From assembly GCF_002286985.1 (NCBI RefSeq), contig NZ_NSKC01000009.1, positions 1 through 64,000 of the forward strand: 64,000 nt of DNA. Direction: 5' to 3'. Numbering within the stretch: the stretch's first letter is position 1; the number at the start of each line of letters is the position of its first letter. Below are positions 1 to 64,000 of this stretch, piece after piece. Below the pieces are notes generated by a model. It saw nothing but the letters and a program-made list of their open reading frames with translations, ran no database searches and was not told the DNA's origin. The position numbers were made by a program, and so were the translations under genes. Origin of the DNA: Halorubrum salipaludis (GTDB lineage: Archaea; Halobacteriota; Halobacteria; Halobacteriales; Haloferacaceae).

Positions 1-315
1 AAGGGCAGCTTACGCTCGCTGCGCGCCTCGTTCAGTCGCTGTCGCTCCTTCACTGCGGTGCTTAGCGTCGCCTAAGCTGCCCTTGCGACTGCCCCTTTGA
101 GTCCCACCCAACCGCAGACCGCAGCCTCACGCCTCCCCAGCCTCGTCGGCGGCTCCCGTTAGTCGCCGCCGACTCCCTCGCGCGTGCTCCTCGCGGCCGC
201 CAGTGGCGGCCACTCGGAGGCACGCGCCACCGCGTTGTTTTATAAGTGGCCGTCGCCGTCGCTCTTGGATGTTTAAATACCGGATCGCCGCTATCGATCT
301 GCAAGACCTACTCCC
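1..315 (+). repeat. Structured intergenic repeat, copy A (cut by the window edge)
   Basis: Copy A fills most of the gene-free stretch before position 438. Its first helix is partly outside the window: bases 1-12 pair with 73-84. The conserved linker GCCCCTTTGAGTCCCACCC lies at 91-109 and the core CCTCACGCCTCCCCAGCCTC at 125-144. A second hairpin pairs 145-153 with 165-173. The third has an outer stem 181-187/220-226 and an inner stem 195-201/205-211 with a 3-base loop. GCCACCGC follows, then TTTATAAG at 239-246, TTTAAATAC at 272-280, and a terminal CTGCAAGACC box at 299-308. The 62-304 minus-strand reading frame across it is not a gene. Confidence 0.85.
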
Positions 316-404
316 GATATCAATTACTACAGTACCTGTACTGAGCGATCGGGATACCTAGAGCGATCAAGCGGATCGCAGCGACGCCACGATCACGGCG
401 ACAC

Positions 405-413
405 TAATTATAC
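405..413 (+). promoter_or_regulatory. TATA box of the sugar-isomerase-like gene
   Basis: TAATTATAC-type AT-rich box in GC-rich DNA, centred about 28 bases before the ATG at 438. This is the spacing expected for a leaderless haloarchaeal transcript. Confidence 0.6.
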
Positions 414-437
414 AAACCCGCCGCACCCACCGCCGAC

Positions 438-1187
438 ATGGACATCGGTCTCACCGTCGGCGACGACCTCGACCGGCTCGCGGCGTCGCCCGCGCGGTTC
501 GACTTCTGCGAGCTCGGGGTCGGCGAGCCGACCCTCGTGCCCGGCGAGATCGACCGGGGGCGGCTGACCGACGCGCTCGCGGGGCGCGACCTGCTCGTCC
601 ACCTCCCGTACAGCCAACGGCTGGCGACGTACGTCCCCGAGGTCAACGACGCCATCGTCGACTACCAGCGCCGGCTTTTAAACGCGGCCGGCGAGCTGGG
701 CGCGGAGAAGGCCGTCCTCCACGCGACCTCCGCCGACCGCGACGACATCGAGTTCCGCGAGGTCGCCGCCGACCAGCTCCGCCGGATCGCCGACGCCGGC
801 CGCGAGGCGGGCGTCGAGGTCGTCGTCGAGAACGTCGGCCACCAGCATGCAGGGCTCCAGCTGTCCGTCCTCGGCGACCTCGCGCGGGAGACGGACACCC
901 CGATCTGCTTCGACCTCGGACACGCGTACATGGAGGGCGACAACAAGGCGATAAAGCGATTCCTCCGGAGCCATGGCGACCTGATCTCGCATCTCCACTG
1001 CCACGACGCCCGCCGCCGCGGCGACACCCACCTCCCGGTCGGCGCCGGCGAGGTCGACTACGGGCTCGTCGAGTCCGAACTCGACGACTTCGACGGCACC
1101 GTCGCGCTGGAGGTGTTCACCGACGACGAGACGCTGCTCCTCGACTCGGCCGAGCGCGTCGCCGACCGGCTGGGAGCGTCGTTCTGA
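438..1187 (+). CDS. Sugar phosphate isomerase/epimerase-like TIM-barrel protein
   Basis: A 249-residue protein of the xylose isomerase-like / AP endonuclease 2 superfamily. The usual metal-site segments appear in order: VVVENVG in the middle, FDLGHAY, HLHCHD, HLPVGAGEVDY and a C-terminal LEVF glutamate. These supply the acidic and histidine ligands that bind a divalent metal in the family. The exact substrate cannot be told; family members isomerise or epimerise sugars or act on damaged DNA, and this short single-domain form fits a sugar enzyme better. It is a single transcription unit with its own TATA box, followed by an iron-regulated gene. Confidence 0.75.
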   Translation: MDIGLTVGDDLDRLAASPARFDFCELGVGEPTLVPGEIDRGRLTDALAGRDLLVHLPYSQRLATYVPEVNDAIVDYQRRLLNAAGELGAEKAVLHATSADRDDIEFREVAADQLRRIADAGREAGVEVVVENVGHQHAGLQLSVLGDLARETDTPICFDLGHAYMEGDNKAIKRFLRSHGDLISHLHCHDARRRGDTHLPVGAGEVDYGLVESELDDFDGTVALEVFTDDETLLLDSAERVADRLGASF

Positions 1188-1234
1188 AGCGGCCCTTGTT
1201 TTAGGCCGACCAAAGATTCGAAAGGGCTAAAAGT

Positions 1235-1252
1235 ATTTAGGCTAGCCTAAAT
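1235..1252 (+). promoter_or_regulatory. Perfect 18-bp palindrome, likely iron-dependent repressor site
   Basis: ATTTAGGCTAGCCTAAAT is a perfect inverted repeat ending three bases before the ATG at 1256. Its core TTAGGCTAGCCTAA matches the known DtxR/IdeR/SirR operator style. It overlaps the AT-rich TATA region (about 1229-1238) and the expected start of a leaderless transcript, so a bound repressor should block transcription. The downstream gene encodes a metal- or siderophore-type binding lipoprotein, which fits iron control. Confidence 0.8.
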
Positions 1253-1255
1253 CGT

Positions 1256-2482
1256 ATGGCGACCGACCCGACACGGCGATCGGAGCTGACTCGACGGAAC
1301 TACCTCGCGTACGGCGGCTCGGCGCTCGGTGCCGCCCTCCTCGCCGGCTGTACCGGCGGCGGAGACGGGGACGGCGGCGGCGAGACCGACGGCGACGGGG
1401 GAGCCGACGGCGAAGCCGGCACGGCGTCCACCGAGGAGGAGCCGTCCGAGGGAGAGGAGGACTCGGAGGAATCGACGACCGACGAGTCCTACACGGTGTC
1501 GCTGTCGTCCGTCGGCGAGGTCACGTTCGACGCCGTGCCCGAGACGTGGGCCGCCAACAACGGGAGCTGGGCGGACATGGGGGTCGCCCTCGGCCAGCGA
1601 CCGCCGGAGGCCGTCTACCTCACGGGGCGCTACCACACGCAGCTCTACGACGAGATTCCGGGCGTGAGCGTCGACAAGAGCGACATGCAGTCGCTCTGGG
1701 AGAGCGAGCTCGACGTAGAGGACTTCCTGTCGCTCGCCGAGCGCGTCGACTTCTTCGCGATGGACCCGAACTTCCTGCTCGGCCGGACGAGCAACTGGGA
1801 GCAGGACGACATCGACCAGATCGAGTCCGCGGGCGCCCCCTTCTTCGCCAACAGCATCTTCTCTCGGGGGTACGAGTGGCACGACTACGAGTACCCCACG
1901 CTGTACGAGGCGTTCGAGAAGCTCTCGGAGGTCTTCCAAGAGGAGGAGCGCTACGACGCGTTCGAGGCCCTCCACGAGGAGTTCCGGGCGGAGATCGACG
2001 GGATTGTCCCCCCGGAGGAGGAGCGCCCGTCGGTGGCGATCATGTGGCCGCAGCCGATCGACGAGCCGGAGTCGTTCTCCCCGTACCTCATCGACGAGGG
2101 CACGAGCTTCAAGCAGTGGCGCGACCTGGGTGTCGAAGACGCGTTCGCGACGACCGACGTCAAGGACTTCCACGCGGACCGCGGCCAGGTCGACTACGAG
2201 CTGTTGCTCGAAATCGATCCCGACGTGCTGCTGCTCCGCGGCAACGAGAACAAGACGGCGGCGGAGTTCCGTGACACGGTCGTCTCCTTCATGGAGGACC
2301 ACTCCGTCGCGAGCAGCCTGACCGCGGTCGAGAACGGCGACGTCTACCGCGGCGGCCCGCTGTATCAGGGACCGATCACGAACCTCGTCCTCACCGAGCG
2401 GGCGGCCGAGCAGGTGTACGGCGTCGACGAGGAGCTGTTCGACCGCGAGCGCGTCGCCGACATCGTCAACGGGGAGTTCTGA
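1256..2482 (+). CDS. ABC transporter substrate-binding lipoprotein, probably iron/siderophore
   Basis: A 408-residue exported binding protein. The N-terminus has a twin-arginine signal (RRNYL, R13-R14) followed by a lipobox L29-A30-G31-C32, so it should be Tat-exported and lipid-anchored at C32. A low-complexity Gly/Asp/Glu linker runs to about residue 75. The rest resembles the FecB/BtuF class III binding fold: tandem alpha/beta halves, with VYRGGPLYQGP near the end as is common in Fe(III)-siderophore binders. No permease or ATPase gene is adjacent (the next gene is convergent), so it must use a transporter encoded elsewhere. Regulation by the palindrome at 1235-1252 is inferred. Confidence 0.8.
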   Translation: MATDPTRRSELTRRNYLAYGGSALGAALLAGCTGGGDGDGGGETDGDGGADGEAGTASTEEEPSEGEEDSEESTTDESYTVSLSSVGEVTFDAVPETWAANNGSWADMGVALGQRPPEAVYLTGRYHTQLYDEIPGVSVDKSDMQSLWESELDVEDFLSLAERVDFFAMDPNFLLGRTSNWEQDDIDQIESAGAPFFANSIFSRGYEWHDYEYPTLYEAFEKLSEVFQEEERYDAFEALHEEFRAEIDGIVPPEEERPSVAIMWPQPIDEPESFSPYLIDEGTSFKQWRDLGVEDAFATTDVKDFHADRGQVDYELLLEIDPDVLLLRGNENKTAAEFRDTVVSFMEDHSVASSLTAVENGDVYRGGPLYQGPITNLVLTERAAEQVYGVDEELFDRERVADIVNGEF

Positions 2483-2500
2483 GGACGCCGGCCGCTCCGG

Positions 2501-2560
2501 TCCTCGCTGCTTCGATCCTCGCTGCTTCGATCCTCGCTGCTTCGATCCTCGCTGCCTCGG
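2501..2560. repeat. Four tandem 15-bp units after the binding-protein gene
   Basis: The unit TCCTCGCTGCTTCGA occurs at 2501, 2516 and 2531, with a diverged fourth copy at 2546. It fills the short gap between two convergent genes. A slippage-type expansion is the simplest reading. Confidence 0.85.
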
Positions 2561-2604
2561 TTCTCGCAGACCCGGTCCGCGCGGTTCAGCTACTCGCGGT
2601 TCAG

Positions 2605-3459
2605 CTACTCGCCGCTCTCGTCCCCCTCGGCCCCTCCACCGTTGTCGGCGTCCTCGTCGGTGTCCCCGTCGCTCTCGCCCCCTTCGGCTCCCCCGCTGAC
2701 GCCCTCGGCGTCCGTGTCGGCCGCGCTTTCGGCGCGCCGCTCGTCGTCGAGCCGCCGCTTTATCGACTCCAGCTCCGACTCGACGTCGACCTCGGGCGCG
2801 GGATCGTCGTCCCCGTCGGTCCCGCCGGACCCGTCGTCGTCGTCCGGGTTCGGATCGGTCACGTCGATCCTGACGCCGCGGTCGCCGTGATCGTTGCGGT
2901 CGTCGCGGTCGTCGCGGTCGTCGCTCACTTCGTCGGCGGGCGTGACCTCATTCCGTCCGTCTCGATCGCGGCGCCCGCGCCGCGCGGCGTCGGCCTCGCG
3001 GCGGCCCTCCTCGATCCGCGCTTCGATCTCGGCGGTGAGGTCGCGCGCGTCCTCGATGATCGACCGCGAGGCGGCCTCCTCAGGGAGGTCGGCCTCCGAG
3101 AGGGCGGTCCGGAGCTCCGAGAGCGACCGCGACAGCCCGGCGCTCGCGCCGTCCCGCACGTCGCCGAGGCGGTCGGTCGCCAACCCCCCCTCGTCGAGGC
3201 CCCGGCCGGGGTCGGCGAGCCGGAGCGTCCCCTGCACCAGTTCGAGCGACTTGATCGTCGTTTCGAGGAGGGCGATCACGGTCGGGATGGTGTACTGCTC
3301 CGTGAACCGAACGAGCTCGGAGAGCCGGGGCGGGCGCGGGGGGCCGCGGCGGTCCCGCTCGGTCTCGCGGAGGTCGCGGCGGAGCTCGCTCAGCACGTCC
3401 TCGAGCTCGTCGAGCCGCTCTTCGAGGTCGTCGTCGCGTCGGTCGTCGCGGGAACTCAT
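2605..3459 (-). CDS. Haloarchaeal acidic coiled-coil protein of unknown function
   Basis: A 284-residue protein I cannot assign. Residues 1-35 form a charged heptad-like coiled coil (LEERLDELEDVLSELRRDL). About 45-130 is a moderately hydrophobic helical segment (RFTEQYTIPTVIALLETTIKSL). From about 165 onward it is disordered, Asp/Arg- then Asp/Glu/Gly-rich, with DDRD repeats. I placed the start at the ATG at 3457-3459 because upstream codons in this frame are arginine-rich and overlap the next gene. Organisation resembles haloarchaeal gas-vesicle-accessory or scaffolding-like proteins only superficially; no function is claimed. Confidence 0.65.
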   Translation of the reverse strand: MSSRDDRRDDDLEERLDELEDVLSELRRDLRETERDRRGPPRPPRLSELVRFTEQYTIPTVIALLETTIKSLELVQGTLRLADPGRGLDEGGLATDRLGDVRDGASAGLSRSLSELRTALSEADLPEEAASRSIIEDARDLTAEIEARIEEGRREADAARRGRRDRDGRNEVTPADEVSDDRDDRDDRNDHGDRGVRIDVTDPNPDDDDGSGGTDGDDDPAPEVDVESELESIKRRLDDERRAESAADTDAEGVSGGAEGGESDGDTDEDADNGGGAEGDESGE

Positions 3460-3515
3460 GCCGCGTCGTAGGCGGTCCGCGGATAAAAAGCCCGGCCGGC
3501 CCCGTCGGAGAGGCC

Positions 3516-4733
3516 TCAGAACCCCTCGCGCAGGTGCGTCGTCCGCGGCGGGAACAGCGCGCGGAGGTCGGCGGCGGTCGCGGAGCCGACGTCGAGTCCG
3601 TCTCCCCGTGCGACCTCGTCGACCGACCGGTACCCGACGTACAGCTGCGAGAGGGCGCCGACGTCGACCGCGGCGTCCGCGCCCTCGGGCTCGGCGTCGA
3701 GCGGCTGGACCGAAACGCCCCCGTCGGCGACGGCCACGCGGAAGGCGGCGTCGTTCCGCTCGACGAGGGAGTCGTCGACCGCGAGCGAGAACGCGGTCTC
3801 GACCTCGGGGTCCGGATCGAGCGCCTCGAGGGCGGCGGCGACGTCGACGAGCCGGACCATCGGCCCGGTCCGGACCTCGCAGTCGACGGCACGGGGGTCC
3901 TCGACGAGGTCGAGCAGGGGCGCGTCCGGCGGGGCGCGGATCCGGACCTCGGCGACCTGCGAGTCGTGGTTGCGGCAGAACCGCAGCAGCTGGAACCACG
4001 CCTCGTCGTCCGCGACGGCGACGTCGGTGACGCGCATCACGGTGCCGTCCGCGTCGTCCGGCTCGTCGTCGAAGCTGTACGCGCACAGCCCGCGGAGCTC
4101 TCCGTCGCGCTCCCAGCCGTAGACGAACGGGTCGGTCTTCCAGCCCTGGAGGGTCCGCTCGCGCCACCACTCCTCGGTCCAGTCCATCGTCAGGTCGTAG
4201 CGGTCGGCCATCGCCGAAAGCACCGGCTTCACGGCCTCGTAGTCGTCCTCGCCGAGCTGACGGAAGCGTCCGGCCGCGTCGCCCCCGGTCGCGACGAGGT
4301 CGTCGACGAACCCGAGCTGCTCCGGCGGCGCGGTGAGGTAGCGGTAGCGGCTAGCGGTCGCCCACCCGTAACTGGCGTAGAAGGGGTACTCGAAGGGCCA
4401 CAGCGTCGAGACGTGGACGCCCCGATCGCGGTACTCCGCCAGCGACTCCCGGAGCATGCGCCCGACGTTTCCCTGCCGGCGGTGCTCCGGCGGGGACGCG
4501 ACGGCGGAGAGCCCGGCGACCTCGCGGTCCGCGCCGCGGATCCGCAGGGAGAAGTAGTGGTGCGCGCAGACCGCGACCGGCTCGTCGCCGTCGAACAGCC
4601 CTCGGGTGTCGGCGATGGTGTCCTGGTCGTCCGCCTCCTCGGGGTCGTACGGGCCTTCGGCGGGCGAAAAGGCGTACCGCATGAACGCGTCGAACTCGTC
4701 GCCGCGCTCGTCGGGGAACTCTCGGTACTCCAT
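3516..4733 (-). CDS. GNAT N-acetyltransferase, Eis-like with SCP2-type C-terminal domain
   Basis: A 405-residue protein with the three-part layout of the Eis family. The N-terminal GNAT domain has the acetyl-CoA loop signature RRQGNVGRML near residue 90. A second GNAT-like half follows (VTDVAVADDEAWFQLLRF), then a C-terminal sterol-carrier-like domain (AFSLAVDD, GGVSVQPLD, LSQLYVGYRSVDEVA) ending in FPPRTTHLREGF. Such enzymes acetylate amine groups of small molecules or peptides; the natural substrate here is unknown. The length matches the family. The ATG at 4731-4733 gives the expected MEYREFPDE start. Confidence 0.85.
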   Translation of the reverse strand: MEYREFPDERGDEFDAFMRYAFSPAEGPYDPEEADDQDTIADTRGLFDGDEPVAVCAHHYFSLRIRGADREVAGLSAVASPPEHRRQGNVGRMLRESLAEYRDRGVHVSTLWPFEYPFYASYGWATASRYRYLTAPPEQLGFVDDLVATGGDAAGRFRQLGEDDYEAVKPVLSAMADRYDLTMDWTEEWWRERTLQGWKTDPFVYGWERDGELRGLCAYSFDDEPDDADGTVMRVTDVAVADDEAWFQLLRFCRNHDSQVAEVRIRAPPDAPLLDLVEDPRAVDCEVRTGPMVRLVDVAAALEALDPDPEVETAFSLAVDDSLVERNDAAFRVAVADGGVSVQPLDAEPEGADAAVDVGALSQLYVGYRSVDEVARGDGLDVGSATAADLRALFPPRTTHLREGF

Positions 4734-4825
4734 GTGCGGTCGGGTCGCGGGAGCGGAATAAGTCTTCCCGGAGCGTGCGAGGGGGTCTCAGTCGGATCCG
4801 ACCGTCCCGCCCGCGCCGACGCCGC

Positions 4826-5926
4826 TCAGTCGAACTTCCCGCGCCGGTACTGCACCGGCCACTCGACCTCGGCGCCGAGCTCGTGGGCGGCCTCCAGCGG
4901 CCAGTACGGGTGCCGGAGCAGCTCGCGGCCGAGCGCGACAAGGTCGGCCCGCCCGTTCCGGATCAGGGCGTCCGCGTGGGTCGGCTCCGTGATCCCGCCG
5001 ACCGTCGCGACCGGCACGTCGGTCCCCTCGCGGATCGCCTCGGCGTAGGGGACCTGATACCCCGGCCCGGTGCCCGGGAGCTGCTGGGCCGGGTGGATCC
5101 CGCCGCCGGAGACGTCGATCAGGTCGGCGCCGGCCTCGGCGAGCAGGGGAGCCAGCCGCACGGAGTCGTCGACGTCCCACGAGTCGCGGTCGGGGAGCCA
5201 GTCGGTCGCGGAGATGCGGACGAAGACGGGCTGATCGTCGGGCCAGACCTCGCGGACGGCCTCGACGACCTCGCGGACGAGGCGGGTGCGGTTCTCGAAG
5301 CTCCCGCCGTACTCGTCGTCGCGGTCGTTGGTGACCGGCGAGAGGAACTGGTGGAGCAGGTAGCCGTGGGCCGCGTGGACCTCGGCGACCTCGAAGCCGA
5401 CCTCAAGCGAGCGCTCCGCGGCGGCCGCGAACGCGTCGACCACCTCGTCGATCCCGTCCCCGTCCAGCCGGCGGGTCGCCGCCAGCTCGTCCTCGTCGGC
5501 CCCCCGGTCCGGGTACGGCGCGTCGGTCGCCGAGACCGTCTCCCACCCGTCTTCGGCGTCGGCTGGGATCGGGTCGCCGCCCTCGGCGGGGGCCCGGTGT
5601 GAGCCCTTCCGGCCGGCGTGGGCGAGCTGTATCCCCGGCGTCGCGCCCTGCGATTTGACGAACTCGACGATCGGCTCGATCGCCTCGGCGTGCTCGTCGG
5701 ACCAGATCCCCAGACACCCGGGCGTGATGCGGCCGCGGGGCTCGACCGCGGTCGCCTCGGTCATCACGACTCCGGCCCCGCCGGCGGCGCGGGAGCCGAG
5801 GTGGACCCGGTGCCAGTCGTTCGCGAACCCGTCGTCCGCGGAGTACTGGCACATCGGCGACAGCATCACGCGGTTGCGGAACTCGGTGTCGCGCAGCGTG
5901 TACGGCGTGAAAAGCGAGTCCGTCAT
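4826..5926 (-). CDS. NADH:flavin oxidoreductase, old yellow enzyme (YqjM type)
   Basis: A 366-residue FMN-dependent TIM-barrel ene-reductase. It has the OYE opening LFTPYTLRDTEFRNRVMLSPMCQYS, where the PMCQYS motif with cysteine is typical of the YqjM subclass. Also present are IQLAHAGRKG, HAAHGYLLHQFLSP (paired substrate histidines) and the late phosphate-binding NGRADLVALGRELL. It reduces activated C=C bonds with NAD(P)H. It stands alone on the minus strand, with no pathway partner nearby. Confidence 0.9.
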   Translation of the reverse strand: MTDSLFTPYTLRDTEFRNRVMLSPMCQYSADDGFANDWHRVHLGSRAAGGAGVVMTEATAVEPRGRITPGCLGIWSDEHAEAIEPIVEFVKSQGATPGIQLAHAGRKGSHRAPAEGGDPIPADAEDGWETVSATDAPYPDRGADEDELAATRRLDGDGIDEVVDAFAAAAERSLEVGFEVAEVHAAHGYLLHQFLSPVTNDRDDEYGGSFENRTRLVREVVEAVREVWPDDQPVFVRISATDWLPDRDSWDVDDSVRLAPLLAEAGADLIDVSGGGIHPAQQLPGTGPGYQVPYAEAIREGTDVPVATVGGITEPTHADALIRNGRADLVALGRELLRHPYWPLEAAHELGAEVEWPVQYRRGKFD

Positions 5927-6066
5927 CGACTTCTCCGACGACCCCCACGGAGTAATGGGATCCGATCCCCCGCCCGTCTCGCCGCCGCCGAAACGATCCG
6001 GAGCGGTTTCCCGGCGGTTTAGGCCGACCGAAACCTATAACCACCCGCACCTCCGACGCATCGGTA

Positions 6067-6228
6067 ATGACAGCCGGGGACCGGATCGAACGAGAGGTCG
6101 AGGGGCCGTCGGACGCACGGCCGCGGGTCGAGGCCAGCCGCTGTTCGCCCGAACGCACCGTCTTCACCGAGGAAGGGAACACGGACGCGTGGATCGCGAC
6201 CGATCTGACGGTCGAGCTGGAACGATAG
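6067..6228 (+). CDS. Small conserved-looking haloarchaeal protein (53 aa)
   Basis: A short protein starting MTAGDRIEREVEGP and ending in the block RTVFTEEGNTDAWIATDLTVELER. From memory this C-terminal block recurs in small haloarchaeal proteins, which supports it being real despite its size. A strong leaderless promoter precedes it: GGTTTAGG/CCGAAACC half-sites around 6016-6035 followed by CCTATAAC at 6034-6041, about 27 bases before the ATG. The codons show the C/G third-position bias of true genes. Function unknown. Confidence 0.7.
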   Translation: MTAGDRIEREVEGPSDARPRVEASRCSPERTVFTEEGNTDAWIATDLTVELER

Positions 6229-6295
6229 CGAACCGTCGTTTCCGTCTTTCTTCGTCTCTCCCCCTCCACCCTTTCTCTCGCAGCTCCGTCGCCGG

Positions 6296-6742
6296 TCAGT
6301 CGAGTCGCTCTCGCACCGCCCGCCACAGCCGACCGACGACCCCCCGATCGCTCGATCGCTCCGACTCGGAGAGCACCCAGTCCGCCTTCTCCGCCGCCTC
6401 GTCGATCGGCACGTACTCGAAGCCGACGTGGGTCGCGACGCGCCGGTTCGCGGCGGAGGTCCCGACGAACACCGCCCGCGGGGCGTCGCTCTCCTCGTGG
6501 ACGTCGCCGAGCGTCCCCCACTTGTCCCAGTTCCGGAGCGCGTAGTCGTTCTCGACCCCGGTCTCGCCGACGAACCGCTCCACCGCGTCCGCGTCGTTGG
6601 CGACGATCCCGACGTGCCGGCTCCACTCCCGCGCGTCCGCGAACGCCGCCTCCGGGTCGGCGAGCCGCCGGGCGGCCCCGAGCGAGAGGACGAGCGTCAC
6701 CTCGCCGGTTCGGTCGTCCGGATCGTCGACGTCGATACCCAT
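6296..6742 (-). CDS. Uncharacterised haloarchaeal protein, Rossmann/HAD-like
   Basis: A 148-residue acidic soluble protein. The order of strands (VTLVLSLGAARRL, VGIVANDADAVERFV, APRAVFVGTSAANRRVATHVGFEYVPID) suggests a Rossmann-like fold that tracks a name or token rather than a known enzyme; no catalytic motif is complete. A short amphipathic C-terminus (GRLWRAVRERLD) follows a serine-rich linker. It sits alone between two plus-strand genes. I do not recognise a function. Confidence 0.6.
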   Translation of the reverse strand: MGIDVDDPDDRTGEVTLVLSLGAARRLADPEAAFADAREWSRHVGIVANDADAVERFVGETGVENDYALRNWDKWGTLGDVHEESDAPRAVFVGTSAANRRVATHVGFEYVPIDEAAEKADWVLSESERSSDRGVVGRLWRAVRERLD

Positions 6743-6872
6743 GGCTCGGTCGCCCGTTCGCGTCCGAGCGGGTAAACGATGGGGGAGGATGCACCCGCAC
6801 AGCGTCCGGGAGGGGAGGACGCGACGCCCGTGTGGGGAGACTTATCCGCCGAGGCGGCGTTCGGTCGGTAAC

Positions 6873-7700
6873 ATGGATTTCGAGGCCACGTTCGGCACCG
6901 ACGCGCCCGTGATCGGCATGGTACACCTCCCGCCCCTCCCCGGGGCGCCGAAGGCGCTGGACGACGGCGCGGCCGCGATGCGCGACGCGCTCGACCGGGC
7001 CGCCGCCGACGCCCGCGCGCTCGACCGCGGCGGCGTCGACGGGATCATGGTCGAGAACTTCGGGGACGCCCCCTTCTACCCGGACGACGCGCCGAAACAC
7101 GTCGTCGCGAGCGTCACCCGCGCCGCGACGGCGATCGCGGCCGAGAGCGACCTCCCGCTCGGGATCAACGTCCTCCGCAACGACGCGGAGGCGGCCCTGT
7201 CGGTCGCCGCCGCGGTCGGCGCCGACTACGTCCGGGTGAACGTCCACACCGGCGCCCGGGTCACGGACCAGGGCGTCGTCCAGGGGAAGGCCCACGAGAC
7301 GCTCCGGCTCCGCGACCGCCTCGGCGTCGACGTCGGCGTGTTCGCCGACACAGACGTGAAACACTCCGCGCCGCTCTCGGCGGAGGGGTACACCGCGGAG
7401 TCGTTCGCCGACACCGCCGAGCGCGGGCTCGCCGACGCCGTGATCGCCTCCGGACGCGGCACGGGCGAGGCGATGGACCTCGAAGCGCTCGAGGCGGTCG
7501 TCGCCGACCGCGACGCGCACGGGCTCGACACCCCGGTCCTCGTCGGGAGCGGCGTCCGGGCCGACACGGTCGGCGACGTGCTCTCGCTCGCCGACGGCGC
7601 GATCGTCGGCACCGCGCTCAAGGAGGGCGGCGAGACGACCGCGCCGGTCGACGCCGACCGGGTGGCGGAGGTCGTCGCGCGGGCGGACGAGGCGCGGTGA
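6873..7700 (+). CDS. BtpA/SgcQ family TIM-barrel protein
   Basis: A 275-residue protein of the BtpA family, named for cyanobacterial photosystem I biogenesis but widespread in archaea. Family features: IGMVHLPPLPGAP at the start, GVDGIMVENFGDAPF, GINVLRNDAEAALSVAAAVGADYVRVN, and the phosphate-loop-like LVGSGVRADTV...ADGAIVGTALKEGG. The fold is a phosphate-binding TIM barrel; the reaction in halophiles is not established. The start at 6873 has a CTTATCC box 26-32 bases upstream, consistent with a leaderless message. The last codons and the stop lie in a tandem repeat. Confidence 0.85.
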   Translation: MDFEATFGTDAPVIGMVHLPPLPGAPKALDDGAAAMRDALDRAAADARALDRGGVDGIMVENFGDAPFYPDDAPKHVVASVTRAATAIAAESDLPLGINVLRNDAEAALSVAAAVGADYVRVNVHTGARVTDQGVVQGKAHETLRLRDRLGVDVGVFADTDVKHSAPLSAEGYTAESFADTAERGLADAVIASGRGTGEAMDLEALEAVVADRDAHGLDTPVLVGSGVRADTVGDVLSLADGAIVGTALKEGGETTAPVDADRVAEVVARADEAR

Positions 7701-7766
7701 AGCGCTGGTAATGCGGTGAAGCGCTGGTAATGCGGTGAAGCGCTGGTAATGCGGTGAAGCGCTGGT
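7694..7766. repeat. 19-bp tandem repeat spanning the btpA-like stop codon
   Basis: Three full copies of GCGGTGAAGCGCTGGTAAT at 7694, 7713 and 7732, plus a 16-base partial copy at 7751. The first copy contains the TGA stop of the upstream gene, so the gene end itself has been duplicated downstream. Confidence 0.9.
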
Positions 7767-7786
7767 GACGGCGGCCTAGAAGGCGC

Positions 7787-8803
7787 TCAGATCCCCCGCG
7801 CCGCGAGGAACGCCTCCACCTCGTCTCGGCTCGGGAGCCCCGGCTGCGCGAATCGGGAGGTGCAGTTGATCGCGGCGACCGCGGCCGCGAACCGGACTCC
7901 GCCCGCGATACCGGTGCGCTCGGGGCGAGCGTCCCCGCCACCGCCGCTCTCGGCGAGCCACCGATCGATCAGCCCGGCGACGAACGAGTCGCCGGCGCCG
8001 GTCGCGTCGACCACGTCGACCTCGAACGCGTCGAACGCGGTGACCTCGCCGTCGGCGACGACCGTCATCCCGTCGGCGCCGTGGGTGAGGACCGCGCGCG
8101 GCCAGCGGTCGCCGGGCGGCGCGGAGCGACGACCAGCCCCACGGCCCCGCTGTGCGGCCGCGACGCGCTCGACCGCCGCGTCCGGGCCGCCGAAGTAGGC
8201 CGCGGCCGCCACGGCGTCGGCGACGAACAGGTCCGCGGCGTGGAGCAGCCGGTGGACCGTCTCCGGCTCGGTCCCCCGGCCGACGAGCTCCTCGACCGAT
8301 CCGGAGAGGTCGAAGGCGAGCGCGGGCGGGTCGGCGGCCGACTCGACCGCGTCGAGGGCCGCGCGCGAGACCGCGTCGGGCGTGTACCCGGTGAGGAAGA
8401 CGGTCTCGGCCGCGGCGAGCGCCTCGCGGTCCGCCTCGCTCAGTCGGAGGCGCCGGAAGCTCTCGCCCGCGGTGACGATGGCGCGCTCCCCCTCGGGGTC
8501 GCTGAGGATCACCGACCGGGTCGAGGGGTCGTCGCCGACCGCGACGCGCGAGGCGTCGACGCCGGTGTCCGCGAGGTACTCGCGCGCCCGCCGGCCGTAC
8601 TCGTCGTCGCCGACGCGGCTCACGAGCCCCACGTCGCGCCCGAGCCGGTCGAGCGCGACGCTGACGTTGGCGCCGACGCCCCCGAACGCGGTCGTCACCT
8701 CGCTCGCGAACGCGCCGCCGTCCGGCTCCGGCAGGTTGCTGACGGCGTACCACTCGTCTATCACCGCGGCGCCGACCGCGAGGATCGGGGGCGGACCGGT
8801 CAT
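7787..8803 (-). CDS. PfkB family carbohydrate kinase
   Basis: A 338-residue ribokinase-type sugar or nucleoside kinase. The N-terminal signature AFGGVGANVSVALDRLG and the C-terminal PfkB signature DATGAGDSFVAGLIDRW, with the catalytic Asp in the GAGD anion hole, are both intact. Substrate cannot be read from sequence. I prefer the ATG at 8801-8803 (MTGPPPILAVGAAVID). An upstream in-frame ATG at 8842 would add 13 charged residues and overlap the deaminase stop. It lies 25 bases after the deaminase gene, so the two are likely co-transcribed, suggesting nucleoside or base salvage. Confidence 0.85.
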   Translation of the reverse strand: MTGPPPILAVGAAVIDEWYAVSNLPEPDGGAFASEVTTAFGGVGANVSVALDRLGRDVGLVSRVGDDEYGRRAREYLADTGVDASRVAVGDDPSTRSVILSDPEGERAIVTAGESFRRLRLSEADREALAAAETVFLTGYTPDAVSRAALDAVESAADPPALAFDLSGSVEELVGRGTEPETVHRLLHAADLFVADAVAAAAYFGGPDAAVERVAAAQRGRGAGRRSAPPGDRWPRAVLTHGADGMTVVADGEVTAFDAFEVDVVDATGAGDSFVAGLIDRWLAESGGGGDARPERTGIAGGVRFAAAVAAINCTSRFAQPGLPSRDEVEAFLAARGI

Positions 8804-8828
8804 GGACGCCGCGACCGCCCGCTCCCGC

Positions 8829-9353
8829 TCACGCTCCGTCACCGTACACCGACTCGTGGAGCTCCATCGCGGCCGCCTCGGCGATCGGTCCCTCGACCTC
8901 GGTGTCGCCGTCGGCCCGGCGGATCACCTCGTCGCAGGGGATCGTCACCACGTCGCCGGTGAGCGCGTCGAGCGTCTCGCCCGCGACGCCGAAGACGACC
9001 CGGCCGATCCCGGCGTAGTGGATCCCGGTCGCGCACATCGGACACGGCTCGGTGCTGGCGTACATCGTGCAGCGGGCGCGCTCGTCCGGGTCGAGCTCGC
9101 GGCCGGCCCACCGCGCGAGGGTCATCTCCGGGTGGGCGGCGAGGTCGTCCTCGGTCAGCGTCTCGTTGTGGCCCTCGGCGACGATCTCGCCGTCGAGGAC
9201 GAGCAGCGCGCCGAACGGTGTGTTCCCCATCTCGACGGCCTCCTCGGCGAGCGCGATCGCCCTGTCGACGTACTCGCGGTCGGTCTGGTCGCTTTCGCCG
9301 TCGGCCCCCGGATCGGTCTGGTCGCTTTCGCCGTCCGCCCCCGGATCGCTCAT
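8829..9353 (-). CDS. Zinc-dependent nucleoside/base deaminase (CDA superfamily)
   Basis: A 174-residue cytidine-deaminase-like protein. Zinc ligands are H74 in HPE (H74, catalytic E76) and C104/C107 in PCPMC. HPE replaces the usual HAE. The arrangement fits the guanine deaminase / cytosine deaminase / TadA group rather than classical CDA. It hydrolytically deaminates a base or nucleoside. The N-terminus carries an 11-residue segment, DPGADGESDQT, twice (residues 3-13 and 14-24), an acidic expansion. I start at 9353 because that ATG directly precedes the repeat. It likely shares a transcript with the PfkB kinase. Confidence 0.85.
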   Translation of the reverse strand: MSDPGADGESDQTDPGADGESDQTDREYVDRAIALAEEAVEMGNTPFGALLVLDGEIVAEGHNETLTEDDLAAHPEMTLARWAGRELDPDERARCTMYASTEPCPMCATGIHYAGIGRVVFGVAGETLDALTGDVVTIPCDEVIRRADGDTEVEGPIAEAAAMELHESVYGDGA

Positions 9354-9405
9354 ACTCCCGTGTTCGCCCCCGGGCACCTAACCCTTCGTCCCCGAGGCGG
9401 TCGCG

Positions 9406-9412
9406 TTTATAT
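9406..9412 (+). promoter_or_regulatory. TATA box that decides the PHP gene start
   Basis: TTTATAT lies 23-29 bases before the GTG at 9435, the usual spacing for leaderless haloarchaeal genes. It overlaps an in-frame ATG at 9411, which argues against that ATG being the real start. Confidence 0.6.
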
Positions 9413-9434
9413 GTCTCCCGGCGCTATCTCGGCC

Positions 9435-10358
9435 GTGTCCCGCGTCACCGTCAGCATCGATCCCCACGTCCACTCGGACGACAGCTACGACGGCCACGAG
9501 CCGGTGGAGCTCATCCTGGAACACGCCGCGGAGATCGGGCTCGACGCGGTGGTGATCACCGACCACGACGTGATCGGCGAGTCGAAGCGCGCGGCGGAGA
9601 TGGCCGACGAGTACGGCCTGATCGGTATCCCCGGCGTCGAGGTGTCGACCGCGCACGGCCACCTGCTCGCGATCGGCGTCGAGCGCATGCCGCCGCGCCG
9701 GCGCCCCTACGACGAGACGGTGGCGTGGATCCACGAGCAGGGCGGCGTCGCGATCGTCCCCCACCCCTTCCAGCGGTCGCGCCACGGGGTCCGCGAGCGG
9801 AACATCCCGGTTCCGGGCTCGGCGGACGGGGACGGAGACGGGGACAGGGACGGGGACGTGAAGGCGAACGCCGAGGGAGGAGAGGCCAGCGCTGGGGGAG
9901 GAGAGCGAGCCGAACTCCACGAGGTCGATGCGATCGAGGTGTTCAACGCGTGGCTGTTCACCGGCTACCGCAACCGCCGCGCGCGACGGTTCGCGGCCGA
10001 GCACGGCTATCCGGGGGTCGCCGCGAGCGACGCGCACCAGCTCGAGTACGTCGGGCGCGCGTTCACCGAGGTCGAGATTCCGGATCGCGAGTCGGTCGAG
10101 GCGGTCACGGCCGACGACGTGCTCGACGCGATCCGGAACGGAACCACGCGGGTCGACGGCCGCCGCGCGCCGATCCGGATGGCGGCGAGACACTACGTCG
10201 GCGCGGCCGGCCGCAAGTCGGGGTACTACGCGCGGACCGGCGCGGTGCGGAGCGCGAGCGCCGCGCGCCGCGGGGTCGCCGAGGCGGTCTCGACCGTCAG
10301 GGTCGCGGTCTCGCAGGGCGCGCACCGCGCCGCGCGCGTCCTCTCGTGGGTGACCTGA
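9435..10358 (+). CDS. PHP domain metal-dependent phosphoesterase
   Basis: A 307-residue PHP-domain protein. Metal-binding motifs are seen in order: DPHVHSDDSYDGH, VVITDHDV, IPGVEVSTAHGHLLAIG, VAIVPHPFQRSRHG and AASDAHQLEYVG. The family hydrolyses phosphomonoesters or nucleotides. A Gly/Asp-rich acidic insert (SADGDGDGDRDGD) interrupts the barrel near residue 135. The C-terminal 60 residues are Arg/Ala-rich and may contact nucleic acid or phosphate. The alternative ATG at 9411 would add eight residues but falls on the TATA box. It lies 63 bases before the moeA pair. Confidence 0.85.
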   Translation: MSRVTVSIDPHVHSDDSYDGHEPVELILEHAAEIGLDAVVITDHDVIGESKRAAEMADEYGLIGIPGVEVSTAHGHLLAIGVERMPPRRRPYDETVAWIHEQGGVAIVPHPFQRSRHGVRERNIPVPGSADGDGDGDRDGDVKANAEGGEASAGGGERAELHEVDAIEVFNAWLFTGYRNRRARRFAAEHGYPGVAASDAHQLEYVGRAFTEVEIPDRESVEAVTADDVLDAIRNGTTRVDGRRAPIRMAARHYVGAAGRKSGYYARTGAVRSASAARRGVAEAVSTVRVAVSQGAHRAARVLSWVT

Positions 10359-10421
10359 TCGAGGCCTCCGTATCAGCCCGCCGGAGACGGGTTTTTGCCC
10401 GCGGGCCCGAAACGACCGCCC

Positions 10422-11672
10422 ATGAGCCACGACAGACGCGAGGCCGGATTCAAGCGGCGGACCCGCGTCGCGGAGGCGCTGGCGACGCTGCTCGACGCGG
10501 CCGCCCCCCACGGGCGGACCGAACCGGCGCCGGTCGCCGACGCGGACGGGCGGGTCGTCGCCGAGCCGATCGACGCGCCGGCGCCGGTCCCGAGCTACGA
10601 CCGCGCGGCGATGGACGGGTACGCGGTCCGCGCCGAGGACACCTTCGGCGCGTCCGACCGGTCGCCGGCCGTGCTCCGCGCCGCCGGCACCGAGGCCGAC
10701 GCGATCGCCCCGGGCGAGGCCGCGCGGGTCCACACGGGCAGCGCCGTCCCCGAGGGCGCCGACGCGGTCGTGATGATCGAGCGGGTGGAGGAGGTCGGGG
10801 CGGAGGTGGAGGCGTTCGACGCGGTCGCCGAGGGCGAGAACGTCGGCGAGGCCGGCGAGGACGTGGCGGACGGCCAGCGCCTCTTCGAGGCCGGGCACGT
10901 CCTCCGGCCCTCCGACCTCGGCCTCCTGAAGTCGGTCGGGCTCGACGCGGTCCCCGTCTACGAGCCCCCAACGGTCGCCGTGATCCCGACCGGCGAGGAG
11001 CTGGTGCAGTCCGACCCCGGCCCCGGCGAGGTGATCGAGACGAACGGGCTGACGGTCTCGCGGCTGGTCGAGCGGTGGGGCGGAGAGGCCCGCTACCGCG
11101 ACGTGGTCACCGACGACGAGGACGCGCTCGCGGCCGCGATCGAGGGGGACCTCGACGCCGACGTGGTCGTCACCACCGGGGGATCCTCGGTGGGCGAGCG
11201 CGACCTGCTCCCGGAGGTGGTCGACTCGATCGGCGAGGTGCTCGTTCACGGGGTCGCGCTGAAGCCGGGGCACCCGGTCTGTCTCGGCGTCGCCGACGAC
11301 ACGCCGGTCGTCTCGCTGCCCGGCTACCCGGTCGCCTGCATCGTCAACGCCGCGCAGTTCCTCCGCCCCGTCCAGAAGCGCGTCGGGGGGACGACCGCGG
11401 ACCCGTTCCCGACGCGGCGCGCGCGGCTCGCCCGGAAGGTACCGAGCGAGCCCGGCACGCGGACGTTCGCGCGGGTTTCGGTGGAGGAAACAGACGGAGG
11501 CGGTGACGACGGCGAGCCGGCCCTCCCCGCCGCCACGCCGACCCGCGCCAGCGGTTCCGGGATCCTGTCGAGCGTCGCGCTCGCGGACGGCTGGGTCGTA
11601 GTCCCCGAGCCGCGCGAGGGGCTCGACGCGGGCGAGGTCGTCGACGTGGAGCTGTGGGAGGCGAGCCCATGA
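10422..11672 (+). CDS. moeA: Molybdopterin molybdenumtransferase MoeA (first of two)
   Basis: A 416-residue MoeA, which inserts molybdate into adenylylated molybdopterin. It shows the family blocks SYDRAAMDGYAVRAEDTFGAS, HTGSAVPEGADAVVMIE, VIPTGEELVQ, IETNGLTVSRL, VTTGGSSVGERD, VALKPGHPVCLG and SLPGYPVACIVN. The ATG at 10422 is preferred to an upstream TTG. Its TGA overlaps the next moeA ATG in an ATGA arrangement, so the two are translationally coupled. Haloarchaea commonly carry two MoeA proteins; division of labour between Mo and W or between cofactor forms is suspected, not shown. Confidence 0.9.
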   Translation: MSHDRREAGFKRRTRVAEALATLLDAAAPHGRTEPAPVADADGRVVAEPIDAPAPVPSYDRAAMDGYAVRAEDTFGASDRSPAVLRAAGTEADAIAPGEAARVHTGSAVPEGADAVVMIERVEEVGAEVEAFDAVAEGENVGEAGEDVADGQRLFEAGHVLRPSDLGLLKSVGLDAVPVYEPPTVAVIPTGEELVQSDPGPGEVIETNGLTVSRLVERWGGEARYRDVVTDDEDALAAAIEGDLDADVVVTTGGSSVGERDLLPEVVDSIGEVLVHGVALKPGHPVCLGVADDTPVVSLPGYPVACIVNAAQFLRPVQKRVGGTTADPFPTRRARLARKVPSEPGTRTFARVSVEETDGGGDDGEPALPAATPTRASGSGILSSVALADGWVVVPEPREGLDAGEVVDVELWEASP

Positions 11673-13678
11673 GCGACCGCAAGGAGTTCCGCGACCTCGC
11701 GACGCCCGAGGCCGCCCGCGAGGCGATCGACTCGCTCGACCTCTCGCCGGCGCCGGAGGCGGTCCCCTTGGAGGACGCCCGCGGCCGGGTCCTCGCGGAG
11801 CGGGTCGACGCCGCGATCGACGTGCCGGGGTTCGACCGCGCCTCGATGGACGGGTACGCGGTCCGCGCCCGCGACACCTTCGGCGCCGACGAGGCCGACC
11901 CGGTCGAGCTCGACCTCGTCGGCGCGGTCCACGCGGGCGCGGCGCCCGAGGTCACCGTCGAGCCCGGGACCTGCGCGGAGATCTCCACCGGGGCCGTGAT
12001 GCCGGACGGCGCCGACGCCGTGGTGATGGTCGAACGGACGGAGGAGCTTGGCGGGGAGGGCGGACCGGGCGACGCCGCATCCGATCCCGACCGGATCGCG
12101 ATCCGGACCGCGGTCGCGCCGGGCGACCACGTGATGAGCGCCGGCGCCGACATCGCCGCGGGCGCCCGCGCGCTCGGTCCCGGAACGCGGCTGACGCCCC
12201 GCGAGATCGGGCTGCTGTCGGCGCTCGGCGTCGACGAGGTCCCCGTCGCGGGGACACCCCGCGTCGGGATCGTCTCCACCGGCGACGAGCTGGTGCGTCC
12301 CGGGGAGGACCTGGACCCCTCGCGCGGCGAGATCTACGACGTGAACTCGACGACGATCGCCGCGGGCGTCGAGGAGGCCGGCGGCGAGCCCGTCCTCTAC
12401 CCGCACGCCGGCGACGACTACGACGAGATGGAGCGGCTGCTCCGGCGCGCGGCCGACGAGTGCGACCTCGTGCTCTCGTCCGGGTCGACCTCGGCGAGCG
12501 CGGTCGACGTGATCTACCGCGTGATCGAGGAGCGCGGCGATCTCCTGCTCCACGGCGTCGCGGTCAAGCCCGGGAAGCCGATGCTGATCGGGCGGCTCGA
12601 CCGCGGCGGTGAGGGTGCGAGCGGCGGCAGCGACGCCGCCGACTCCCCCGCCGGCGAGTCCGCCTACGTCGGCCTCCCCGGCTACCCCGTCTCCGCGCTC
12701 ACGATCTTCCGGACGTTCGTCGCGCCCGCGATCCGGGAGGCGGCCGGCCAGCCCGAGCCCGCGACGGCGACCGTCGAGGGGCGGATGGCCGTCGGCGAGC
12801 GATACGGCGAGGGGCGGATGCGGCTGATGCCGGTGGGGTTGCTCGACCTGAACGACGGCGATCTCCCCCTCGTCTACCCGGTCGACAAGGGGTCGGGCGC
12901 GACGACGAGCCTCGTCGAGGCCGACGGCGTCGTCGCGGTCGACCCGGAGACCGAGTACCTCGACCGCGGCGAGCGCGTCTCGGTGCAGCTGTTCTCGCCC
13001 GACGTACGCCCGCCGACCCTGCTCGGCGTCGGCGAGGACGACCCGGCGCTCAACCGCCTGCTCGACCGCCTCGGATCGCCCCGATACCTCCCGGTCGGCT
13101 CCCGCGAGGGGCTCCGGCGGCTCCGCGACGGCGTGCCGGACGTGGCGGTCGTCGCGGGCCCGACCGACCGCGAGGTCGACGCCGTCGAGCTCGGCGGGTG
13201 GACCCGCGAGTGGGGGCTGGTCGTCCCCGACGGCAACCCCGAGGGCGTGACCGGACTCGGCGACCTGATCGACGGCGACCTGCGGTTCGTCAACCGACCG
13301 ACCGACTCGGGGCTCCGACGGAGCCTCGACGACGCGCTCGACGGCCTCGCGGCCGACCGCGACGCGTCGCGCCGGGATCTCACCGACCGGATCGACGGCT
13401 ACGGGCTGACGGTCCGGGCGTTCGAGAGCCCGGTCAGGAAGGTGCTGGGCGGCGACGCCGACGCCGGACTCGGGCTCCGCGAGACGGCGGAGCGGCTCGG
13501 CTGCGGGTTCGTTCCGCTGGGCGAACAGCGGGTCTCCGTCCGCGCCGCGCCCGACCGGGTCGAACGGGACGCGGTCACGGAGCTCGCGGAGGTACTGGAG
13601 GGTCTCGGCGGAACCGCGGAGGGCGACCTCCTCGCCGATCTGGCGGGCTACTCGCGGAACAGCCGGAACGATCCCTGA
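11669..13678 (+). CDS. moeA: MoeA fused to a periplasmic-binding-protein-like domain
   Basis: A 669-residue protein. Residues 1 to about 425 are a full MoeA (ASMDGYAVRARDTFGAD, STGAVMPDGADAVVMVE, VSTGDELVRPGEDL, SSGSTSASAVDVIYR, KPGKPMLIGRL, GLPGYPVSALTIF). About 450-650 is a LysR-substrate/PBP-like domain (NRLLDRLGSPRYLPVGSREGL, VAVVAGPTD, WGLVVPDGNPEGV, FVNRPTDSGLRRSLD, AGLGLRETAERLGCGF). This fusion is known in archaea and some bacteria and is thought to sense oxyanion or cofactor state. It overlaps the upstream moeA by four bases. The SGSTSAS block replaces the canonical TGGxSxG, a notable deviation. Confidence 0.9.
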   Translation: MSDRKEFRDLATPEAAREAIDSLDLSPAPEAVPLEDARGRVLAERVDAAIDVPGFDRASMDGYAVRARDTFGADEADPVELDLVGAVHAGAAPEVTVEPGTCAEISTGAVMPDGADAVVMVERTEELGGEGGPGDAASDPDRIAIRTAVAPGDHVMSAGADIAAGARALGPGTRLTPREIGLLSALGVDEVPVAGTPRVGIVSTGDELVRPGEDLDPSRGEIYDVNSTTIAAGVEEAGGEPVLYPHAGDDYDEMERLLRRAADECDLVLSSGSTSASAVDVIYRVIEERGDLLLHGVAVKPGKPMLIGRLDRGGEGASGGSDAADSPAGESAYVGLPGYPVSALTIFRTFVAPAIREAAGQPEPATATVEGRMAVGERYGEGRMRLMPVGLLDLNDGDLPLVYPVDKGSGATTSLVEADGVVAVDPETEYLDRGERVSVQLFSPDVRPPTLLGVGEDDPALNRLLDRLGSPRYLPVGSREGLRRLRDGVPDVAVVAGPTDREVDAVELGGWTREWGLVVPDGNPEGVTGLGDLIDGDLRFVNRPTDSGLRRSLDDALDGLAADRDASRRDLTDRIDGYGLTVRAFESPVRKVLGGDADAGLGLRETAERLGCGFVPLGEQRVSVRAAPDRVERDAVTELAEVLEGLGGTAEGDLLADLAGYSRNSRNDP

Positions 13679-14109
13679 CCGACGACGACCTCGGCGGCGT
13701 CGCCGTTCGTCGAGCTGGTGACCGTCATGTCGCTGACGCCGATCGATCCGCCCGACCTGACGACCGTCGCCTCCGCCCGGAGGTCGCCGGTCGCCGGACG
13801 GAGGTAGTTCGCGTTGAGGTTCACCGTCGCGACGCCGCCCGAGAGCGGATCCTCGAAGGCGGTGCGCTGGGCGATCCCGCCCGCGGTGTCGACGAGCGTC
13901 GCGGCGACGCCTCCGTGGATGGTGCCGCCGTCGCTGTTCGTCAGCTTGTCGTCGAACGGGATCGAGAGGACGACCCGACCGCGCTCGACGACGTCGACCG
14001 ACGTGTTCAGCCACGAGAGGTAGCCGTGCTCCTCCTCGATCCGCCGCTCGACGAGCTCGACCGCCGCCGCCGGGAGCGGCTCCATCGCCTCGACCTCGCT
14101 CCGGTCCAT
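13648..14109 (-). CDS. PaaI-type hotdog-fold thioesterase
   Basis: A 153-residue single hotdog domain of the PaaI/YdiI family, which hydrolyses acyl-CoA thioesters. The hallmark block is GTIHGGVAATLVDTAGGIAQ, with the catalytic Asp in LVDTAGG, followed by TVNLNANYLRPATGDLRAEATVVRSGGSIGVSDMTV. The 3' end overlaps the convergent moeA gene by 31 bases. The substrate is not evident. Confidence 0.9.
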   Translation of the reverse strand: MDRSEVEAMEPLPAAAVELVERRIEEEHGYLSWLNTSVDVVERGRVVLSIPFDDKLTNSDGGTIHGGVAATLVDTAGGIAQRTAFEDPLSGGVATVNLNANYLRPATGDLRAEATVVRSGGSIGVSDMTVTSSTNGDAAEVVVGQGSFRLFRE

Positions 14110-14352
14110 ACGCCACCGTCGGCGTCCCCCCGCTTGTAGCCCTCGGAACTCGCAACAACGGCTGCGAGGTTGGAGACGCTCGAACCGAGACGAGCACGTC
14201 CCGTCCGACGCCTTATCCGCGATACCGCGCCATCCGTCCCGTGACCTGACGCGTCGCCCGCGGCGGCCGAGGCGGGAGCCCGGCGCACCGCCGCGGCGGA
14301 GCGAGCGCGCCGGCTGTTCGCCACGGCGGTCGCCAGCCGTAGGTCCCCCGAC

Positions 14353-15240
14353 TCATCCGACGCCGAGCCGGATCGGGTCGTCGCTCGGCGCGAGCGCGAG
14401 CGACACGGTCTCGCCGAGCGCGAACCGTCTGTCCGGACAGACGAGCTTCGCGCCGACCGCCCCGTCCCTGTCCGCGAACAGCGACAGCCCCGTCACCCGC
14501 TCGCCGTTCGCGAGCACGTCGAGCGGTTCCCACGCAACCCCTCGGCCCCGCGCGACGCCCACGCGTGTCCCCCACAGCGACAGCGCCGTCCCGTCCGGGA
14601 GCGCGTCGAACGCGCCGCCGCCGGCGTAGTGCGCCAGCCCGCCGTCGAGGGGGACGCCGTCGTCGCTCGCGAGCGCCGCGAACCGCAGACCGGGAGACGG
14701 GTGGTTCGGCGCGTCGAGGACGACGTGCGTCGGCCCGCGTTCGACGACCGCGCCGGTCCCGTCCCACTGCACGGGCTCGACCGGCACGTCGACGTCGACC
14801 GGGAGCGACCCGCTCGCCCGGAGCGCGTTCGCTCCCGGCGGCCTGAACCCGAGGTGGACGTGGTCGTCGACCCACCGTCCGAAGAAACCGGACCTGGTCA
14901 GCGGGCCGAGCGCGTCCCCGACCGCGACGTGCTCGCCCGGCGACACCTCCGGGATCACGTGAAGGATCCGCGCGAGCGTTCCGGTCGCCGCGCCCGTCCG
15001 CCGACACCAGTCATCGTCCAGTTCGACGACGATCAGGTGGTCCTCGTCGGCGGCGTACGGCCGGTCCGGACAGCCGACGGTCCGCGTCTCGCGGACGACG
15101 CCGGCGACGGGCGAGACGCCCGTTTCGCCGTCCGGGTAGAGGTCGATCGCGCACCCGTCGTCGTGCGCCGGATACGGGGAGTTGAACCGCGAGAACCGCC
15201 GGTAGCGGTCGAGCACCGACGGCGGAAGCGTGACGGTCAT
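14353..15240 (-). CDS. Haloarchaeal protein with a degenerate M23 (LytM)-like fold
   Basis: A 295-residue protein, not a standard annotation. Residues 20-135 read like a lysostaphin/M23 peptidase: H26-(6)-D33 in AHDDGCAIDLYPDGE, GVSPVAGVVRE, LIVVELDD, ARILHVIPEVSPGEHVAVGDALG, and the late H127-V-H129 of DDHVHLGF. In true M23 enzymes the first pair is spaced HxxxD and the second His of HxH binds zinc; here the first spacing is longer. Haloarchaea lack murein, so a peptidoglycan role is unlikely. Residues 150-295 form a second beta-rich domain. No signal peptide is visible. Confidence 0.6.
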   Translation of the reverse strand: MTVTLPPSVLDRYRRFSRFNSPYPAHDDGCAIDLYPDGETGVSPVAGVVRETRTVGCPDRPYAADEDHLIVVELDDDWCRRTGAATGTLARILHVIPEVSPGEHVAVGDALGPLTRSGFFGRWVDDHVHLGFRPPGANALRASGSLPVDVDVPVEPVQWDGTGAVVERGPTHVVLDAPNHPSPGLRFAALASDDGVPLDGGLAHYAGGGAFDALPDGTALSLWGTRVGVARGRGVAWEPLDVLANGERVTGLSLFADRDGAVGAKLVCPDRRFALGETVSLALAPSDDPIRLGVG

Positions 15241-15326
15241 CGGATCGTCACGTAGGGGCGGACGGGCAAGTGGGCGTCGGCTGCCGAGCGTCGCTGTCGG
15301 TCCCCGCGTCGGACCCGACCGCCGGA

Positions 15327-17006
15327 TCAGTCGTCCGCGGGTTCGATCCCGGAGATCACGAAGCGCGCGCCGCCGGACGCCGACTCCTCGACGGTGAGCT
15401 CCCACCCGTGCGCTTCGGCGATGTCCCCGACGATGGCGAGGCCGAGACCGGTCCCGCCGCCGAGGGAGACGCCTCGCTCGGTCACCTCCGAGCGCTGGTC
15501 CGCCGGGACGCCCGGGCCGTCGTCGGCGACCGCGAGCGCGATACCGTCTTCCCGGCGCTCGATCTCGACCCGAACCACCACGTCGTCGCCGGCGTGTTCG
15601 ATCGCGTTGCGGAACAGGTTCGAGAGGAGCTGTTCGAGCCGATCGCCGTCGGCCAAGGCCGGCGCGTCGGGTCCCTCGACCGTCAGCGTCGCGTCCGCGG
15701 TCTCGAGCCGCGACCAGACGCGTCTGGCGGTCCCGTCGAGCGAGACGCGGTCGACCTCGTCGACGGACTTCCCGGCGGTCGCCAGCGACAGCAGCCCCTC
15801 GATCAGGTCGTCCATCCGCTCGTGGGCGTTCGCGGCGCGGTCGAGCGCGTCCTCGTTGTCTCCGCCGCCGTGGCGAGCCAACTCCACCGCCGCGGTCGCG
15901 GCCGCGAGCGGGTTCCGGAGGTCGTGGGAGACGACGCCCGCGAAGTCCTCCAACCGCTCGTTCTGCCGCTCCAGCTCCGCCTCGCGGCGCTCCAGCTCCG
16001 CCTGGCGACGCTCGCGTTCGGTCACGTCGCGGAGCAGGAACACGTGGCCGCGGTCGGTCCCGCGGGGGTCCGTGATCGGGTCCTCCTGGATGTCGAACTG
16101 GCGTCCGCCGATCGTGATCGGGTGTTCGACGCCGACCTCCAGGCGGGGGAACACGTCCGAGAGCGACGATTCGACCGCTTCCGGGGGCAAGAGCTCCTCT
16201 GCCGCGGGGTTGAGGTCTCGAATCCGACCATCGGAGCCGGCGACGATCACGGGGTCCTGCATCACCTCGACGGCGGTGTCTCGGGCGACGACCGCGGCGT
16301 CGAGCGTCCCGAGCCAGAAGACGGTCCCGTACAGGAAGACACCGTGGACCACGAGCCCTGTCGGGAACCACGCGAGGTTCGCGTAGCTCCCCACGTCGAC
16401 GACCGTGACGATCCCGCCCAGGAACGGAAACAGGGTCCCGAGCAGGATCACGAACGTCTGGAGCCGGTAACGGTTCCCGGTCCGACGGTACAGGTCGACG
16501 ACGACGAGGACGCCGGCGATACACAGCCCGTAGGCGTACAGCACGAACGCCACGTCCGCGATCCCGAGTTCGAACGAGAGCAGCGTGAACGGGCCCTCGA
16601 CGACCGCGGTCAGGGCGCGTCGCGAGAGCCCGTGCGTCCCGCTCGACCAGGCGGCCAGCACCCAGACGAACGGCGGGGCCGCGAGCGCGACGGTCCGATT
16701 CTCGGTGCGCCACCGGTCGTGACCCGAGAACGCAAGGACGAACGCCATCCAGATCCCGGGGACCGCGGCGACGAGCGGGGTGGAAAGGTTGAGCGCGACG
16801 ACCATCGCCAGCTCGCTCGCGCTGGCGACTCTCACCGCGTACAGAAGCGAGATGCCGCCGCCACAGAGCAGGTAGAGCGCGACCTCGGTGCCGCCTGGTT
16901 CCTCCCGGTCGGTCCACGCGACGTACCCGAGCCCCAGTCCGATGACCCCGGCCAGCAGGCAGGCTGCGAGGTACGCCTGCACCGGCAGCGCGCCGAGATC
17001 GCTCAT
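15327..17006 (-). CDS. Membrane sensor histidine kinase (7TM-PAS-HisKA-HATPase)
   Basis: A 559-residue kinase. Residues 8-235 hold about seven hydrophobic segments matching the histidine-kinase N-terminal 7TM sensor region common in haloarchaea. A PAS domain spans about 245-330, then a short coiled coil rich in Arg/Glu. The phospho-accepting H361 lies in VVSHDLRNPLAA. The ATP-binding domain follows, with N (LFRNAIEHA), G1 (DDGPGVP) and G2 (GTGLGLAI) boxes. No response regulator gene is next to it. The signal sensed is unknown. Confidence 0.9.
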   Translation of the reverse strand: MSDLGALPVQAYLAACLLAGVIGLGLGYVAWTDREEPGGTEVALYLLCGGGISLLYAVRVASASELAMVVALNLSTPLVAAVPGIWMAFVLAFSGHDRWRTENRTVALAAPPFVWVLAAWSSGTHGLSRRALTAVVEGPFTLLSFELGIADVAFVLYAYGLCIAGVLVVVDLYRRTGNRYRLQTFVILLGTLFPFLGGIVTVVDVGSYANLAWFPTGLVVHGVFLYGTVFWLGTLDAAVVARDTAVEVMQDPVIVAGSDGRIRDLNPAAEELLPPEAVESSLSDVFPRLEVGVEHPITIGGRQFDIQEDPITDPRGTDRGHVFLLRDVTERERRQAELERREAELERQNERLEDFAGVVSHDLRNPLAAATAAVELARHGGGDNEDALDRAANAHERMDDLIEGLLSLATAGKSVDEVDRVSLDGTARRVWSRLETADATLTVEGPDAPALADGDRLEQLLSNLFRNAIEHAGDDVVVRVEIERREDGIALAVADDGPGVPADQRSEVTERGVSLGGGTGLGLAIVGDIAEAHGWELTVEESASGGARFVISGIEPADD

Positions 17007-17133
17007 CGTTACCAGACACAGTCAGAGGGTCGGCAAAACCTTTGTGTCACGCGCTCGCGACGCCCCCGAACCGGGATGACGCGCGTCTGCCGCGCGTCGC
17101 AAGCGGCTTGTCCGACGGTCCCCTTTCGCCGAT

Positions 17134-17847
17134 ATGCGCGTGGTTAGGGGTCGCGACCCCCGTCCCGAAGCGGACCGGGAGCACACGGCGGCGCTGCTCG
17201 CGGGCGCGGCCGACGGAACGCCGGGGATCCGAGTGTGGGCGCCGCCCCGACAGATCGCCTTCGGCCGCCGCGACACTCGGGAGACCGGCTTCGAACGGGC
17301 GAAGCGGATCGCCGCCGAGCGGGGGTTCGATCCGATCGAACGCGACGTGGGGGGCCGCGCCGTCGCGTATCCGGGTGACACGCTCGCGTTCGCGCACGCC
17401 GTCCCGCTCGGCGACGGGCGGGACTCCGGGTCGATCGCGGAGCGGTACGAGCGCGCGACGGAGACTGTCGTCGACGCGCTGCGCGGGCTCGGCGCGGCGG
17501 TGTCGCGCGGCGAACCGCCCGAGTCGTTCTGCCCGGGCGATCACTCGGTCCGTGTCGCTGGCGGCGGCAAGATCGCGGGGATCGCCCAGCGGGTCCGCGG
17601 GGACGCGGCGCTCGTGGCCGGCTGTCTGGTCGTGACGCCGGGCGACGCGCACGCGGTCGCGGACGCCACCGCGGCGGTGTACGGCGCGCTCGGAGTCCCG
17701 TTCGATCCGGAGACGGTCGGAAGCGTCGCCGCGGCCGGCGGTCCGTCGAGGCCGAATCCCGTCGCTCGGGCGCTGGAAGACGCGTTCGTCGACGGCCCGT
17801 GGGGCGACCACAACCCTCGAATCGACAGGATCGACGGCGACGACTGA
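17134..17847 (+). CDS. Lipoate-protein ligase A family protein
   Basis: A 237-residue protein of the biotin/lipoate ligase superfamily. It has the family blocks APPRQIAFGRRDT, RDVGGRAVAYPGDTLAFA (RxxGGxAVxHxxG-like, with Tyr-Pro in place of His) and HSVRVAGGGKIAGIAQRVRGDAALVAGCLVV, whose lysine in the GGGKIAG loop binds the lipoyl-adenylate. It may attach lipoate or octanoate to E2/GcvH proteins. The C-terminal domain is short. No glycine-cleavage or 2-oxoacid dehydrogenase gene is near, so the protein target is unknown. Confidence 0.8.
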   Translation: MRVVRGRDPRPEADREHTAALLAGAADGTPGIRVWAPPRQIAFGRRDTRETGFERAKRIAAERGFDPIERDVGGRAVAYPGDTLAFAHAVPLGDGRDSGSIAERYERATETVVDALRGLGAAVSRGEPPESFCPGDHSVRVAGGGKIAGIAQRVRGDAALVAGCLVVTPGDAHAVADATAAVYGALGVPFDPETVGSVAAAGGPSRPNPVARALEDAFVDGPWGDHNPRIDRIDGDD

Positions 17848-17911
17848 TCCGCGGGCGCCGTCCGCGACGGGGTCCACGGACGGAGCGCGGCCGGATCGCG
17901 CTTTCGACGTG

Positions 17912-17920
17912 CTTTTTATT
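17912..17920 (+). promoter_or_regulatory. TATA box of the S6e gene
   Basis: CTTTTTATT lies 22-30 bases before the ATG at 17942, consistent with leaderless transcription of the ribosomal protein gene. Confidence 0.6.
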
Positions 17921-17941
17921 CGCGGGGGTCTCGGTTCGCCC

Positions 17942-18340
17942 ATGGCCGAATTCAAAGTCGTCATCGCCGACCCCGACACCGGCGAGACGTTCCAGCAAGA
18001 GGTCGACGGACAGGACGCGAACCGGTTCCTCGGTCGAGAGATCGGCGACGAGATCGGCGGCGACGCCGTCGGGCTCTCCGAGCACACGATCGCGATCACG
18101 GGCGGCTCCGACGAGACTGGCCGCCCGATGCGCGAGGACGTCTCCGGAACCCGCCTGAAGGAGCTCCTCTTAGAGGGCGGCGTCGGCTTCAAGCCGTCCC
18201 GCGAAGGCGAGCGCAAGCGCATCACCGTCCGCGGCCGCGAGATCGACGACGACGTGGCCCAGATCAACGTCTCGGTCGTCGAGGGCGACGATGTCGCCGC
18301 GGCGCTCGGCGAGGCCGACGACGACGCCGACGAGGAGTAA
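17942..18340 (+). CDS. rps6e: 30S ribosomal protein S6e
   Basis: A 132-residue archaeal S6e with the diagnostic opening FKVVIADPDTGETFQQEVDGQDANRFLGREIGDEI and the TRLKELLLEGGVGFKPSREGERKRITVRGREI core. Archaeal S6e lacks the long phosphorylated tail of eukaryotic S6; here it ends in an acidic Asp/Glu stretch. It binds the small subunit body. I use the ATG at 17942. The next gene starts 12 bases after its stop, implying one transcript. Confidence 0.95.
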   Translation: MAEFKVVIADPDTGETFQQEVDGQDANRFLGREIGDEIGGDAVGLSEHTIAITGGSDETGRPMREDVSGTRLKELLLEGGVGFKPSREGERKRITVRGREIDDDVAQINVSVVEGDDVAAALGEADDDADEE

Positions 18341-18352
18341 CGCCCCGTTTCG

Positions 18353-18820
18353 ATGCCTCGCGTCCCCTCCGACGACGAGGACATCGCCTCGATCCGCGTC
18401 TCGCTCGCCCGGAGCGGCGGCACTCGCCGTCCCTGCGTCCGGATCCCGAACGACGACGAGCTCGACGGGCGCGTCGAGTCCGGGCGCTGCGAGTCGCTGT
18501 CGCTCGCCGCCGGCGACATCGTTCGCGTCGCGGTCGACCGCGAGGAGTACCACGCACCGGTGCGGAGCGACAGCGACGGGCGACTGATCCGGGGCGCGTT
18601 CGACAACCGGCGGCTCGCGCGCGAGCCCGGTGAGGGGGCAAATCGCCTCGCCGAGTGGCTCGCCGAGAACGGGCGGGAGCCGGGCGACCCCGTCGTCCTC
18701 GACGTCGTCGTTCCCGGCGAGCAGTACGGGCTCCGGATCCCGGGCGAGCGGACCGTGTACGACGCGACCCGCGGTCCCCGGTCGTCACTGTCGGACATCG
18801 CCCGGGACCTCGACGGCTGA
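18353..18820 (+). CDS. Uncharacterised haloarchaeal protein downstream of S6e
   Basis: A 155-residue soluble, beta-rich protein (VRVSLARSGGTRRPCVRIPNDDELDG-type opening, split here by IASI; CESLSLAAGDIVRVAVDREEYHAPV; NRLAEWLAENGREPGDPVVLDVVVPGEQYGLRIPGE). The double barrel-like pattern with the 'AGDIVRVAVD' and 'PGDPVVLDVV' turns suggests two related beta-barrels, as in swapped-hairpin DNA- or RNA-binding proteins. That is inference only. Tight spacing to S6e suggests co-expression with translation. Confidence 0.65.
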   Translation: MPRVPSDDEDIASIRVSLARSGGTRRPCVRIPNDDELDGRVESGRCESLSLAAGDIVRVAVDREEYHAPVRSDSDGRLIRGAFDNRRLAREPGEGANRLAEWLAENGREPGDPVVLDVVVPGEQYGLRIPGERTVYDATRGPRSSLSDIARDLDG

Positions 18821-18880
18821 GTTCGGGCGGGTCGTCCCGGTTCGACCCGCCGACGTCGCCGGCGACGCGCAGGCCGGATC

Positions 18881-18888
18881 GCTTATTC
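18881..18888 (+). promoter_or_regulatory. TATA box of the ahbAB-hemA operon
   Basis: GCTTATTC lies 24-31 bases before the ATG at 18912. It gives the haem genes their own promoter, independent of S6e. Confidence 0.55.
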
Positions 18889-18911
18889 TCGCGCGGACCC
18901 GATCCCGGCGT

Positions 18912-19997
18912 ATGCAAGAGGTCGACGCGGATCTGACGGCGCTCGACCGCGGGATCATCAACGCCTTCCAGGGCGGATTCCCGGTGACCGAGCGCCCCTT
19001 CGAACCGGCCGCGGCCGCGCTCCGCGAGCACGGGGTCGACGTGACCGGCCCGGAGCTGTGCGAGCGCGTGCGCGAGCTCGACGAGGAGGGAATCTTATCC
19101 CGGTTCGGGGCGCTCGTCAACGCCGAGGAGATCGGCGGGGCGGCGTCGCTCGTGGCCATGCACGCCCCCGAGGACCGGTACGAAGAGGTCGCGGAGACCG
19201 TCAACGAGTTCACCGCGGTGGCGCACAACTACGAGCGCGAGCACCCGCACCTCAACATGTGGTTCGTGGTGAGCGTCGCCGACCACCCGGACCCGGACAA
19301 GGACGGCGGCGACCGGGTCGACGAGGTGCTCGCGGAGATCGAGGCCGCGACGGGCCAGGAGACGTACAACCTCCCGAAGGTCCGCGAGTTCCACGTCGGC
19401 GCGAAGTTCCTCGTCGACGGCCCGGTCCCCGACGGCGACGTGGACCTGTCGGATCTCGGCCCCGCCGTCTCGCCGAGCAACCGGTCGACGCTCACGCCCG
19501 AGGAGCGCGACCTCGTCGTCGAGATCCAGGGCGGACTCCCGGTCACCGAGACGCCGTACGCCGACGTGGCGGCGGCGATCGGCGCCGACACCGAGTGGGT
19601 GATCGAGACGATCAAGCGGTTCGACGCGGAGGGGAAGGTGCGCCGCGTCGGCGTCATCCCGAACCACTACGCGCTCGGCTACACCGAGAACGGGATGACC
19701 GTCTGGGACGTGCCCGAGGAGGCCCTCGACGAGGTCGGCCCGGCGGTCGCGTCCCTGGACTTCGTCACGCACTGCTACCAGCGCCCCCGCCACGAGGGCG
19801 TCTGGGAGTACAACTTCTTCGCGATGACGCACGGGCGGACGGAGGCCGAAAGCGAGCGCCGGATCGCGGAGGTGAAGGAGCTGATGGACGAGTACTGGGC
19901 GGTCGGCGCGGACGACTGGGACACGCTGTTCTCGACCCGGATCCTGAAGAAGACGGGGATCCGCATCGCCGACCGCGCGGACAGCAACACCGCGTGA
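18912..19997 (+). CDS. Siroheme decarboxylase, AhbA-AhbB fusion
   Basis: A 361-residue protein made of two Lrp/AsnC-like halves. Both open with the same phrase, QGGFPVTERPF near residue 20 and QGGLPVTETPY near 200. Each half has a winged helix then a RAM-like domain (NYEREHPHLNMWFVV; HCYQRPRHEGVWEYNFFAM). In separate-chain organisms AhbA and AhbB form a heterodimer that decarboxylates siroheme to didecarboxysiroheme, the first step of the archaeal alternative haem route. Here both are on one chain. The stop overlaps the next start (GTGA), a precorrin-2 dehydrogenase gene that makes the siroheme precursor, which supports the call. A purely regulatory Lrp role is less likely. Confidence 0.85.
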   Translation: MQEVDADLTALDRGIINAFQGGFPVTERPFEPAAAALREHGVDVTGPELCERVRELDEEGILSRFGALVNAEEIGGAASLVAMHAPEDRYEEVAETVNEFTAVAHNYEREHPHLNMWFVVSVADHPDPDKDGGDRVDEVLAEIEAATGQETYNLPKVREFHVGAKFLVDGPVPDGDVDLSDLGPAVSPSNRSTLTPEERDLVVEIQGGLPVTETPYADVAAAIGADTEWVIETIKRFDAEGKVRRVGVIPNHYALGYTENGMTVWDVPEEALDEVGPAVASLDFVTHCYQRPRHEGVWEYNFFAMTHGRTEAESERRIAEVKELMDEYWAVGADDWDTLFSTRILKKTGIRIADRADSNTA

Positions 19998-20713
19998 TCC
20001 CCCTGTATCACGACCTCACCGGCGAGACGGTGCTGGTGTTCGGCGGCGGCGCCGTCGGCTCGCGGAAGGCGTCCCGGTTCGCCGACGAGGCGCGGGTCGT
20101 CGTCGTGAGCCCCGCGTTCGACGAACGGCTGATCGGTCTCGGCGAGGGAGGTACCGAATCGGCGGAGACGGATACCGGGTCGGCGGAGGCGGATTCTGGG
20201 TCGGTGGAGCTGGCCCGCGCCGCGCCGGACCCCGAGGCCGTCCGCGACTGGATCGACCGGGTCGACCCCGCGCTCGTCGTCGCCGCCACCGACGACGCGG
20301 CGGTCAACGCGGCGGCCGAGGCGGCGGCGCTCGACGCGGGCGCCCTCGTCAACCGGACCGACGTGTCGGCCGCGGACCGGTCCGGCGGTCGGGGGGCGCG
20401 GAGCGTCGTCGTCCCGGCGACGGTCGAGGACGACCCGGTCAGCGTGGCGCTCTCGACGGGCGGGGCGAGCCCGGCGCTCGCGAAGGCGCTCCGCGAGCGG
20501 ATCGAGGCGGAGATCGACGGCGCCGGCGCGATGGCGGAGCTGTCGGGGACGCTCCGGGAGGAGCTCAAAGACCGGGGCGTCGCCCCCGAGAGGCGCCGGG
20601 AAGCGATCCGCCGAGTCGTGCGATCCGAGGGGGTTTGGAAGGCTTTACAAAAGGGGGAATCCTACGGTCGGCAAGAGGCGGATTCCGTGATCGAGGAGGT
20701 ACTCACCAGATGA
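19994..20713 (+). CDS. Precorrin-2 dehydrogenase / sirohydrochlorin ferrochelatase
   Basis: A 239-residue CysG N-terminal / Met8p-type protein. The GTG start at 19994 gives VIPLYHDLTGETVLVFGGGAVGSRKASRF, the NAD-binding GGGAVGxRK motif. The catalytic Asp region reads LVVAATDDAAVNAAA, followed by LVNRTDVS and SVALSTGGASPALAKALRERIE. It oxidises precorrin-2 to sirohydrochlorin and may insert iron, giving siroheme for AhbA/B. An acidic 20-residue insert with three near-repeats of GSAE sits at about residues 48-68, lengthening a surface loop. Both ends overlap neighbours by four bases, so the three haem genes are coupled. Confidence 0.9.
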   Translation: MIPLYHDLTGETVLVFGGGAVGSRKASRFADEARVVVVSPAFDERLIGLGEGGTESAETDTGSAEADSGSVELARAAPDPEAVRDWIDRVDPALVVAATDDAAVNAAAEAAALDAGALVNRTDVSAADRSGGRGARSVVVPATVEDDPVSVALSTGGASPALAKALRERIEAEIDGAGAMAELSGTLREELKDRGVAPERRREAIRRVVRSEGVWKALQKGESYGRQEADSVIEEVLTR

Positions 20714-22053
20714 AGGAGACGGGCGCTATTTCGGGCGTGAGCGTCGCCCACTCCCGGGCAACGGTCGACGAGATCGAGGCCGCGGGCGGCGACGGCGTCC
20801 GCGCCACCGTCTCGGACCTGCTCGCGCGCGACGGGGTTGAGGAGGCGTTCGCCCTCCAGACCTGCAACCGCTCGGAGGCGTACGTCGTCACCGACCGGAC
20901 CGTGGACGGGTCGGTCGCGTTAGAGTCGTTCGCCCCCGAGGTCCGCGGCGGCGCGGTCCGCCGACTCGACCACGAGGAGAGCCTGGAACACCTGATGCGA
21001 GTCGCCTCGGGGCTCGAGTCGCTCGTGCTCGGCGAGGACCAGATCATCGGGCAGCTCCGTGAGGCGTACGAGGAGTCGAAGTCCGCGGGGGGAATCGGTC
21101 CCGTGCTGAAGGACGCGGTGACGAAGGCGCTCCACGTCGGCGAGCGGGCGCGCAACGAGACCTCGATCAACGAGGGGGTCGTCTCGCTCGGCTCGGCCGC
21201 GGTGCGGCTGGCCGCCGGCGAGATCGACCTCACCGACGGCTCCGCTGTCGTGGTCGGCGCCGGCGAGATGGGGACGCTCGCGGCGCGGACGCTCGACGAC
21301 ACCGCGGTCTCGGAGATCGTCGTGGCCAACCGGACGGTGCCGAACGCGGCGTTCGTCGCCGAGGAGGTCGACACCCCCGCCGAGGCGGTGCCGCTCGCCG
21401 AGCTCTCGACCGTGGTCCCGGACGCCGACCTCGTGATCGCGGCGACAGGGAGCCCGGACCCGGTGATCCGGTCGACACACGTGGCGGGCGCCGACCGGCT
21501 CGTCTGCATCGACATCGCGCAGCCGCGGGACGTGGACCCCGCGCTCGCCGACCGCGACGGGGTCACGCTGTACGACATCGACGCGTTAGAGGACGTGACC
21601 CGGAAGACCCGCGAGAGCCGGGAGGCGGAGGCGCGGGAGGTCGAGGCGATCATCGACGAGGAGCTCGACCGCATCCTGCAGGCGTACAAGCGCAAGCGCG
21701 CCGACGACGCCATCTCGGCGATGTACGCCGGCGCCGACCGCGTGAAGGCCCGCGAGGTCGACCGGGCCGTCTCGAAGCTGGAGGCGCAGGGTAAGCTGAC
21801 AGACGAGCAGCGCGAGACCGTCGAGGACCTGGCGGACGCGCTGGTCGGGCAGCTGCTCGCGGCACCGACCCGGTCGCTCCGCGACGCGGCCGGCGAGGAC
21901 GACTGGGAGACGATCCGCACCGCGCTCCAGCTGTTCGACCCCGAGTTCGACACGCTGCCGGACGGCCCGGGGGCGAACGACTCCGGACGCGACGCGCCCT
22001 CGGCCGACGTCGACGGCGCGCCCGACTCGGTCACCGAAGAGCTCGACGACTGA
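20710..22053 (+). CDS. hemA: Glutamyl-tRNA reductase
   Basis: A 447-residue GluTR, the first committed step of tetrapyrrole synthesis (glutamyl-tRNA to glutamate-1-semialdehyde, NADPH). Catalytic C52 lies in LQTCNRSEAY. LESLVLGEDQIIGQLREAY and NETSINEGVVSLGSAAVRLA follow. The NADPH fold has VVVGAGEMG. The helical dimerisation domain runs from about residue 310 to 410 (AREVDRAVSKLEAQG, LTDEQRETV). The C-terminal 40 residues are disordered and acidic. The ATG at 20710 overlaps the upstream stop. A stand-alone paralogue of its dimerisation domain lies at 28073-28483. Confidence 0.95.
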   Translation: MKETGAISGVSVAHSRATVDEIEAAGGDGVRATVSDLLARDGVEEAFALQTCNRSEAYVVTDRTVDGSVALESFAPEVRGGAVRRLDHEESLEHLMRVASGLESLVLGEDQIIGQLREAYEESKSAGGIGPVLKDAVTKALHVGERARNETSINEGVVSLGSAAVRLAAGEIDLTDGSAVVVGAGEMGTLAARTLDDTAVSEIVVANRTVPNAAFVAEEVDTPAEAVPLAELSTVVPDADLVIAATGSPDPVIRSTHVAGADRLVCIDIAQPRDVDPALADRDGVTLYDIDALEDVTRKTRESREAEAREVEAIIDEELDRILQAYKRKRADDAISAMYAGADRVKAREVDRAVSKLEAQGKLTDEQRETVEDLADALVGQLLAAPTRSLRDAAGEDDWETIRTALQLFDPEFDTLPDGPGANDSGRDAPSADVDGAPDSVTEELDD

Positions 22054-22067
22054 CTCCGTTTGAGAGG

Positions 22068-22072
22068 TTTTT
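22068..22072 (+). terminator. Possible T-rich terminator after hemA
   Basis: A T5 run 15 bases past the hemA stop in the 50-bp gap between convergent genes. T-runs are common archaeal stop signals, but this one is short and unproven. Confidence 0.3.
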
Positions 22073-22103
22073 AGACCGGTGAGCGGCAGCGACGCCGCCG
22101 TCC

Positions 22104-23588
22104 TCAGTCCCCCGCGACCGCGAACCGCGAGGCGTCGCCCTCGGCGGTCGGCGCGGTGACGAGCGAGACCCCGACGGTGAGGAGCGCGGAGAGGACCATC
22201 AGCCCGAGCGCCACGTCCCAGCCGCCGGCGACGGTGCGGGGCAGGGTCGGGACGGCGCCGACGACCGCGGACAGCACCACCGCGAGGTACGCGACCTGCG
22301 GCACGAGCACGCCGGCGATCATGCCGGAGCGCGTCGTCCGGTCCCAGTAGAGCGCGCAGATCACCGGGAGCGCCAGCAGCGCGAACCCGGAGAAGGCGGT
22401 GTCGCCGACCTCGATCAGCGTCCCGGGCCGGAAGAGGCTCGCGACGAACGCGGCCAGCGCGAAGGCGGCGACGCCGATCCGGGCGATCCACGCCTCGCGG
22501 CGCTCTGACGCGTCGGCGTTGATCACGGGGCGGTACACGTCGCGGGTGAAGTACGACGAGCCGGAGAGCAGCATCGAGTCCGAGGAGGACATCATCGCGG
22601 CCATCGCGCCCGCGATCACGAGCGCGGCGAACCACGCCGGCGTGTACTCGTTCAAGACGACGGGGAGCACGTTGGCGCCCTCGGGCACCTCCACGGGCAT
22701 CCCGACCGCCCACGCGCCGAGCATGAACGCGGGGAGGAAAAGGAGGAGGACAAGGACGGGCCACAGCGCGAACGACCGCTTCAGCGTCTCGCCCGACTTC
22801 GCGACGAAGAACCGCTGGTTGATCTGCGGGAACATCGTCACGCCGAACGCGATGGTGATCGCGGTGGAGACGATGAATCCGGGCGAGTAGAGGCCGCCGC
22901 CGAAGCTCCCGAAGTCGGGCCGCGCGTCGAGCATGGCGCCGGTGGCGGCGCCGACGCCGCCGACCGCGGAGACCACCCAGACCGCGGCGACCCAGACGAC
23001 GGAGAGCATGAACAGCCCCTGGACGGTGTCGGTCCACGCGACGCCGCGCATCCCGGCGAGGACGACGTAGAGGATCATGAAGGCGGTGACCAGCGCCGCG
23101 CCGCCCCAGTACGGGACGATGCCGCCCGTGAGCCCCACGAGCGCCTCGCCCGCGCCCATCTGCTGGAGCATGACGTACGGGAACAGCCAGAGGAGGCTCA
23201 CCCCGGCGACGAGCGCCCGCAGGCCCACAGATCCGAACCGGTCGCCGAGCATCTCCCCGAGCGTGACGTACCCGTGCCGGTCCCCGATCAGCCACTGCTT
23301 GTAGCCGATCGCGTACCACAGCACCGCGAACAGTACCCCGTCAAGCGTCCCCATCACGATCAGCCACTCCGGGCCGGCGGCGAACGCGAGGTTCGGCCCG
23401 CCGAAGAAGGTGAACGCCGAGAGGAGGGTGGCGAACGTGGTGAAAAGCAGCACGACCGTCCCGATCGACCGGTTCGCGAGGTAGTAGTCCTCGGCGGTGG
23501 CCTCGGAGACGCGGTAGGCGACCAAGCCGACCGCGAGCGCGAACAGGAGGTAGCCGACGACGACCCCGAGCGAGAGCCCGAGCGTCAC
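22104..23588 (-). CDS. Sodium:solute symporter family transporter
   Basis: A 494-residue SSS-family membrane protein with about 13 hydrophobic segments. Family phrases: DYYLANRSIGTVVLLFTTFATLLSAFTFFGGP, YVTLGEMLGDRFGSVGLRAL, GGIVPYWGGAALVTAFMILYVVLAGMRGVAWTDTVQGLFM (the SSS signature) and GAMAAMMSSSDSMLLSGSSYFTRDVY. It imports an organic solute with Na+; pantothenate, carboxylate and proline types all share these motifs. Its ATG overlaps the TGA of the DUF3311 gene. That pairing is common and marks carboxylate-type symporters in bacteria and archaea. Confidence 0.9.
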   Translation of the reverse strand: MTLGLSLGVVVGYLLFALAVGLVAYRVSEATAEDYYLANRSIGTVVLLFTTFATLLSAFTFFGGPNLAFAAGPEWLIVMGTLDGVLFAVLWYAIGYKQWLIGDRHGYVTLGEMLGDRFGSVGLRALVAGVSLLWLFPYVMLQQMGAGEALVGLTGGIVPYWGGAALVTAFMILYVVLAGMRGVAWTDTVQGLFMLSVVWVAAVWVVSAVGGVGAATGAMLDARPDFGSFGGGLYSPGFIVSTAITIAFGVTMFPQINQRFFVAKSGETLKRSFALWPVLVLLLFLPAFMLGAWAVGMPVEVPEGANVLPVVLNEYTPAWFAALVIAGAMAAMMSSSDSMLLSGSSYFTRDVYRPVINADASERREAWIARIGVAAFALAAFVASLFRPGTLIEVGDTAFSGFALLALPVICALYWDRTTRSGMIAGVLVPQVAYLAVVLSAVVGAVPTLPRTVAGGWDVALGLMVLSALLTVGVSLVTAPTAEGDASRFAVAGD

Positions 23589-23863
23589 GGCCGGTCACCC
23601 CCGAGCGCCGGGCCGGATTCCGATCCCGGCCCCCCTTCCGCCCCGGTCTCCGGCCGGAGGCCCATGCCGCGCTCCCACGCGCCGCTCCGGACGAACAGCG
23701 AGAACAGGGCGGCGCAGAGCCCGAGCCACGCCACGTGCCACCAGATCCACACCGGTAGTCCGGCGACGACTCGATCGACTCCCCACAGCGGCCACGGCAC
23801 CGCGAAGGCGACGAGGACCGCGAACGTCGGTATCCACACGAGATCTCTCCGAGATCGACTCAT
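23585..23863 (-). CDS. DUF3311 small membrane subunit of the symporter
   Basis: A 92-residue protein with two transmembrane helices (LVWIPTFAVLVAFAVPWPLWGV; GLPVWIWWHVAWLGLCAALFSLF) and a Gly/Glu-rich disordered tail. The PVWIWWHVAW segment fits DUF3311. It overlaps the symporter start by four bases, so the two are translated as a unit and probably form one complex, as in YhdT/PanF-type pairs. Confidence 0.85.
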   Translation of the reverse strand: MSRSRRDLVWIPTFAVLVAFAVPWPLWGVDRVVAGLPVWIWWHVAWLGLCAALFSLFVRSGAWERGMGLRPETGAEGGPGSESGPALGGDRP

Positions 23864-24039
23864 GTAGAACGAGGTTAGAACCTGATGACTAAATAGTGTT
23901 GGTCTAGTTCGATGTGGTATATCGAAGAGTATTTTTCTTCAATCGGTGGCGACGCAGGGGCGTGCGATAACTATTTTCGCCGACGTGCACAACGACGCAC
24001 GGGCGGCCGGCGCCGCCCGATCATCATCATTCACTCATC

Positions 24040-25572
24040 ATGAAAGACACCGAAAAATACCTCATCCACGCCACCATCGCGGCCGACGGCGTCGTCGAGC
24101 GGAGCGACGTCGTCGGCGCGGTGTTCGGCCAGACCGAGGGGCTCCTCGGCGACGAGCTGGACCTGCGGGACCTCCAGGAGTCCTCGCGGGTCGGCCGGAT
24201 CGACGTCGCCGTCGAGTCCGAGAACGGCCAGTCGTTCGGCGAGGTCACGGTCGCGTCGAGCCTCGACAAGGTCGAGACCGCGATCCTCGCCGCCGCCCTG
24301 GAGACGATCGACCGCATCGGCCCCTGCCACGCCTCGGTGGAGGTGACGAGCATCGAGGACGTGCGGGCGGCGAAGCGCCGCGAGGTCGTCGAGCGCGCCA
24401 AGGAGCTTGTCGCCGGCGGCTTCGAGGAGACCAGCCTCCGGAGCGACGACATCTTAGAGGAGGTCCGCGAGGCCGCCCGCGTCGAGGGGATCGTCGACTA
24501 CGAGGGGCTTCCGGCCGGCCCCCGCGTCGGCGACTCCGACGCCGTCATCGTCGTTGAGGGGCGCGCGGACGTGTTGACGCTGCTCGAGTGCGGCATTAAG
24601 AACGCGGTCGCCGTCGAGGGGACGAACGTCCCCGACGCCGTCGCCGACCTCACCGCGGACCGCACCGTCACGGCGTTCCTCGACGGCGACCGGGGTGGCG
24701 AGCTCATCCTGCGCGAGCTCGCGCAGGTGGGCGACGTGGACTACGTCGCCTTCGCCCCGCCCGGCGAGTCGGTCGAGGACCTCGACCGCAACGCCGTCTT
24801 CGAGGCGCTCCGCGGGAAGGTCCCGTACAGCAGCCTCGCCGACGAGCCGAACCTCCGCGAGGCGGCCGCGGGCGGCTCGGGGAACTCCCCCCTCGACGGC
24901 GACGGGACCGGGCTCCCGGGCGGAGCGGCCGAGCCCTCGGACGATGGGGAAGGCGAAAACGCGACCGAGTCGAGCCAAGCGGGCGACGACGGGGTTCAGA
25001 GCGTGACGGACAGCGATCTCGCGGACGTGATCGAGGAGTCTTCGTCGTCCGTAGCGATCGACGGCAACGAGGCCGACGAGGGGCACGCGGAGGCCCACGG
25101 CGACGAGGCGGGTTCCGCCGACACCGCCGGCGGCGATCCTGACGGCTCCGACCCGGACACCGGCGAGGCGGAACCAGCGAGTGCGGAGTCGGACGGCGAG
25201 GCGGACGCCGAGACCGACGACGAACGCGCGGAGGGCGGAGCGCCCGACGACACCCCCCTCGACGACGAGCCGCGCTCGATCGAGGAACACGTCCAGGAGG
25301 TCGTCGACGCCGGCAGCGACCGCGCCCGGCTGCTCGGCGACGACCGCGGCGTCCTCGCCGAGGTCGACGCGGCCGACGCCTTCGACGCGGTCGAGAGCGC
25401 GGAGACAGCCCCGCACACGGTCGTCGTCGACGGGCGGATCGACCAGCGCCTGCTCGACGTCGCCGCCCAGCGCGGGGTCAGCGAACTGCTCGGCCGGGAG
25501 GTCGGCGAGTTCGTCAAACGACCCGTGGGAACGCGCGTGCTCACGGTCGGCGACCTCCGCGCCGGAAGCTGA
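24040..25572 (+). CDS. dnaG: Archaeal DnaG-like primase
   Basis: A 510-residue DnaG with an N-terminal archaeal domain (KYLIHATIAADGVVERSDVVGAVFGQTEGLLGDELDLR-type start). The Toprim domain has catalytic E173 in VVEGRAD and the D215-G-D217 pair in LDGDRGG. Residues about 270-420 form a very acidic disordered linker. The conserved C-terminal domain follows (FDAVESAETAPHTVVVDGRI, RLLDVAAQRGVSELLGREVGEFVKRP). In archaea DnaG is linked to the RNA-degrading exosome, where it recruits poly(A)-rich RNA, as well as to priming. The linker is longer than the structured halves need. It is a single unit, upstream of a structured repeat. Confidence 0.95.
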   Translation: MKDTEKYLIHATIAADGVVERSDVVGAVFGQTEGLLGDELDLRDLQESSRVGRIDVAVESENGQSFGEVTVASSLDKVETAILAAALETIDRIGPCHASVEVTSIEDVRAAKRREVVERAKELVAGGFEETSLRSDDILEEVREAARVEGIVDYEGLPAGPRVGDSDAVIVVEGRADVLTLLECGIKNAVAVEGTNVPDAVADLTADRTVTAFLDGDRGGELILRELAQVGDVDYVAFAPPGESVEDLDRNAVFEALRGKVPYSSLADEPNLREAAAGGSGNSPLDGDGTGLPGGAAEPSDDGEGENATESSQAGDDGVQSVTDSDLADVIEESSSSVAIDGNEADEGHAEAHGDEAGSADTAGGDPDGSDPDTGEAEPASAESDGEADAETDDERAEGGAPDDTPLDDEPRSIEEHVQEVVDAGSDRARLLGDDRGVLAEVDAADAFDAVESAETAPHTVVVDGRIDQRLLDVAAQRGVSELLGREVGEFVKRPVGTRVLTVGDLRAGS

Positions 25573-25695
25573 CGACGGACCGGCGAAAACCGGACGTGAA
25601 CGGGGTTCGCTGTCCCCGCTTCGTCGAACCCCCGTTTATCGGCGAGAACGAGATCAAACAGCTGTTCGGCGGAGATCCCGTTTCGATCGACTGTA

Positions 25696-26142
25696 GGAGT
25701 GAGTCTTGCAGATCGGTCGTGGCGAGATGGTATCTAAACAGCCGTGAGCGGAATCGACGACCACTTATAAAAACGGCGCGGTGGCGCGTGCCGCCGAGCG
25801 CCCCTCGGGCGCGAGGTGCACGCGCGAGGGAGTCAGTCGCCGGAGCGAAGCGACGGCGACTGACGAGGCTGGGGAGGGATGAGGTGCTGTGCGGTTGCGG
25901 TGGGGTGGGACTCAAAGGGGCAGTCGCCGGCGGCGGAGCCGCCGGCTGCCAGAGGCGCGAAGCGCCTCGCTGCCGCGAGGACGAAGCACGGCGACGCAAG
26001 CACTGGAAGGAGCGAGCGATGCGAGCGACTGAAGCGCGCAGCGAGCCGCGCGAGTCCTCGCAGCTGGGGCTTTGCAGGCCTTCACCGCAACACCGTCGAT
26101 CACCTATAAACACCCACCAGCACACCACAATTAGACTTATAA
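25696..26142 (-). repeat. Structured intergenic repeat, copy B
   Basis: Copy B occupies most of the gap between dnaG and the ATP-grasp gene and reads on the minus strand. From its 5' end: TTATAAG at 26136-26142, a second box at 26103-26110, CAAAGCCCCAGCTGC at 26060-26075, then perfect hairpins with 3-base loops inside the first helix. The linker GGGTGGGACTCAAAGGGGC (plus-strand view) is at 25904-25922. Helix 2 is 25832-25842/25854-25864 (11 bp). Helix 3 is 25785-25791/25818-25824 with inner stem 25798-25803/25807-25812. The terminal box, CTGCAAGACTCACTCC on its own strand, lies at 25696-25711. The bases from 25573 to 25695 hold nothing I can name. Confidence 0.85.
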
Positions 26143-26184
26143 ACAACCGGCCCACCGCAATGATTCACGTACTCCCGCCGTGGC

Positions 26185-27495
26185 TTACGGTCCGAGGTAC
26201 CCCCACGCCTGCAGTCGATCGCCGTCACCGTTGATCCAGCGCTCGCCGATGTCGTCGCGGTAGTACATGTTCGGCATCACGATCTCGTCAATCCGGTCGT
26301 ACGCCTGCTCGCGCGCGGCTCCCATCGTCTCGCCCTTCCCGGTCACGACGATGGGCATACCGTTGTCGCCCGCGACACGCCACTGCCCGTCGACGCGCTT
26401 CGCGTCCTCCAGGTGGATCCCCTCGCGGCGCTCCGTCTCGAACACCACGGCCGCGTTCCGGGAGTTCTCGTCGTACGTCTTGTCGTCGTCGAACGGGAAC
26501 GGCGGGAGGACGACCCGAACCGCGATCTGGTAGCCGTTGTGGACCTCTAGTTCGGGGTCGTTTCCGTGCGCGAGATCGGAGAAGAACTCGCCGGTGGACG
26601 ACTCGATCGACTCCTCCTGTAAGGCGATCGTCGGGTAGCCGAACCGCGGCGTGAACTCCAGCGGGTAGATCCCCGTCTCGTTGACGATGCAGTTGATGTC
26701 GATGCTCCCGACGTACCCCTCGTCGGCGAGCCAGCCTTCGAGCTTGCCGAACGTCTCCTCGAACAGCTTGTTCTGCCCGGCCCAGAACATCGACGTGCCC
26801 ATCTCACCGGTCGACGGGCCGATGTTGCCCGGGAACAGCTTCTTGTGCTCGAAGTTGAAGTTGACCTGATCGATGAACTCCTCGCCGTTGAAGAACCCGC
26901 AGATGGCGACCTCGACGCCCTCGACCTTCCGCTGGAGCTGGAACCCCTTCATGCGGTGGCCCCACGCCTTCTTGTACGCCTTCAGCACGTCGACCACGTC
27001 GCTGCCGTCGTCCTCGTTGCCGACGTAGAGGAGCCGTTTGACGTTCTGCACCTCGCCGAGCGGCTTGATCACGTACGGCGCGGGATGCTGCTGGACGTGC
27101 TGGATCCCGGCGTCGAAGTCGTCGAAGACGTGGTGTTCGACGGTGTTGACGCCGTGCTCCTCAAGGACTTCCATCGCGTAGCCGCGGTCCTCCTCGAGTC
27201 GGTCGGTGTTCGGCGTGCCGCCGACGACGGCCTTCCCCCGCTCGCGGAGCTCCCGTGCGAGCTCTCCAGTGCCGACGTCGGAACCGACCCAGATGTCGTC
27301 GAAGACGATCACGTCGGCCCACTCCACCTCCGCGCGCCAGTCGTCCGTCTTGGGGACGAACCCGTCGCCGATCTCCCGGTCGCTTTCGGCCTCGATGTAG
27401 TACTTCACGTCGTGGCCCTCGCGGTGGACCTGCCACGCGAGGTCGGTGATCAGCGCGGCGTCCGCGGAGACGAACAGGAACCGTTCGGTGTCCAT
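26185..27495 (-). CDS. PurD-like ATP-grasp ligase (phosphoribosylamine-glycine ligase family)
   Basis: A 436-residue ATP-grasp protein. The preATP-grasp region starts RFLFVSADAALITDLAWQVHREGHDVKYYI and lacks the GGGGREHA motif of classical PurD. The ATP-grasp core is present (YVIKPLGEVQNVKRLLYVG, GFQLQRKVEGVEVAICGFF, GYVGSIDINCIVNETGIYPLEFTPRFGYPTI with metal-binding Glu/Asn). Similar haloarchaeal proteins are annotated as PurD-like, but the missing first motif and long C-terminal region suggest a different carboxylate-amine ligation. It is a lone gene, with no purine genes adjacent. Confidence 0.75.
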   Translation of the reverse strand: MDTERFLFVSADAALITDLAWQVHREGHDVKYYIEAESDREIGDGFVPKTDDWRAEVEWADVIVFDDIWVGSDVGTGELARELRERGKAVVGGTPNTDRLEEDRGYAMEVLEEHGVNTVEHHVFDDFDAGIQHVQQHPAPYVIKPLGEVQNVKRLLYVGNEDDGSDVVDVLKAYKKAWGHRMKGFQLQRKVEGVEVAICGFFNGEEFIDQVNFNFEHKKLFPGNIGPSTGEMGTSMFWAGQNKLFEETFGKLEGWLADEGYVGSIDINCIVNETGIYPLEFTPRFGYPTIALQEESIESSTGEFFSDLAHGNDPELEVHNGYQIAVRVVLPPFPFDDDKTYDENSRNAAVVFETERREGIHLEDAKRVDGQWRVAGDNGMPIVVTGKGETMGAAREQAYDRIDEIVMPNMYYRDDIGERWINGDGDRLQAWGYLGP

Positions 27496-27576
27496 GGCGG
27501 CACGTCTTCCGGCGGGGACTTGAGTGTGTCTCCGTCCCGGACGGCGGCGGGGTCGAGACCGATCGGGCTCGGTCGA

Positions 27577-27942
27577 CTACTGCCCGACCATGTCGGGTTC
27601 GAGCGCGCCGACCTCGTCGAGGATCGTCTCGACGTTCTCCTCGGCGACGCCGTTCTCTCTGAGCGCCTCCGCGAGGTAGGTCGCGACGCGACCGAACCCC
27701 TCCTCCGTGATCCCCATCCCCTCGTGGGCCGCCCGCATGTCCGCGCCCTCGTAGGAGACCGGGCCGCCGGCGACCGCGCTGATGAACTGGACCTGGTGGG
27801 CGTACAGCGCCTCGCGGTCGACGCCCTCGAAGTACGGTTCGAGGACGGGATCGTCGAAGACGCGGTCGTAGAAGTCCGAGACGACGGCCTCGACGGCCTC
27901 GCGGCCGCCGATGTCGGCGTAGATCGACTGGGTGTCGGGCAT
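27577..27942 (-). CDS. Truncated haemoglobin (group I-like)
   Basis: A 121-residue 2-on-2 globin. It shows SIYADIGGREAVEAVVSDFYDRVFDDPVLEPYFEGVD (helices A-E), a YAHQVQFISAVAGGP E-helix region, and the proximal haem histidine in MRAAHEGMGI (F helix), then FGRVATYLAEALRENGV. Such globins bind O2 and NO, and in prokaryotes often dioxygenate NO to nitrate. The ATG at 27940-27942 gives the typical short N-terminus. It is divergent from the HemA-domain gene, and a palindrome at 27984-27993 sits 42 bases before its start, suggesting redox- or NO-linked control. Confidence 0.9.
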   Translation of the reverse strand: MPDTQSIYADIGGREAVEAVVSDFYDRVFDDPVLEPYFEGVDREALYAHQVQFISAVAGGPVSYEGADMRAAHEGMGITEEGFGRVATYLAEALRENGVAEENVETILDEVGALEPDMVGQ

Positions 27943-27983
27943 CGCGTCGATCGACTTCGTTGCGACGGAAGACGCCTCTGAAA

Positions 27984-27993
27984 GAACATGTTC
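27984..27993 (-). promoter_or_regulatory. Palindrome upstream of the globin gene (GAACATGTTC)
   Basis: A perfect 10-bp palindrome, GAACATGTTC, followed by GGGG on the plus strand. It shares the GAA-N2/4-TTC core and flanking G/C run with the sites at 28020-28039 and 28800-28815. It lies 42 bases before the globin start codon, a position suited to a transcription factor site. Confidence 0.6.
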
Positions 27994-28019
27994 GGGGAGG
28001 TCCGTGTCGGTCGATCGAT

Positions 28020-28039
28020 CCCCCGAATACGTTCGGGGG
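28020..28039 (+). promoter_or_regulatory. 20-bp inverted repeat between divergent genes
   Basis: CCCCCGAATACGTTCGGGGG has perfect 8-bp arms around a 4-base centre. It lies 33 bases before the HemA-domain gene and 41 bp (centre to centre) from the palindrome of the globin gene. The 16-base core recurs exactly at 28800-28815. Confidence 0.75.
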
Positions 28040-28072
28040 AACACGCACCCCGACGCCGACCGACGCTCGGGT

Positions 28073-28483
28073 ATGAGCACCGACCGGTCCGAGGGGGCCG
28101 TTGTCCGATCCGAGACGGACCCGGAGGGTTCCGAACCGTCGCCCGATCCGGAGCCAGAACGAACCGAATCGTCGCCAGATTCGGAACCGGAACCGTCCGA
28201 GTCGCCGCCCGATCCGGAGCGACTACGGAGGCGGCTCCGCCGCCGAACCGACGAAATCGAGCGGCGTGAGGTCGAGGCGGCCGTCTCGGCGCTCGACGCG
28301 CGCGGCGGCCTCACGGAGGAGCAGCGCGAGACCGTTCGGGAGCTCGGGTCCGCGCTCGCCGACGAGCTGATCGCAGGGCCGGATCGGACGCTGGAGCGGG
28401 CGGCTCGAGACCAGGAGGCGGAGGGGCGGGAACGAGAGCGAACGCGGTCGATCCGGCGGCTCTTCGATCTCGGCGAGGCGTAG
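28073..28483 (+). CDS. Stand-alone HemA-dimerisation-domain protein
   Basis: A 136-residue protein. Residues 1-50 are a disordered acidic, Pro/Ser/Glu-rich tail. Residues 65-111 align without gaps to residues 348-394 of the glutamyl-tRNA reductase in this window, with 27 identities in 47 positions by my count, including LTxEQRETV. It has no catalytic or NADPH domain. It could bind GluTR and modulate haem synthesis, or mimic its dimer interface; both are inferences. It starts at the ATG at 28073, divergent from the truncated haemoglobin, with a strong palindrome between them. Confidence 0.75.
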   Translation: MSTDRSEGAVVRSETDPEGSEPSPDPEPERTESSPDSEPEPSESPPDPERLRRRLRRRTDEIERREVEAAVSALDARGGLTEEQRETVRELGSALADELIAGPDRTLERAARDQEAEGRERERTRSIRRLFDLGEA

Positions 28484-28526
28484 CAATCGTCACGAGGTCG
28501 CGGCGTAGCAATCGCGCGGCGAGGCC

Positions 28527-28760
28527 TCACTCCTCGGTCTTCGGGAACTCCGCGACGAACTCGTCGGGCGCGTTCTGTCGCACCTCGTAGGCCTCCTCGT
28601 CGAACGCGGGGACTTCGGCCGCCATCTCGTAGTACAGCGGCTTCGGCTCGTGGTCGTTGACGATGGTGAGCGTCTCGCCCGGCTCCATCTCCTCGAACTC
28701 CTCGTGGATCGTGTCGTGGCGGTTCACCGGCTGGATCTCGCGGACGTCGAGTCTGGGCAT
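28527..28760 (-). CDS. DUF2249 family small protein
   Basis: A 77-residue protein starting MPRLDVREIQPVNRHDTIHEEFEEMEPGETL (read in pieces) and containing VNDHEPKPLYYEMAAEVP. The RHDTIHEEFE and NDHEPKPLYY motifs define the DUF2249 family. These often sit with denitrification, NO-handling or hemerythrin genes and resemble SirA/TusA-like folds. Function is unproven. It is divergent from the cupin gene, with the recurring palindrome at 28800-28815 between them, linking it to the globin locus. Confidence 0.85.
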   Translation of the reverse strand: MPRLDVREIQPVNRHDTIHEEFEEMEPGETLTIVNDHEPKPLYYEMAAEVPAFDEEAYEVRQNAPDEFVAEFPKTEE

Positions 28761-28799
28761 GCGATCGGAGAGTCGGGCCCGTCCGAATTCCGTGTTGAG

Positions 28800-28815
28800 C
28801 CGAATACGTTCGGGG
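28800..28815 (+). promoter_or_regulatory. Second exact copy of the CCGAATACGTTCGGGG motif
   Basis: CCGAATACGTTCGGGG is identical to the core of the 28020-28039 site. Both are followed by (A)ACACGCAC, so 24 of about 26 bases are shared. It lies between the DUF2249 gene (40 bases from its start) and the cupin gene. Confidence 0.7.
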
Positions 28816-28920
28816 ACACGCACTCGCCGGCGGGTCCCGAACTCCCGGCCGTGACAGCGATCACTGCCACGCCCACGACCGGTACCGAGAGCGACCACCG
28901 CACGCCGTCCGTCCGGAGGG

Positions 28921-29316
28921 GTGAGTGACGTGCCGGCGACCGACTTCGACGCCGAACGGCGCTACGACGACGAGCGGTTCTCGACCAGCGAGGTGTTCCG
29001 GAGCGACCGCATGAAGGTCGTCTGCGGCTACTTCGAGCCGGGGCAGTTCATCCCGGTCCACGCGCCCGACAGCGACGTGGCGATCACGGTCCTGTCCGGC
29101 TCCGGGGTCGTCCGAGAGGGCGAGACTGACCGGGAGGTGGATCCTGGCGACGTCGTCGTCGTGCCCGCCGGGACCGCGCGGGGCGTGAAGGCGAGCGAGG
29201 GGGAGCGACTGGAGGCCTCGCTCGTCACCGCTCCGCCGCCGACCGACGCGGAGCACGACCCCGTCAGAGCGGGACTCAAACGCGGGGAGTTCGATCCGCG
29301 GGCCGGAGGAGAGTAG
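28921..29316 (+). CDS. Cupin-domain protein
   Basis: A 131-residue single cupin: motif 1 is GYFEPGQFIPVHAPDSDVAITVLSGSG (PVHxP with one His) and motif 2 is PGDVVVVPAGTARGVKA, which lacks the usual late His, so metal binding may be weak or altered. It starts at the GTG at 28921; no ATG fits. It is probably a small-molecule-binding or stress protein. The palindrome 105 bases upstream places it in the proposed globin/HemA-domain regulon. Confidence 0.75.
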   Translation: MSDVPATDFDAERRYDDERFSTSEVFRSDRMKVVCGYFEPGQFIPVHAPDSDVAITVLSGSGVVREGETDREVDPGDVVVVPAGTARGVKASEGERLEASLVTAPPPTDAEHDPVRAGLKRGEFDPRAGGE

Positions 29317-29384
29317 CGGTCTCGACGGGCCGAGAGACGCGGAGGGTTCCGACGGTAGTTTCGACTTTTCAAACTCTTATTTAT

Positions 29385-29446
29385 GAAGTCCAAAGTTAAC
29401 TTCTGATTAATAAATGCCGCAGCGGCCAGTAGCCAGATTTTTATTT
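29385..29446 (+). promoter_or_regulatory. AT-rich promoter region of the small ORF-katG unit
   Basis: In GC-rich DNA this stretch holds GAAGT-N9-ACTTC (29385-29403) with a nested perfect palindrome AAGTTAACTT (29393-29402). Two TATA-like boxes follow, TTAATAAAT (29407-29415) and TTTTTATTT (29438-29446). The palindrome is a candidate operator for oxidative control of katG. Bases 29317-29384 show nothing else. Confidence 0.5.
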
Positions 29447-29474
29447 GAGGTGGATAAAGAATCGATGACGCCGA

Positions 29475-31783
<2,309 letters not shown>

Positions 31784-31884
31784 CGGTCGGACTGGAGCGG
31801 TTTTCGCGGGCAACACTTTTTCGAACTGCGGACGCGGCCGTCACCGAATTCGGAGTCGACGATACGCAGGCACTGCGGCGCTGA

Positions 31885-32439
31885 TCACCCGAGGAAGTAC
31901 CGCGTCCACGGATACCGTTCGACGAGCGCGGTGCCCCCGATGTCGTACTGTTCGATGTAGGCGTCGAGGCCGAAGATCCTGCCCGCCCCGAACGCCGCGA
32001 CGGAGAGGAACACCAGCAGGTACGCGAAGTCGCCGTTGATGTAGCCGTGGGCGATGTCCCAGTTGCCAAAGTAGAACAACAACATCATGAACGCGCCCCA
32101 GAACGCGGCGAGCCGGGTCAGACAGCCGACTATCAGCCCGAGGCCGATGAACAGCTGTCCCCACGGGACCGCGACGTTCACGAAGTCCATGAACAGTGGC
32201 GACTGCGCCATCGAGGCGAAGAGGTCGGCCAGCGGACTCCCGTTCGCCGCCGGCGCGTTCTGGAGATACCCGGCCGCGCTGAACTCGCCGCCGAGCAGCT
32301 TGCTCGACCCCGCCTGAAGGAACGCGAGCCCCATCATGAGCCGAAGGGCGAGGATGAACCAGACGCTCAGGGTGTGGAGCTGCCCTTCCGCGCTCAACCC
32401 GCCGACCGTACTTCTGAGTGTTACTTCTTTCGATGACAT
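31885..32439 (-). CDS. DoxX family membrane protein
   Basis: A 184-residue protein with four hydrophobic segments of the DoxX/terminal oxidase subunit-like family: ILALRLMMGLAFLQAGSSKLL, VAVPWGQLFIGLGLIVGCLTRLAAFWGAFMMLLFYFGNWD, and FAYLLVFLSVAAFGAGRIFGLD. The family is linked to thiosulfate:quinone oxidation or to redox stress complexes (DoxX/SodA/SseA in mycobacteria). Its place opposite katG fits an oxidative-stress role, by inference. A TATA box at 32461-32470 precedes the start. Confidence 0.9.
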   Translation of the reverse strand: MSSKEVTLRSTVGGLSAEGQLHTLSVWFILALRLMMGLAFLQAGSSKLLGGEFSAAGYLQNAPAANGSPLADLFASMAQSPLFMDFVNVAVPWGQLFIGLGLIVGCLTRLAAFWGAFMMLLFYFGNWDIAHGYINGDFAYLLVFLSVAAFGAGRIFGLDAYIEQYDIGGTALVERYPWTRYFLG

Positions 32440-32460
32440 ATACGCAGATCTACAATACAG

Positions 32461-32470
32461 TTATAAATAA
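32461..32470 (-). promoter_or_regulatory. TATA box of the doxX-like gene
   Basis: TTATTTATAA on the minus strand, 22-31 bases before the start at 32439, the spacing of a leaderless promoter. Confidence 0.65.
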
Positions 32471-32511
32471 TCATCTCCGGGATCCGTCGTCTCCGGGCGT
32501 CTGACGGCCGC

Positions 32512-33495
32512 TCACCACACCGGCGCGAGCAACAGCCCGACCGTGACCGAGATGAAGACGAGTTTCAAGGCGGTGTTGACGGCGATCACCTTGGTGCCGA
32601 ACTCGGCCCCCCAGATCCCGTACTGGAAGGGGATCGAGCGCCGGAACGTGGAGACGGCGAAGGAGAGGATCCCTCCGATGAGCAGGCTCGCGACGCCCGT
32701 CCGGACGGTGAACGTCCCCTCGGCGGTGCCGGCCAGCGTCACCGCGCCGGCGGTCGTGTCGAGGGTGTAGACGGCGATCACGGGGACCGCGGCGCCCGGG
32801 AGCCCGAGCGCGCCCGTGATCGGTTCGGCGACGCTCGTCAGGGCCGCCACGTCGACGTTGCTGACGAGTCCGATCACGAGGGTGTAGACGACCGCGAGCC
32901 GCGGGACGATCCGGCGGAGCGTGGACCACGACTTCCCGGCCGCTTCGCGGACGCGCTCCCGGCTGGTGCGGTCGTCGGCGTCGGGACCGCTCGCGTCGAC
33001 CTCGGCGAGCGCGCCGCGGTCGACGTTGCGCTCGGACAGCAGGACGCCGCCCGCGAGCACGCCGGTGACCGTGATCGCCAGCGCGATCCCGGCGCGCGCG
33101 GAGACGTAGACGACCCCGGTTTCGACGCCCAAAATCGGGATCATCACGGGGACGTAGTAGGTGAACACGTGCTGGACGAACCCGAAGAACGTGTTGATGG
33201 TCACGGCGACCAGCGTCGCCCGGTCGTCCAGCAGGCCCGACTCGCGGTACTCGGCGAGCGTGGCGTACCCCGCCGTCGTCGACGCCGCGGTCGTGAGGAT
33301 CGCGGTGCCGACCTCGTCGGGGAGGTTCGCGGGCCGGGTGAGCCACCCGGCGAGTCCGGCGACGTACCGGATCAGCCCGAACGCGACCGCGACGTTGGCG
33401 GCGAAGACGCCGACCGCGATGAACGCCGCGATGCGGGCGAGCCGCGGGGCGACCTCGACGAGCAGGGCGACGAGTTCGGCGGCGACCGATTGCAC
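32512..33495 (-). CDS. Nucleoside-recognition (Gate) domain membrane protein
   Basis: A 327-residue membrane protein with about eight hydrophobic segments and two Gate-like halves (VGTAILTTAASTTAGYATLAEYRESGLL; ASLLIGGILSFAVSTFRRSIPFQYGIWGAEFG). A hydrophilic loop at about 170-200 links them. Gate proteins occur in nucleoside and spore transporters; haloarchaeal homologues are uncharacterised. The start is GTG (33493-33495), as no closer ATG fits. Confidence 0.75.
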   Translation of the reverse strand: MQSVAAELVALLVEVAPRLARIAAFIAVGVFAANVAVAFGLIRYVAGLAGWLTRPANLPDEVGTAILTTAASTTAGYATLAEYRESGLLDDRATLVAVTINTFFGFVQHVFTYYVPVMIPILGVETGVVYVSARAGIALAITVTGVLAGGVLLSERNVDRGALAEVDASGPDADDRTSRERVREAAGKSWSTLRRIVPRLAVVYTLVIGLVSNVDVAALTSVAEPITGALGLPGAAVPVIAVYTLDTTAGAVTLAGTAEGTFTVRTGVASLLIGGILSFAVSTFRRSIPFQYGIWGAEFGTKVIAVNTALKLVFISVTVGLLLAPVW

Positions 33496-33600
33496 TACCG
33501 GTCCTACGCGGTCGCCGACCTAATGGCCATCGGAATCGTGAACGGCCGGTCGGATCCGCGCCGCGCGGGGCTTATGGGAGCCCCGGCCGAACCCCCGGCA

Positions 33601-34512
33601 ATGGCACCCGCCGAAGACGACATCTCGATCGAGGAGAAGCGCGTGTACGCCGGGACGGCGGGCCGCACCGACGCCTACGTCGCCACCGAGAGCGGCGTCG
33701 TCCGGGTGGCGCTCTCGGCCGACAAGATCGGCGCGTTCGACATGGTCGCGCGCGACCCCGCCCGCGACGCCGCGGTCCTCCCGCGGCGAGACGCCCCGGA
33801 CCTGCTCGGCGTCGCGACCCCGGACGGGCTCCGCGTCGCGCCCGTCGGCGACGACCTCGCGTTCGAAGCGGTCGACGCCGGCTCCGTCGGGTCGGAACCA
33901 ATCGCCGCGGTCGGCGTCCACGACGGCGCGTTCCTCGTCGCGGGCGACGACGGCCGGATCGACCGTCTCGAAGTCGGCGATGGGGGCACCGATTCGGTCG
34001 TGACCGCGGTCGGAGACGTCTCGGAACCGCGCGCGGTCGACGGCCCCCTCGTCGCGGCCGCGGACGGGGTCCACCGGGTCGTCGAGGGCGACGGCGTCGG
34101 CGACGGCCCCGAACTCGCCGCGGTCGGCCTTGACGACGCCCGCGACGCCGCGGGGACCGGGATGCCCCTCGCGGCGACCGCGGCCGGGGTCTACTGGCTC
34201 GGCAACGGGTGGATGACGGCGCTCTCGGGCGACGCGACCGCGGTCGCCGCCGACGGCGACGATCACGCGATGGCGGTCGTCGACGGCGACCTGCTCGTCC
34301 ACGGTGGGGACGACGCCGAGTGGGGGACCGAGTCGTGGGCCGCGGCGGAGCTCCCGGTCGACGAGGAGCCGGTCGCGCTCGGCTACGGTCCCGGCGTGTC
34401 GGTGGCCGTCACCGACGCCGGCACGCTCTGCGTCGACGCCGGCGACGGGTGGCGGCACCAAGTCGTCGGGGTTCGAGGAGTCGCCGGCGTCGCGCTCGCG
34501 GTCGTGGAGTGA
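33601..34512 (+). CDS. Beta-propeller-like protein (HVO_0234 type)
   Basis: A 303-residue protein made of repeated short strands with Gly/Asp turns: RVYAGTAGRTDAYVATESGVVRVAL, HDGAFLVAGDDGRIDRLEVG, VDGPLVAAADGVHRVVEG, TAAGVYWLGNG, VVDGDLLVHGGDD. This fits a 5-6-blade propeller; from memory a haloarchaeal family named after HVO_0234 looks like this. Function is unknown; a protein-protein scaffold is likely. The ATG at 33601 follows a Shine-Dalgarno-poor region, so a leaderless or short leader is likely. Confidence 0.65.
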   Translation: MAPAEDDISIEEKRVYAGTAGRTDAYVATESGVVRVALSADKIGAFDMVARDPARDAAVLPRRDAPDLLGVATPDGLRVAPVGDDLAFEAVDAGSVGSEPIAAVGVHDGAFLVAGDDGRIDRLEVGDGGTDSVVTAVGDVSEPRAVDGPLVAAADGVHRVVEGDGVGDGPELAAVGLDDARDAAGTGMPLAATAAGVYWLGNGWMTALSGDATAVAADGDDHAMAVVDGDLLVHGGDDAEWGTESWAAAELPVDEEPVALGYGPGVSVAVTDAGTLCVDAGDGWRHQVVGVRGVAGVALAVVE

Positions 34513-34541
34513 CGAGATACGAAGTAGCACCTCGGTTCGAT

Positions 34542-34883
34542 TTATAAGCAGTTACCGGCAGATCGGCGGTGAACAACGCCAAATTTCCGACGGATCGCTT
34601 ATAAATAGCTGACAGTGGATCGACAGTGAACACGTCCAAAGCCCCAGCCGCTCGGTTATAAGTGGCTGACAGTGGATCGACAGTGAGCACGTCCAAAGCC
34701 CCAGCCGCTCGCTTATAAATGGCTGACAGTGGATCGACAGTGAACACGTCCAAAGCCCCAGCCGCTCGGTTATAAGTGGCTGACAGCGGATCGACAGTGA
34801 ACACGTCCAAAGCCCCAGCCGCTCGCTTATAAATAGCTGACAGTGGATCGACAGTGAACACGTCCAAAGCCCCAGCCGCGAGG
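34542..34883 (+). repeat. Six tandem 57-bp TTATAA units
   Basis: Units start at 34542, 34599, 34656, 34713, 34770 and 34827, each exactly 57 bp. The first is diverged; the next five are near-identical. Each opens with TTATAARTRGC and, 38 bases after its first base, carries CAAAGCCCCAGCCGC, the 5' strand of helix 1 of the structured element. TTATAA is a strong archaeal TATA form, so each unit looks like a promoter plus the first bases of the RNA. Confidence 0.9.
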
Positions 34884-35130
34884 ACTCGCGCGGCTCGATG
34901 CGCTCCTCGACCGCTCACTCCGTTCGCGGTCTGCGGTGCTTTCGTCGCCGTGCTTCGTCCTCGCGGCTGCCCCTTTGAGTCCCACCCGCCCGCACCGCAA
35001 CCGCACCTCACGCCTCCCCAGCCTCGTCGGCGGCTCCCGTCGGTCGCCGCCGACTCCCTCGCACGCGCTCCTCACGGCCGCCGATGGCGGCCGCTCGGAG
35101 GCGCGCGCCACCGCCCTGATCGCTTATAAA
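34542..35130 (+). repeat. Structured intergenic repeat, copy C (with promoter-like array)
   Basis: The best-preserved copy. After the 57-bp array, helix 1 is exact: CAAAG 34865-34869 pairs with CTTTG 34973-34977. A symmetric internal loop follows (CCCC 34870-34873 against GCCC 34969-34972), then 12 bp (34874-34885 with 34957-34968). The linker GAGTCCCACCC and the core CCTCACGCCTCCCCAGCCTC follow, then helix 2 (GTCGGCGGC/GCCGCCGAC) and helix 3 with a GGCCGCC-GAT-GGCGGCC hairpin, then GCCACCGC and a TTATAA at 35124-35129. It fills the gap between two genes; long frames across it are artefacts. Confidence 0.9.
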
Positions 35131-35162
35131 CAAGCCACCGCTCCCCGGGCAGACCGTCTGTC

Positions 35163-36113
35163 CTACGCGCTCGGCAGGTCGATCTCGTCGCCGTCGGCGT
35201 AGACGGTCGGGTTCCGGAGGATCCCGTCGAGGTGGACCGGGGCGTCGGTCTCGCCGCCGATGCCGGCGTTGTCGCCGATCGCGATGTGGACCGTGCCGCC
35301 GGCCTTCTCGTCTAAAAGGACGGAGCCGACGAGCTCGTCGACGCCGACGTTGGTCCCGATTCCCAGCTCCGCGAGGTTGTACGCGGCGTCACCGACGGAC
35401 TCCGCGGCGGTCTCGAGCTCCTCGCGGACCGCGTCGTCGCCGACGGACGTGACGAGCCCGTCCTCGACCTCGAACGTGAGGGTCTGGCCCTCGTCGAGCA
35501 GCCCGTGGGGCATCATCGTCCCGTCGACCACGTAGGTGCCGGTCGCTGTCTCGGGCGCGACGAACACCTCGCCGGCGGGGAGGTTCGAGAAGTCGCCGGG
35601 CTCGTGGACCATTCCCGTGTCGGCGAGCCACTCGCGGTCGCCGATGCCGAAGACGATGTCGGTGCCAGCGGGCGAGGTCACCCGGATCTCGTCGGCGTCG
35701 CCGACCTGCGCGAGCACGTCGTCGCAGGCGGCGTCGATCGCGGCGTAGTCGGCGTCGAGCCCGGTCGTGAACACGTCCTCCGTGATCCCCGGCAGGGTCG
35801 CGCCGCGCGCGCCGGCCTCGCAGGCGTTCCCGCGGGCGCGGGTGTGACTCAGGCTCTTCGTCGTCGGCGCGAGGAAGGCGTCGCTCTCGGCCATCGCCGC
35901 CGCGACCGGCGCGGGCGGCTCGGTCCCGTGCTGGTCGGCCGGCGGATACCGGAGGATCGTCGCGTCGTCCGTCACGGCGCTCGCGGCCTCGTAGAGCGCC
36001 TCCCCGATTCGCTCGCGCTCGTCGTCGGTGACGACGACCACTGACTCGTCCGGCGCGACGCGCAGGCACTGCTCGACGGCGGTCTCGGCGGCGTCCGCAA
36101 GCTCGCTCGACAT
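35163..36113 (-). CDS. Aminopeptidase, M29-like (AmpS/leucyl aminopeptidase T)
   Basis: A 316-residue protein. It has the late M29-like metal block HIAIGDNAGIGGETDAPVHLDGIL, with His and Asp/Glu ligands. It also has SLSHTRARGNACEAGARGATLPGITEDVF and TDIVFGIGDREWLADTG. Some haloarchaeal members are annotated as 2,5-dihydroxypyridine-dioxygenase-like; I prefer aminopeptidase with moderate certainty. The ATG at 36111-36113 avoids an arginine-rich, non-conserved upstream extension. Confidence 0.75.
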   Translation of the reverse strand: MSSELADAAETAVEQCLRVAPDESVVVVTDDERERIGEALYEAASAVTDDATILRYPPADQHGTEPPAPVAAAMAESDAFLAPTTKSLSHTRARGNACEAGARGATLPGITEDVFTTGLDADYAAIDAACDDVLAQVGDADEIRVTSPAGTDIVFGIGDREWLADTGMVHEPGDFSNLPAGEVFVAPETATGTYVVDGTMMPHGLLDEGQTLTFEVEDGLVTSVGDDAVREELETAAESVGDAAYNLAELGIGTNVGVDELVGSVLLDEKAGGTVHIAIGDNAGIGGETDAPVHLDGILRNPTVYADGDEIDLPSA

Positions 36114-36291
36114 GCCCGCCGATCCGCGACGACGGGCGTTAGTCCTTCCCATCGACGACTCATTTACTCTGTTTCGAAATTCAGTTTTGTCTCGAAGGCG
36201 CGCGAATTAACCGACCGATTACTCTCGGCGTAGTTAATTTCTTCTTGCTTCTCTCGAAAACATTATGCTGTTCCCCGAGCGACCGACACCT

Positions 36292-37356
36292 ATGACACGC
36301 GTGGGCGTCAACGGATACGGGACGATCGGGAAACGTGTCGCGGACGCGGTCGCGGCCCAGCCCGACATGGAACTCGTCGGCGTGACGAAGACGAGCCCGG
36401 ACTACGGCGCCGAGGCCGCGCTCCGCCGCGGCTACGACCTGTACGCAGCGCTCGACGACCGAGTCGCCGCCTTCGAGGACGCCGGGCTCGACCTCGCCGG
36501 GACCCTCGCCGACCTCCTCGACGCGGTCGACGTGATCGTCGACTGCGCGCCGAGCGGGGTCGGGGAGCGCAACCGCCCGACCTACGAGGCCCACGACACG
36601 CCCGCGATCTACCAGGGCGGCGAGGACGCCGCGATCGCGGACGCCTCCTTCAACGCCCGCGCCAGCGCGCCGATCCGCAACGCCGACTCGCTCCGGGTCG
36701 TCTCCTGTAACACGACCGCGCTCTCGCGGCTGCTCGCCCCGCTCGACGAGTCCTACGGCGTGGAGAAGGCCCGCGTCACGCTCGTGCGGCGGGGCGGCGA
36801 CCCGAGCGAGACGAACCGCGGACCGATTAACGACGTGGTGCCCGACCCGGCGACGGTGCCGTCGCACCACGGACCCGACGTGAACACGATCCTCGGGGAT
36901 GTCGACGTCGACACGGCCGCGTTGAAGGCGCCGGTCACCGGCATGCACACCCACAGCGTCAACGTCACGCTCGAGGCGAAGCCGACCACCGAGGAGGTGC
37001 GCGAACTGCTCCGCGGCGAGACGCGGATCTTCCTGATCCCAGAGGACGCCGGAATCGACGGCGCCGGGACCCTGAAGGACTACGCGTCCGACCTCGGACG
37101 GGCCCGCGGCGACCTCTGGGAGAACTGCGTCTGGGAGGAGTCGATACGCGTTCAGGGCCGGGACCTGTACCTGTTCCAGAACGTCCACCAGGAGGCGGAC
37201 GTGGTGCCCGAGAACGTCGACGCGGTCCGCGCCCTCGCGGGCGACGTCTCCCGGGAGGAGTCGGTGGCGCGAACGAACGAGACGCTCGGCGTCGGAATCG
37301 ACAGCCTGCTCTCCGACGGCGGCGCTCCCCGCGATCAGGTCGCCGCGGACGACTGA
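36292..37356 (+). CDS. Type II glyceraldehyde-3-phosphate dehydrogenase
   Basis: A 354-residue archaeal-type (class II) NAD(P)-dependent GAPDH. Rossmann motif [16 protein letters not shown]; catalytic cysteine in [12 protein letters not shown]; conserved [16 protein letters not shown] and [12 protein letters not shown]. It is distinct from the bacterial-type GAPDH also found in haloarchaea and may serve the gluconeogenic direction. The ATG at 36292 is preferred to the one at 36265, which falls on the TATA-like ATTATG expected about 27 bases before the start. Confidence 0.95.
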
Positions 37357-37381
37357 CCGGGACTCCCGCGGATCGCGTTGC

Positions 37382-37558
37382 TCACTCCGCGGGCGTCGTC
37401 ACGAGGAACGTCCGCCCGCCGCGGCGTTCGAGGTGGACCTCGCTTCCCTGCACGCGGTTCATCCGCGCGCGATCGGCGATCCGATCGGTTCGACACTCCG
37501 TGACGTCGACGCGGGTCGGCGTCGCGTATCGGGGTTGCTCGTGGCTCGTCGCGCTCAT
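37382..37558 (-). CDS. Small uncharacterised protein (58 aa)
   Basis: A short frame missed by length cut-offs: it opens MSATSHEQPRYATPTRVD and ends RRGGRTFLVTTPAE. Third codon positions are strongly C/G, and the ending has an alternating beta pattern (GSEVHLERRGGRTFLV), like a small HalOD-type or antidote domain. It sits in the 300-base gap between GAPDH and the next gene. I do not recognise a family. Confidence 0.55.
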   Translation of the reverse strand: MSATSHEQPRYATPTRVDVTECRTDRIADRARMNRVQGSEVHLERRGGRTFLVTTPAE

Positions 37559-37670
37559 ACTTCTCCCGAGAGCCGGAACGCCCGTATAAGCGAGCCATCC
37601 GCGGAGTGAAAGTGAAAGTGGAGGCGTTGACGGTCCAAGCGGGGGAACGATCCGACAGTCGCCGTCGAGA

Positions 37671-37970
37671 CTACCGCCGGAGCCCGGCCTCCTCGTCGCC
37701 TTCGACGAACCGCACGGTGAAGTAGTCGTAACCGCCGTAGGCGGCGTCGAGCGCGCCCAGCCACCAGTTCCAGCGCTCGACGACCGAGGAGCCGTCGGGC
37801 GCGTCGCCGAGGTGGTCGATCACGCCGGGCACGGTGAGCGCGTGCCCGCGGTCCCGGGAGGGTCGCCCCGAGTCGGCGAGGTCGCGGGCCGCCCGAGCGA
37901 CCGCCCGCCGCTCGGCTTCGGTCCCGCCGAACTCCGACTCGAGGGCCTTCTCCAGACGCTGTCGGTCCAT
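37671..37970 (-). CDS. Haloarchaeal hypothetical protein (99 aa)
   Basis: A 99-residue helical protein starting MDRQRLEKALESEFGGTEAERRAVARAARDLADSG (read in pieces) and ending with an aromatic-rich segment, VVERWNWWLGALDAAYGGYDYFTVRFV. I place the start at 37970 since the upstream codons are non-conserved and the gene sits just before a CATATACTCC-type AT box. No known function; the WNWWLG cluster suggests a partner-binding groove. Confidence 0.6.
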   Translation of the reverse strand: MDRQRLEKALESEFGGTEAERRAVARAARDLADSGRPSRDRGHALTVPGVIDHLGDAPDGSSVVERWNWWLGALDAAYGGYDYFTVRFVEGDEEAGLRR

Positions 37971-38061
37971 GAGCGGGGCTACGGGACCGGAGTATATGAG
38001 TCGCGTGGTAGGGGGTGGCACGTCCGGTGTCGGCGACGCGTCGGGCTCGCCTCCGCGGCCG

Positions 38062-39114
38062 TCACAGGCGGGCTGCGAGCGCGAGGAAGAGGAGGCTAAA
38101 GGGCGCCGTCAGCAGCGCTAGCAGCGCCCCGGCCGCCGGCTCGCCGGCCGCGAGGGCCATCGCGAGGCCGACGACGAGCGAGGCGGAGCCCACGACCGCG
38201 AGGATGATGCGCTCCGGAACGCTGGCCCGGTCGGGGCCGTCGCTCCGCGCGAGCGTCGCGTCCAGCGCCCGCTCGACCTCGTCGGCGCGGTCCGCGGGGA
38301 CGAACAGCCACGGGGTCGAGCGGTACCACGCGTTCCCGCGGTACGCGAGCAGGAACACGGTCGTCCACGGGAGGTCGATCCGACGGGTGCGGATCACGGA
38401 GCCGAGGTCGTCCGAGCGCGTCCGGTCGTGACTCAGGTACGTCCGCTCGATCGTCTCGGCGGCCGGGTCGAGCCGCAGGTCGGTCCCGCGCGAGCCGGCG
38501 AGTACGGGGAAGAGCGTGGCGAACGCGAGGAGCAGCGGTGCAAACCCCGAGAACAGCGATAACGTGGCCGAGACCGGGCCGGAGCCGATCGCCGCCGCCA
38601 CGACCGCGAGCACGACTCCCGCCCCGGCGAGGGTCCAACCGATCCGGAACCGCGAGCGGTCGAACGAGTAGTCGCCGAACTGCGACCGGAGTTTGCGGCG
38701 TCGCTCCGGGGACATCTGGTCGTACGCCACGATCCAGTAGAGCAGCGACACCGGGCCGCCGACGAGGAGGACGACGAGCAACGCCCACGTCGACGCCGGC
38801 GGGCCGCCACCGTCGAGGAGCGAGGCGCCGACGGTGACAGCGACGACCGAGAGGGCCACGAGCACGAGTCCGGCCACGGTCGCGCTCGCACCGAACGCAA
38901 GCGACCGCAGGCGATCGAAGCGGACCGGCCCCCACTCGACGACGCCTCGGTCGGGCTCGGTGTCTGTATCTGTCCCGGTGTCCGCGTCTGTCTCGGCGTC
39001 CGTGTCGGGCTGAGAGTCGGAAATTGCGCCGGCGTCGGCCTCGGACTCAGGAACGGGCTCTCGATCCGCCGACAACTGCGTCCCGTCGCTCGACGCGCCG
39101 GACTCGGAGGGCAT
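38062..39114 (-). CDS. Membrane protein with PH-like cytosolic part (350 aa)
   Basis: Residues 1-55 are an acidic Thr/Asp repeat tail (DTDAETDADTGTDTDTE). Four to five transmembrane segments follow at about 75-97, 107-127, 160-180 and 185-205. The region 210-290 is beta-rich (TDLRLDPAAETIERTYLSHDRTRSDDLGSVIRTRRIDLPWTTVFLLAYRGNAWY) and resembles a bacterial PH-like domain. Two C-terminal helices end the protein. Function unknown. Confidence 0.65.
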   Translation of the reverse strand: MPSESGASSDGTQLSADREPVPESEADAGAISDSQPDTDAETDADTGTDTDTEPDRGVVEWGPVRFDRLRSLAFGASATVAGLVLVALSVVAVTVGASLLDGGGPPASTWALLVVLLVGGPVSLLYWIVAYDQMSPERRRKLRSQFGDYSFDRSRFRIGWTLAGAGVVLAVVAAAIGSGPVSATLSLFSGFAPLLLAFATLFPVLAGSRGTDLRLDPAAETIERTYLSHDRTRSDDLGSVIRTRRIDLPWTTVFLLAYRGNAWYRSTPWLFVPADRADEVERALDATLARSDGPDRASVPERIILAVVGSASLVVGLAMALAAGEPAAGALLALLTAPFSLLFLALAARL

Positions 39115-39263
39115 GGGCGCTCGTTGGGTCGGTGACGGCTTAAATTCGGTCGTCGCACCGGTCGATGGATAGATCTCGGGAACCCGGACGCCGTCGAACC
39201 CGGTGTCGGAACGGGAAACCGACGTGCGGCGACTATTTACCCCGCGACCGGCTACCCCGTGTC

Positions 39264-39626
39264 ATGACAGACTGGCGCGCCGTCGGCTACGGGTTCGTCG
39301 TGATGCTGATCGCCGGGCTCCTCGCGACGTTCGCCCCGGTCGTGGGGCACATCGGCGCCGGGCTGATCGGCGGGTTCGTCGCGGGCTACGTCGCCGGCGG
39401 CGGGCTGCTCTCGGGGATGTGGCACGGGCTGCTCGCGGGGTCGGTGAGCGGGGTCGTCGTTACCCTCGTCCTGGCAGCGTTCGGCGGGCTCGTGGGGCTC
39501 GCCGGAGGGCCCCTCGGCAGCCTGCTCGGCGGCGCCGGCGTGCTCATCGTCGGGCTGTTCCTGACGTTCCTGTTCGCGATCGACTCGGCGCTCGCGGGCG
39601 CGATCGGCGGCGTGCTCGGGGACTGA
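39264..39626 (+). CDS. DUF5518-type small membrane protein
   Basis: A 120-residue protein with three to four Gly/Ala-rich transmembrane helices (VGYGFVVMLIAGLLATFAPVVG; GLIGGFVAGYVAGGGLLSGMWHGLLAGSVSGVVVTLVLAAF; LIVGLFLTFLFAIDSALAGAIGGVLG). The pattern matches the DUF5518 family frequent in haloarchaea. Role unknown. ATG at 39264, divergent from the previous membrane protein. Confidence 0.75.
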   Translation: MTDWRAVGYGFVVMLIAGLLATFAPVVGHIGAGLIGGFVAGYVAGGGLLSGMWHGLLAGSVSGVVVTLVLAAFGGLVGLAGGPLGSLLGGAGVLIVGLFLTFLFAIDSALAGAIGGVLGD

Positions 39627-39683
39627 GGCTCGCTTCTTCGGAGTTGGTCGAACCGCGGAGTCGATGAGTGTGGCTTTCGGATC

Positions 39684-40076
39684 GGCGCGCGCCTTCGAGC
39701 GCCCCCCGGGCGCGAGAAGCGCGTGCGAGGGACGCCGCGAGCGCGGAGCGCGTGCGAGGGACGCCGCGAGCGCGGAGCGCGTGCGAGGGACGCCGCGAGC
39801 GCGGAGCGCGAGCGGCGAGGCTGGGGAGGCGTGAGGATGCGGTGCTGTTGCGGTCGGTGGGACTCAAAGGGGCAGCCGCGAGGCGGCCAGAGGCGACTCA
39901 AGCACCGCAGCGAGTGAGCGAAAGCGAACGAGCGAGGAGCACAGCGAGCGTCTGGCCGCCTCGCGGCTGGGGCTTTGGCGGTGTCCGTGTCGATCGTCGA
40001 TTTATAAGCACTGTACAGCCGAGCGGCTGGGGCTTTGGCGACGTTCGCCGTCGATCCGCTGTTGGGTACTTATAAG
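39684..40076 (-). repeat. Structured intergenic repeat, copy D
   Basis: It fills the gap before the peroxiredoxin gene and reads on the minus strand. Two TTATAA-CAAAGCCCCAG units lead (boxes at 40069-40076 and 40000-40006). Helix 1 has CAAAG/CTTTG (39973-39977 with 39865-39869), a symmetric 4-base internal loop, and 18 perfect base pairs (39951-39968 with 39874-39891). The core GAGGCTGGGGAGGCGTGAGG (plus view) is at 39817-39836. Helix 2 is distorted by a 29-bp tandem expansion. Helix 3 has GCGCCC-CCC-GGGCGC at 39698-39712. The 3' extension seen in copies A, B and E is absent. Confidence 0.85.
39721..39807. repeat. Three tandem 29-bp units inside copy D
   Basis: The 29-bp unit beginning GCGTGCGAGGGACGCCGCGA occurs at 39721, 39750 and 39779, with identical sequence. 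It duplicates the helix 2/helix 3 junction of the structured element. Confidence 0.9.
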
Positions 40077-40153
40077 CAGAGAGCTGGAGCCGGAGCGGAG
40101 TCCACCAGCGGATCGCGGTCAACTACGTATAAGGAATGTCGGCCAGATCCGTC

Positions 40154-40627
40154 CTACGCGCTCTCGACCGCGTCGAGGACGGCGTCGTAGTCCGGCTCGT
40201 TGGTCGGGTCGTCGGCGACCCAGTCGTAGACGACCTCGCCGTCGTCGTCGATCACGAACACGGCCCGGTTCGCGATCCCGTGGAGGCCCAGGTCGGCGAT
40301 GTCCATCTCCAGCCCGTACGCCCGGATCGCGTCGCCGGCCATGTCGCTCACGAGGTCGAACTCGATCCCGTGCTCCTCGCGGAACGCGCCCTGCGAGAAC
40401 GGGGAGTCGGCGCTGATCCCGAACAGCGTCGCGCCCGCGTCGTCGAACTCGGCGGCGCGCTCCTGGAACGCCACCATCTCGTTCGTGCAGGGGGGCGTGA
40501 ACGCGCCGGGGAAGAAGGCGAGCACGACCGGCCCGTCGCCGACGTGGTCGTCGAGGTCGAACGGTTCGTGGTCGCTCGTGCCGACCGTCGCGGTGAACGT
40601 GGGTGCGGAGTCGCCTGTGGATACCAT
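40154..40627 (-). CDS. Peroxiredoxin (AhpE/BCP-like)
   Basis: A 157-residue thiol peroxidase with the catalytic motif FFPGAFTPPCTNE (peroxidatic C47). Only one further conserved region of interest, ISADSPFSQGAFREEHGIEFDLVSD, is present and no second cysteine is visible, so it is a 1-Cys type needing an external thiol such as gamma-glutamylcysteine or a redoxin. It reduces H2O2 or organic hydroperoxides. It stands alone beside copy D. Confidence 0.92.
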   Translation of the reverse strand: MVSTGDSAPTFTATVGTSDHEPFDLDDHVGDGPVVLAFFPGAFTPPCTNEMVAFQERAAEFDDAGATLFGISADSPFSQGAFREEHGIEFDLVSDMAGDAIRAYGLEMDIADLGLHGIANRAVFVIDDDGEVVYDWVADDPTNEPDYDAVLDAVESA

Positions 40628-40708
40628 CGCTTACAGATACGGCCGATTCGCCCAAAAGGCTTGTTTCACCCCTCGTCCGAACCGGCACCCGGAGAGCCGG
40701 CGAGCCGG

Positions 40709-41212
40709 CTACTCCCGGTCGAGGTACTCCTGTTGGATCGCGACGATCTCCGCGGAGTCTTCGCACTCCGCGTACCGCCGGAGCGGCTCCTCGTTGAGTT
40801 CGAGGAACGTCTCGCCCCACGTGAACTTCGCCATGACTCGCTCCGCGTGGTCGTCCTCGCCGAGGATCGCGAGCGCGGCCGCGAACGCCTCGACGGTCGT
40901 GAGCTGCATCGGCCGCCCGAAGTTCACGGGGTTGGCGGCGACGAGGTAGGGGAGCGCGCGGTGCTCGCCCGGCAGCGAGAACATCTTCTCGCCGGCCGAC
41001 TCCCACGAGCAGTCGAGCGCGACCAGGGCGTTCTCGGCGGCGAGGTCGGCGTCTGCGGGCGAGAGCGCGCGCTCGGCGTGGGGGTTGAGGACGACGCCGT
41101 AGGGCGTGGCGCGGTCGGAGCGGTGGAGCTCCGCGAGGTCGAACCGCGCGAGCTTCCGGGCCGTGCACTTGTCGGGGTCGTCGTCGCCCTCGTACCGGAC
41201 GTGCAGGTCCAC
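40709..41212 (-). CDS. tsr3: Tsr3-type small-subunit rRNA aminocarboxypropyltransferase (DUF367)
   Basis: A 167-residue SPOUT-like enzyme that transfers the aminocarboxypropyl group of SAM to a hypermodified small-subunit rRNA uridine. Family blocks: [77 protein letters not shown] and [18 protein letters not shown]. The start is GTG (41210-41212), supported by a CCTTATC box 24-31 bases upstream. Length is normal. Confidence 0.92.
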
Positions 41213-41293
41213 GGTACGAGATTGGCGGTGTCGTTGATAAGGCGTGCGGAGGGAGTCAGCGCAAAAATGGTCGCGGCCGTCGACCGCCCCCAG

Positions 41294-41404
41294 TCACGGG
41301 GCGCGGGTCCGCGTCATGATCGGCTCGGAGTCGCCGCTTTCGGGCGGGACGCGGGTCTGCGTCTCGATCGGATCCAATTCGCCTTCGGTGGGTGGTTCGC
41401 TCAT
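41294..41404 (-). CDS. Very small ORF (36 aa)
   Basis: A proline- and acid-rich peptide starting MSEPPTEGELDPIETQTRVP and ending SEPIMTRTRAP; the two PIxTxTRxP phrases are an internal repeat. A TATA-like AAGTTATCC (41423-41431) sits about 23 bases before the ATG, and third codon positions are C/G-rich. Could be real, but is near the limit of what sequence alone can support. Confidence 0.45.
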   Translation of the reverse strand: MSEPPTEGELDPIETQTRVPPESGDSEPIMTRTRAP

Positions 41405-41663
41405 CGCAGATGGCGCTCGCGCCTCATCACGGATAACTTTTCGGCCCAAAGAATCATTATTTCGCTGATCTCCTAATACACGTTTGTTACTACGGCGCAA
41501 ATTTCTAAGGAGATGGTGTTATCACTCTGAAAATCAACTGTCCGTGTACTTTTTATCTCCTCTCCGACTCAAACCCCACTCCGGTACCCGCAAACCGCTC
41601 CGGATACCGTCAAACCGGCCCGGTACCGGCGGGGTTTTTCCTCGTCGCCGCGCAGGTGCGTGT

Positions 41664-42419
41664 ATGGAGCTGTTCGCGGTTCCGGACCTCCCGGAGATCC
41701 GGGAGGGAGACGACCTGGCGGCCATGATCGACGAGCGCGTCGACCTCCGCGAGGACGACGTGGTCGTCGTCGCCAGCACCGTCGTCTCGAAGGCGGAGGG
41801 GCGCGTCTTCGACCTCGACGACTTCCCGGCGAGCGAGCGCGCCGAGGCGGTCGCGGACCGGCTCGCGGAGATCGCCGGCGAGGAGAAGGACCCGCGGTTC
41901 GCCCAGGCCGTCATCGAGGAGTCGACGGAACTGATCATGGAGGCGCCGTTCCTCCTGACCGCGACCCGCTTCGGTCACATCGGCGTCAACGCCGGGATCG
42001 ACCGGTCGAACGTCCCCGACGGCGACCTGCTGCTGCTCCCGGAGCGCCCCTCCGAGAGCGCGGCGCGGATCCGCGAGGGCCTCCCGGCCGACCGCGTCGT
42101 CGTCAGCGACACCTGCGGGCGCCCCTTCAGACACGGCCAGCGCGGGGTCGCGATCGGCTGGGCCGGAACCCCCGCCAGCCGCGACTGGCGCGGCGAGCGC
42201 GACCGCGACGGCCGCGAGATGGGCGTCACCGTCCAGAACGTGATCGACGAGCTCGCGTCCGCCGCCAATCTCGTCGCCGGCGAGGGCGCGGGCGGCACTC
42301 CGGTCGTCGTCGTCCGCGACTGGGCGTTCGGCGACCACGACGGCTCGGACAACCACTTCCGCGAGCCGGAGGGCGACTTCGTGCGGCAGGCCCTCCGCGA
42401 GTGGGAGTTCCAGGCGTAA
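41664..42419 (+). CDS. cofE: Coenzyme F420-0:L-glutamate ligase CofE
   Basis: A 251-residue GTP-dependent ligase that adds gamma-linked glutamates to F420-0. Motifs: DVVVVASTVVSKAEGRVFDL, ESTELIMEAPFLLTATRFGHIGVNAGIDRSN, ADRVVVSDTCGRPFRHGQRGVAIGWAG and the late DELASAANLVAGEGAGG. It lies 9 bases before mer, an F420-dependent enzyme gene, so cofactor and user are co-expressed. The 41405-41663 gap is AT-rich and holds only promoter-like sequence. Confidence 0.93.
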   Translation: MELFAVPDLPEIREGDDLAAMIDERVDLREDDVVVVASTVVSKAEGRVFDLDDFPASERAEAVADRLAEIAGEEKDPRFAQAVIEESTELIMEAPFLLTATRFGHIGVNAGIDRSNVPDGDLLLLPERPSESAARIREGLPADRVVVSDTCGRPFRHGQRGVAIGWAGTPASRDWRGERDRDGREMGVTVQNVIDELASAANLVAGEGAGGTPVVVVRDWAFGDHDGSDNHFREPEGDFVRQALREWEFQA

Positions 42420-42428
42420 CCACCACCC

Positions 42429-43412
42429 ATGCTCGGCATCGAACTCACTCCCGAACACGACCCGTCCCGCCTCGTCGACCTCGGCGTCCGCGCCGAGGAC
42501 GCCGGCTACGACGCCGTCTACTCGACGTGTCACTACAACAACCGCGACCCGTGGGCGTTCCTCTCACAGCTCGCGACCGCGACGGACTCGGTCCGGCTCG
42601 GCCCGGGCGTCGCCAACCCCTACGAGACCCACCCCGTCACGCTCGCCTCGAAGGTCGCCACCCTCGACGAGCTGTCGGGGGGCCGCGCCGTCTTCGGGCT
42701 CGGTCCCGGCGACCCCTCGACGCTGCGGAACCTCGGTCTCGAAGACGAGCGCGGGCTCCGGCCCGTGTTGGAGGCGTTCAAGACCGCCCAGAAGCTGTGG
42801 GCCGGCGAGCGCGTCGACCACGAGGGGACCTTCGACGCCGCGGGCGCCGGGCTCAACTACGAGCCGCCGCAGGGCGCCGGTATTCCGGTCCACGTCGGCG
42901 GCGAAGGGCCGCACATGTGCCGGATGGCCGCGAAACACGCCGACGGCCTGCTGTACAACGGATCGCACCCGAAGGACCTCGCGTGGGCCCGCGAGCAGGT
43001 CGACGACGGGCTCGCCGACCGCCCGGAGCACCGGGGCGAGTTCGAGCTGATCGCCTACGCGGCGGTCTCGGTCGCCGAGGAGGCGGCCGCCGCCCGCGAG
43101 GCCGCCCGGCCGCCCGTCGCGTTCATCGCCGGTGGCGCGCCCCCGCCGGTCCTGCAGCGACACGGGATCGACCCGGACGCGGCCGACGAGATCGGCGACC
43201 GCGTCTCGGCCGGCGAGTTCTCCGCGGCCTTCGAGCGCGTGACCCCCGAGATGATCGACGCGTTCTGTATGGCCGGCACGCCCGAGACCGTCCGCGAGCG
43301 CGCCGCCGCCGTCGCCGAGCACGCCGACGGGCTCGTCGTCGGGTCGCCGCTCGGTCCGGATCTGGAGGCCGCGGTCGAGCTGGCGGCCGAGGCCGTGGAC
43401 GGGATATTTTAG
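42429..43412 (+). CDS. mer: F420-dependent methylene-tetrahydromethanopterin reductase-like (Mer)
   Basis: A 327-residue luciferase-like F420 enzyme with the Mer phrases GIELTPEHDPSRLVDLGVRAEDAGYDAVYSTCHYNNRDPWAFLSQL, GPGVANPYETHPVTLASKVATLDELSGGRAVFGLGPGD and IPVHVGGEGPHMCRMAAKHADGLLYNGSHPKDL. In methanogens Mer reduces methylene-H4MPT. In halophiles, which use folate, it probably makes methyl-tetrahydrofolate for methionine (family knowledge plus inference). It follows cofE in the same operon. Confidence 0.92.
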   Translation: MLGIELTPEHDPSRLVDLGVRAEDAGYDAVYSTCHYNNRDPWAFLSQLATATDSVRLGPGVANPYETHPVTLASKVATLDELSGGRAVFGLGPGDPSTLRNLGLEDERGLRPVLEAFKTAQKLWAGERVDHEGTFDAAGAGLNYEPPQGAGIPVHVGGEGPHMCRMAAKHADGLLYNGSHPKDLAWAREQVDDGLADRPEHRGEFELIAYAAVSVAEEAAAAREAARPPVAFIAGGAPPPVLQRHGIDPDAADEIGDRVSAGEFSAAFERVTPEMIDAFCMAGTPETVRERAAAVAEHADGLVVGSPLGPDLEAAVELAAEAVDGIF

Positions 43413-43474
43413 TTGCTCCTCAGAATTCTCGCCCGTTGAGAATCGAGAATCGGCCCTGATAACTCCGGGGTGAG

Positions 43475-43483
43475 CTTCATAAG
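43475..43483 (+). promoter_or_regulatory. TATA-like box of the chemoreceptor gene
   Basis: CTTCATAAG lies 22-30 bases before the ATG at 43505, consistent with a leaderless transcript. Confidence 0.5.
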
Positions 43484-43504
43484 CCGCTCCCGTCGACCCC
43501 CTGT

Positions 43505-45229
43505 ATGTCGACGACACGACGGCGGCAGCCGGGTCTCCGCGGGCGGTACGAGGACCTCCTGTGGGGAACGATGGACCGCCTCGGGATATCCGAATCGATA
43601 GAGCGCAAGGTCGTCACGGCCGTCGGGATCCAGTTCCTCGTCACCGTTGGGATCTTCCTGACACAGTTTCTGGTCTCTGGAACGCTCTCGTACGTGATCT
43701 CAGGCGCCCTGTTTCTCGGCGCCGTCGTCGCGATCTACAACACCCTTCTCATCGTGCGCCGGGACTTCGTGGCGCCCCTCAAACAGCTGGAGACCGGCGC
43801 CGACGCGATCGCCGCGGGCGAGGTCGACGCGGTCGGGTCGAAAGACGGCTCCGACACCGCACTGACCGGCAGCGACCAGCCCGACGAGATCGGGAGCCTC
43901 GTGAACTCCTTCGTCGCGGTCGAGCGCTACCTCGGGACCGTCTCCGCGCAGGCCGAGGCGCTCGCGGCCCAGGAGTTCGACGACCCCGCGCTCGACGAGG
44001 AGGTGCCGGGGGCGTTCGGCGACTCGCTCGACGAGATGGCCGGGAACCTCGAGGCGTACACGACCGAGCTCGAGTCGCTCGTCGACGCCTTCGGCGACGC
44101 GGCGGCGCGCGCGCGAGACGGCGACCTGACCGCGACGATCGACGGCGGGGAGCTGGCGACCGACGGGGACCGATATGCGGAGCTCGTCGGGAACTACAAC
44201 CGGCTCGTGACCACGCTCGGCGGGACCGTCGGCGAGGTCGGATCGTTCACGGAGGTGGTCGCGGACGCGAGCGACGACGTGCGCGCGAGCATGGACGAGG
44301 TCGACGACGCCAGCGAGGAGGTCGCGCGCTCGGTCCAGGAAATAAGCGACGGCGCCGCCGAACAGACCGAGGAGCTGGAGTCGGTCTCCGGAGAGATGAG
44401 CACCCTCTCGGCGACCGTCGAGGAGATCGCGGCGTCGGCCGACGACGCGGCCGCGACCGCCCGGAGCGCGGCGGAGCGGGGGAAGGCCGGCCGCGAGGAG
44501 GCGGCGGAGGCGATCGCGGAGCTGGAGGCGCTCGAGGCCGGCATCGCCGAGACGGCGACCGCGGTGGCTGACCTCGTCGACCGGGTCGGGGAGATCGACG
44601 AGATCGCCTCCGTGATCGACGGGATCGCCGAGGAGACGAACCTGCTCGCGCTGAACGCCTCGATCGAGGCGGCGCGGGCCGACGGCTCCGGCGACGGGTT
44701 CGCGGTCGTCGCCGACGAGGTGAAGGCGCTCGCCGAGGAGACCCGCGAGGAGGCCGCCGCGATCTCCGGGCGCATCGACGAGGTGCAGGCGGCGTCCGCG
44801 GAGACCGCCGCCGACGTGGACGAGATGGAGTCGCAGGTGTCGGACGGCGTCGACACGATCGAGTCGACCCTCCGCGAGTTCGAGGAGGTCGTCGAGGACG
44901 TGACGACCGTCGACGAGACCGTCCAAGAGATAAGCGACGCGACCGACGACCAGGCGAGGACGACCCAGGAGGTCGTCGACATGGTCGACGACATCGCCTC
45001 GGTCAGTCGACAGACCGCGACCGAGGCCGAGACCGCCGCGGCGGCGGCCGAGGAGCAGACCGCGACGGTCTCGGAGGTCACCCGGCGGGTCCACGCGCTC
45101 TCGGACCAGTCCGACGAGCTGCTCGCGACGCTGGACGAGTTCGAGGTTCCCGAGGGCGACGGCGGTCGTCCGTCCGCGTCCGGGACCGAGCACTTCGGAG
45201 CGTCGGCTGCGGGTGCGGACGACGACTGA
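43505..45229 (+). CDS. Methyl-accepting chemotaxis transducer (Htr type)
   Basis: A 574-residue transducer with two adjacent transmembrane helices (about 37-57 and 60-84) and no extracellular domain, so it senses a cytosolic cue or a membrane partner. HAMP-like segments run about 84-250. The long coiled-coil signalling domain contains the kinase-control hairpin [21 protein letters not shown] near residue 385, with Ala/Glu-rich methylation helices on both sides. The protein ends in a Ser/Gly-rich tail. It controls CheA and archaellum switching. No che gene is nearby. Confidence 0.9.
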
Positions 45230-45276
45230 GAAGAGATCCGCGACCGCACCGCGTTGCTCCGCGGGACCCCGACGCG

Positions 45277-45516
45277 TTACTCCGCGGGGCCGCGACCGCC
45301 GAGCGAGGGGAGCGTCACGCCGATCTCTTGGAGGAGGGCGCCGACCGCGGCGTAGCCGAGCACGGCCACCGCGCCGACGAGCAGGACCTGTCCGACGACG
45401 ACGAGGAACGCCGACACCGGGTCGCCGGCCCCGAGGATCAGGTCGTTCAGGAACAGGTCCACGAACCGCCCGACGTCCCCGGCGAGCCGGGAGACGACGT
45501 CGATGAGCGCCATCAT
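45277..45516 (-). CDS. Small membrane protein (79 aa)
   Basis: One clear transmembrane helix (FLVVVGQVLLVGAVAVLGYAAVGALL) after an amphipathic start (ALIDVVSRLAGDVGRFVDLFLNDLIL). The start could be either of two consecutive ATGs. No family recognised. Confidence 0.5.
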   Translation of the reverse strand: MMALIDVVSRLAGDVGRFVDLFLNDLILGAGDPVSAFLVVVGQVLLVGAVAVLGYAAVGALLQEIGVTLPSLGGRGPAE

Positions 45517-45647
45517 GGCCGGGGGTTGGGTCGGGGGGTACTTGGGTGTTGAGTTCGCGGTCGTCCCTCCCCGGCGCTGCCGACGCCGACCGTCACCGGT
45601 ACTGACAACCGAACGGCTTACACCCGACCGACACGGACTTGTTCGTC

Positions 45648-47519
45648 ATGAACGCCCTGTCGGAGTTGTTCGCCGAGAACACGCTGCTGTGGGTCCTCAC
45701 CGGTGTCTTGGCGTACTCCGCGGTCGCGATCTGGCTTCGAGACCGCGGCGTCCTCCCGGAGTCCGTCCGCGTCTCCGGACCGGTACTGACTCTCAGAACC
45801 CTCCGCGGCCGGGTCTTCCTCAATCGGCTCGCCGCGCCGAAGCGGTTCTGGCGGATCGTCGCGAACCTCGGGCTCGGCGGCGCCCTGGTCGCGATGGTCG
45901 GATCCTTCGTCCTCATCCTCTCGTCGGCGCTCTCCGCGCTCCGCACCGCTCAGCCCTCCGCGATCCAGCAGCCGCAGAACTTCCTCATCATCCCCGGCGT
46001 GAACGACTTCCTCCCCCTCTCGGTCGCGCCCGAGATCGTCGCCGGGCTCGCGGTCGCGATGGTCGTCCACGAGGGCGCCCACGGCCTGCTGTGCCGCGTC
46101 GAGGACATCGACATCGAGTCGATGGGGCTCGTCTTCTTCGCGCTCCTCCCGGTCGGCGCCTTCGTCGAGCCGAACGAGGAGGCGACCCAGGAAGCGTCGC
46201 GCGGCGCCCGCGCCCGGATGTTCGCCGCGGGCGTCACCGCGAACACGGTCCTCACGGTCATCGTGTTCGCGCTCCTCTTCGGCCCCGTCGTCGGCGCGAT
46301 CGCGCCGGCCCCGGGCTACGCCGTGGGTGAGGTGACCCCCGAGTCGCCGGCCGCGGCGGCCGACATCACCTCCGGTGACCGGCTGGTCGCGGTCGACGGC
46401 ACGCCCGTCGACACCGCGGCCGAGTTCGAGGCCGCGCTCGCCGACGCCGGCGACACGGTGAGCGTCACGGCCGACGACGGCGACGGGGAGCGGACCGTCG
46501 AGGTCGAGCGCGAACTCCAGGTGATCGGCTCCGCCGGCGGGAACCCGCTCGGCGTGACGATCGAGTCGGAGCCGGTGGCGATCGCGTCCGTCAACGGCGA
46601 GCCCGTCGCGACCGAGCGGGGGTTCCTCGACGCGGTCGGGGACGCCGAGCGCGCGACCGTGACCGTCGACGCCGACGGCGCCGCCAACGCCACGGTCGAG
46701 TCCGAGACCGCCGAGATCCCCATCGGCGCGTACGCGCTCGGCGTTCAGGAGGACGGCCCGCTCCACGCGGCGGGCGCCCCCCTCGGCGAGCCCATGACGA
46801 TCGTCGCGATCGACGGCGAGCGCGTCCGGAACAACGACGAGCTCTCGGCGGTGCTCGGCGAGCGCGAACCGGGCGCGACCGCGGAGGTCGTCGCGTACGA
46901 CGCCGACGACGAGCGCGTCAGCTACGACGTGGCGCTCGACCCGCACCCGAACCGCGAGGGCGGGTTCGTCGGCGTGAGCGTCTTCCCCGGCTCCAGCGGG
47001 CTCGCGCTCGACGACTTCGGCGTCTCGGAGTACCCGGCCGGCGCGTACCTCGAACTACTCGGCGGCGACGGCGGCGAGGGGGCGACCGACGGGCTCGCGC
47101 TCGGCGGGCTCACCGACTCCCCGCTCGGGCTCGTGTTCGCCTCGCTCATCCTCCCGCTCGGCAGCCTGTTCGGGCTCCCGTTCAACTTCGCGGGGTTCAC
47201 CGGCGAGATGACCAACTTCTTCGTGGTCGAGGGCTCGCTCGCCGCGCTCGGCGGCGGGACGTTCCTGCTGGCGAACCTCCTCTTCTGGACCGGGTGGATC
47301 AACATCCAGCTCGCGCTGTTCAACTGCCTGCCGGCGTTCCCGCTCGACGGCGGCCGCATCCTCCGGATGGTCGCCGAGGCGGTGGTGAGCCGGGTCCCCG
47401 TCTCCGACCGCCACGCCGCGGTCCGGACGATCACGGTCTCCTCCGGGCTCGTCATGCTCGCCGGGCTGATCATGATGATCTTCGGCAATCGGATCCTCAT
47501 GGCGCTCGGACTGCTGTAG
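45648..47519 (+). CDS. Site-2 protease family intramembrane metalloprotease with PDZ-like domains
   Basis: A 623-residue S2P-type protease. The zinc motif HEGAH (HExxH) is in VAMVVHEGAHGLLCR, and the third ligand region is NCLPAFPLDGGRILRM near the C-terminus, within the usual transmembrane core. Two PDZ-like domains lie between (about 225-300 and 360-430: ESPAAAADITSGDRLVAVDGTPV; GEPMTIVAIDGERVRNNDELSAVL). It cleaves membrane-anchored substrates, often after a first cut by another protease. ATG at 45648 preferred to an upstream TTG. Confidence 0.9.
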   Translation: MNALSELFAENTLLWVLTGVLAYSAVAIWLRDRGVLPESVRVSGPVLTLRTLRGRVFLNRLAAPKRFWRIVANLGLGGALVAMVGSFVLILSSALSALRTAQPSAIQQPQNFLIIPGVNDFLPLSVAPEIVAGLAVAMVVHEGAHGLLCRVEDIDIESMGLVFFALLPVGAFVEPNEEATQEASRGARARMFAAGVTANTVLTVIVFALLFGPVVGAIAPAPGYAVGEVTPESPAAAADITSGDRLVAVDGTPVDTAAEFEAALADAGDTVSVTADDGDGERTVEVERELQVIGSAGGNPLGVTIESEPVAIASVNGEPVATERGFLDAVGDAERATVTVDADGAANATVESETAEIPIGAYALGVQEDGPLHAAGAPLGEPMTIVAIDGERVRNNDELSAVLGEREPGATAEVVAYDADDERVSYDVALDPHPNREGGFVGVSVFPGSSGLALDDFGVSEYPAGAYLELLGGDGGEGATDGLALGGLTDSPLGLVFASLILPLGSLFGLPFNFAGFTGEMTNFFVVEGSLAALGGGTFLLANLLFWTGWINIQLALFNCLPAFPLDGGRILRMVAEAVVSRVPVSDRHAAVRTITVSSGLVMLAGLIMMIFGNRILMALGLL

Positions 47520-47616
47520 TTCCGGGTCGGGACCGCGGGATGGGCGGTGCCCGAGAACCCGCCGCGACGTTCGCCGAATGGGAAACGGGTTTCTCCGCGG
47601 GGCGAAAGCATACCCC

Positions 47617-48912
47617 ATGAGCCACTCACGCACCGTCGAGATCGAGGGCCACATCATCGACAGCGGGACGATGCAGCGCTGTTTCGGCGCGGTGATGGAT
47701 CTGGGCGGCTCCTTCGACGTCGAGCAGTTCGACGTGGGGACCCACGAGGAGGCGGAGTCGTACTGCCGGATGGCGGTCTCGGCCGACGACCCGGACACCC
47801 TCCAGGCGATCCTCCACGAGCTCCACCAGAACGGCGCGGTGTTAGAGGACCCGAGCGACGTGGAACTCGTCGCGGCGCCCGCCGACAAGGTCGTGCCGCC
47901 CGACTTCTACTCCACCACGAACCACCCGACCGAGGTGCTGTACGACGGCGAGTGGATCGAGGTCGAGCGGATCGAGATGGACTGTGCGCTGATCGTCGAC
48001 CCCGACGGCGGCCCCGACGGGAGCCCCCGCGCGTACACGAAGGTGCTCAACGCGGTCGAGGAGGGCGACCTCGTCGCGACCGACCAGTCCGGAATTCGCG
48101 TGAAACCGCCCGAGCGCCCGCGCAGCGGCGGCGGCGCGTTCGGCTTCATGCAGGGCGGCGTCTCCTCCGAGCGCCCCTCCGAGTCGACGATCCGCGAGGT
48201 CGCCGAGGAGCTCCGGGAGGTGACGGAGTCCGGCGGGAACGTGATGGTTGTCGCCGGGCCGGCCGTGATCCACTCGGGGGCGGGCGACGCGCTCGCGGAG
48301 CTGGTCGAGGCGGGCTACGTCGACGCGCTCTCGGCGGGCAACGGCTTCGCCACCCACGACTTAGAGCGCTCGCTGTACGGCACCTCGCTCGGAATGGACG
48401 TGGAGACGCTCGAACACCCGCGGAAGGGCCACAAACACCACATCTGGACCATCTCGGAGATCATCCGCGCGGGCGGGATCGAGGCCGCCGTCGAGGACGG
48501 GATCGTCACGGAGGGCGTGATGTACCAGTGCGTGAAAAACGACGTGGACACCGTGCTCGCGGGGTCGATCCGCGACGACGGCCCCCTCCCGGACACGATC
48601 ACGGACGCGGTGGAGGCGCAGGACGCCATCCGCGAGCAGGCCCACGACGCCGACATCGTGCTGATGCTCGCCACCCTGCTCCACTCCGTCGCGGTCGGGA
48701 ACTGCCTCCCGTCGACGACAAAGACCGTCTGCGTCGACATCAACCCCGCAACCGTCACCCAGCTGCTCGATCGCGGCTCCGCGCAGGCGGTCGGGATGGT
48801 CACCGACATCGGGACGTTCGTCCCCACGCTCGCGGAGTTCGTGCTGGAGGGGGAGGACGGTGAGGTCGCCGTCGCCGCGGACGACGGCCACCACCATCCC
48901 GGCGGCGAATGA
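47617..48912 (+). CDS. Archaeal ornithine cyclodeaminase-like enzyme (TIGR00300 / LOR-SDH family)
   Basis: A 431-residue NAD-dependent protein of the LOR/SDH-domain family. N-terminal part: RTVEIEGHIIDSGTMQRCFGAVMDLGGSFDVEQFDVG, and a middle FYSTTNHPTEV. C-terminal part: VMVVAGPAVIHSGAGDALAELVEAGYVDALSAGNGFATHDLE, GHKHHIWTISEIIRAGGIE and CVDINPATVTQLLDRGSAQAVGMVTDIG. Members convert ornithine to proline plus ammonia. It overlaps the following acetyltransferase gene by four bases. Confidence 0.88.
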   Translation: MSHSRTVEIEGHIIDSGTMQRCFGAVMDLGGSFDVEQFDVGTHEEAESYCRMAVSADDPDTLQAILHELHQNGAVLEDPSDVELVAAPADKVVPPDFYSTTNHPTEVLYDGEWIEVERIEMDCALIVDPDGGPDGSPRAYTKVLNAVEEGDLVATDQSGIRVKPPERPRSGGGAFGFMQGGVSSERPSESTIREVAEELREVTESGGNVMVVAGPAVIHSGAGDALAELVEAGYVDALSAGNGFATHDLERSLYGTSLGMDVETLEHPRKGHKHHIWTISEIIRAGGIEAAVEDGIVTEGVMYQCVKNDVDTVLAGSIRDDGPLPDTITDAVEAQDAIREQAHDADIVLMLATLLHSVAVGNCLPSTTKTVCVDINPATVTQLLDRGSAQAVGMVTDIGTFVPTLAEFVLEGEDGEVAVAADDGHHHPGGE

Positions 48913-49445
48913 CCGCCGACCTCCGCCCCTACGACCCCGAGACCGACGCCGACGCGCTGTACGGCCTCAAGACTGCCTTCGAGCGGGGGCTCGGAGAATC
49001 GACCGGCGGGGAGGCGAAGGCCGCCGCCTACGAGGGGAAGCTCACCGAGGAGTACCGCGAGCGGTGGCTCGCGTGGGTCGACCGGTGCGTCGCCGACGAC
49101 GAGCGGTGCGTGACGGTCGCGGTCGACGGGGGCGGCAAGGGGAACGGTGGGGGCGACGCCGGTGACGCTGACCTCGTCGGCTACGTCTTCGTCCTCCCCG
49201 AGCGCCTCGCCATGGTCTGGGACGCGGCCGTCGTCAACGAGATCTACGTCGCGCCCGAGCACCGCGGAACTGGCGTCGCCGACGACCTGATGGACGCCGC
49301 CGTCGCGCTCGCCGGCGATCAGGACCTCCCGCTCGACCGGATCGTGCTCGACGTGGACCCGAAGAACGAGCGCGCGAAGGCCTTCTACGACCGCCACGGC
49401 TTCGAGCGGTGGGGCGAGATGGTGGCGCGGTCGCTGGACGGGTGA
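48909..49445 (+). CDS. GNAT family N-acetyltransferase
   Basis: A 178-residue acetyltransferase with VVNEIYVAPEHRGTGVADDLMDAAVALAGDQ (RGTG acetyl-CoA loop), LDVDPKNERAKAFYDRHGFERWG. A Gly/Asn-rich acidic loop near residue 78 is an insertion. It is translationally coupled to the ornithine cyclodeaminase-like gene (ATGA overlap), hinting at amino-acid or polyamine metabolism. Confidence 0.88.
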   Translation: MTADLRPYDPETDADALYGLKTAFERGLGESTGGEAKAAAYEGKLTEEYRERWLAWVDRCVADDERCVTVAVDGGGKGNGGGDAGDADLVGYVFVLPERLAMVWDAAVVNEIYVAPEHRGTGVADDLMDAAVALAGDQDLPLDRIVLDVDPKNERAKAFYDRHGFERWGEMVARSLDG

Positions 49446-49580
49446 ATCGCGGGCGGCCGTTCGATCCGTACGCGACTCCGCCGTAACGGTGCGCTCGGAG
49501 AGATTTCGCAGCAGGTCTGTCCTCGAAGGACGCTTCTGATCGATGGCGGGAGTACGTGAATCACTGCGGTGAGTCGGTTG

Positions 49581-50145
49581 TTTATAAGGGGAGGAGCGGT
49601 GTTGCTGTCGGTTGTTTATAAGTGATCGACGGCACACCGGTGAGGATCTGCAAAGCCCCAGTCGCTGTGGGCGGCGCACGCTCGCTGTCGTTCGAAAGGC
49701 GCAAAGCGCCTTTCGTGATGTCGTCAGAACGCTTTGCGTTCTGACTGCTAGCCAGAAATCGGTGATTTCTGGCGATGACGAGAGAGCTACGCTCTCTCGA
49801 ACCACGCGCTTCAGTCGGTCGCTAGCGCTCCCTCCTTCCAGTGCTTCCGTCGCCTGCGCCGCCCACAGCGACTGCCCCTTTGAACCCCACCCACAACCGC
49901 AGGCCGCGGCCTCACGCCTCCCCAGCCTCGTCGCTCGCTGCTCGCGGCTTCGCCGCTCGCCATCGAGGTGCTCGCGCTGCTCGCACCTCGCACCGCTCGC
50001 GACTCCCTCGCGCGTGCTGACTCGCGGCCTATCGGCCGCTCGCAGGCACGCGCCACCGCAACAGCCGTTTATAAGGAATCGTCGCTGCCGCTCACGGCTC
50101 GCTTAAATACTGCTTCGCTGCCGCCAATCCGCAAGACCCACTCCC
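49581..50145 (+). repeat. Structured intergenic repeat, copy E
   Basis: It fills almost all of the 778-base gap before the DUF6498-like gene. Two TTTATAAG boxes (49581-49588, 49615-49622) precede CAAAG 49651-49655. Helix 1 pairs 49660-49678 with 49855-49873 (19 perfect bp), with the CCCC/GCCC internal loop and CAAAG/CTTTG clamp. Inside it are four perfect hairpins: 49693-49715, 49723-49745, 49751-49773 and 49780-49798. The core is at 49912-49930. Helix 2 carries further hairpins. Helix 3 closes near 49999-50055. The 3' extension, TTTATAAG, TTAAATAC then CGCAAGACCCACTCCC, ends at 50145. Confidence 0.9.
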
Positions 50146-50223
50146 GCTGTCACTCGCCCGCAGGTTCCGTATTTGGCGTGACTGCGCGAAATCGGTGTTT
50201 TTTGAGCCTTTCAGCAGCTCCGC

Positions 50224-51681
50224 TCACTCCGGCTCCGCGTACGCCTGCCGCCACAGCAGCCGCGTCGGCCAGACGAGGAACGGCAACAGGAGGAGGAGCC
50301 GCAGGGCGTTCGCCGAGGAGCTCCACGGCCCGAACACCCACGCGACTCCGGCGGCGGCGACGGCGCCCCCGAGTCCGACCGCGACCGCCGCGATCCGGCG
50401 GTCCATGGGCGGCAGATCGGTCGATCGGACCGGGAGGTCGAACGCGGCGACGAGCCCCTCGCCGTCGGCGACCGGGCCGACGAACCGCTCCGTCTCGTCG
50501 TCGCCGACCCCGGCGGTCAGCGAGACGGTCCGCGCCTCGAACGCGCGGTCCGGGAACCGGGTGTGGACCACCCTCGCGTCGCGGAGTCGGTCGACCGCGG
50601 CCGCCCACTGCGGCTCGTCGAGCCACGCGTCGTACGCGACCAGCCGGTCCCCGTACCGCCGGTACTCGATCGGCGCGCGGGCGAGGGCGTAGCCCGCGGC
50701 GTTCGCGGCGAGCGCGCCGAGGTACAGCGCGAGGACGAGGACCCCTGACCCGAGGGCGACGGCTCCGTCGGCGCCATCGGGAACGAACACGCCGAGAACG
50801 ACGATCCACGCGATCAGGAAGCCGGTCGCGTAGATCGGTGCGACTCCGGTGAGCGTCTTCAGGACCGCGGTGGCGACGGCGGCCCGGCGGTGTGCCGGGA
50901 TCCGGGCGTCGGGCTCGGCGTCGGGAACTTCGATCGGTGCCGGCGGCTCCGCCGAGTCGGTCGGCCCGGCGAGCCAGCCGGTGATCCCGCCGCCCGAGTC
51001 CTCGTCGCCGTGAGTCGCCCGGAATCCGGACCACTCGACGAGCAGTTTGACGGCGACGAGCGCGGCGACGACGGCGACCCCGCCCCCGGCGGCGTCGAGC
51101 GCGGGGAGCGCGAACAGGGCGACCACGAGGAAGAACGCGCGCCTCGTCGGCGTCTCCACGGCCGCGTACGGCGAGGTCTCGGCGTATCGCCGGCGGCCGA
51201 CGTAGTCCCGGGCGATCTCGACGACCTGTCCCGCGACCAGCGCGAGCGCCGACGCGAGCACCGCCGGCCGACCGAGCAGCGCCGGCACGTCGAACGTCTG
51301 CGAGAACGCGACGCCCGCGACGAGCGCGACCCAGACGCCCGCGCCGAAGACCGACGCGACGAACGGGACGTTCCGCGGGTATATCGGGGGGAGCCACGAC
51401 GCCGGGCGGACCGCGCCGCGCTTCCGCGACAGCGGTCCCTCAGTCACGCTGATCACTCCCCCCTCGCGGTCTACGGGCGGCGGCCGAGCCGCGAACAGCG
51501 CCGTCGCGCCCGAGAGCGGGACCGACAGCACGACCTCGATCGCGTACACCGCGGCGAGCGTCGCGGGGTCCCAGCCCAGCCGGAACACGCCGACGAGCGG
51601 GACGAGGTTGGCGAGCAGGACGGGGAGGAACGCGGCGGTCCCGGAAGGCGTTCGAACGTCGCGGAGCGCGGCGGAGGGCAT
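50224..51681 (-). CDS. DUF6498-like membrane protein
   Basis: A 485-residue protein with about ten hydrophobic segments. N-terminal half: FLPVLLANLVPLVGVFRLGWDPATLAAVYAIEVVLSVPLSG, which fits DUF6498. A hydrophilic stretch at about 220-255 and a C-terminal part with a soluble beta region (VVHTRFPDRAFEARTVSLTAG) follow. I start at the ATG at 51681 (MPSAALRDVRTPSG); upstream codons in this frame are antisense to the USP gene. Function unknown. Confidence 0.7.
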   Translation of the reverse strand: MPSAALRDVRTPSGTAAFLPVLLANLVPLVGVFRLGWDPATLAAVYAIEVVLSVPLSGATALFAARPPPVDREGGVISVTEGPLSRKRGAVRPASWLPPIYPRNVPFVASVFGAGVWVALVAGVAFSQTFDVPALLGRPAVLASALALVAGQVVEIARDYVGRRRYAETSPYAAVETPTRRAFFLVVALFALPALDAAGGGVAVVAALVAVKLLVEWSGFRATHGDEDSGGGITGWLAGPTDSAEPPAPIEVPDAEPDARIPAHRRAAVATAVLKTLTGVAPIYATGFLIAWIVVLGVFVPDGADGAVALGSGVLVLALYLGALAANAAGYALARAPIEYRRYGDRLVAYDAWLDEPQWAAAVDRLRDARVVHTRFPDRAFEARTVSLTAGVGDDETERFVGPVADGEGLVAAFDLPVRSTDLPPMDRRIAAVAVGLGGAVAAAGVAWVFGPWSSSANALRLLLLLPFLVWPTRLLWRQAYAEPE

Positions 51682-51840
51682 CGGTCGACGGTTCCGGATA
51701 CGGTCGGCCGAGGTGATAACGCCGGTGGACGCGGATCGGATTGCGGGGCGACTCGGGGGTCGGTCGAGGACGCGGCCCGCGAACTCACGGCCCGGGAACG
51801 CCGGGCAGGAGTTATGTGGGTACCGGCGCCATCTCCGGGT

Positions 51841-52266
51841 ATGAGCTATCTCGTTGCGACCGACGGATCGACGGAGAGCGACGAAGCCGTCCGGTACGCG
51901 GCGCGACAGGCGGTGGCGTTCTACGAGACGCTCGAGATCGCCCACGTGTTGACGCCGGACTCGGAGCTTGTCGACGGGACGATCATCCTCCCGGGCGAGG
52001 AGGCGGCCGTCGAGGCGGGACAGGGGGTTCTGGAGGGCGCCCGCACGGTCGCCGAGGAGGCGGTCGGCGACGAGCCGATCGACGTGGAGACGCAGCTGCT
52101 CACTGGACGGCCCGCCGACGCGATCACGGAGTACGCGGCCGAGGGGGCCGTCGACGCCATCTACGTCGGCCACCGCGGGCTCTCGGAGGAGCGCGAGCGG
52201 GTCGTCGGCAGCGTCGCGAAGAGCGTCGTCGACAAGGCCGACGTGCCCGTGACGGTGATCCGGTAG
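51841..52266 (+). CDS. Universal stress protein (UspA family)
   Basis: A 141-residue single-domain USP with the ATP-binding signature G-x2-G-x9-G-S (VGHRGLSEERERVVGSVAKSVV) and the opening YLVATDGS. It is an ATP-binding, dimeric stress protein. The final codons and stop lie inside a 34-bp tandem duplication. Confidence 0.92.
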   Translation: MSYLVATDGSTESDEAVRYAARQAVAFYETLEIAHVLTPDSELVDGTIILPGEEAAVEAGQGVLEGARTVAEEAVGDEPIDVETQLLTGRPADAITEYAAEGAVDAIYVGHRGLSEERERVVGSVAKSVVDKADVPVTVIR

Positions 52267-52326
52267 CGGGATCGGTCTCGGCCCGGTCGCGCTCCGGTAG
52301 CGGGATCGGTCTCGGCCCGGTCGCGC
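52261..52326. repeat. 34-bp tandem duplication spanning the usp stop codon
   Basis: The unit that begins CGGTAGCGGGATCGGTCTCG occurs at 52261 and again at 52295. The first copy contains the TAG stop of the universal stress protein gene. Confidence 0.9.
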
Positions 52327-52423
52327 CGGCGACTCCGGGGCGGTCGCCCCAGCGCGTCCGAGACCACGGCAAGGACCACCAATATCGAGGGTTCAAAAGC
52401 GGTTGGGCGTGTAACAAGAGGTG

Positions 52424-53296
52424 ATGTCCGAAGACGCACTCGTCACGGCGGACTGGGTGGAAGAGAATCTCGAGCAGTTCGAGAGCGACGACCCGGCGTA
52501 CCGGCTCGTCGAGATCAACAACCCGACCGTGACCGACGAGTCGGAGTACACGCCCTACGAGGAGGGCCACATCCCCGGCGCGTTGAACTTCGAGTGGGAC
52601 GAGGTCTTCACCGACGAGACGGAGCGCGACATCGTCTCGAAGGAAGACTTCGCGAAGCGAAACGGCGAGGGCGGCATCCACGCGGACACGACCGTCGTCG
52701 TGTACGGCGGCGGCCGTGTTCCCAACTGGTTCGCGCTGTTCGGCTACTGGATCTACAAGTACTACGGTCACGACGACGTGCGCGTCATCGACGGCGGGAA
52801 GGGGTACTGGGTCGAGAACGACTACCCGCTCTCGACCGAGGAGCCCGACTTCCCGGCACAGGAGTACGAGGCCCGCGGTCCCTTCGAGAGCATCCGCGCC
52901 TACAAGGGCGACATCGACAACGCGATCGAGGACGGGATTCCGATGGTCGACGTGCGCTCTCCCGAGGAGTTCTCCGGCGAGGTCATCGCGCCCGAGGGGC
53001 TCAACGAGACCGCCCAGCGCGGCGGCCACATCCCCGGCGCGAGCAACGTCCCGATCGGGACCACGCTGAACGAGGACGGCACGTTCAAGAGCGCCGACGA
53101 GCTCCGCGAGCTGTACGCGGACGCCGGCGTCGACGGCGACGAGTCGACGATCACCTACTGCCGCGTCGGCGAGCGCTCGTCGATCGAGTGGTTCCTCCTG
53201 CACGAGCTGCTCGGCTACGAAGAGGTCAGCAACTACGACGGCTCGTGGACCGAGTGGGGGAACCTCGTCGGCGCGCCGATCGAGACGGGCGAGTAG
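52424..53296 (+). CDS. Sulfurtransferase with two rhodanese domains
   Basis: A 290-residue thiosulfate or 3-mercaptopyruvate sulfurtransferase. The inactive N-terminal rhodanese domain has PYEEGHIPGALNFEWDEVF and TTVVVYGGGRVPNWFAL. The active C-terminal domain has MVDVRSPEEFSG, RGGHIPGASNVPIG and the catalytic cysteine loop YCRVGERSS. Haloarchaea use such enzymes in sulfur relay and cyanide or thiosulfate handling. Translation begins at the ATG at 52424; a GTG three bases earlier is possible. Confidence 0.93.
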   Translation: MSEDALVTADWVEENLEQFESDDPAYRLVEINNPTVTDESEYTPYEEGHIPGALNFEWDEVFTDETERDIVSKEDFAKRNGEGGIHADTTVVVYGGGRVPNWFALFGYWIYKYYGHDDVRVIDGGKGYWVENDYPLSTEEPDFPAQEYEARGPFESIRAYKGDIDNAIEDGIPMVDVRSPEEFSGEVIAPEGLNETAQRGGHIPGASNVPIGTTLNEDGTFKSADELRELYADAGVDGDESTITYCRVGERSSIEWFLLHELLGYEEVSNYDGSWTEWGNLVGAPIETGE

Positions 53297-53389
53297 GCGG
53301 CCCGCTCGCGTCGGCGACCGTGACGCACCGTTGAGACACCGCTCCCCGATGCTTTTCGACGGCGACGGACGGAGCCGGTCGCGTTCCGG

Positions 53390-56245
53390 CTACCCGGCGC
53401 GTTCGAACCCGGTGATCTCGAAGCGCGCTCCGCCGGCCTCGCTCTCGGTGACCCGGACGTCGCAGCCGTGCGCGTCGGCGACCTCCTTGACGATCGCGAG
53501 ACCGAACCCCGTCCCGTCCTCGCGCGTCGAGTAGCCGGACTCGAAGATCCGCTCGCGGTCGGCCTCCGGGATTCCGGGGCCGTCGTCCGCGACGTAGAAC
53601 CCGTCGTCCAGGTCGCCGACCGTGATCGTCACGTCGTCGTCGCCGTGTTCCACGCTGTCGCCGGACTCCGTCCGGGTGCCAGTCGAGCCGTGCTCGACGC
53701 TGTCGCCGGGGGTCGCCCGGCTGCCAGTGGAACTGTGTTCCACGCTGTTCCGGATCAGGTTCTCTAACAGCTGTGCGAGCCGGCTCCGATCGGCCAGAAC
53801 CGCGGACTCGGCGTCGACGACGAGCGTCGCCGAGCCGGTGTCCACGTTCTCCCAGCAGTCCTCGACGAGCCGGGCCAGATCGACCGGCTCCGCGTCGGTC
53901 ACCTCCGCGCCCTCGCGCGCCAGTTCCAGCAGGTCGTCGATGAGCGCCCCGATCCGGTCGTGGGCCCTCGCCACCGCGTCTAGGTGCTCGTCGTCGCGGT
54001 CGGAGCGGAACAGGTCGAGATACCCCTCGGCCGCGTTCAAGGGGTTCCGGAGGTCGTGCGAGACGATGCTGGCGAACTCGTCGAGCTGCTCGTTCTGCCG
54101 TTCGAGTTCGCGCTCGCGCTCGATGCGATCGAGCGCGGTCGTCGTGTGCGCGGCGACGGTCTCCGCGAGCGACACGTCCACGTCGTCGAACGCGCCGGGT
54201 TCGGTCGACCCGATCAGGAGGACGCCGTGGTCGCCGAGCGGGAGGATGATCTCGCTGCGGACCGGCGTGTCCGGGTTGAACGGCTCTGAAACCTCCGAGA
54301 TGTCGCCGTAAATCACCGGTTCCCCCGACTCGAACGCCTCTCCGGCGAGCCCCTCTCCGAGTTCGAACACCGGTGGTTCACCGACGAGCTCCTCGGTCAT
54401 GTCCGTCCACGCGACCGGAACCAGTTTATCCTCGTCCTCGTCGTGGAGGTGTACCGCGCTCGCCGGCATGTCGAGGACGTCGTGGACGGTGTCGATACTG
54501 ATTTCGACGGCCCGCTCGGCCGTCTCGGCCCGCATGACCGACCGGACGGTCTCGTGTAACGCGTCGATGGCCCGCCTGTGGTGTTCGTGGTCGGTGACGT
54601 CCGTCACGAACCCCTCCAGCGCCACCGCCTCGCCGCCGTCGTCGTACGTCGCCCGACCCCGCTCCCACACCCACTTCGCTTCGCCGTCCCTGGTGCGGAT
54701 CCGGTAGGTGATCTCGAACGGCTCGCGCCGCTCGATCGCCTTCTGTATCGACTCCCACACCGCCTCCCGGTCCTCGGGGTGGATGACGCGCTCGCCGTAC
54801 ACGCTCTCGTCGTCCTCCAACTCCGAGGGTCGATACCCCGTCAGCTCCGTCACCTCTCCCCTGACGTCCTCCATCGGCCACCCGGGCTCGTTCGCGCACC
54901 GATACACCATTCCCGGCAGGTTGTCGACGAGCCGCGAGAGCCGTCGCTCGCGCCGTTTGCGCTCCGTGAGGTCCCGCCCGATCCCGATGATTCCGACCAG
55001 TTCGCCGTCGCGGTCCGTGAGGCTCGACCCCGCGAACTCGTAGGGGACGCGCTCGCCGCCCGCCGTCAGCACCACGGATTCGACGGCCGCCTCGCCGGTG
55101 GTGAGCGTCTCCTCCATCGCGGCGCGGATCCGGTCTCGCTCGTCTTCGGGGAACAGCTCCGTCGCGCGCATGCCCTCGATCGCCTCGTCCGAGTAGCCGA
55201 CGGCCTCGACGAGGTGATCGTTCCAGCGCCGGAACGTCCCGTCGGTATCGATCACGTAGAAGACGTCGGTGAGCGAGTCGAGCGCTTGGTCGACGAAGTC
55301 GCGCTCCTCGCGGAGGCTCTCGCGGACCTCGAACGAGTGGATGACGTGAGCGATGTCGTCGCCGAGTTCGGCGAGCAGTTCGCGTTCGGTCGCGTCGAAG
55401 GCGTTCGGGCGGTCGGCGTAGACGGCGAGCGCGCCGTACAACGTGTCCTGATACTCGAGCGGGAGGGCGGCAACCGAGCGAAACCCGCGTTCGACCGCCG
55501 CGGACTCCCACGGGTCGAAGTCGTCGTCCTCGGTGATGTCCTGTGAGACGGCGACCCGTCGCTCGCGTATCGCCGTCCCGGCGGGACCCCGTCCGGTGGC
55601 GCTCTCGTCGGTCGTGATCGTGATCCCGTCGAGGTAGCCGCGCTCGACGCCCGCGGACACCCGGGGTTCGATGCGGCCCGTCTCGGCGTGGACCTCGCCG
55701 ATCCACGCGAACCGGTAGGGCTCGGAGTCGCTGATGATCTCGCAGACCCGGCGCTCGACCGCGTTCCGGGAGTCGGCGCGCACGATCGCCGTGTTGATCT
55801 CGCTGGCGAGCGTCCGGATCCGGTCGAGTTCGGCGGCGCGCTGGCCCGTCCGGTACTGCTCGACCGCGTTCGCGATCCGGTTCGCGAGGACGGCGTACTG
55901 GCCGGTTCCGCTCTCCTTCTGGAGGTAGTCAGTGACGCCGGACGCGATCGCGTCGCTCGCGACCTCTTCGCTGCCCTTGCCCGTGTAGAGGATAAAGGGG
56001 AGCTCCGGTCGATCCTCGCGGACGGCCTCGAGGAACTCGATCCCGTTGTTCCCGGGCATGTCGTAGTCGGAGACCACGCAGTCGACGTCGCCGTCGCCGA
56101 CGCGGTCCAGTCCCTCGCTCGCGTTCGTCGCGGTCTCGACGTCGATCCGGTCGTCCTCGCGTTCGAGGTACGTCGCGGCCAGCTCCGCGAGCTGCGGGTC
56201 GTCGTCGACGTGGAGGACGCGGATCGCGTCTGGGGACCGGCTCAT
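53390..56245 (-). CDS. Hybrid sensor kinase: REC-GAF-PAS-PAS-GAF-HisKA-HATPase
   Basis: A 951-residue soluble kinase. REC spans 8-125 (phospho-acceptor D60 in VVSDYDMPG). GAF is about 150-300. Two PAS domains, about 315-430 and 435-550, come next. A second GAF is about 570-705. HisKA has H730 in IVSHDLRNPL; the ATP domain has the N box near N833, G1 at DDGPGIP and G2 at GTGFGLAI. Residues 834-871 carry an unusual 15-residue repeat right after the N box. It is of the haloarchaeal Bat/HTR-like signal protein type; the output partner is unknown. Confidence 0.9.
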   Translation of the reverse strand: MSRSPDAIRVLHVDDDPQLAELAATYLEREDDRIDVETATNASEGLDRVGDGDVDCVVSDYDMPGNNGIEFLEAVREDRPELPFILYTGKGSEEVASDAIASGVTDYLQKESGTGQYAVLANRIANAVEQYRTGQRAAELDRIRTLASEINTAIVRADSRNAVERRVCEIISDSEPYRFAWIGEVHAETGRIEPRVSAGVERGYLDGITITTDESATGRGPAGTAIRERRVAVSQDITEDDDFDPWESAAVERGFRSVAALPLEYQDTLYGALAVYADRPNAFDATERELLAELGDDIAHVIHSFEVRESLREERDFVDQALDSLTDVFYVIDTDGTFRRWNDHLVEAVGYSDEAIEGMRATELFPEDERDRIRAAMEETLTTGEAAVESVVLTAGGERVPYEFAGSSLTDRDGELVGIIGIGRDLTERKRRERRLSRLVDNLPGMVYRCANEPGWPMEDVRGEVTELTGYRPSELEDDESVYGERVIHPEDREAVWESIQKAIERREPFEITYRIRTRDGEAKWVWERGRATYDDGGEAVALEGFVTDVTDHEHHRRAIDALHETVRSVMRAETAERAVEISIDTVHDVLDMPASAVHLHDEDEDKLVPVAWTDMTEELVGEPPVFELGEGLAGEAFESGEPVIYGDISEVSEPFNPDTPVRSEIILPLGDHGVLLIGSTEPGAFDDVDVSLAETVAAHTTTALDRIERERELERQNEQLDEFASIVSHDLRNPLNAAEGYLDLFRSDRDDEHLDAVARAHDRIGALIDDLLELAREGAEVTDAEPVDLARLVEDCWENVDTGSATLVVDAESAVLADRSRLAQLLENLIRNSVEHSSTGSRATPGDSVEHGSTGTRTESGDSVEHGDDDVTITVGDLDDGFYVADDGPGIPEADRERIFESGYSTREDGTGFGLAIVKEVADAHGCDVRVTESEAGGARFEITGFERAG
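53633..53746 (-). repeat. 45-bp in-frame repeat in the kinase ATP-binding domain
   Basis: Codes for SVEHSSTGSRATPGD, SVEHGSTGTRTESGD, then SVEHGDDD, residues 834-871. Related kinases have a single SVEH(G) here, so two 15-codon units were probably added. Confidence 0.85.
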
Positions 56246-56411
56246 GAGACGGGTGTGATCGGAGCGTGGAGAGCCACGATAAATAAGATAGGGGGCGAGC
56301 GCGTGCGCGTAGCCGACCTCGAGTCTCGCGGTCGACAGCGGGGGAGCGGCGAGTGTGGGATTCGGCGTCGAGCGTGGGATTCGGCGGCGCTCGGTGTCCC
56401 GCCGGCGATCG

Positions 56412-56466
56412 CCGACTCAGTCGTCCAGCGACGCGACCACCGACTCAGTCGTCCAGCGACGCGACC
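56412..56466. repeat. 28-bp tandem duplication spanning the S9 peptidase stop codon
   Basis: Units begin at 56412 and 56440 (CCGACTCAGTCGTCCAGCGA...). The stop and last codons of the S9 peptidase gene (minus strand, stop 56445-56447) are repeated just beyond the gene. A looser direct repeat, GTGGGATTCGGCG, sits at 56354-56395. Confidence 0.9.
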
Positions 56467-58364
56467 GCGGTGCGCTCGGCCCCGATCCGCCGGTCGAGGA
56501 AGTCGTCGAGCAGCTCCAGCGACCGGATCTTCTGGTCGATGTCGCCGGAGCCGTGGCCCTCCTCGCCGAGCTCCTCGTACTCGTAGTCGACGCCCTCCTC
56601 GAAGCCGGCGTCGTCGAGGGCGTCGCGGAGGATCCTGGCCTGCGAGACGGGCACCCGCGGGTCGTTGACGCCGTGGACGATCAGGAGCGGCGCGTCGATG
56701 TTTTCGACGTAGTTCACGGGGCTGCGCTCGCGGTAGATCGCCTCGTTCTCGTCGGGCTCCCCGAGGTTCTTCACCATGAGCTCCGTCCGGAAGTGGGGCA
56801 TCGTGTTCTCGTACATGTCGAAGAGGTCGCTCACGCCGACCCACGTGATCCCGGCGGCGTACAGGTCGGGGTACTGGACCAGCTGCCAGTTCGCGGAGTA
56901 CCCCCCGTAGGAGCCGCCGTACACGACGACGCGGTCCTCGTCGAGCCAGTCGTACGCGTCGAGGACGCGTTCGGCGCCGACCGCCACGTCGCCCTGCTCG
57001 GCGCCGCCCCAGTCGTCGTACAGCTCCTCGACGAACTCGCGGCCGCGCCCCGTGGAGCCGCGGTAGTTCGCCTGCAGCACGGAGTACCCGCGCGAGAGCA
57101 GGAACTGCACGCGGTAGCTGAAGCGCCTGCTGTCGTGGTGCCGCGGGCCCCCGTGGGGGTTGACGATCAGCGGCGAGGGCCGTCGCCCGGAGTCGAACAG
57201 CAGCCCCTCGATCTCGAACGTCTCGTAGGGGTCGTGGTCGACCGCGCGCGCCGGGGTCTCGGGAACCCCGTCCGACTCGAACGTCACGACCTCGGGCTCG
57301 ACGAAGTCGTCCGGATCGAAGGGGCCGTACTCCGCGTCGAGCACCGTCTCCGTCGCGTCGCTCGCGAGGTCGTACGCGACCAGCTCCGGCCGCTCGCTCG
57401 ACGTGGTCCGGTAGGCAAGCAGGCGGTCGTCGGACAGCCGCCCCTCCGTCACGCTGGCGACGCCGGCCGGGAAGTCGAGCTCGCGCGCCTCCCCCGTCTC
57501 GGCGTCGTAGACAATCGGGACCGTCACGGCGCCGCGCGTCCGGCTCGCGACGAAGCGGTCGCCGCCTTCGAGGAAGTGGCTCGGCGACTCCTCGAACTCG
57601 TCGCCGCCGAACCAGGTCACGTCGACCGCAGCGTCGTCGCCCGTCTCGCCGTCGACCCCCCCGGAGAGGTCGACGATCCCGCTCCGCCCGAGGTCGGTGG
57701 TGTTGTCGCTCACGAGCAGTCGGTCGCCGTCCGGGCCCCAGTCGACGGGGCGCGCCTCGGCGCCCCTCTCGCCGATCTCGAGGTTCCGGGCGTTCGAACC
57801 GTCGATGTCGGCGACGTAGACGTCGCTGTTCTCGTACGCGTCGGTCTCGTTCGTCGAGTACGCGACCCGGTCGCCCGCCGGCGAGAGGTGGCCCGACCCG
57901 GCGGCGCGCTCGTGGTCGGTGAGCTTCGTCGTCTCGCCGCTCGGCAGGTCGTGCCGGTAGAGGTTCATCTGCCCGTCGCGGTTCGAGCAGAACAGCAGCG
58001 TCTCGCCGGCCTCGCCCACGTCGAGCAGGTAGATCTGGCCGTCCATCTCGACGACCGGCTCGGTCTCGCCGTCGAGCGACATCGCCCACACGTCGTGCTG
58101 CTCGTCGCCGTCCTCGTCGCGGTGATAAAAGAGGCGGTCGCCGGCGGGGTCCCACTCGAACCCGGCGCGCACCGAACGCGGGACCTCGCCGTCGCTCAGC
58201 TGCTCGACGGACCCGTCCGCGGGATCGAGGAGGTGAAGCTCGTTGCGGCCGGTCACGTCGTAGTAGAGGGCGATCGTCTCGCCGTCCGGGGACGCCCGCG
58301 GGCTCGCGATCGTCGGGAGGGAGGCGAGCTCGCGGAGCACGTCGGCGTCGTCAGTGTCGGACAT
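56445..58364 (-). CDS. S9 family serine peptidase (acylaminoacyl/prolyl oligopeptidase)
   Basis: A 639-residue peptidase. An N-terminal beta-propeller of about 380 residues has WDxxGDR-type blade motifs (FEWDPAGDRLFYHRD, DWGPDGDRLLVSD). A C-terminal alpha/beta-hydrolase follows with S485 in GGSYGGY, D568 in HGVND and H604 in EEGHGS. It cleaves short peptides or acylated N-termini in the cytoplasm. No signal peptide. It is divergent from the DUF2892 gene. Confidence 0.93.
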   Translation of the reverse strand: MSDTDDADVLRELASLPTIASPRASPDGETIALYYDVTGRNELHLLDPADGSVEQLSDGEVPRSVRAGFEWDPAGDRLFYHRDEDGDEQHDVWAMSLDGETEPVVEMDGQIYLLDVGEAGETLLFCSNRDGQMNLYRHDLPSGETTKLTDHERAAGSGHLSPAGDRVAYSTNETDAYENSDVYVADIDGSNARNLEIGERGAEARPVDWGPDGDRLLVSDNTTDLGRSGIVDLSGGVDGETGDDAAVDVTWFGGDEFEESPSHFLEGGDRFVASRTRGAVTVPIVYDAETGEARELDFPAGVASVTEGRLSDDRLLAYRTTSSERPELVAYDLASDATETVLDAEYGPFDPDDFVEPEVVTFESDGVPETPARAVDHDPYETFEIEGLLFDSGRRPSPLIVNPHGGPRHHDSRRFSYRVQFLLSRGYSVLQANYRGSTGRGREFVEELYDDWGGAEQGDVAVGAERVLDAYDWLDEDRVVVYGGSYGGYSANWQLVQYPDLYAAGITWVGVSDLFDMYENTMPHFRTELMVKNLGEPDENEAIYRERSPVNYVENIDAPLLIVHGVNDPRVPVSQARILRDALDDAGFEEGVDYEYEELGEEGHGSGDIDQKIRSLELLDDFLDRRIGAERTAVASLDD

Positions 58365-58415
58365 CCGATCGAAACGACGGGCGTATCGACTTCAACGTTT
58401 CCCGGCCATAGGAAC

Positions 58416-58424
58416 GTATTTACG
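58416..58424 (+). promoter_or_regulatory. TATA-like box of the DUF2892 gene
   Basis: GTATTTACG lies 23-31 bases before the ATG at 58447; spacing fits a leaderless transcript. Confidence 0.5.
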
Positions 58425-58446
58425 CTTGTGTGTAGTATTGTAACGT

Positions 58447-58680
58447 ATGAACCAGAACGTCGGTTCGACGGACAAGCGCGTCAGGACGGCCCTCGGAGCG
58501 GTCCTCGGGATCGCCTCGCTCGCGACGCTCGGCGGGGCGGTCCCGCTGCCCGCGCTCGCCGCGCCCGTGCTCGGGATCGCCGCCCTTCTCATGCTCGGCA
58601 CCGCCGCGACCGGAACCTGCGGACTCTACGCGCTGCTCGGCGTGGACACGTGTCCGGCGTCGGCGGGGGATTCGCGGTAA
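58447..58680 (+). CDS. DUF2892 (YgaP-like) membrane protein
   Basis: A 77-residue protein starting MNQNVGSTDKRVRTALGAVLG, the DUF2892 hallmark NVGxxDRxxR, followed by two transmembrane helices (ASLATLGGAVPLPALAAPVLGIAALLMLGT; CGLYALLGVDTC). The family is the membrane part of YgaP-type rhodaneses. It has two cysteines (GTCGLY, DTCPA). The 254-base gap after it has a 22-bp direct repeat (CACCGATCCGTCGGG) and nothing else I can name. Confidence 0.85.
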   Translation: MNQNVGSTDKRVRTALGAVLGIASLATLGGAVPLPALAAPVLGIAALLMLGTAATGTCGLYALLGVDTCPASAGDSR

Positions 58681-58934
58681 CAGTACCGAACGGACGTCAC
58701 CGATCCGTCGGGGGGAGGTCACCGATCCGTCGGGCACACCCGTCGGGGTGGGCTACAGCGCACGTGTTCCGGGGCCTCTGATCGCCGGCGGCGGCAGCGT
58801 CAAGTGCGGGTAACCGTACCGTTTCACATGAGGCGCCGAACCCACCCGAACAGCAGCGTACGGGCTCGTGACAACCGTTCCTCCGGGCTTCGATCCCTCG
58901 GGTTTCGGTCCGCCGGTCTCCGAGGTGATCGCCG

Positions 58935-60173
58935 GTGAGCGACGAGCCCACCGTGCTCGTGATCGGCGGCGGGGCGACCGGGGCCGGCGTTACCCGTGAT
59001 CTCGCGCTCCGCGGCGTCGACGTGATCCTCGTCGATCGGGGCGGGCTCGCGGGCGGGACCTCCGGTCGCTCGCACGGGCTGCTTCACAGCGGAGCCCGAT
59101 ACGCCGAGAGCGACGCGGCGGGCGCCGAGGAGTGCCTGAGAGAGAACCGAACGCTCCGATCCATCGCCGGCGAGTGCGTGCGCGAGACGGGCGGGCTGTT
59201 CGTCCGGCTGTCCGACGACGATCCCGACTACTTCGAGGAAAAGTTGGCGGCCTGTGAGTCGATCGGCATCGATACCGAGCGGCTCGACGGCGGTGCGGCC
59301 CGCGAGTTAGTCCCCGGCCTCGCAGACGACGTCGCCGAGGCGTTCCGGGTGCCCGACGGCGTGATCTACCCGTCCAGGCTCGTCGCCGCGAACGCGGCCG
59401 ACGCCGAGCGACACGGTGCCGCCGTGCACCCGCACGCGCCGGTCGAATCGATCGAGGTCGGTGACGGCGAGAGTCCCGGTGGCGTGACCCGCGTCCGCGT
59501 CGGCGGCGACCTCGACGCGACGCTCGAACCGGAGCACGTCGTCAACGCGACCGGGGCGTGGGCCGACCGGATCGCCGACATGGCCGGGGTCGAAGTCGGC
59601 ATGGCGCCGAGCCGCGGCGTGATGGTCTCCGTCGAACACGAGGGGCTCGGCCCGGTGTTGAACCGGTGTCGCGACCCCGACGACGGCGACATCGTCGTCC
59701 CCCACGACGGCGAGGTCGTGCTCGGCACGACGAGCGTCCCCGTCGACGATCCGGACGAGTACGAGACCGCCGACTGGGAGGTCGAACGCTCGGTCGCGGA
59801 GTGCGCGGCGATGCTCCCGGCCGTCGCCGAGGCCCCGGAGGTCAGGCGGTGGTGGGGAGTCCGTCCGCTGTACGCCCCGGACGAGGCGGGGTCGGACCGG
59901 CGCGGGATCTCGCGCGGCTTCACCCTGATCGACCACGCGGACGACGGCGTCTCGAACCTCTTCAGCGTGGTCGGCGGGAAGCTCACCACCTACCGCGAGA
60001 TGGCCGAGGTGACGGCCGACCGCGTCTGCGAGCGCCTCGGCGTCGACGAGCCCTGCGAGACCGCCGACGAACGGCTACCGGGAGCCGACGATCCGACGGA
60101 ACTCGACGGCTTCGTCGAGCGGTACGGCGGGACGAATCCGACCGACAGCGATGTGGTCGGCGTCGGCCGATAG
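58935..60173 (+). CDS. FAD-dependent glycerol-3-phosphate dehydrogenase GlpA-like, short form
   Basis: A 412-residue flavoprotein. It has VLVIGGGATGAGVTRDLALRG (dinucleotide motif), the GlpA phrases GGTSGRSHGLLHSGARYAESDAAGAEECLRENRTL, NATGAWADRIADMAGVEV, VGGKLTTYREMAE and VRRWWGVRPLYAPD. Full GlpA proteins carry a further C-terminal domain of about 130-160 residues; this one ends soon after the flavin domain. No glpB, glpC or glpK is adjacent. The GTG at 58935 follows a GAGGTGAT Shine-Dalgarno-like sequence. It could be a shortened enzyme or a relative with another substrate. Confidence 0.8.
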   Translation: MSDEPTVLVIGGGATGAGVTRDLALRGVDVILVDRGGLAGGTSGRSHGLLHSGARYAESDAAGAEECLRENRTLRSIAGECVRETGGLFVRLSDDDPDYFEEKLAACESIGIDTERLDGGAARELVPGLADDVAEAFRVPDGVIYPSRLVAANAADAERHGAAVHPHAPVESIEVGDGESPGGVTRVRVGGDLDATLEPEHVVNATGAWADRIADMAGVEVGMAPSRGVMVSVEHEGLGPVLNRCRDPDDGDIVVPHDGEVVLGTTSVPVDDPDEYETADWEVERSVAECAAMLPAVAEAPEVRRWWGVRPLYAPDEAGSDRRGISRGFTLIDHADDGVSNLFSVVGGKLTTYREMAEVTADRVCERLGVDEPCETADERLPGADDPTELDGFVERYGGTNPTDSDVVGVGR

Positions 60174-60258
60174 GGACCGGTCGCGGCCGCCGCGTTTGAG
60201 GCGCCGCGAGACGCTCTTACGCTCGTTTCTAAGAAAACTGCCCCACGATCCTCGAGCC

Positions 60259-60843
60259 CTATTCGTCGTCGATCAGGCCGCCGAACACGGAGGTCGCGGT
60301 GTCGGGCACGTCGAAGTCGTGGTAGTGCTCGCCCTTCTCGTTCGAGAGGATGTTGAGGGCCGCGGCGGCGCCGTCGCCGGCCGAGATGACCGCCTGCCAC
60401 TCCTCGGCGCGGACCATCGCGCCGGTCGCGTAGGCGCCCTCGACGCTCGTCTCCATCGAGACGCCGACGTCGACGAGGTCGCCGTCGAACTCGCAGCCGA
60501 GCGACTCGGCGAGGTCGCGGCTCGCGCCGGTCGCCAGCACCACGTAGTCGGCCTCGTACTCGCCGGCCTCGGTGGTCACGACGAACCCGTCGCCGGACGC
60601 CTCGACCGCGGTGACCTCCTCGCCCTGCTTCCGGTCGACGCCGAAGTCGTCCGCCTGCTGGCGGGCGGTCGCGAGGAACTCGCTGCCGCCGACCGAGCCG
60701 ATCCCGGGGTAGTTGAACAGGTGCGCCTTATGCATCCAGGTCTTGTCGGTGTCGAACAGGACGGCGTCGAGCCCGTTCTTGCCCGCGAACAGTCCCGCGC
60801 TGAGCCCTGCCGGTCCGCCGCCGACGATTGCTACGTCTGCCAT
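60259..60843 (-). CDS. Small FAD-dependent oxidoreductase (thioredoxin-reductase-like half)
   Basis: A 194-residue protein with GGGPAGLSAGLFAGKNGLDAVLFDTD, FNYPGIGSVGGSEFLATARQQADDFGVD, YVVLATGAS, and the C-terminal FAD motif EGAYATGAMVRAEEWQAVISAGDGAAAALNIL. The NADPH domain and the CxxC redox pair of thioredoxin reductase are missing, so only the FAD domain remains. Similar short forms are known in haloarchaea; electron donor unknown. ATG at 60841-60843. Confidence 0.85.
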   Translation of the reverse strand: MADVAIVGGGPAGLSAGLFAGKNGLDAVLFDTDKTWMHKAHLFNYPGIGSVGGSEFLATARQQADDFGVDRKQGEEVTAVEASGDGFVVTTEAGEYEADYVVLATGASRDLAESLGCEFDGDLVDVGVSMETSVEGAYATGAMVRAEEWQAVISAGDGAAAALNILSNEKGEHYHDFDVPDTATSVFGGLIDDE

Positions 60844-60952
60844 ACGCGTGTATAATAAGCGCACGTTCATAAGAGCTGGCGAAAGCGGGGATCGGCGCGT
60901 CGGCCGAGGAGTCGCGGGCACCACTCCGCCGACGTGCCCTCTCCGGCGCCCT

Positions 60953-61041
60953 CCGCCGGCAACTCTCCTCGGCGCCCTTTCCGGCCCTCTCCGCCGGCAA
61001 CTCTCCTCGGCGCCCTTTCCGGCCCTCTCCGCCGGCCCTCT
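60953..61041. repeat. 38-bp tandem repeat between divergent genes
   Basis: Two full copies (60953 and 60991) of a 38-bp unit beginning CCGCCGGCAACTCTCCTCGG, then partial copies at 61029 and 61042. It lies in the promoter interval between the FAD protein and the subtilase gene. Confidence 0.9.
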
Positions 61042-61092
61042 CCGCCGGCAACCCTCCGGCGGCGCTCTCTGCCGGCGTCCATCCGGCCGAAG

Positions 61093-61099
61093 GTATTTG
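61093..61099 (+). promoter_or_regulatory. TATA-like box of the subtilase gene
   Basis: GTATTTG lies 24-30 bases before the ATG at 61123. Confidence 0.5.
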
Positions 61100-61122
61100 C
61101 GCTCGCCGCCGGTGGTGTAGGT

Positions 61123-62856
61123 ATGACCGCCGCCCGCGCGTCGGCCTCCCCCGGGACCGACGCGGCCAGCGCCGCCCGTGCCGTCCGCGTCCCCCGGTTC
61201 GTCCGGGCGCTCCGCCCGTGCTGTGTCGCCGTCGGCGTCCTCGTTTTCTCCCTGGCCCTCGTCGCCGCGCTGTCCGGAGTCGCCGTCGCGGCCGACGGAG
61301 GGGCCGCGGGGGCGGCTGCGGGTGCGGGAACCCACGACGCCGCGGCCGCGACGACCCCTCTCGACGACGCCAACGGAACGACTCAGGTGATCGTCCGGTT
61401 CACCCCGGTCGAGGACCCGGACGCGCTCGGCGAGCCGGACGGGAACGTCTCCGCCGCGGTCGCGGACCTCCGCGAGCACGCCGCCGCCGAGCAGGCGGCG
61501 TTCGAGGCGTTCGCCGACTCGCGCGCGGGCGTGACCGTCGAACGGGAGTTCTGGCTGGCGAACGCGATGCTCGTGACCGTCGACGCCGACGAGGTGACGG
61601 CGGCGTCGCTGCTGTCGGTCGCGAACGTCACCGACGTGCACCGGAACGTCGCGGTCGAACCGCTCCGCGCGTCGGCTCGGTCGAGCAGAACGCCGGGACC
61701 GCGGACGCCGCCGTCGCAGAACCACCGACCGCAGACGCCGCGACTCCAGATCGACGCGGAGCCGTCCGGGTCGTACACCGCCGGCCTGCGGCTCGTCGGC
61801 GCCCCGACCGCGTGGGAGCGGTTCGACACCCGTGGGGCGGGCGCCACCGTCGCGGTGATCGACACCGGCATCGACCCGGGCCACCGCGACGTCGACCTCT
61901 CGGGATGGGCCTCGTTCGACGACAACGGGACCGTCGTGAGCGACGACCTCGAGGACGCAAGCGACCCCGACGGCCACGGCACGCACGTCGCCGGAACGGT
62001 GGCCGGCGGGGACGCCTCGGGGACCCACATCGGCGTCGCGCCCGAGGCCGACCTGGTCGGACTCGACGCGTTCGGCGAGAACGACACCGCGACGTTCGCG
62101 GCCGTGATCGGCGCGATGGAGTACGCGACGACCGAGAGCGACGCCGACGTGCTCCAGCTGAGCCTCGGCTCCTCCGGGACCTTCCGCGGGTTCATCCGTC
62201 CAGTGCGCAATGCCCGCGCGACGGGTGCGGTCGTCGTCGCCGCCGCCGGCAACGAGGGCGCGAACACCTCGTCGGGACCGGCCAACGTGTACGACGCGCT
62301 CGCGGTCGGCGCGGTCGACGAGGATCGCGCCGTCGCCGCGTTCTCCAGCGGCCAGCCGATCAACGCCTCCGCGGCGTTCGAGACCTACCCGGAGGAGTGG
62401 CCGGAGCGCTACGTGGTCCCCGACGTGGCCGCGCCCGGCGTCGGCGTCGTCAGCGCCGAGGCGGGAACGAGGAACGGCTACGTCCGCAGGCAGGGGACCA
62501 GCATGGCCGCACCGCACGTGAGCGGGATCGCGGCGCTCGCTGTCGCGGCGACCGACGGCCGGGTCGACGACGCCGACCTCCAGGCCGCGATCGTCGACAC
62601 CGCGGTCCATCCGACGAACGCCACGGAACCGGACGACCGGTACGGGCACGGCGTGGTCGACGCGCCGGCCGCGGTCGGGGCGGCGGTGGAAGCGACCCCG
62701 CCCGAGGCGGACTCGACGAACGAGGGGGAGACGAACGGGAGTGCCGATAGGGAGACCGGATCCGAGGACGGCGCGCCCGGCTTCGGCGGCGTCGCGGCCG
62801 TCGTCGCGATCGTCGCCGTCGCGGGACTGGCGACGCGGCGCGGCGGGCGAAGGTAA
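61123..62856 (+). CDS. Secreted subtilase (S8) with PGF-CTERM anchor
   Basis: A 577-residue exported serine protease. An N-terminal hydrophobic signal (about 34-57, ending VAVAAD) has no clear twin-arginine motif, so Sec export is more likely. A propeptide-like inhibitor domain spans about 85-180. The catalytic domain has D247 in VIDTGID, H285 in GHGTHVAG, N377 in AAGNEG and S460 in GTSMAAPH. A Glu/Ser/Gly linker leads to PGFGG (552-556), a hydrophobic helix and TRRGGRR, the PGF-CTERM sorting signal cut by archaeosortase. It should act outside the cell, tethered to the surface. Confidence 0.93.
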   Translation: MTAARASASPGTDAASAARAVRVPRFVRALRPCCVAVGVLVFSLALVAALSGVAVAADGGAAGAAAGAGTHDAAAATTPLDDANGTTQVIVRFTPVEDPDALGEPDGNVSAAVADLREHAAAEQAAFEAFADSRAGVTVEREFWLANAMLVTVDADEVTAASLLSVANVTDVHRNVAVEPLRASARSSRTPGPRTPPSQNHRPQTPRLQIDAEPSGSYTAGLRLVGAPTAWERFDTRGAGATVAVIDTGIDPGHRDVDLSGWASFDDNGTVVSDDLEDASDPDGHGTHVAGTVAGGDASGTHIGVAPEADLVGLDAFGENDTATFAAVIGAMEYATTESDADVLQLSLGSSGTFRGFIRPVRNARATGAVVVAAAGNEGANTSSGPANVYDALAVGAVDEDRAVAAFSSGQPINASAAFETYPEEWPERYVVPDVAAPGVGVVSAEAGTRNGYVRRQGTSMAAPHVSGIAALAVAATDGRVDDADLQAAIVDTAVHPTNATEPDDRYGHGVVDAPAAVGAAVEATPPEADSTNEGETNGSADRETGSEDGAPGFGGVAAVVAIVAVAGLATRRGGRR

Positions 62857-62881
62857 GAGGCGTCGGCGCCGAACTACGGCG

Positions 62882-63787
62882 TCACTCCGAAAAGTCGGAC
62901 AGCGAGCCGTGACGCTCGGATTCGGAGCCGTCGCGCTCGGCGTCCGAATCGCTCTCCTGCTCGGAGTCGTCGCCGTCTCCGGAGGCGTCGCGCTCGTCGT
63001 CCGACCCCCCGTCGCCGTCCGGGCCGCCGTCGTCCCACGGATTCTCGGGGTCCACCGGCTCGACGGCGCGGTCGAGCTCCTCGGCCGAGTAGTCCGTCTC
63101 GTCGTCGAGGAGCATCGCGAGGCGCTGCCAGCGCGCGCTCTGGTCGTTCTCACCCTCCGGGCCGACGCGGGCGCCGTGGGTCTTGAAGAAGCGCGTCCCG
63201 CGGTCCCGCCGCGCGCCCTCGCCGGTGTGGCCGTCGAAGACCGCGTCGAACGGCCCCTCCGGTTCGAGGTCGCCGACGGGGAAGTCGTGGGCGGGCTCCT
63301 CGCCGCGCTCGCGGGCCTCGGCCCGGACCTCGGCGACGGCGGAGAAGTAGGCGTCGGCGTTCGAGGCCTCGCGGGTCGAGCGGGCGCGGGCGGCGGCCAG
63401 CGCGGCGTGGATCGCGCAGATCCGCCCCTTCCACTCGGCGGGCTCCCAGCGCTCGGTGGCGAGCTCCTCGTACCGCTCGATCGTGAGGGCCACGTCGCTG
63501 CCCGCGCGGAGGTCCTCGACGACGTAGAGGTTGAGTCGGTCCCAGAGGTTCCACGCGTAGCCGGAGCGGGCCAGCTCCCACGCGGCCCACGCGGCGACCT
63601 CCTCGTCGGAGCGGCGCACCGCCTTCTGGAGGAGGCTGGAGACGACGTACCGGCTGTATCCGCCGTCGGTCTCGTTGGCCTCCTTCTCCTCGCCGAAGTC
63701 GTTCTCGCCGGTCGCGTCCGGCGTCGTGTCGGTCTCCAAGCTCCCGTCCGACCCGAACGTCGCCTGTCGGTCGTCGCCGTCGCTCAT
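62882..63787 (-). CDS. Protein with a RarA/MgsA C-terminal-like helical domain
   Basis: A 301-residue acidic protein without an AAA ATPase domain. Residues 40-145 read YSRYVVSSLLQKAVRRSDEEVAAWAAWELARSGYAWNLWDRLNLYVVEDL then AIHAALAAARARSTREASNADAYFSAV, much like the helical C-terminal domain of RarA/MgsA replication-recombination factors, which also has an alternating A-rich, R-rich pattern. The rest is a disordered acidic tail (DDGGPDGDGGSDDE). A stand-alone form would lack ATP-driven remodelling. Moderate confidence. Confidence 0.6.
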   Translation of the reverse strand: MSDGDDRQATFGSDGSLETDTTPDATGENDFGEEKEANETDGGYSRYVVSSLLQKAVRRSDEEVAAWAAWELARSGYAWNLWDRLNLYVVEDLRAGSDVALTIERYEELATERWEPAEWKGRICAIHAALAAARARSTREASNADAYFSAVAEVRAEARERGEEPAHDFPVGDLEPEGPFDAVFDGHTGEGARRDRGTRFFKTHGARVGPEGENDQSARWQRLAMLLDDETDYSAEELDRAVEPVDPENPWDDGGPDGDGGSDDERDASGDGDDSEQESDSDAERDGSESERHGSLSDFSE

Positions 63788-63939
63788 ACCCGTCGCTCCT
63801 GCGCCGAGCGACATAAACGCCCCGCGCCGTCGACGGCGGCGGCCGCGTCCCGAGCGCCGACACGGGCCTGCGGTACTCGGGATCACACCGCTGCTGAAAG
63901 GGAACCCTTAAGTCCGATCCAGCGGCTACGTTTCGGTAA

Positions 63940-64000
63940 CCGCCCTTAGCTCAGCCTGGTAGAGCAGTCGACTGTAGATCGACTTGTCCCCCGTTCAATT
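63940..64000 (+). tRNA. tRNA-Tyr (GUA), cut by the window end
   Basis: CCGCCCTTAGCTCAG starts the acceptor/D arm; the D loop has CCTGGTAGAGC. The anticodon stem GTCGA/TCGAC encloses the loop CTGTAGA, with anticodon GTA at 63974-63976, reading Tyr codons. The variable region and TPsiC start (GTTCAATT) follow; the 3' acceptor strand lies outside the window. No intron is present. Confidence 0.92.

Follow-up and report, generated by a model that had tools for sequence, protein, structure and literature searches.

Four described classes of element offer points of comparison. The double-hairpin elements found in the mitochondrial DNA of fungi and other organisms, and the hairpin repeats of sponge mitochondrial DNA, are described as small, intergenic, scattered and apparently mobile, with variable stems in which pairing is kept and with nested insertions (PMC2800124, PMC4478555). 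Bacterial REP sequences and BIMEs with their RAYT (Y1) transposases amount to over 100 intergenic palindromes in a genome, occur in paired inverted arrangements and act as a folded single strand. Integron attC sites have short conserved boxes at the base of a hairpin, a variable stem and one folded strand that counts, and MITEs are short non-coding units with terminal inverted repeats (TIRs). The haloarchaeal repeats that we report here share these traits with the four classes, the TIRs being confined to a subset of copies.

The window, the 64,000-nucleotide stretch that was analysed (G000:C27:1-64000), comes from Halorubrum salipaludis and contains five hairpin blocks which are copies of one non-coding haloarchaeal repeat family (Table 1). 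A preliminary description had listed five copies and quoted their linkers, and all of these were found again at their positions; as a total, five is too low, since the 3.5 Mb genome holds about 123. A search of this genome with the pattern CTGCCCCTTTGARTCCCACC, allowing up to two mismatches, gave 59 and 64 matches, and the reversed control pattern gave none. Genome-wide statistics given below for the own genome refer to 101 of the approximately 123 copies.

The core motif, searched as an 18-mer in which either clamp base was permitted, has matches in 275 of 391 haloarchaeal genomes, which represent 65 of the 86 genera, with a maximum of 166 copies, and a 20-mer was matched in 54 of 170 genomes of the taxonomic family of the host. 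Most of 52 Halorubrum species have 3-163 copies and four have none (overall range 0-163); the loci named in a scan of the collection are all from this genus. Beyond the haloarchaeal class, 204 genomes from the rest of the phylum were searched; six gave one match apiece, which is near chance. No exact match was found in viral contigs and just two weak relatives were found on plasmids, in Halomicrobium and Halobaculum, and carriage by viruses or plasmids was rejected on these grounds. The family is apparently previously undescribed: in the openly accessible papers searched, the clamp-linker string does not occur, searches by topic and two genome papers yielded no description, and the short string CAAAGCCCCAG occurs in unrelated papers only.

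Table 1. Positions, strands and parts of the elements and of two other features in the window (H1-H3, helices 1-3)
Feature	Position	Strand	Parts	Remarks
Element A	1..340	+	helix-1 hairpin remainder 1-99; clamp and linker 89-108, 125-145; H2 145-173; H3 180-227; TTATAA box ~240	left end truncated by contig start
Element B	25685..26186	-	left TIR 26161-26186; right TIR 25685-25714; H1 25913-26074 with nested double hairpin	TIR type; convergent genes either side
Element C	34542..35130	+	leader units 34595-34879 (57 bp each, TTATAA...CAAAGCCCCAG); H1 34865-34977; clamp 34967-34986; then H2, H3	tandem-leader type; orthologous site empty in several relatives
Element D	39684..40080	-	H1 39866-39977; clamp 39856-39875; H2 slot with 29-bp tandem array 39718-39814; H3	tandem-leader type
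Element E	49538..50155	+	left TIR 49538-49563; right TIR 50126-50155; H1 49651-49882; clamp 49872-49891; H2, H3	TIR type; gap of 21-23 nt in five relatives
Nested four-hairpin cassette	49688..49804	+	TCGTTCGA...TCGAACCA	inside helix 1 of element E
19-bp tandem repeat	7694-7766		GCGGTGAAGCGCTGGTAAT, 3.8 copies, 100% matches	largely in the gap separating two predicted genes
tRNA gene start	63940-64000			Rfam RF00005; truncated by window end

The anatomy is given on the strand used in the preliminary description. The leader is either TIR-linked with two TTTATAAG boxes or made of one to five tandem units of 57-72 bp ending in CAAAGCCCCAG. It is followed by CAAAG-CCCC-(helix 1)-GCCC-CTTTG-AGTCCCACC, and the linker CCTCACGCCTCCCCAGCCTCG, after which come helix 2, CTCCCTC, helix 3 (GCGCGTGC...GCACGCGC), CACCGC and a further TTTATAAG. 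The constant parts are the base clamp (CAAAG/CTTTG or a covariant version), the internal loop (CCCC/GCCC) and, as linker, GCCCCTTTSAGTCCCACC. Helix 1 folds as a clamp, a symmetric internal loop, a long stem and a weak apical arm; in other genera it may be a bare stem or nearly absent. Helix 2 had been described as having two stem versions, and is better regarded as a slot that holds many unrelated hairpins (126 distinct fillings in 183 copies). Copies B and E have extra nested hairpins within helix 1 and TIRs lying just beyond the ends first assigned to them; in copies C and D tandem leader units take the place of TIRs. We note that tandem arrays of as many as five leader units, each of which ends in (C/G)AAAGCCCCAG, are found in Halorubrum (window 34595-34879) and in genus g15 (L312-L325), and that they run as far as helix 1, where they stop at its left arm. 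In families f2 and f3 (L379, L382, L383, L386 and L387) paired elements often stand back to back, inverted, about 26 nt apart.

Pairing in helix 1 is kept while its sequence changes. Over the first 14 positions in 215 copies the mean number of pairs is 12.4, compared with 9.87 +/- 0.08 for shuffled partners. For 30 diverse copies RNAalifold gave 29 pairs, of which 21 show compensatory (two-sided) changes, a type of count that relatedness inflates; 93.5% of the cells are paired as against 78.2% after shuffling, and the covariation score of 0.406 compares with 0.137 for shuffled partners and with 0.023-0.064 when the partners were slid by 1-3 columns, a control that retains relatedness. None of 500 shuffles equalled any observed pairing measure. 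The clamp occurs as CAAAG/CTTTG in 201 copies, GAAAG/CTTTC in 39 and CGAAG/CTTCG in nine, and is non-matching in 12. The preliminary description had proposed covariation as a check and had taken pairing with changing bases as the mark of selected structure. Selected structure is supported by the covariation, by the joint two-sided changes of the clamp and by strand-specific tandem GA mismatches, which processes that make perfect palindromes would erase. In our view the family is real and large, and the structure under selection is that of the complementary strand.

Asymmetries of mismatches and of loops indicate that the strand which folds is not the one read in the preliminary description but its complement. 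The 2x2 internal mismatches in element hairpins are TC/TC, that is GA/GA on the complement, in 130 of 188 cases, with two of the opposite kind, whereas in flanking DNA the two kinds are near equal (74 versus 88 of 2416). The direction is the same in other genera (10 versus 2; ladder, 21 versus 6). On the complement 66 of 222 triloops are GNA and 29 are TNC; a count that overlaps this one put the two at 63 and 26 of 199, with about 7% each in the flanks. G.T wobbles number 49 on the folded strand versus 15; half of them lie at one position, to which much of the excess is due, and omitting it leaves 24 versus 14 (p 0.14). RNA hairpins are expected to have GNRA and UNCG loops; the 78 tetraloops on the complement comprise 18 GNYA, three GNRA and no UUCG. 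The loops of the folded strand are C(GNA)G and GNYA, which are DNA mini-hairpin types, and GNA and GNNA loops on G-C stems form extraordinarily stable DNA mini-hairpins (PMC4686876). From the loop and mismatch types we infer that the folded strand most likely acts as single-stranded DNA, and put this no more strongly because tandem GA steps and GNA loops are also found in RNA. A G-quadruplex on this strand (runs GGGG, GGG, GGGG and GGGG) is attractive in high potassium but stays speculative, the fourth run being absent in some genera (for example in L373).

The preliminary description had offered an RNA family and a mobilised hairpin element side by side, and it is the first of these that loses ground. 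A family of structured non-coding RNA genes that was amplified as a repeat, with transcripts made from the purine-rich complementary strand, would suit the covarying stems with their conserved purine-rich linkers, the G.T asymmetry and the TTATAA boxes that flank both sides of many Halorubrum copies. RNA-type loops, however, are nearly absent, and Rfam gave no match to the element at the gathering threshold in the window and none at E<=1 for element E. The TTATAA box is self-reverse-complementary, and copies read from other genera, in which helix 1 can also be reduced, showed no TATA-like box next to the core; the box therefore decides neither direction nor transcription and was discarded as promoter evidence. 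An RNA gene also fits poorly with copies that number more than 100, are interchangeable, vary strongly in their stems and show no orientation bias (see below). The RNA reading is possible, weaker than that of a mobile DNA element, and in our judgement unlikely.

The mobile half of the proposal is supported by presence and absence at orthologous sites, by copy numbers of 0-166 and by a clean 58-nt insert. At site C several relatives have a convergent-gene gap of 14-34 nt, and others have one of several hundred nucleotides which holds an element; the five relatives at site E have the short gap listed in Table 1, and at site B a copy is present in some relatives only. The insert is a flush 58-nt double hairpin by which the otherwise near-identical orthologues of G035 and G031 at site C differ; it is present in L344 and absent from its orthologue L345, by gain or loss either way. 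Such nested cassettes consist, as double-hairpin elements do, of two adjacent hairpins forming a unit with variable stems, whereas the whole element does not. The four-hairpin cassette of element E, with fixed linkers and variable stems, has a counterpart of 75% identity with other stems on a Halomicrobium plasmid, and in L359 the interior of helix 1 is inverted. Some of the empty sites could be deletions, as L336 and L342 resemble element remnants and remnants such as L336 show that deletion occurs. A family that varies in presence between species, and in which the fold of one DNA strand persists through changes of sequence, looks like mobile DNA transmitted by shape. We also note that at G004:C13 ~26933 (L400) an element in G004, G027 and G017 alternates with a small ORF (ATGAGCGAACC..., about 50 codons, preceded by an AT-rich stretch of its own) that stands in its place in the own genome, G021, G019 and G016.

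None of the 101 copies overlaps a gene predicted by a simple codon-usage gene caller, so that the random placement, inside genes included, which the preliminary description had held to speak against its proposal is absent. Of 99 gaps with an element 53 are convergent, against 56 among 372 gaps that lack one (odds ratio 6.5, p 4e-14). The strictly intergenic position and this enrichment would be explained if the repeats were cis-acting elements of the host, such as two-way terminators, insulators or protectors of mRNA 3'-ends between convergent genes, and roles of this kind have been proposed for bacterial REP sequences. Orientation relative to co-directional genes is nevertheless unbiased (21 versus 13, p 0.23), orthologous sites are often empty, some species are almost copy-free, and a two-way terminator needs no strand-specific fold. 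Convergent enrichment together with unbiased orientation is better accounted for by insertions tolerated at a distance from promoters than by a function of RNA in cis, and we regard a host cis-acting role as a little less probable even than the RNA genes.

An ordinary MITE of a TIR transposon, with ends near GATCGATAGCGGGAGTGGGTATTGCA and hairpins that are incidental, was considered from the TIR-bearing copies, of which 26 of the 101 have the left TIR, 32 the right, 21 both and 37 at least one. In copies with both, the near-identical inverted ends are 443-643 bp apart, and one TIR copy (L288) has no core, as this reading would allow. Against it, nearly two-thirds of the copies are without a TIR, none was noticed in copies read from other genera, and the strand-specific structure is left unexplained. 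No TIR pair at transposase size (0.75-4.5 kb) was present in the sampled loci, which cover part of the genomes, and that set contained no autonomous TIR copy. Such a MITE is accordingly a doubtful explanation. No target duplication is evident outside the TIRs, the element ends being approximate. In 29 of the 101 own-genome copies (for example at window 49538-50155) the core lies between direct TTTATAAGTGATCG-like repeats, against a background of less than 1%; these repeats are possibly a duplication or an excision scar, and the core-less L288 seems to retain one of them. A Y1/HUH transposase as the mover was also rejected, its presence showing no relation to copy number: genomes G001, G019, G028 and G044 have 53-94 copies by the 18-mer pattern and no PF01797 match.

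If each arm of a palindrome served as the hairpin template for correcting the other, no selection would be needed to keep the pairing. This would suit the many perfect stems and the rapid joint change of arms but is very improbable, because correction would remove mismatches and the GA/GA steps remain, on one strand only and in unrelated hairpins and other genera.

The reading that we favour, and hold at about an even chance, is a haloarchaea-wide, non-autonomous mobile hairpin element that acts as folded single-stranded DNA on which an enzyme works in trans. In such a scheme the non-coding, hairpin-built element would retain its fold while stems and whole hairpins turn over. The complementary strand, single-stranded during replication or transposition, would form loops of the C(GNA)G type and sheared-type GA/GA steps in tandem, and the enzyme would recognize it by shape. 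Smaller double-hairpin cassettes of like style would enter or exit the loops of the element, and copies would survive mainly between convergent genes, where they may do least harm; selection would then be for mobility over host function. A bolder form, which we put forward tentatively and think rather less probable, is archaeal mobile DNA inherited by shape, in which stems of single-stranded DNA with GA ladders and GNA caps would be candidate recognition features for a recombinase or nuclease, and modules would be exchanged or gained as the element spread through most haloarchaeal genera.

Strand-specific GA/GA and GNA signatures offer a test, from sequence only, of which strand folds and of whether it folds as DNA, and the family is a natural system for structure-guided DNA mobility. 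Genome comparisons should mask or annotate the copies. Contigs G000:C27 (at window position 1), G000:C23:89 and G000:C26:6 start inside or right at an element, C27 within a copy and C26 with one at its first bases, and the repeats thus probably break short-read assemblies.

Set against the described systems, to which its likeness was outlined above, the family differs from each. Unlike the mitochondrial hairpin elements, the haloarchaeal family is chromosomal and class-wide, with a much larger composite unit, a fixed clamp and linkers, and strand-specific GA/GA and GNA features. Copy number and placement resemble those of extragenic imperfect palindromes of the REP type, but copy number is independent of Y1 genes, four high-copy genomes gave no match to such a transposase, no conserved tetranucleotide beside the hairpin was recognized and stem sequences are unconserved. 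Compared with integron attC sites the boxes appear to differ, and no gene-cassette array was seen in the sequences. MITEs differ in that TIRs are not general in the haloarchaeal family, no parent transposon was found in the sampled loci, and the internal architecture covaries. Our verdict is that the family behaves like a mobile element in the double-hairpin or REP style, short of membership among REP/RAYT systems or standard MITEs.

Follow-up and report, generated by a model that had tools for sequence, protein, structure and literature searches.

The six TTATAA boxes between positions 34542 and 34883 head a folded element of a dispersed repeat family in Halorubrum. Its copies carry front-end cassettes whose TATA boxes are better conserved than the surrounding sequence and whose number and type vary by locus and species. 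With about an even chance, to judge from the sequence, the array is the locally amplified, promoter-like front end of this dispersed, structured, MITE-like repeat, and its boxes start an RNA. The window, the whole stretch of DNA analysed, comprises 64 kb (C27:1-64000) of the 3.5-Mb genome of Halorubrum salipaludis.

The 57-bp array and the folded element

Array and element lie between a + strand gene that ends at 34512 and a convergent - strand gene that ends at 35163. The latter, the anchor gene (35163-36152, - strand), encodes a putative aminopeptidase-like protein whose closest named relatives are found in Halorubrum species, with at most 94% protein identity. The boxes start at 34542, 34599, 34656, 34713, 34770 and 34827, exactly 57 bp apart, as listed in the first-pass annotation. 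The motif CAAAGCCCCAGCCGC stands 38 bp past each of boxes 2-6, in agreement with the earlier description, which fails for unit 1, where this position is occupied by CAAATTTCCGACGGA. TRF called a 57-bp array of 5.0 copies with a 93% match and zero indels, and CAAAGCCCCAGCCGC, allowing two mismatches, was matched nine times in the window compared with 0.10 matches expected from shuffles.

Unit 1 (34542-34598, + strand) is an old, diverged cassette consisting of TTATAA and the degenerate motif; together with its flank it is also present in the near relative G030. It differs from units 2-6 at 19-21 of the 53 bases compared and has nevertheless retained the length of 57 bp, as had been noted before. 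Unit alignment delimits the other + strand cassettes: unit 2 (34599-34655), which ends in CAAAGCCCCAGCCGC followed by TCGG, units 3 (34656-34712), 4 (34713-34769) and 5 (34770-34826), each 57 bp with a TATA box, and the proximal unit 6 (34827-34879), whose motif forms the 5' arm of helix 1 according to the fold. Since units 2-6 differ pairwise at 0-3 of their first 53 bases, and unit 1 by far more, the units are not six exact copies as had been claimed. Units 2 and 6 are identical over 53 bases, units 2 and 4 differ at one position and units 3 and 5 at two, a pattern of two-unit blocks that suggests unequal recombination or slippage. Two further tandem arrays occur in the window, at 60936-61087 and 39718-39814 (38-bp and 29-bp units), and a tRNA identified by Rfam at 63940-64000 is cut by the window end.

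The GC-rich folded element follows directly downstream. Helix 1 and its inner stem extend from 34865 to 34977 on the + strand, with the 5' arm (34865-34885) pairing with 34957-34977, so that the last unit does run into the stem, as had been stated. The conserved core CCTCACRCCTCCCCARCCTCG (35006-35026, + strand), recognised by copy alignment and core search, is followed by helix 2, a variable hairpin (35026-35054, + strand) defined by fold and copy alignment, and by the helix 3 region with the element end GCCACCGC (35068-35114, + strand), whose limits were set by eye. The same order was obtained by aligning 28 copies from the own genome. The anatomy of the copies also places a palindromic TTATAA, without strand, just past the element end (35124-35129). 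Rfam covariance models yielded no family at threshold over array and element.

Pairing was assessed in 127 core places, 113 of which have a recognised helix-1 arm. In basal helix 1 of 108 copies, 1646 of 1728 cells are Watson-Crick pairs, compared with a mean of 1432 and a maximum of 1462 when the 3' arms were re-dealt among the copies; these pairs are not independent events because the copies share ancestry. Several positions show Watson-Crick pairs of three or four kinds (CG 72, TA 18 and GC 13 at pair 15). Base pairing is thus kept in the element, whether in an RNA or in a palindrome of the DNA itself. Template-switch repair is one way to maintain a DNA palindrome.

Cassettes and copies in the genome and the genus

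Searches with up to three mismatches revealed 135 core places in the own genome, compared with one for the reversed control. With up to two mismatches the core was found in all 35 genus genomes examined (16-183 places per genome) and in 3 of 24 genomes outside the genus, with 42, 1 and 1 places; the 42 belong to G041, a member of another family of the same order, and most genomes outside the genus have none. Six plasmid records contain partial matches to the element. There was no exact core match in viral contigs and no blastn match of the element to a phage collection, and a description of the repeat family was not found in the open-licence literature. Contigs C27 and C23 both open with an element copy at 53-233, and the two copies are equally identical to the query; it looks as though the assembly was broken at the repeats.

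The anatomy of 107 own-genome copies revealed one to five front-end cassettes of several types, 54-72 bp in length, with one or two cassettes in most copies. The types differ in sequence and length and all share the terminal 15-mer: upstream of helix 1 the cassettes end in CAAAGCCCCAGCCGC in most copies, and within arrays the next cassette mostly opens with TCGG or TCGC straight after it. Among motif spacings of 40-100 bp in the own genome, 57 bp occurs in 36 cases at 25 loci; the remaining 35 spacings are 54, 56, 60, 61, 63, 66, 69 and 72 bp. A mixed array at C26:72700 has one spacing of 57 bp followed by two of 72 bp. Number, type and period of the cassettes vary freely. Spacings from 54 to 72 bp, together with a 58-bp unit in an array of the genome G065, give no support to the constraint on the period that had been proposed. 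Repeated units or boxes had also been claimed for other window copies, which mostly holds: two units are present near 39836, with a spacing of 60 bp, and two boxes near 49910, and near 25884 there is one exact TTATAA, the second being a TTTATAG variant recognised by eye.

Periods on a 3-bp ladder (54, 57, 60, 63, 66, 69, 72) account for 48 of 51 locus-level cases, and for 23 of 26 when 57 is omitted, without a sign of coding; shared ancestry of the types may reduce these to fewer events. A coding function had been considered because most periods are divisible by 3 and the array is crossed by a reverse ORF of 200 aa (34409-35011). It was rejected because conservation by codon phase is flat (0.81, 0.80, 0.80) and every frame is interrupted in some of the cassettes (the best is open in 50 of 68).

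Measured back from the 15-mer, the nearest TTATAA is 38, 35, 30, 33, 32 or 41 bp away at 124 of 193 motif places, and at 46 of the 193 there is none within 130 bp. In 57-bp cassettes picked regardless of TATA (n=36), the major base accounts for 94% at the six TATA positions versus 77% elsewhere. Of 101 copies, 84 have a TATA box (exact or with one mismatch) ahead of the proximal motif, compared with 10 of 856 control windows; the other 17 copies lack a proximal TATA-like box. Copies with multiple motifs keep the box only slightly better at proximal (36/43) than at distal positions (50/66).

The anchor protein is encoded in all 52 genus genomes. At 20 of the 30 loci read, the own included, an element in the same orientation occurs within 400 bp of the anchor; three of the ten loci without it (L212, L216, L221) are cut by contig ends. 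In a named set, of which 38 of 65 loci were examined and which overlaps the genus set in species, an element meeting the same definition was found in 13 of 30 Halorubrum and in none of 8 others; L129, L133 and L141 provide less than 200 bp of flank each, and L141 is nonetheless counted among the 13. Most orthologous loci have a single motif. G065 has an array of its own at this locus, with five near-identical units of 57 bp, one of 58 bp, which differ from window units 2-6 at 13-17 positions and have a different junction. G030 has the flank and unit 1 in common with the window but carries a single cassette of another type. The first-pass annotation had named a unit number that varies freely and has no effect as evidence against its interpretation; the first half of this is observed, since number and type of units differ between species at the locus. 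Of the 52 genus genomes, 31 contain the junction CCCCAGYCGCTCGNTTATAA, and counts across the set range from 0 to 67 per genome. In G065 there are 67 exact type-I junctions, of which several follow one another at 57-bp intervals; many genus members contain none.

The units were also considered as scars of excised elements, an appealing idea because a similar junction occurs in H. halophilum, which lacks the element. It was dropped because the 3' flanks of the locus do not clearly match the sequence past the upstream motifs, a weak comparison in that the 3'-end finder picked wrong ends in many rows.

One subfamily displays properties of a mobile element. Its terminal inverted repeats, GATCGATNGCGGGAGTGNGTAT, were found at 64 places with up to three mismatches (control 0); they were not seen at the window copy. 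TATA boxes adjoin the inverted ends, and deletion derivatives occur (L186, L187). At two subfamily loci, examined in 14 genomes each from 52 with a flank match, a family element lies nearby in 2 of 14 genomes at one locus and in 5 of 14 at the other, the own included, with L228, L232 and L247 cut by contig ends. In the other carriers the element is oriented the opposite way, a hint that the family has inserted into these spacers more than once. At one spacer (L245, L246, L250), in several species, the element starts a few bases from the apparent stop codon of the upstream gene. In the subfamily flanks inspected, no target site duplication was recognised by eye, and no autonomous partner or transposase with the same ends was found in the own genome or in plasmids.

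Promoter function and its alternatives

In halovirus HF2, 58-bp intergenic repeats were tested as promoters with a TATA box from -26, and in repeat IR4 changes of the BRE had no effect, in contrast to changes of the TATA box and the start region (PMC8707807). Since most TATA boxes of the family lie 30-41 bp before CAAAGCCCCAGCCGC, a start 26-27 bp past the box would fall just before helix 1; we infer that the RNAs of every cassette type would start at most about 15 nt upstream of helix 1. Each 57-bp unit would then consist of a TATA box, about 32 bp and the first 15 bases of helix 1, and the TATA conservation fits such a unit of promoter plus first RNA bases. Promoter function is suggested by the conservation and spacing of the boxes and by the HF2 precedent. 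Arguing against it is the BRE, for which CGAAA is given as a proposed haloarchaeal consensus (PMC4983044): no CGAAA-like sequence is present upstream of the boxes, where CCGCTCGC or CCGCTCGG is found instead. A sigma-70 scan, which is not designed for archaea, gave no matches. The earlier proposal of amplified promoters is thus favoured by the TATA spacing and by the better TATA conservation, but not by the BRE, and the conserved unit number that it implied is not observed. The front end acts like a modular, promoter-like unit that is duplicated in tandem and exchanged. In the proposed mechanism, each TATA box would be a core promoter whose RNA begins shortly before helix 1, and the array would grow when CAAAGCCCCAGCCGC copies recombine unequally with each other or slip, in part by two units at a time. 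It would provide several start points for one structured RNA, and the number of units would be tolerated rather than fixed by selection.

The same front-end direct repeats might slip and recombine as a neutral minisatellite, a possible but less likely explanation. TATA would then be subterminal sequence of a mobile element that starts no RNA and is either needed for transposition or simply inherited. The free variation in cassette number, type and length agrees with neutrality, as do the absence of the BRE consensus given in PMC4983044 and the TATA boxes near the 3' end of the element and by the inverted ends of one subfamily. A neutral sequence would not be expected to keep TATA better than its surroundings across loci, nor to hold TATA and helix 1, in all cassette types, at a distance that suits initiation. 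The palindromic TTATAA gives no direction, and base-pair changes do not tell which strand is the RNA; both observations count against the promoter array, as do the motif places and copies that lack a TATA-like box and the small advantage of proximal over distal boxes. In an unlikely scenario, the functional RNA would be formed from the other strand, driven back through the body by the palindromic TTATAA past the 3' end; the array would then lie at the 3' end of the RNA. Among the 92 copies whose end was recognised, 58 have an exact TTATAA within 26 nt after it. The reverse strand has the more stable fold for helix 1 in 102 of 107 copies, a difference that may reflect mere strand composition. 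Wobble pairs in helix 1 are scarce on both strands (GU 14, AC 34), those of its upper stem favour the + strand (54 GU vs 20 AC), and the G-U and A-C strand counts disagree between helices. The helix 3 counts, which favour the other strand, are unreliable and were left out because the alignment is probably shifted by a bulge.

Boxes and repeats could also form an array of binding sites, without starts, for a regulator or chromatin protein, which is rather improbable. Repeated blocks at a regular distance would suit it, but the period can be anything from 54 to 72 bp depending on the locus, and one or two cassettes are the rule among the copies. Binding of a factor in phase, as had been proposed, gains no support from these varying periods or from a unit whose 57 bp do not add up to full helical turns. 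That the array is a promoter of the neighbouring gene is hardly credible. Three of the 107 copies lie at the edges of the DNA read; not one of the 104 scored sits within a called gene, and by the orientation of the flanking genes 51 are convergent, 24 ++, 18 -- and 11 divergent, so that a downstream gene in the same sense exists at 35 of 104 (++ 24, -+ 11). The window baseline of 45 spacers of at least 40 bp (12 convergent, 13 divergent, 20 codirectional) is small, includes spacers that hold elements and relies on gene calls from a basic codon-usage script. Among copies with at least three motifs, 9 of 14 are convergent, no clear departure from the rest. This preference for convergent spacers makes it unlikely that the boxes serve neighbouring genes, which are convergent here as well, and the folded body separates the array from the next gene. 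Termination of transcription by a hairpin is reported for Haloferax volcanii, with 59% at one tested motif (PMC7237163), and the element body could act as a terminator between convergent genes.

If the promoter array is real, it would show how a dispersed archaeal repeat keeps and multiplies its promoter. A single genome would then contain copies of the same element with anything from one to five or more promoter units, a natural gradation from which one RNA-seq experiment could reveal what promoter number does. A further-reaching, speculative and less likely idea is a modular promoter on a mobile archaeal non-coding element: interchangeable TATA cassettes, with no more than the RNA's first 15 bases in common, would be swapped between copies and multiplied in tandem, and each insertion would have its own promoter dose.

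Comparison with known systems

The HF2 class I intergenic repeats (58 bp; PMC8707807) are likewise haloarchaeal, nearly the same length and equipped with a TATA box. Their promoter activity and start sites were measured. They are dispersed, single promoters of viral genes, in contrast to tandem units that head a folded element. With MITEs the family shares many short non-coding copies, deletion derivatives, insertion differences between species and, in one subfamily, terminal inverted repeats. It differs by its conserved folded body; the target duplication (by eye) and the partner transposase were not found. REP-like palindromic repeats also occur in many GC-rich palindromic intergenic copies, but the element of Halorubrum is about 250 bp long and has several stems and promoter-like cassettes. 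The tandem rRNA promoters of haloarchaea are repeated promoter blocks ahead of a structured RNA. Unlike them, the array precedes no rRNA gene, varies in unit number and forms part of a dispersed repeat.
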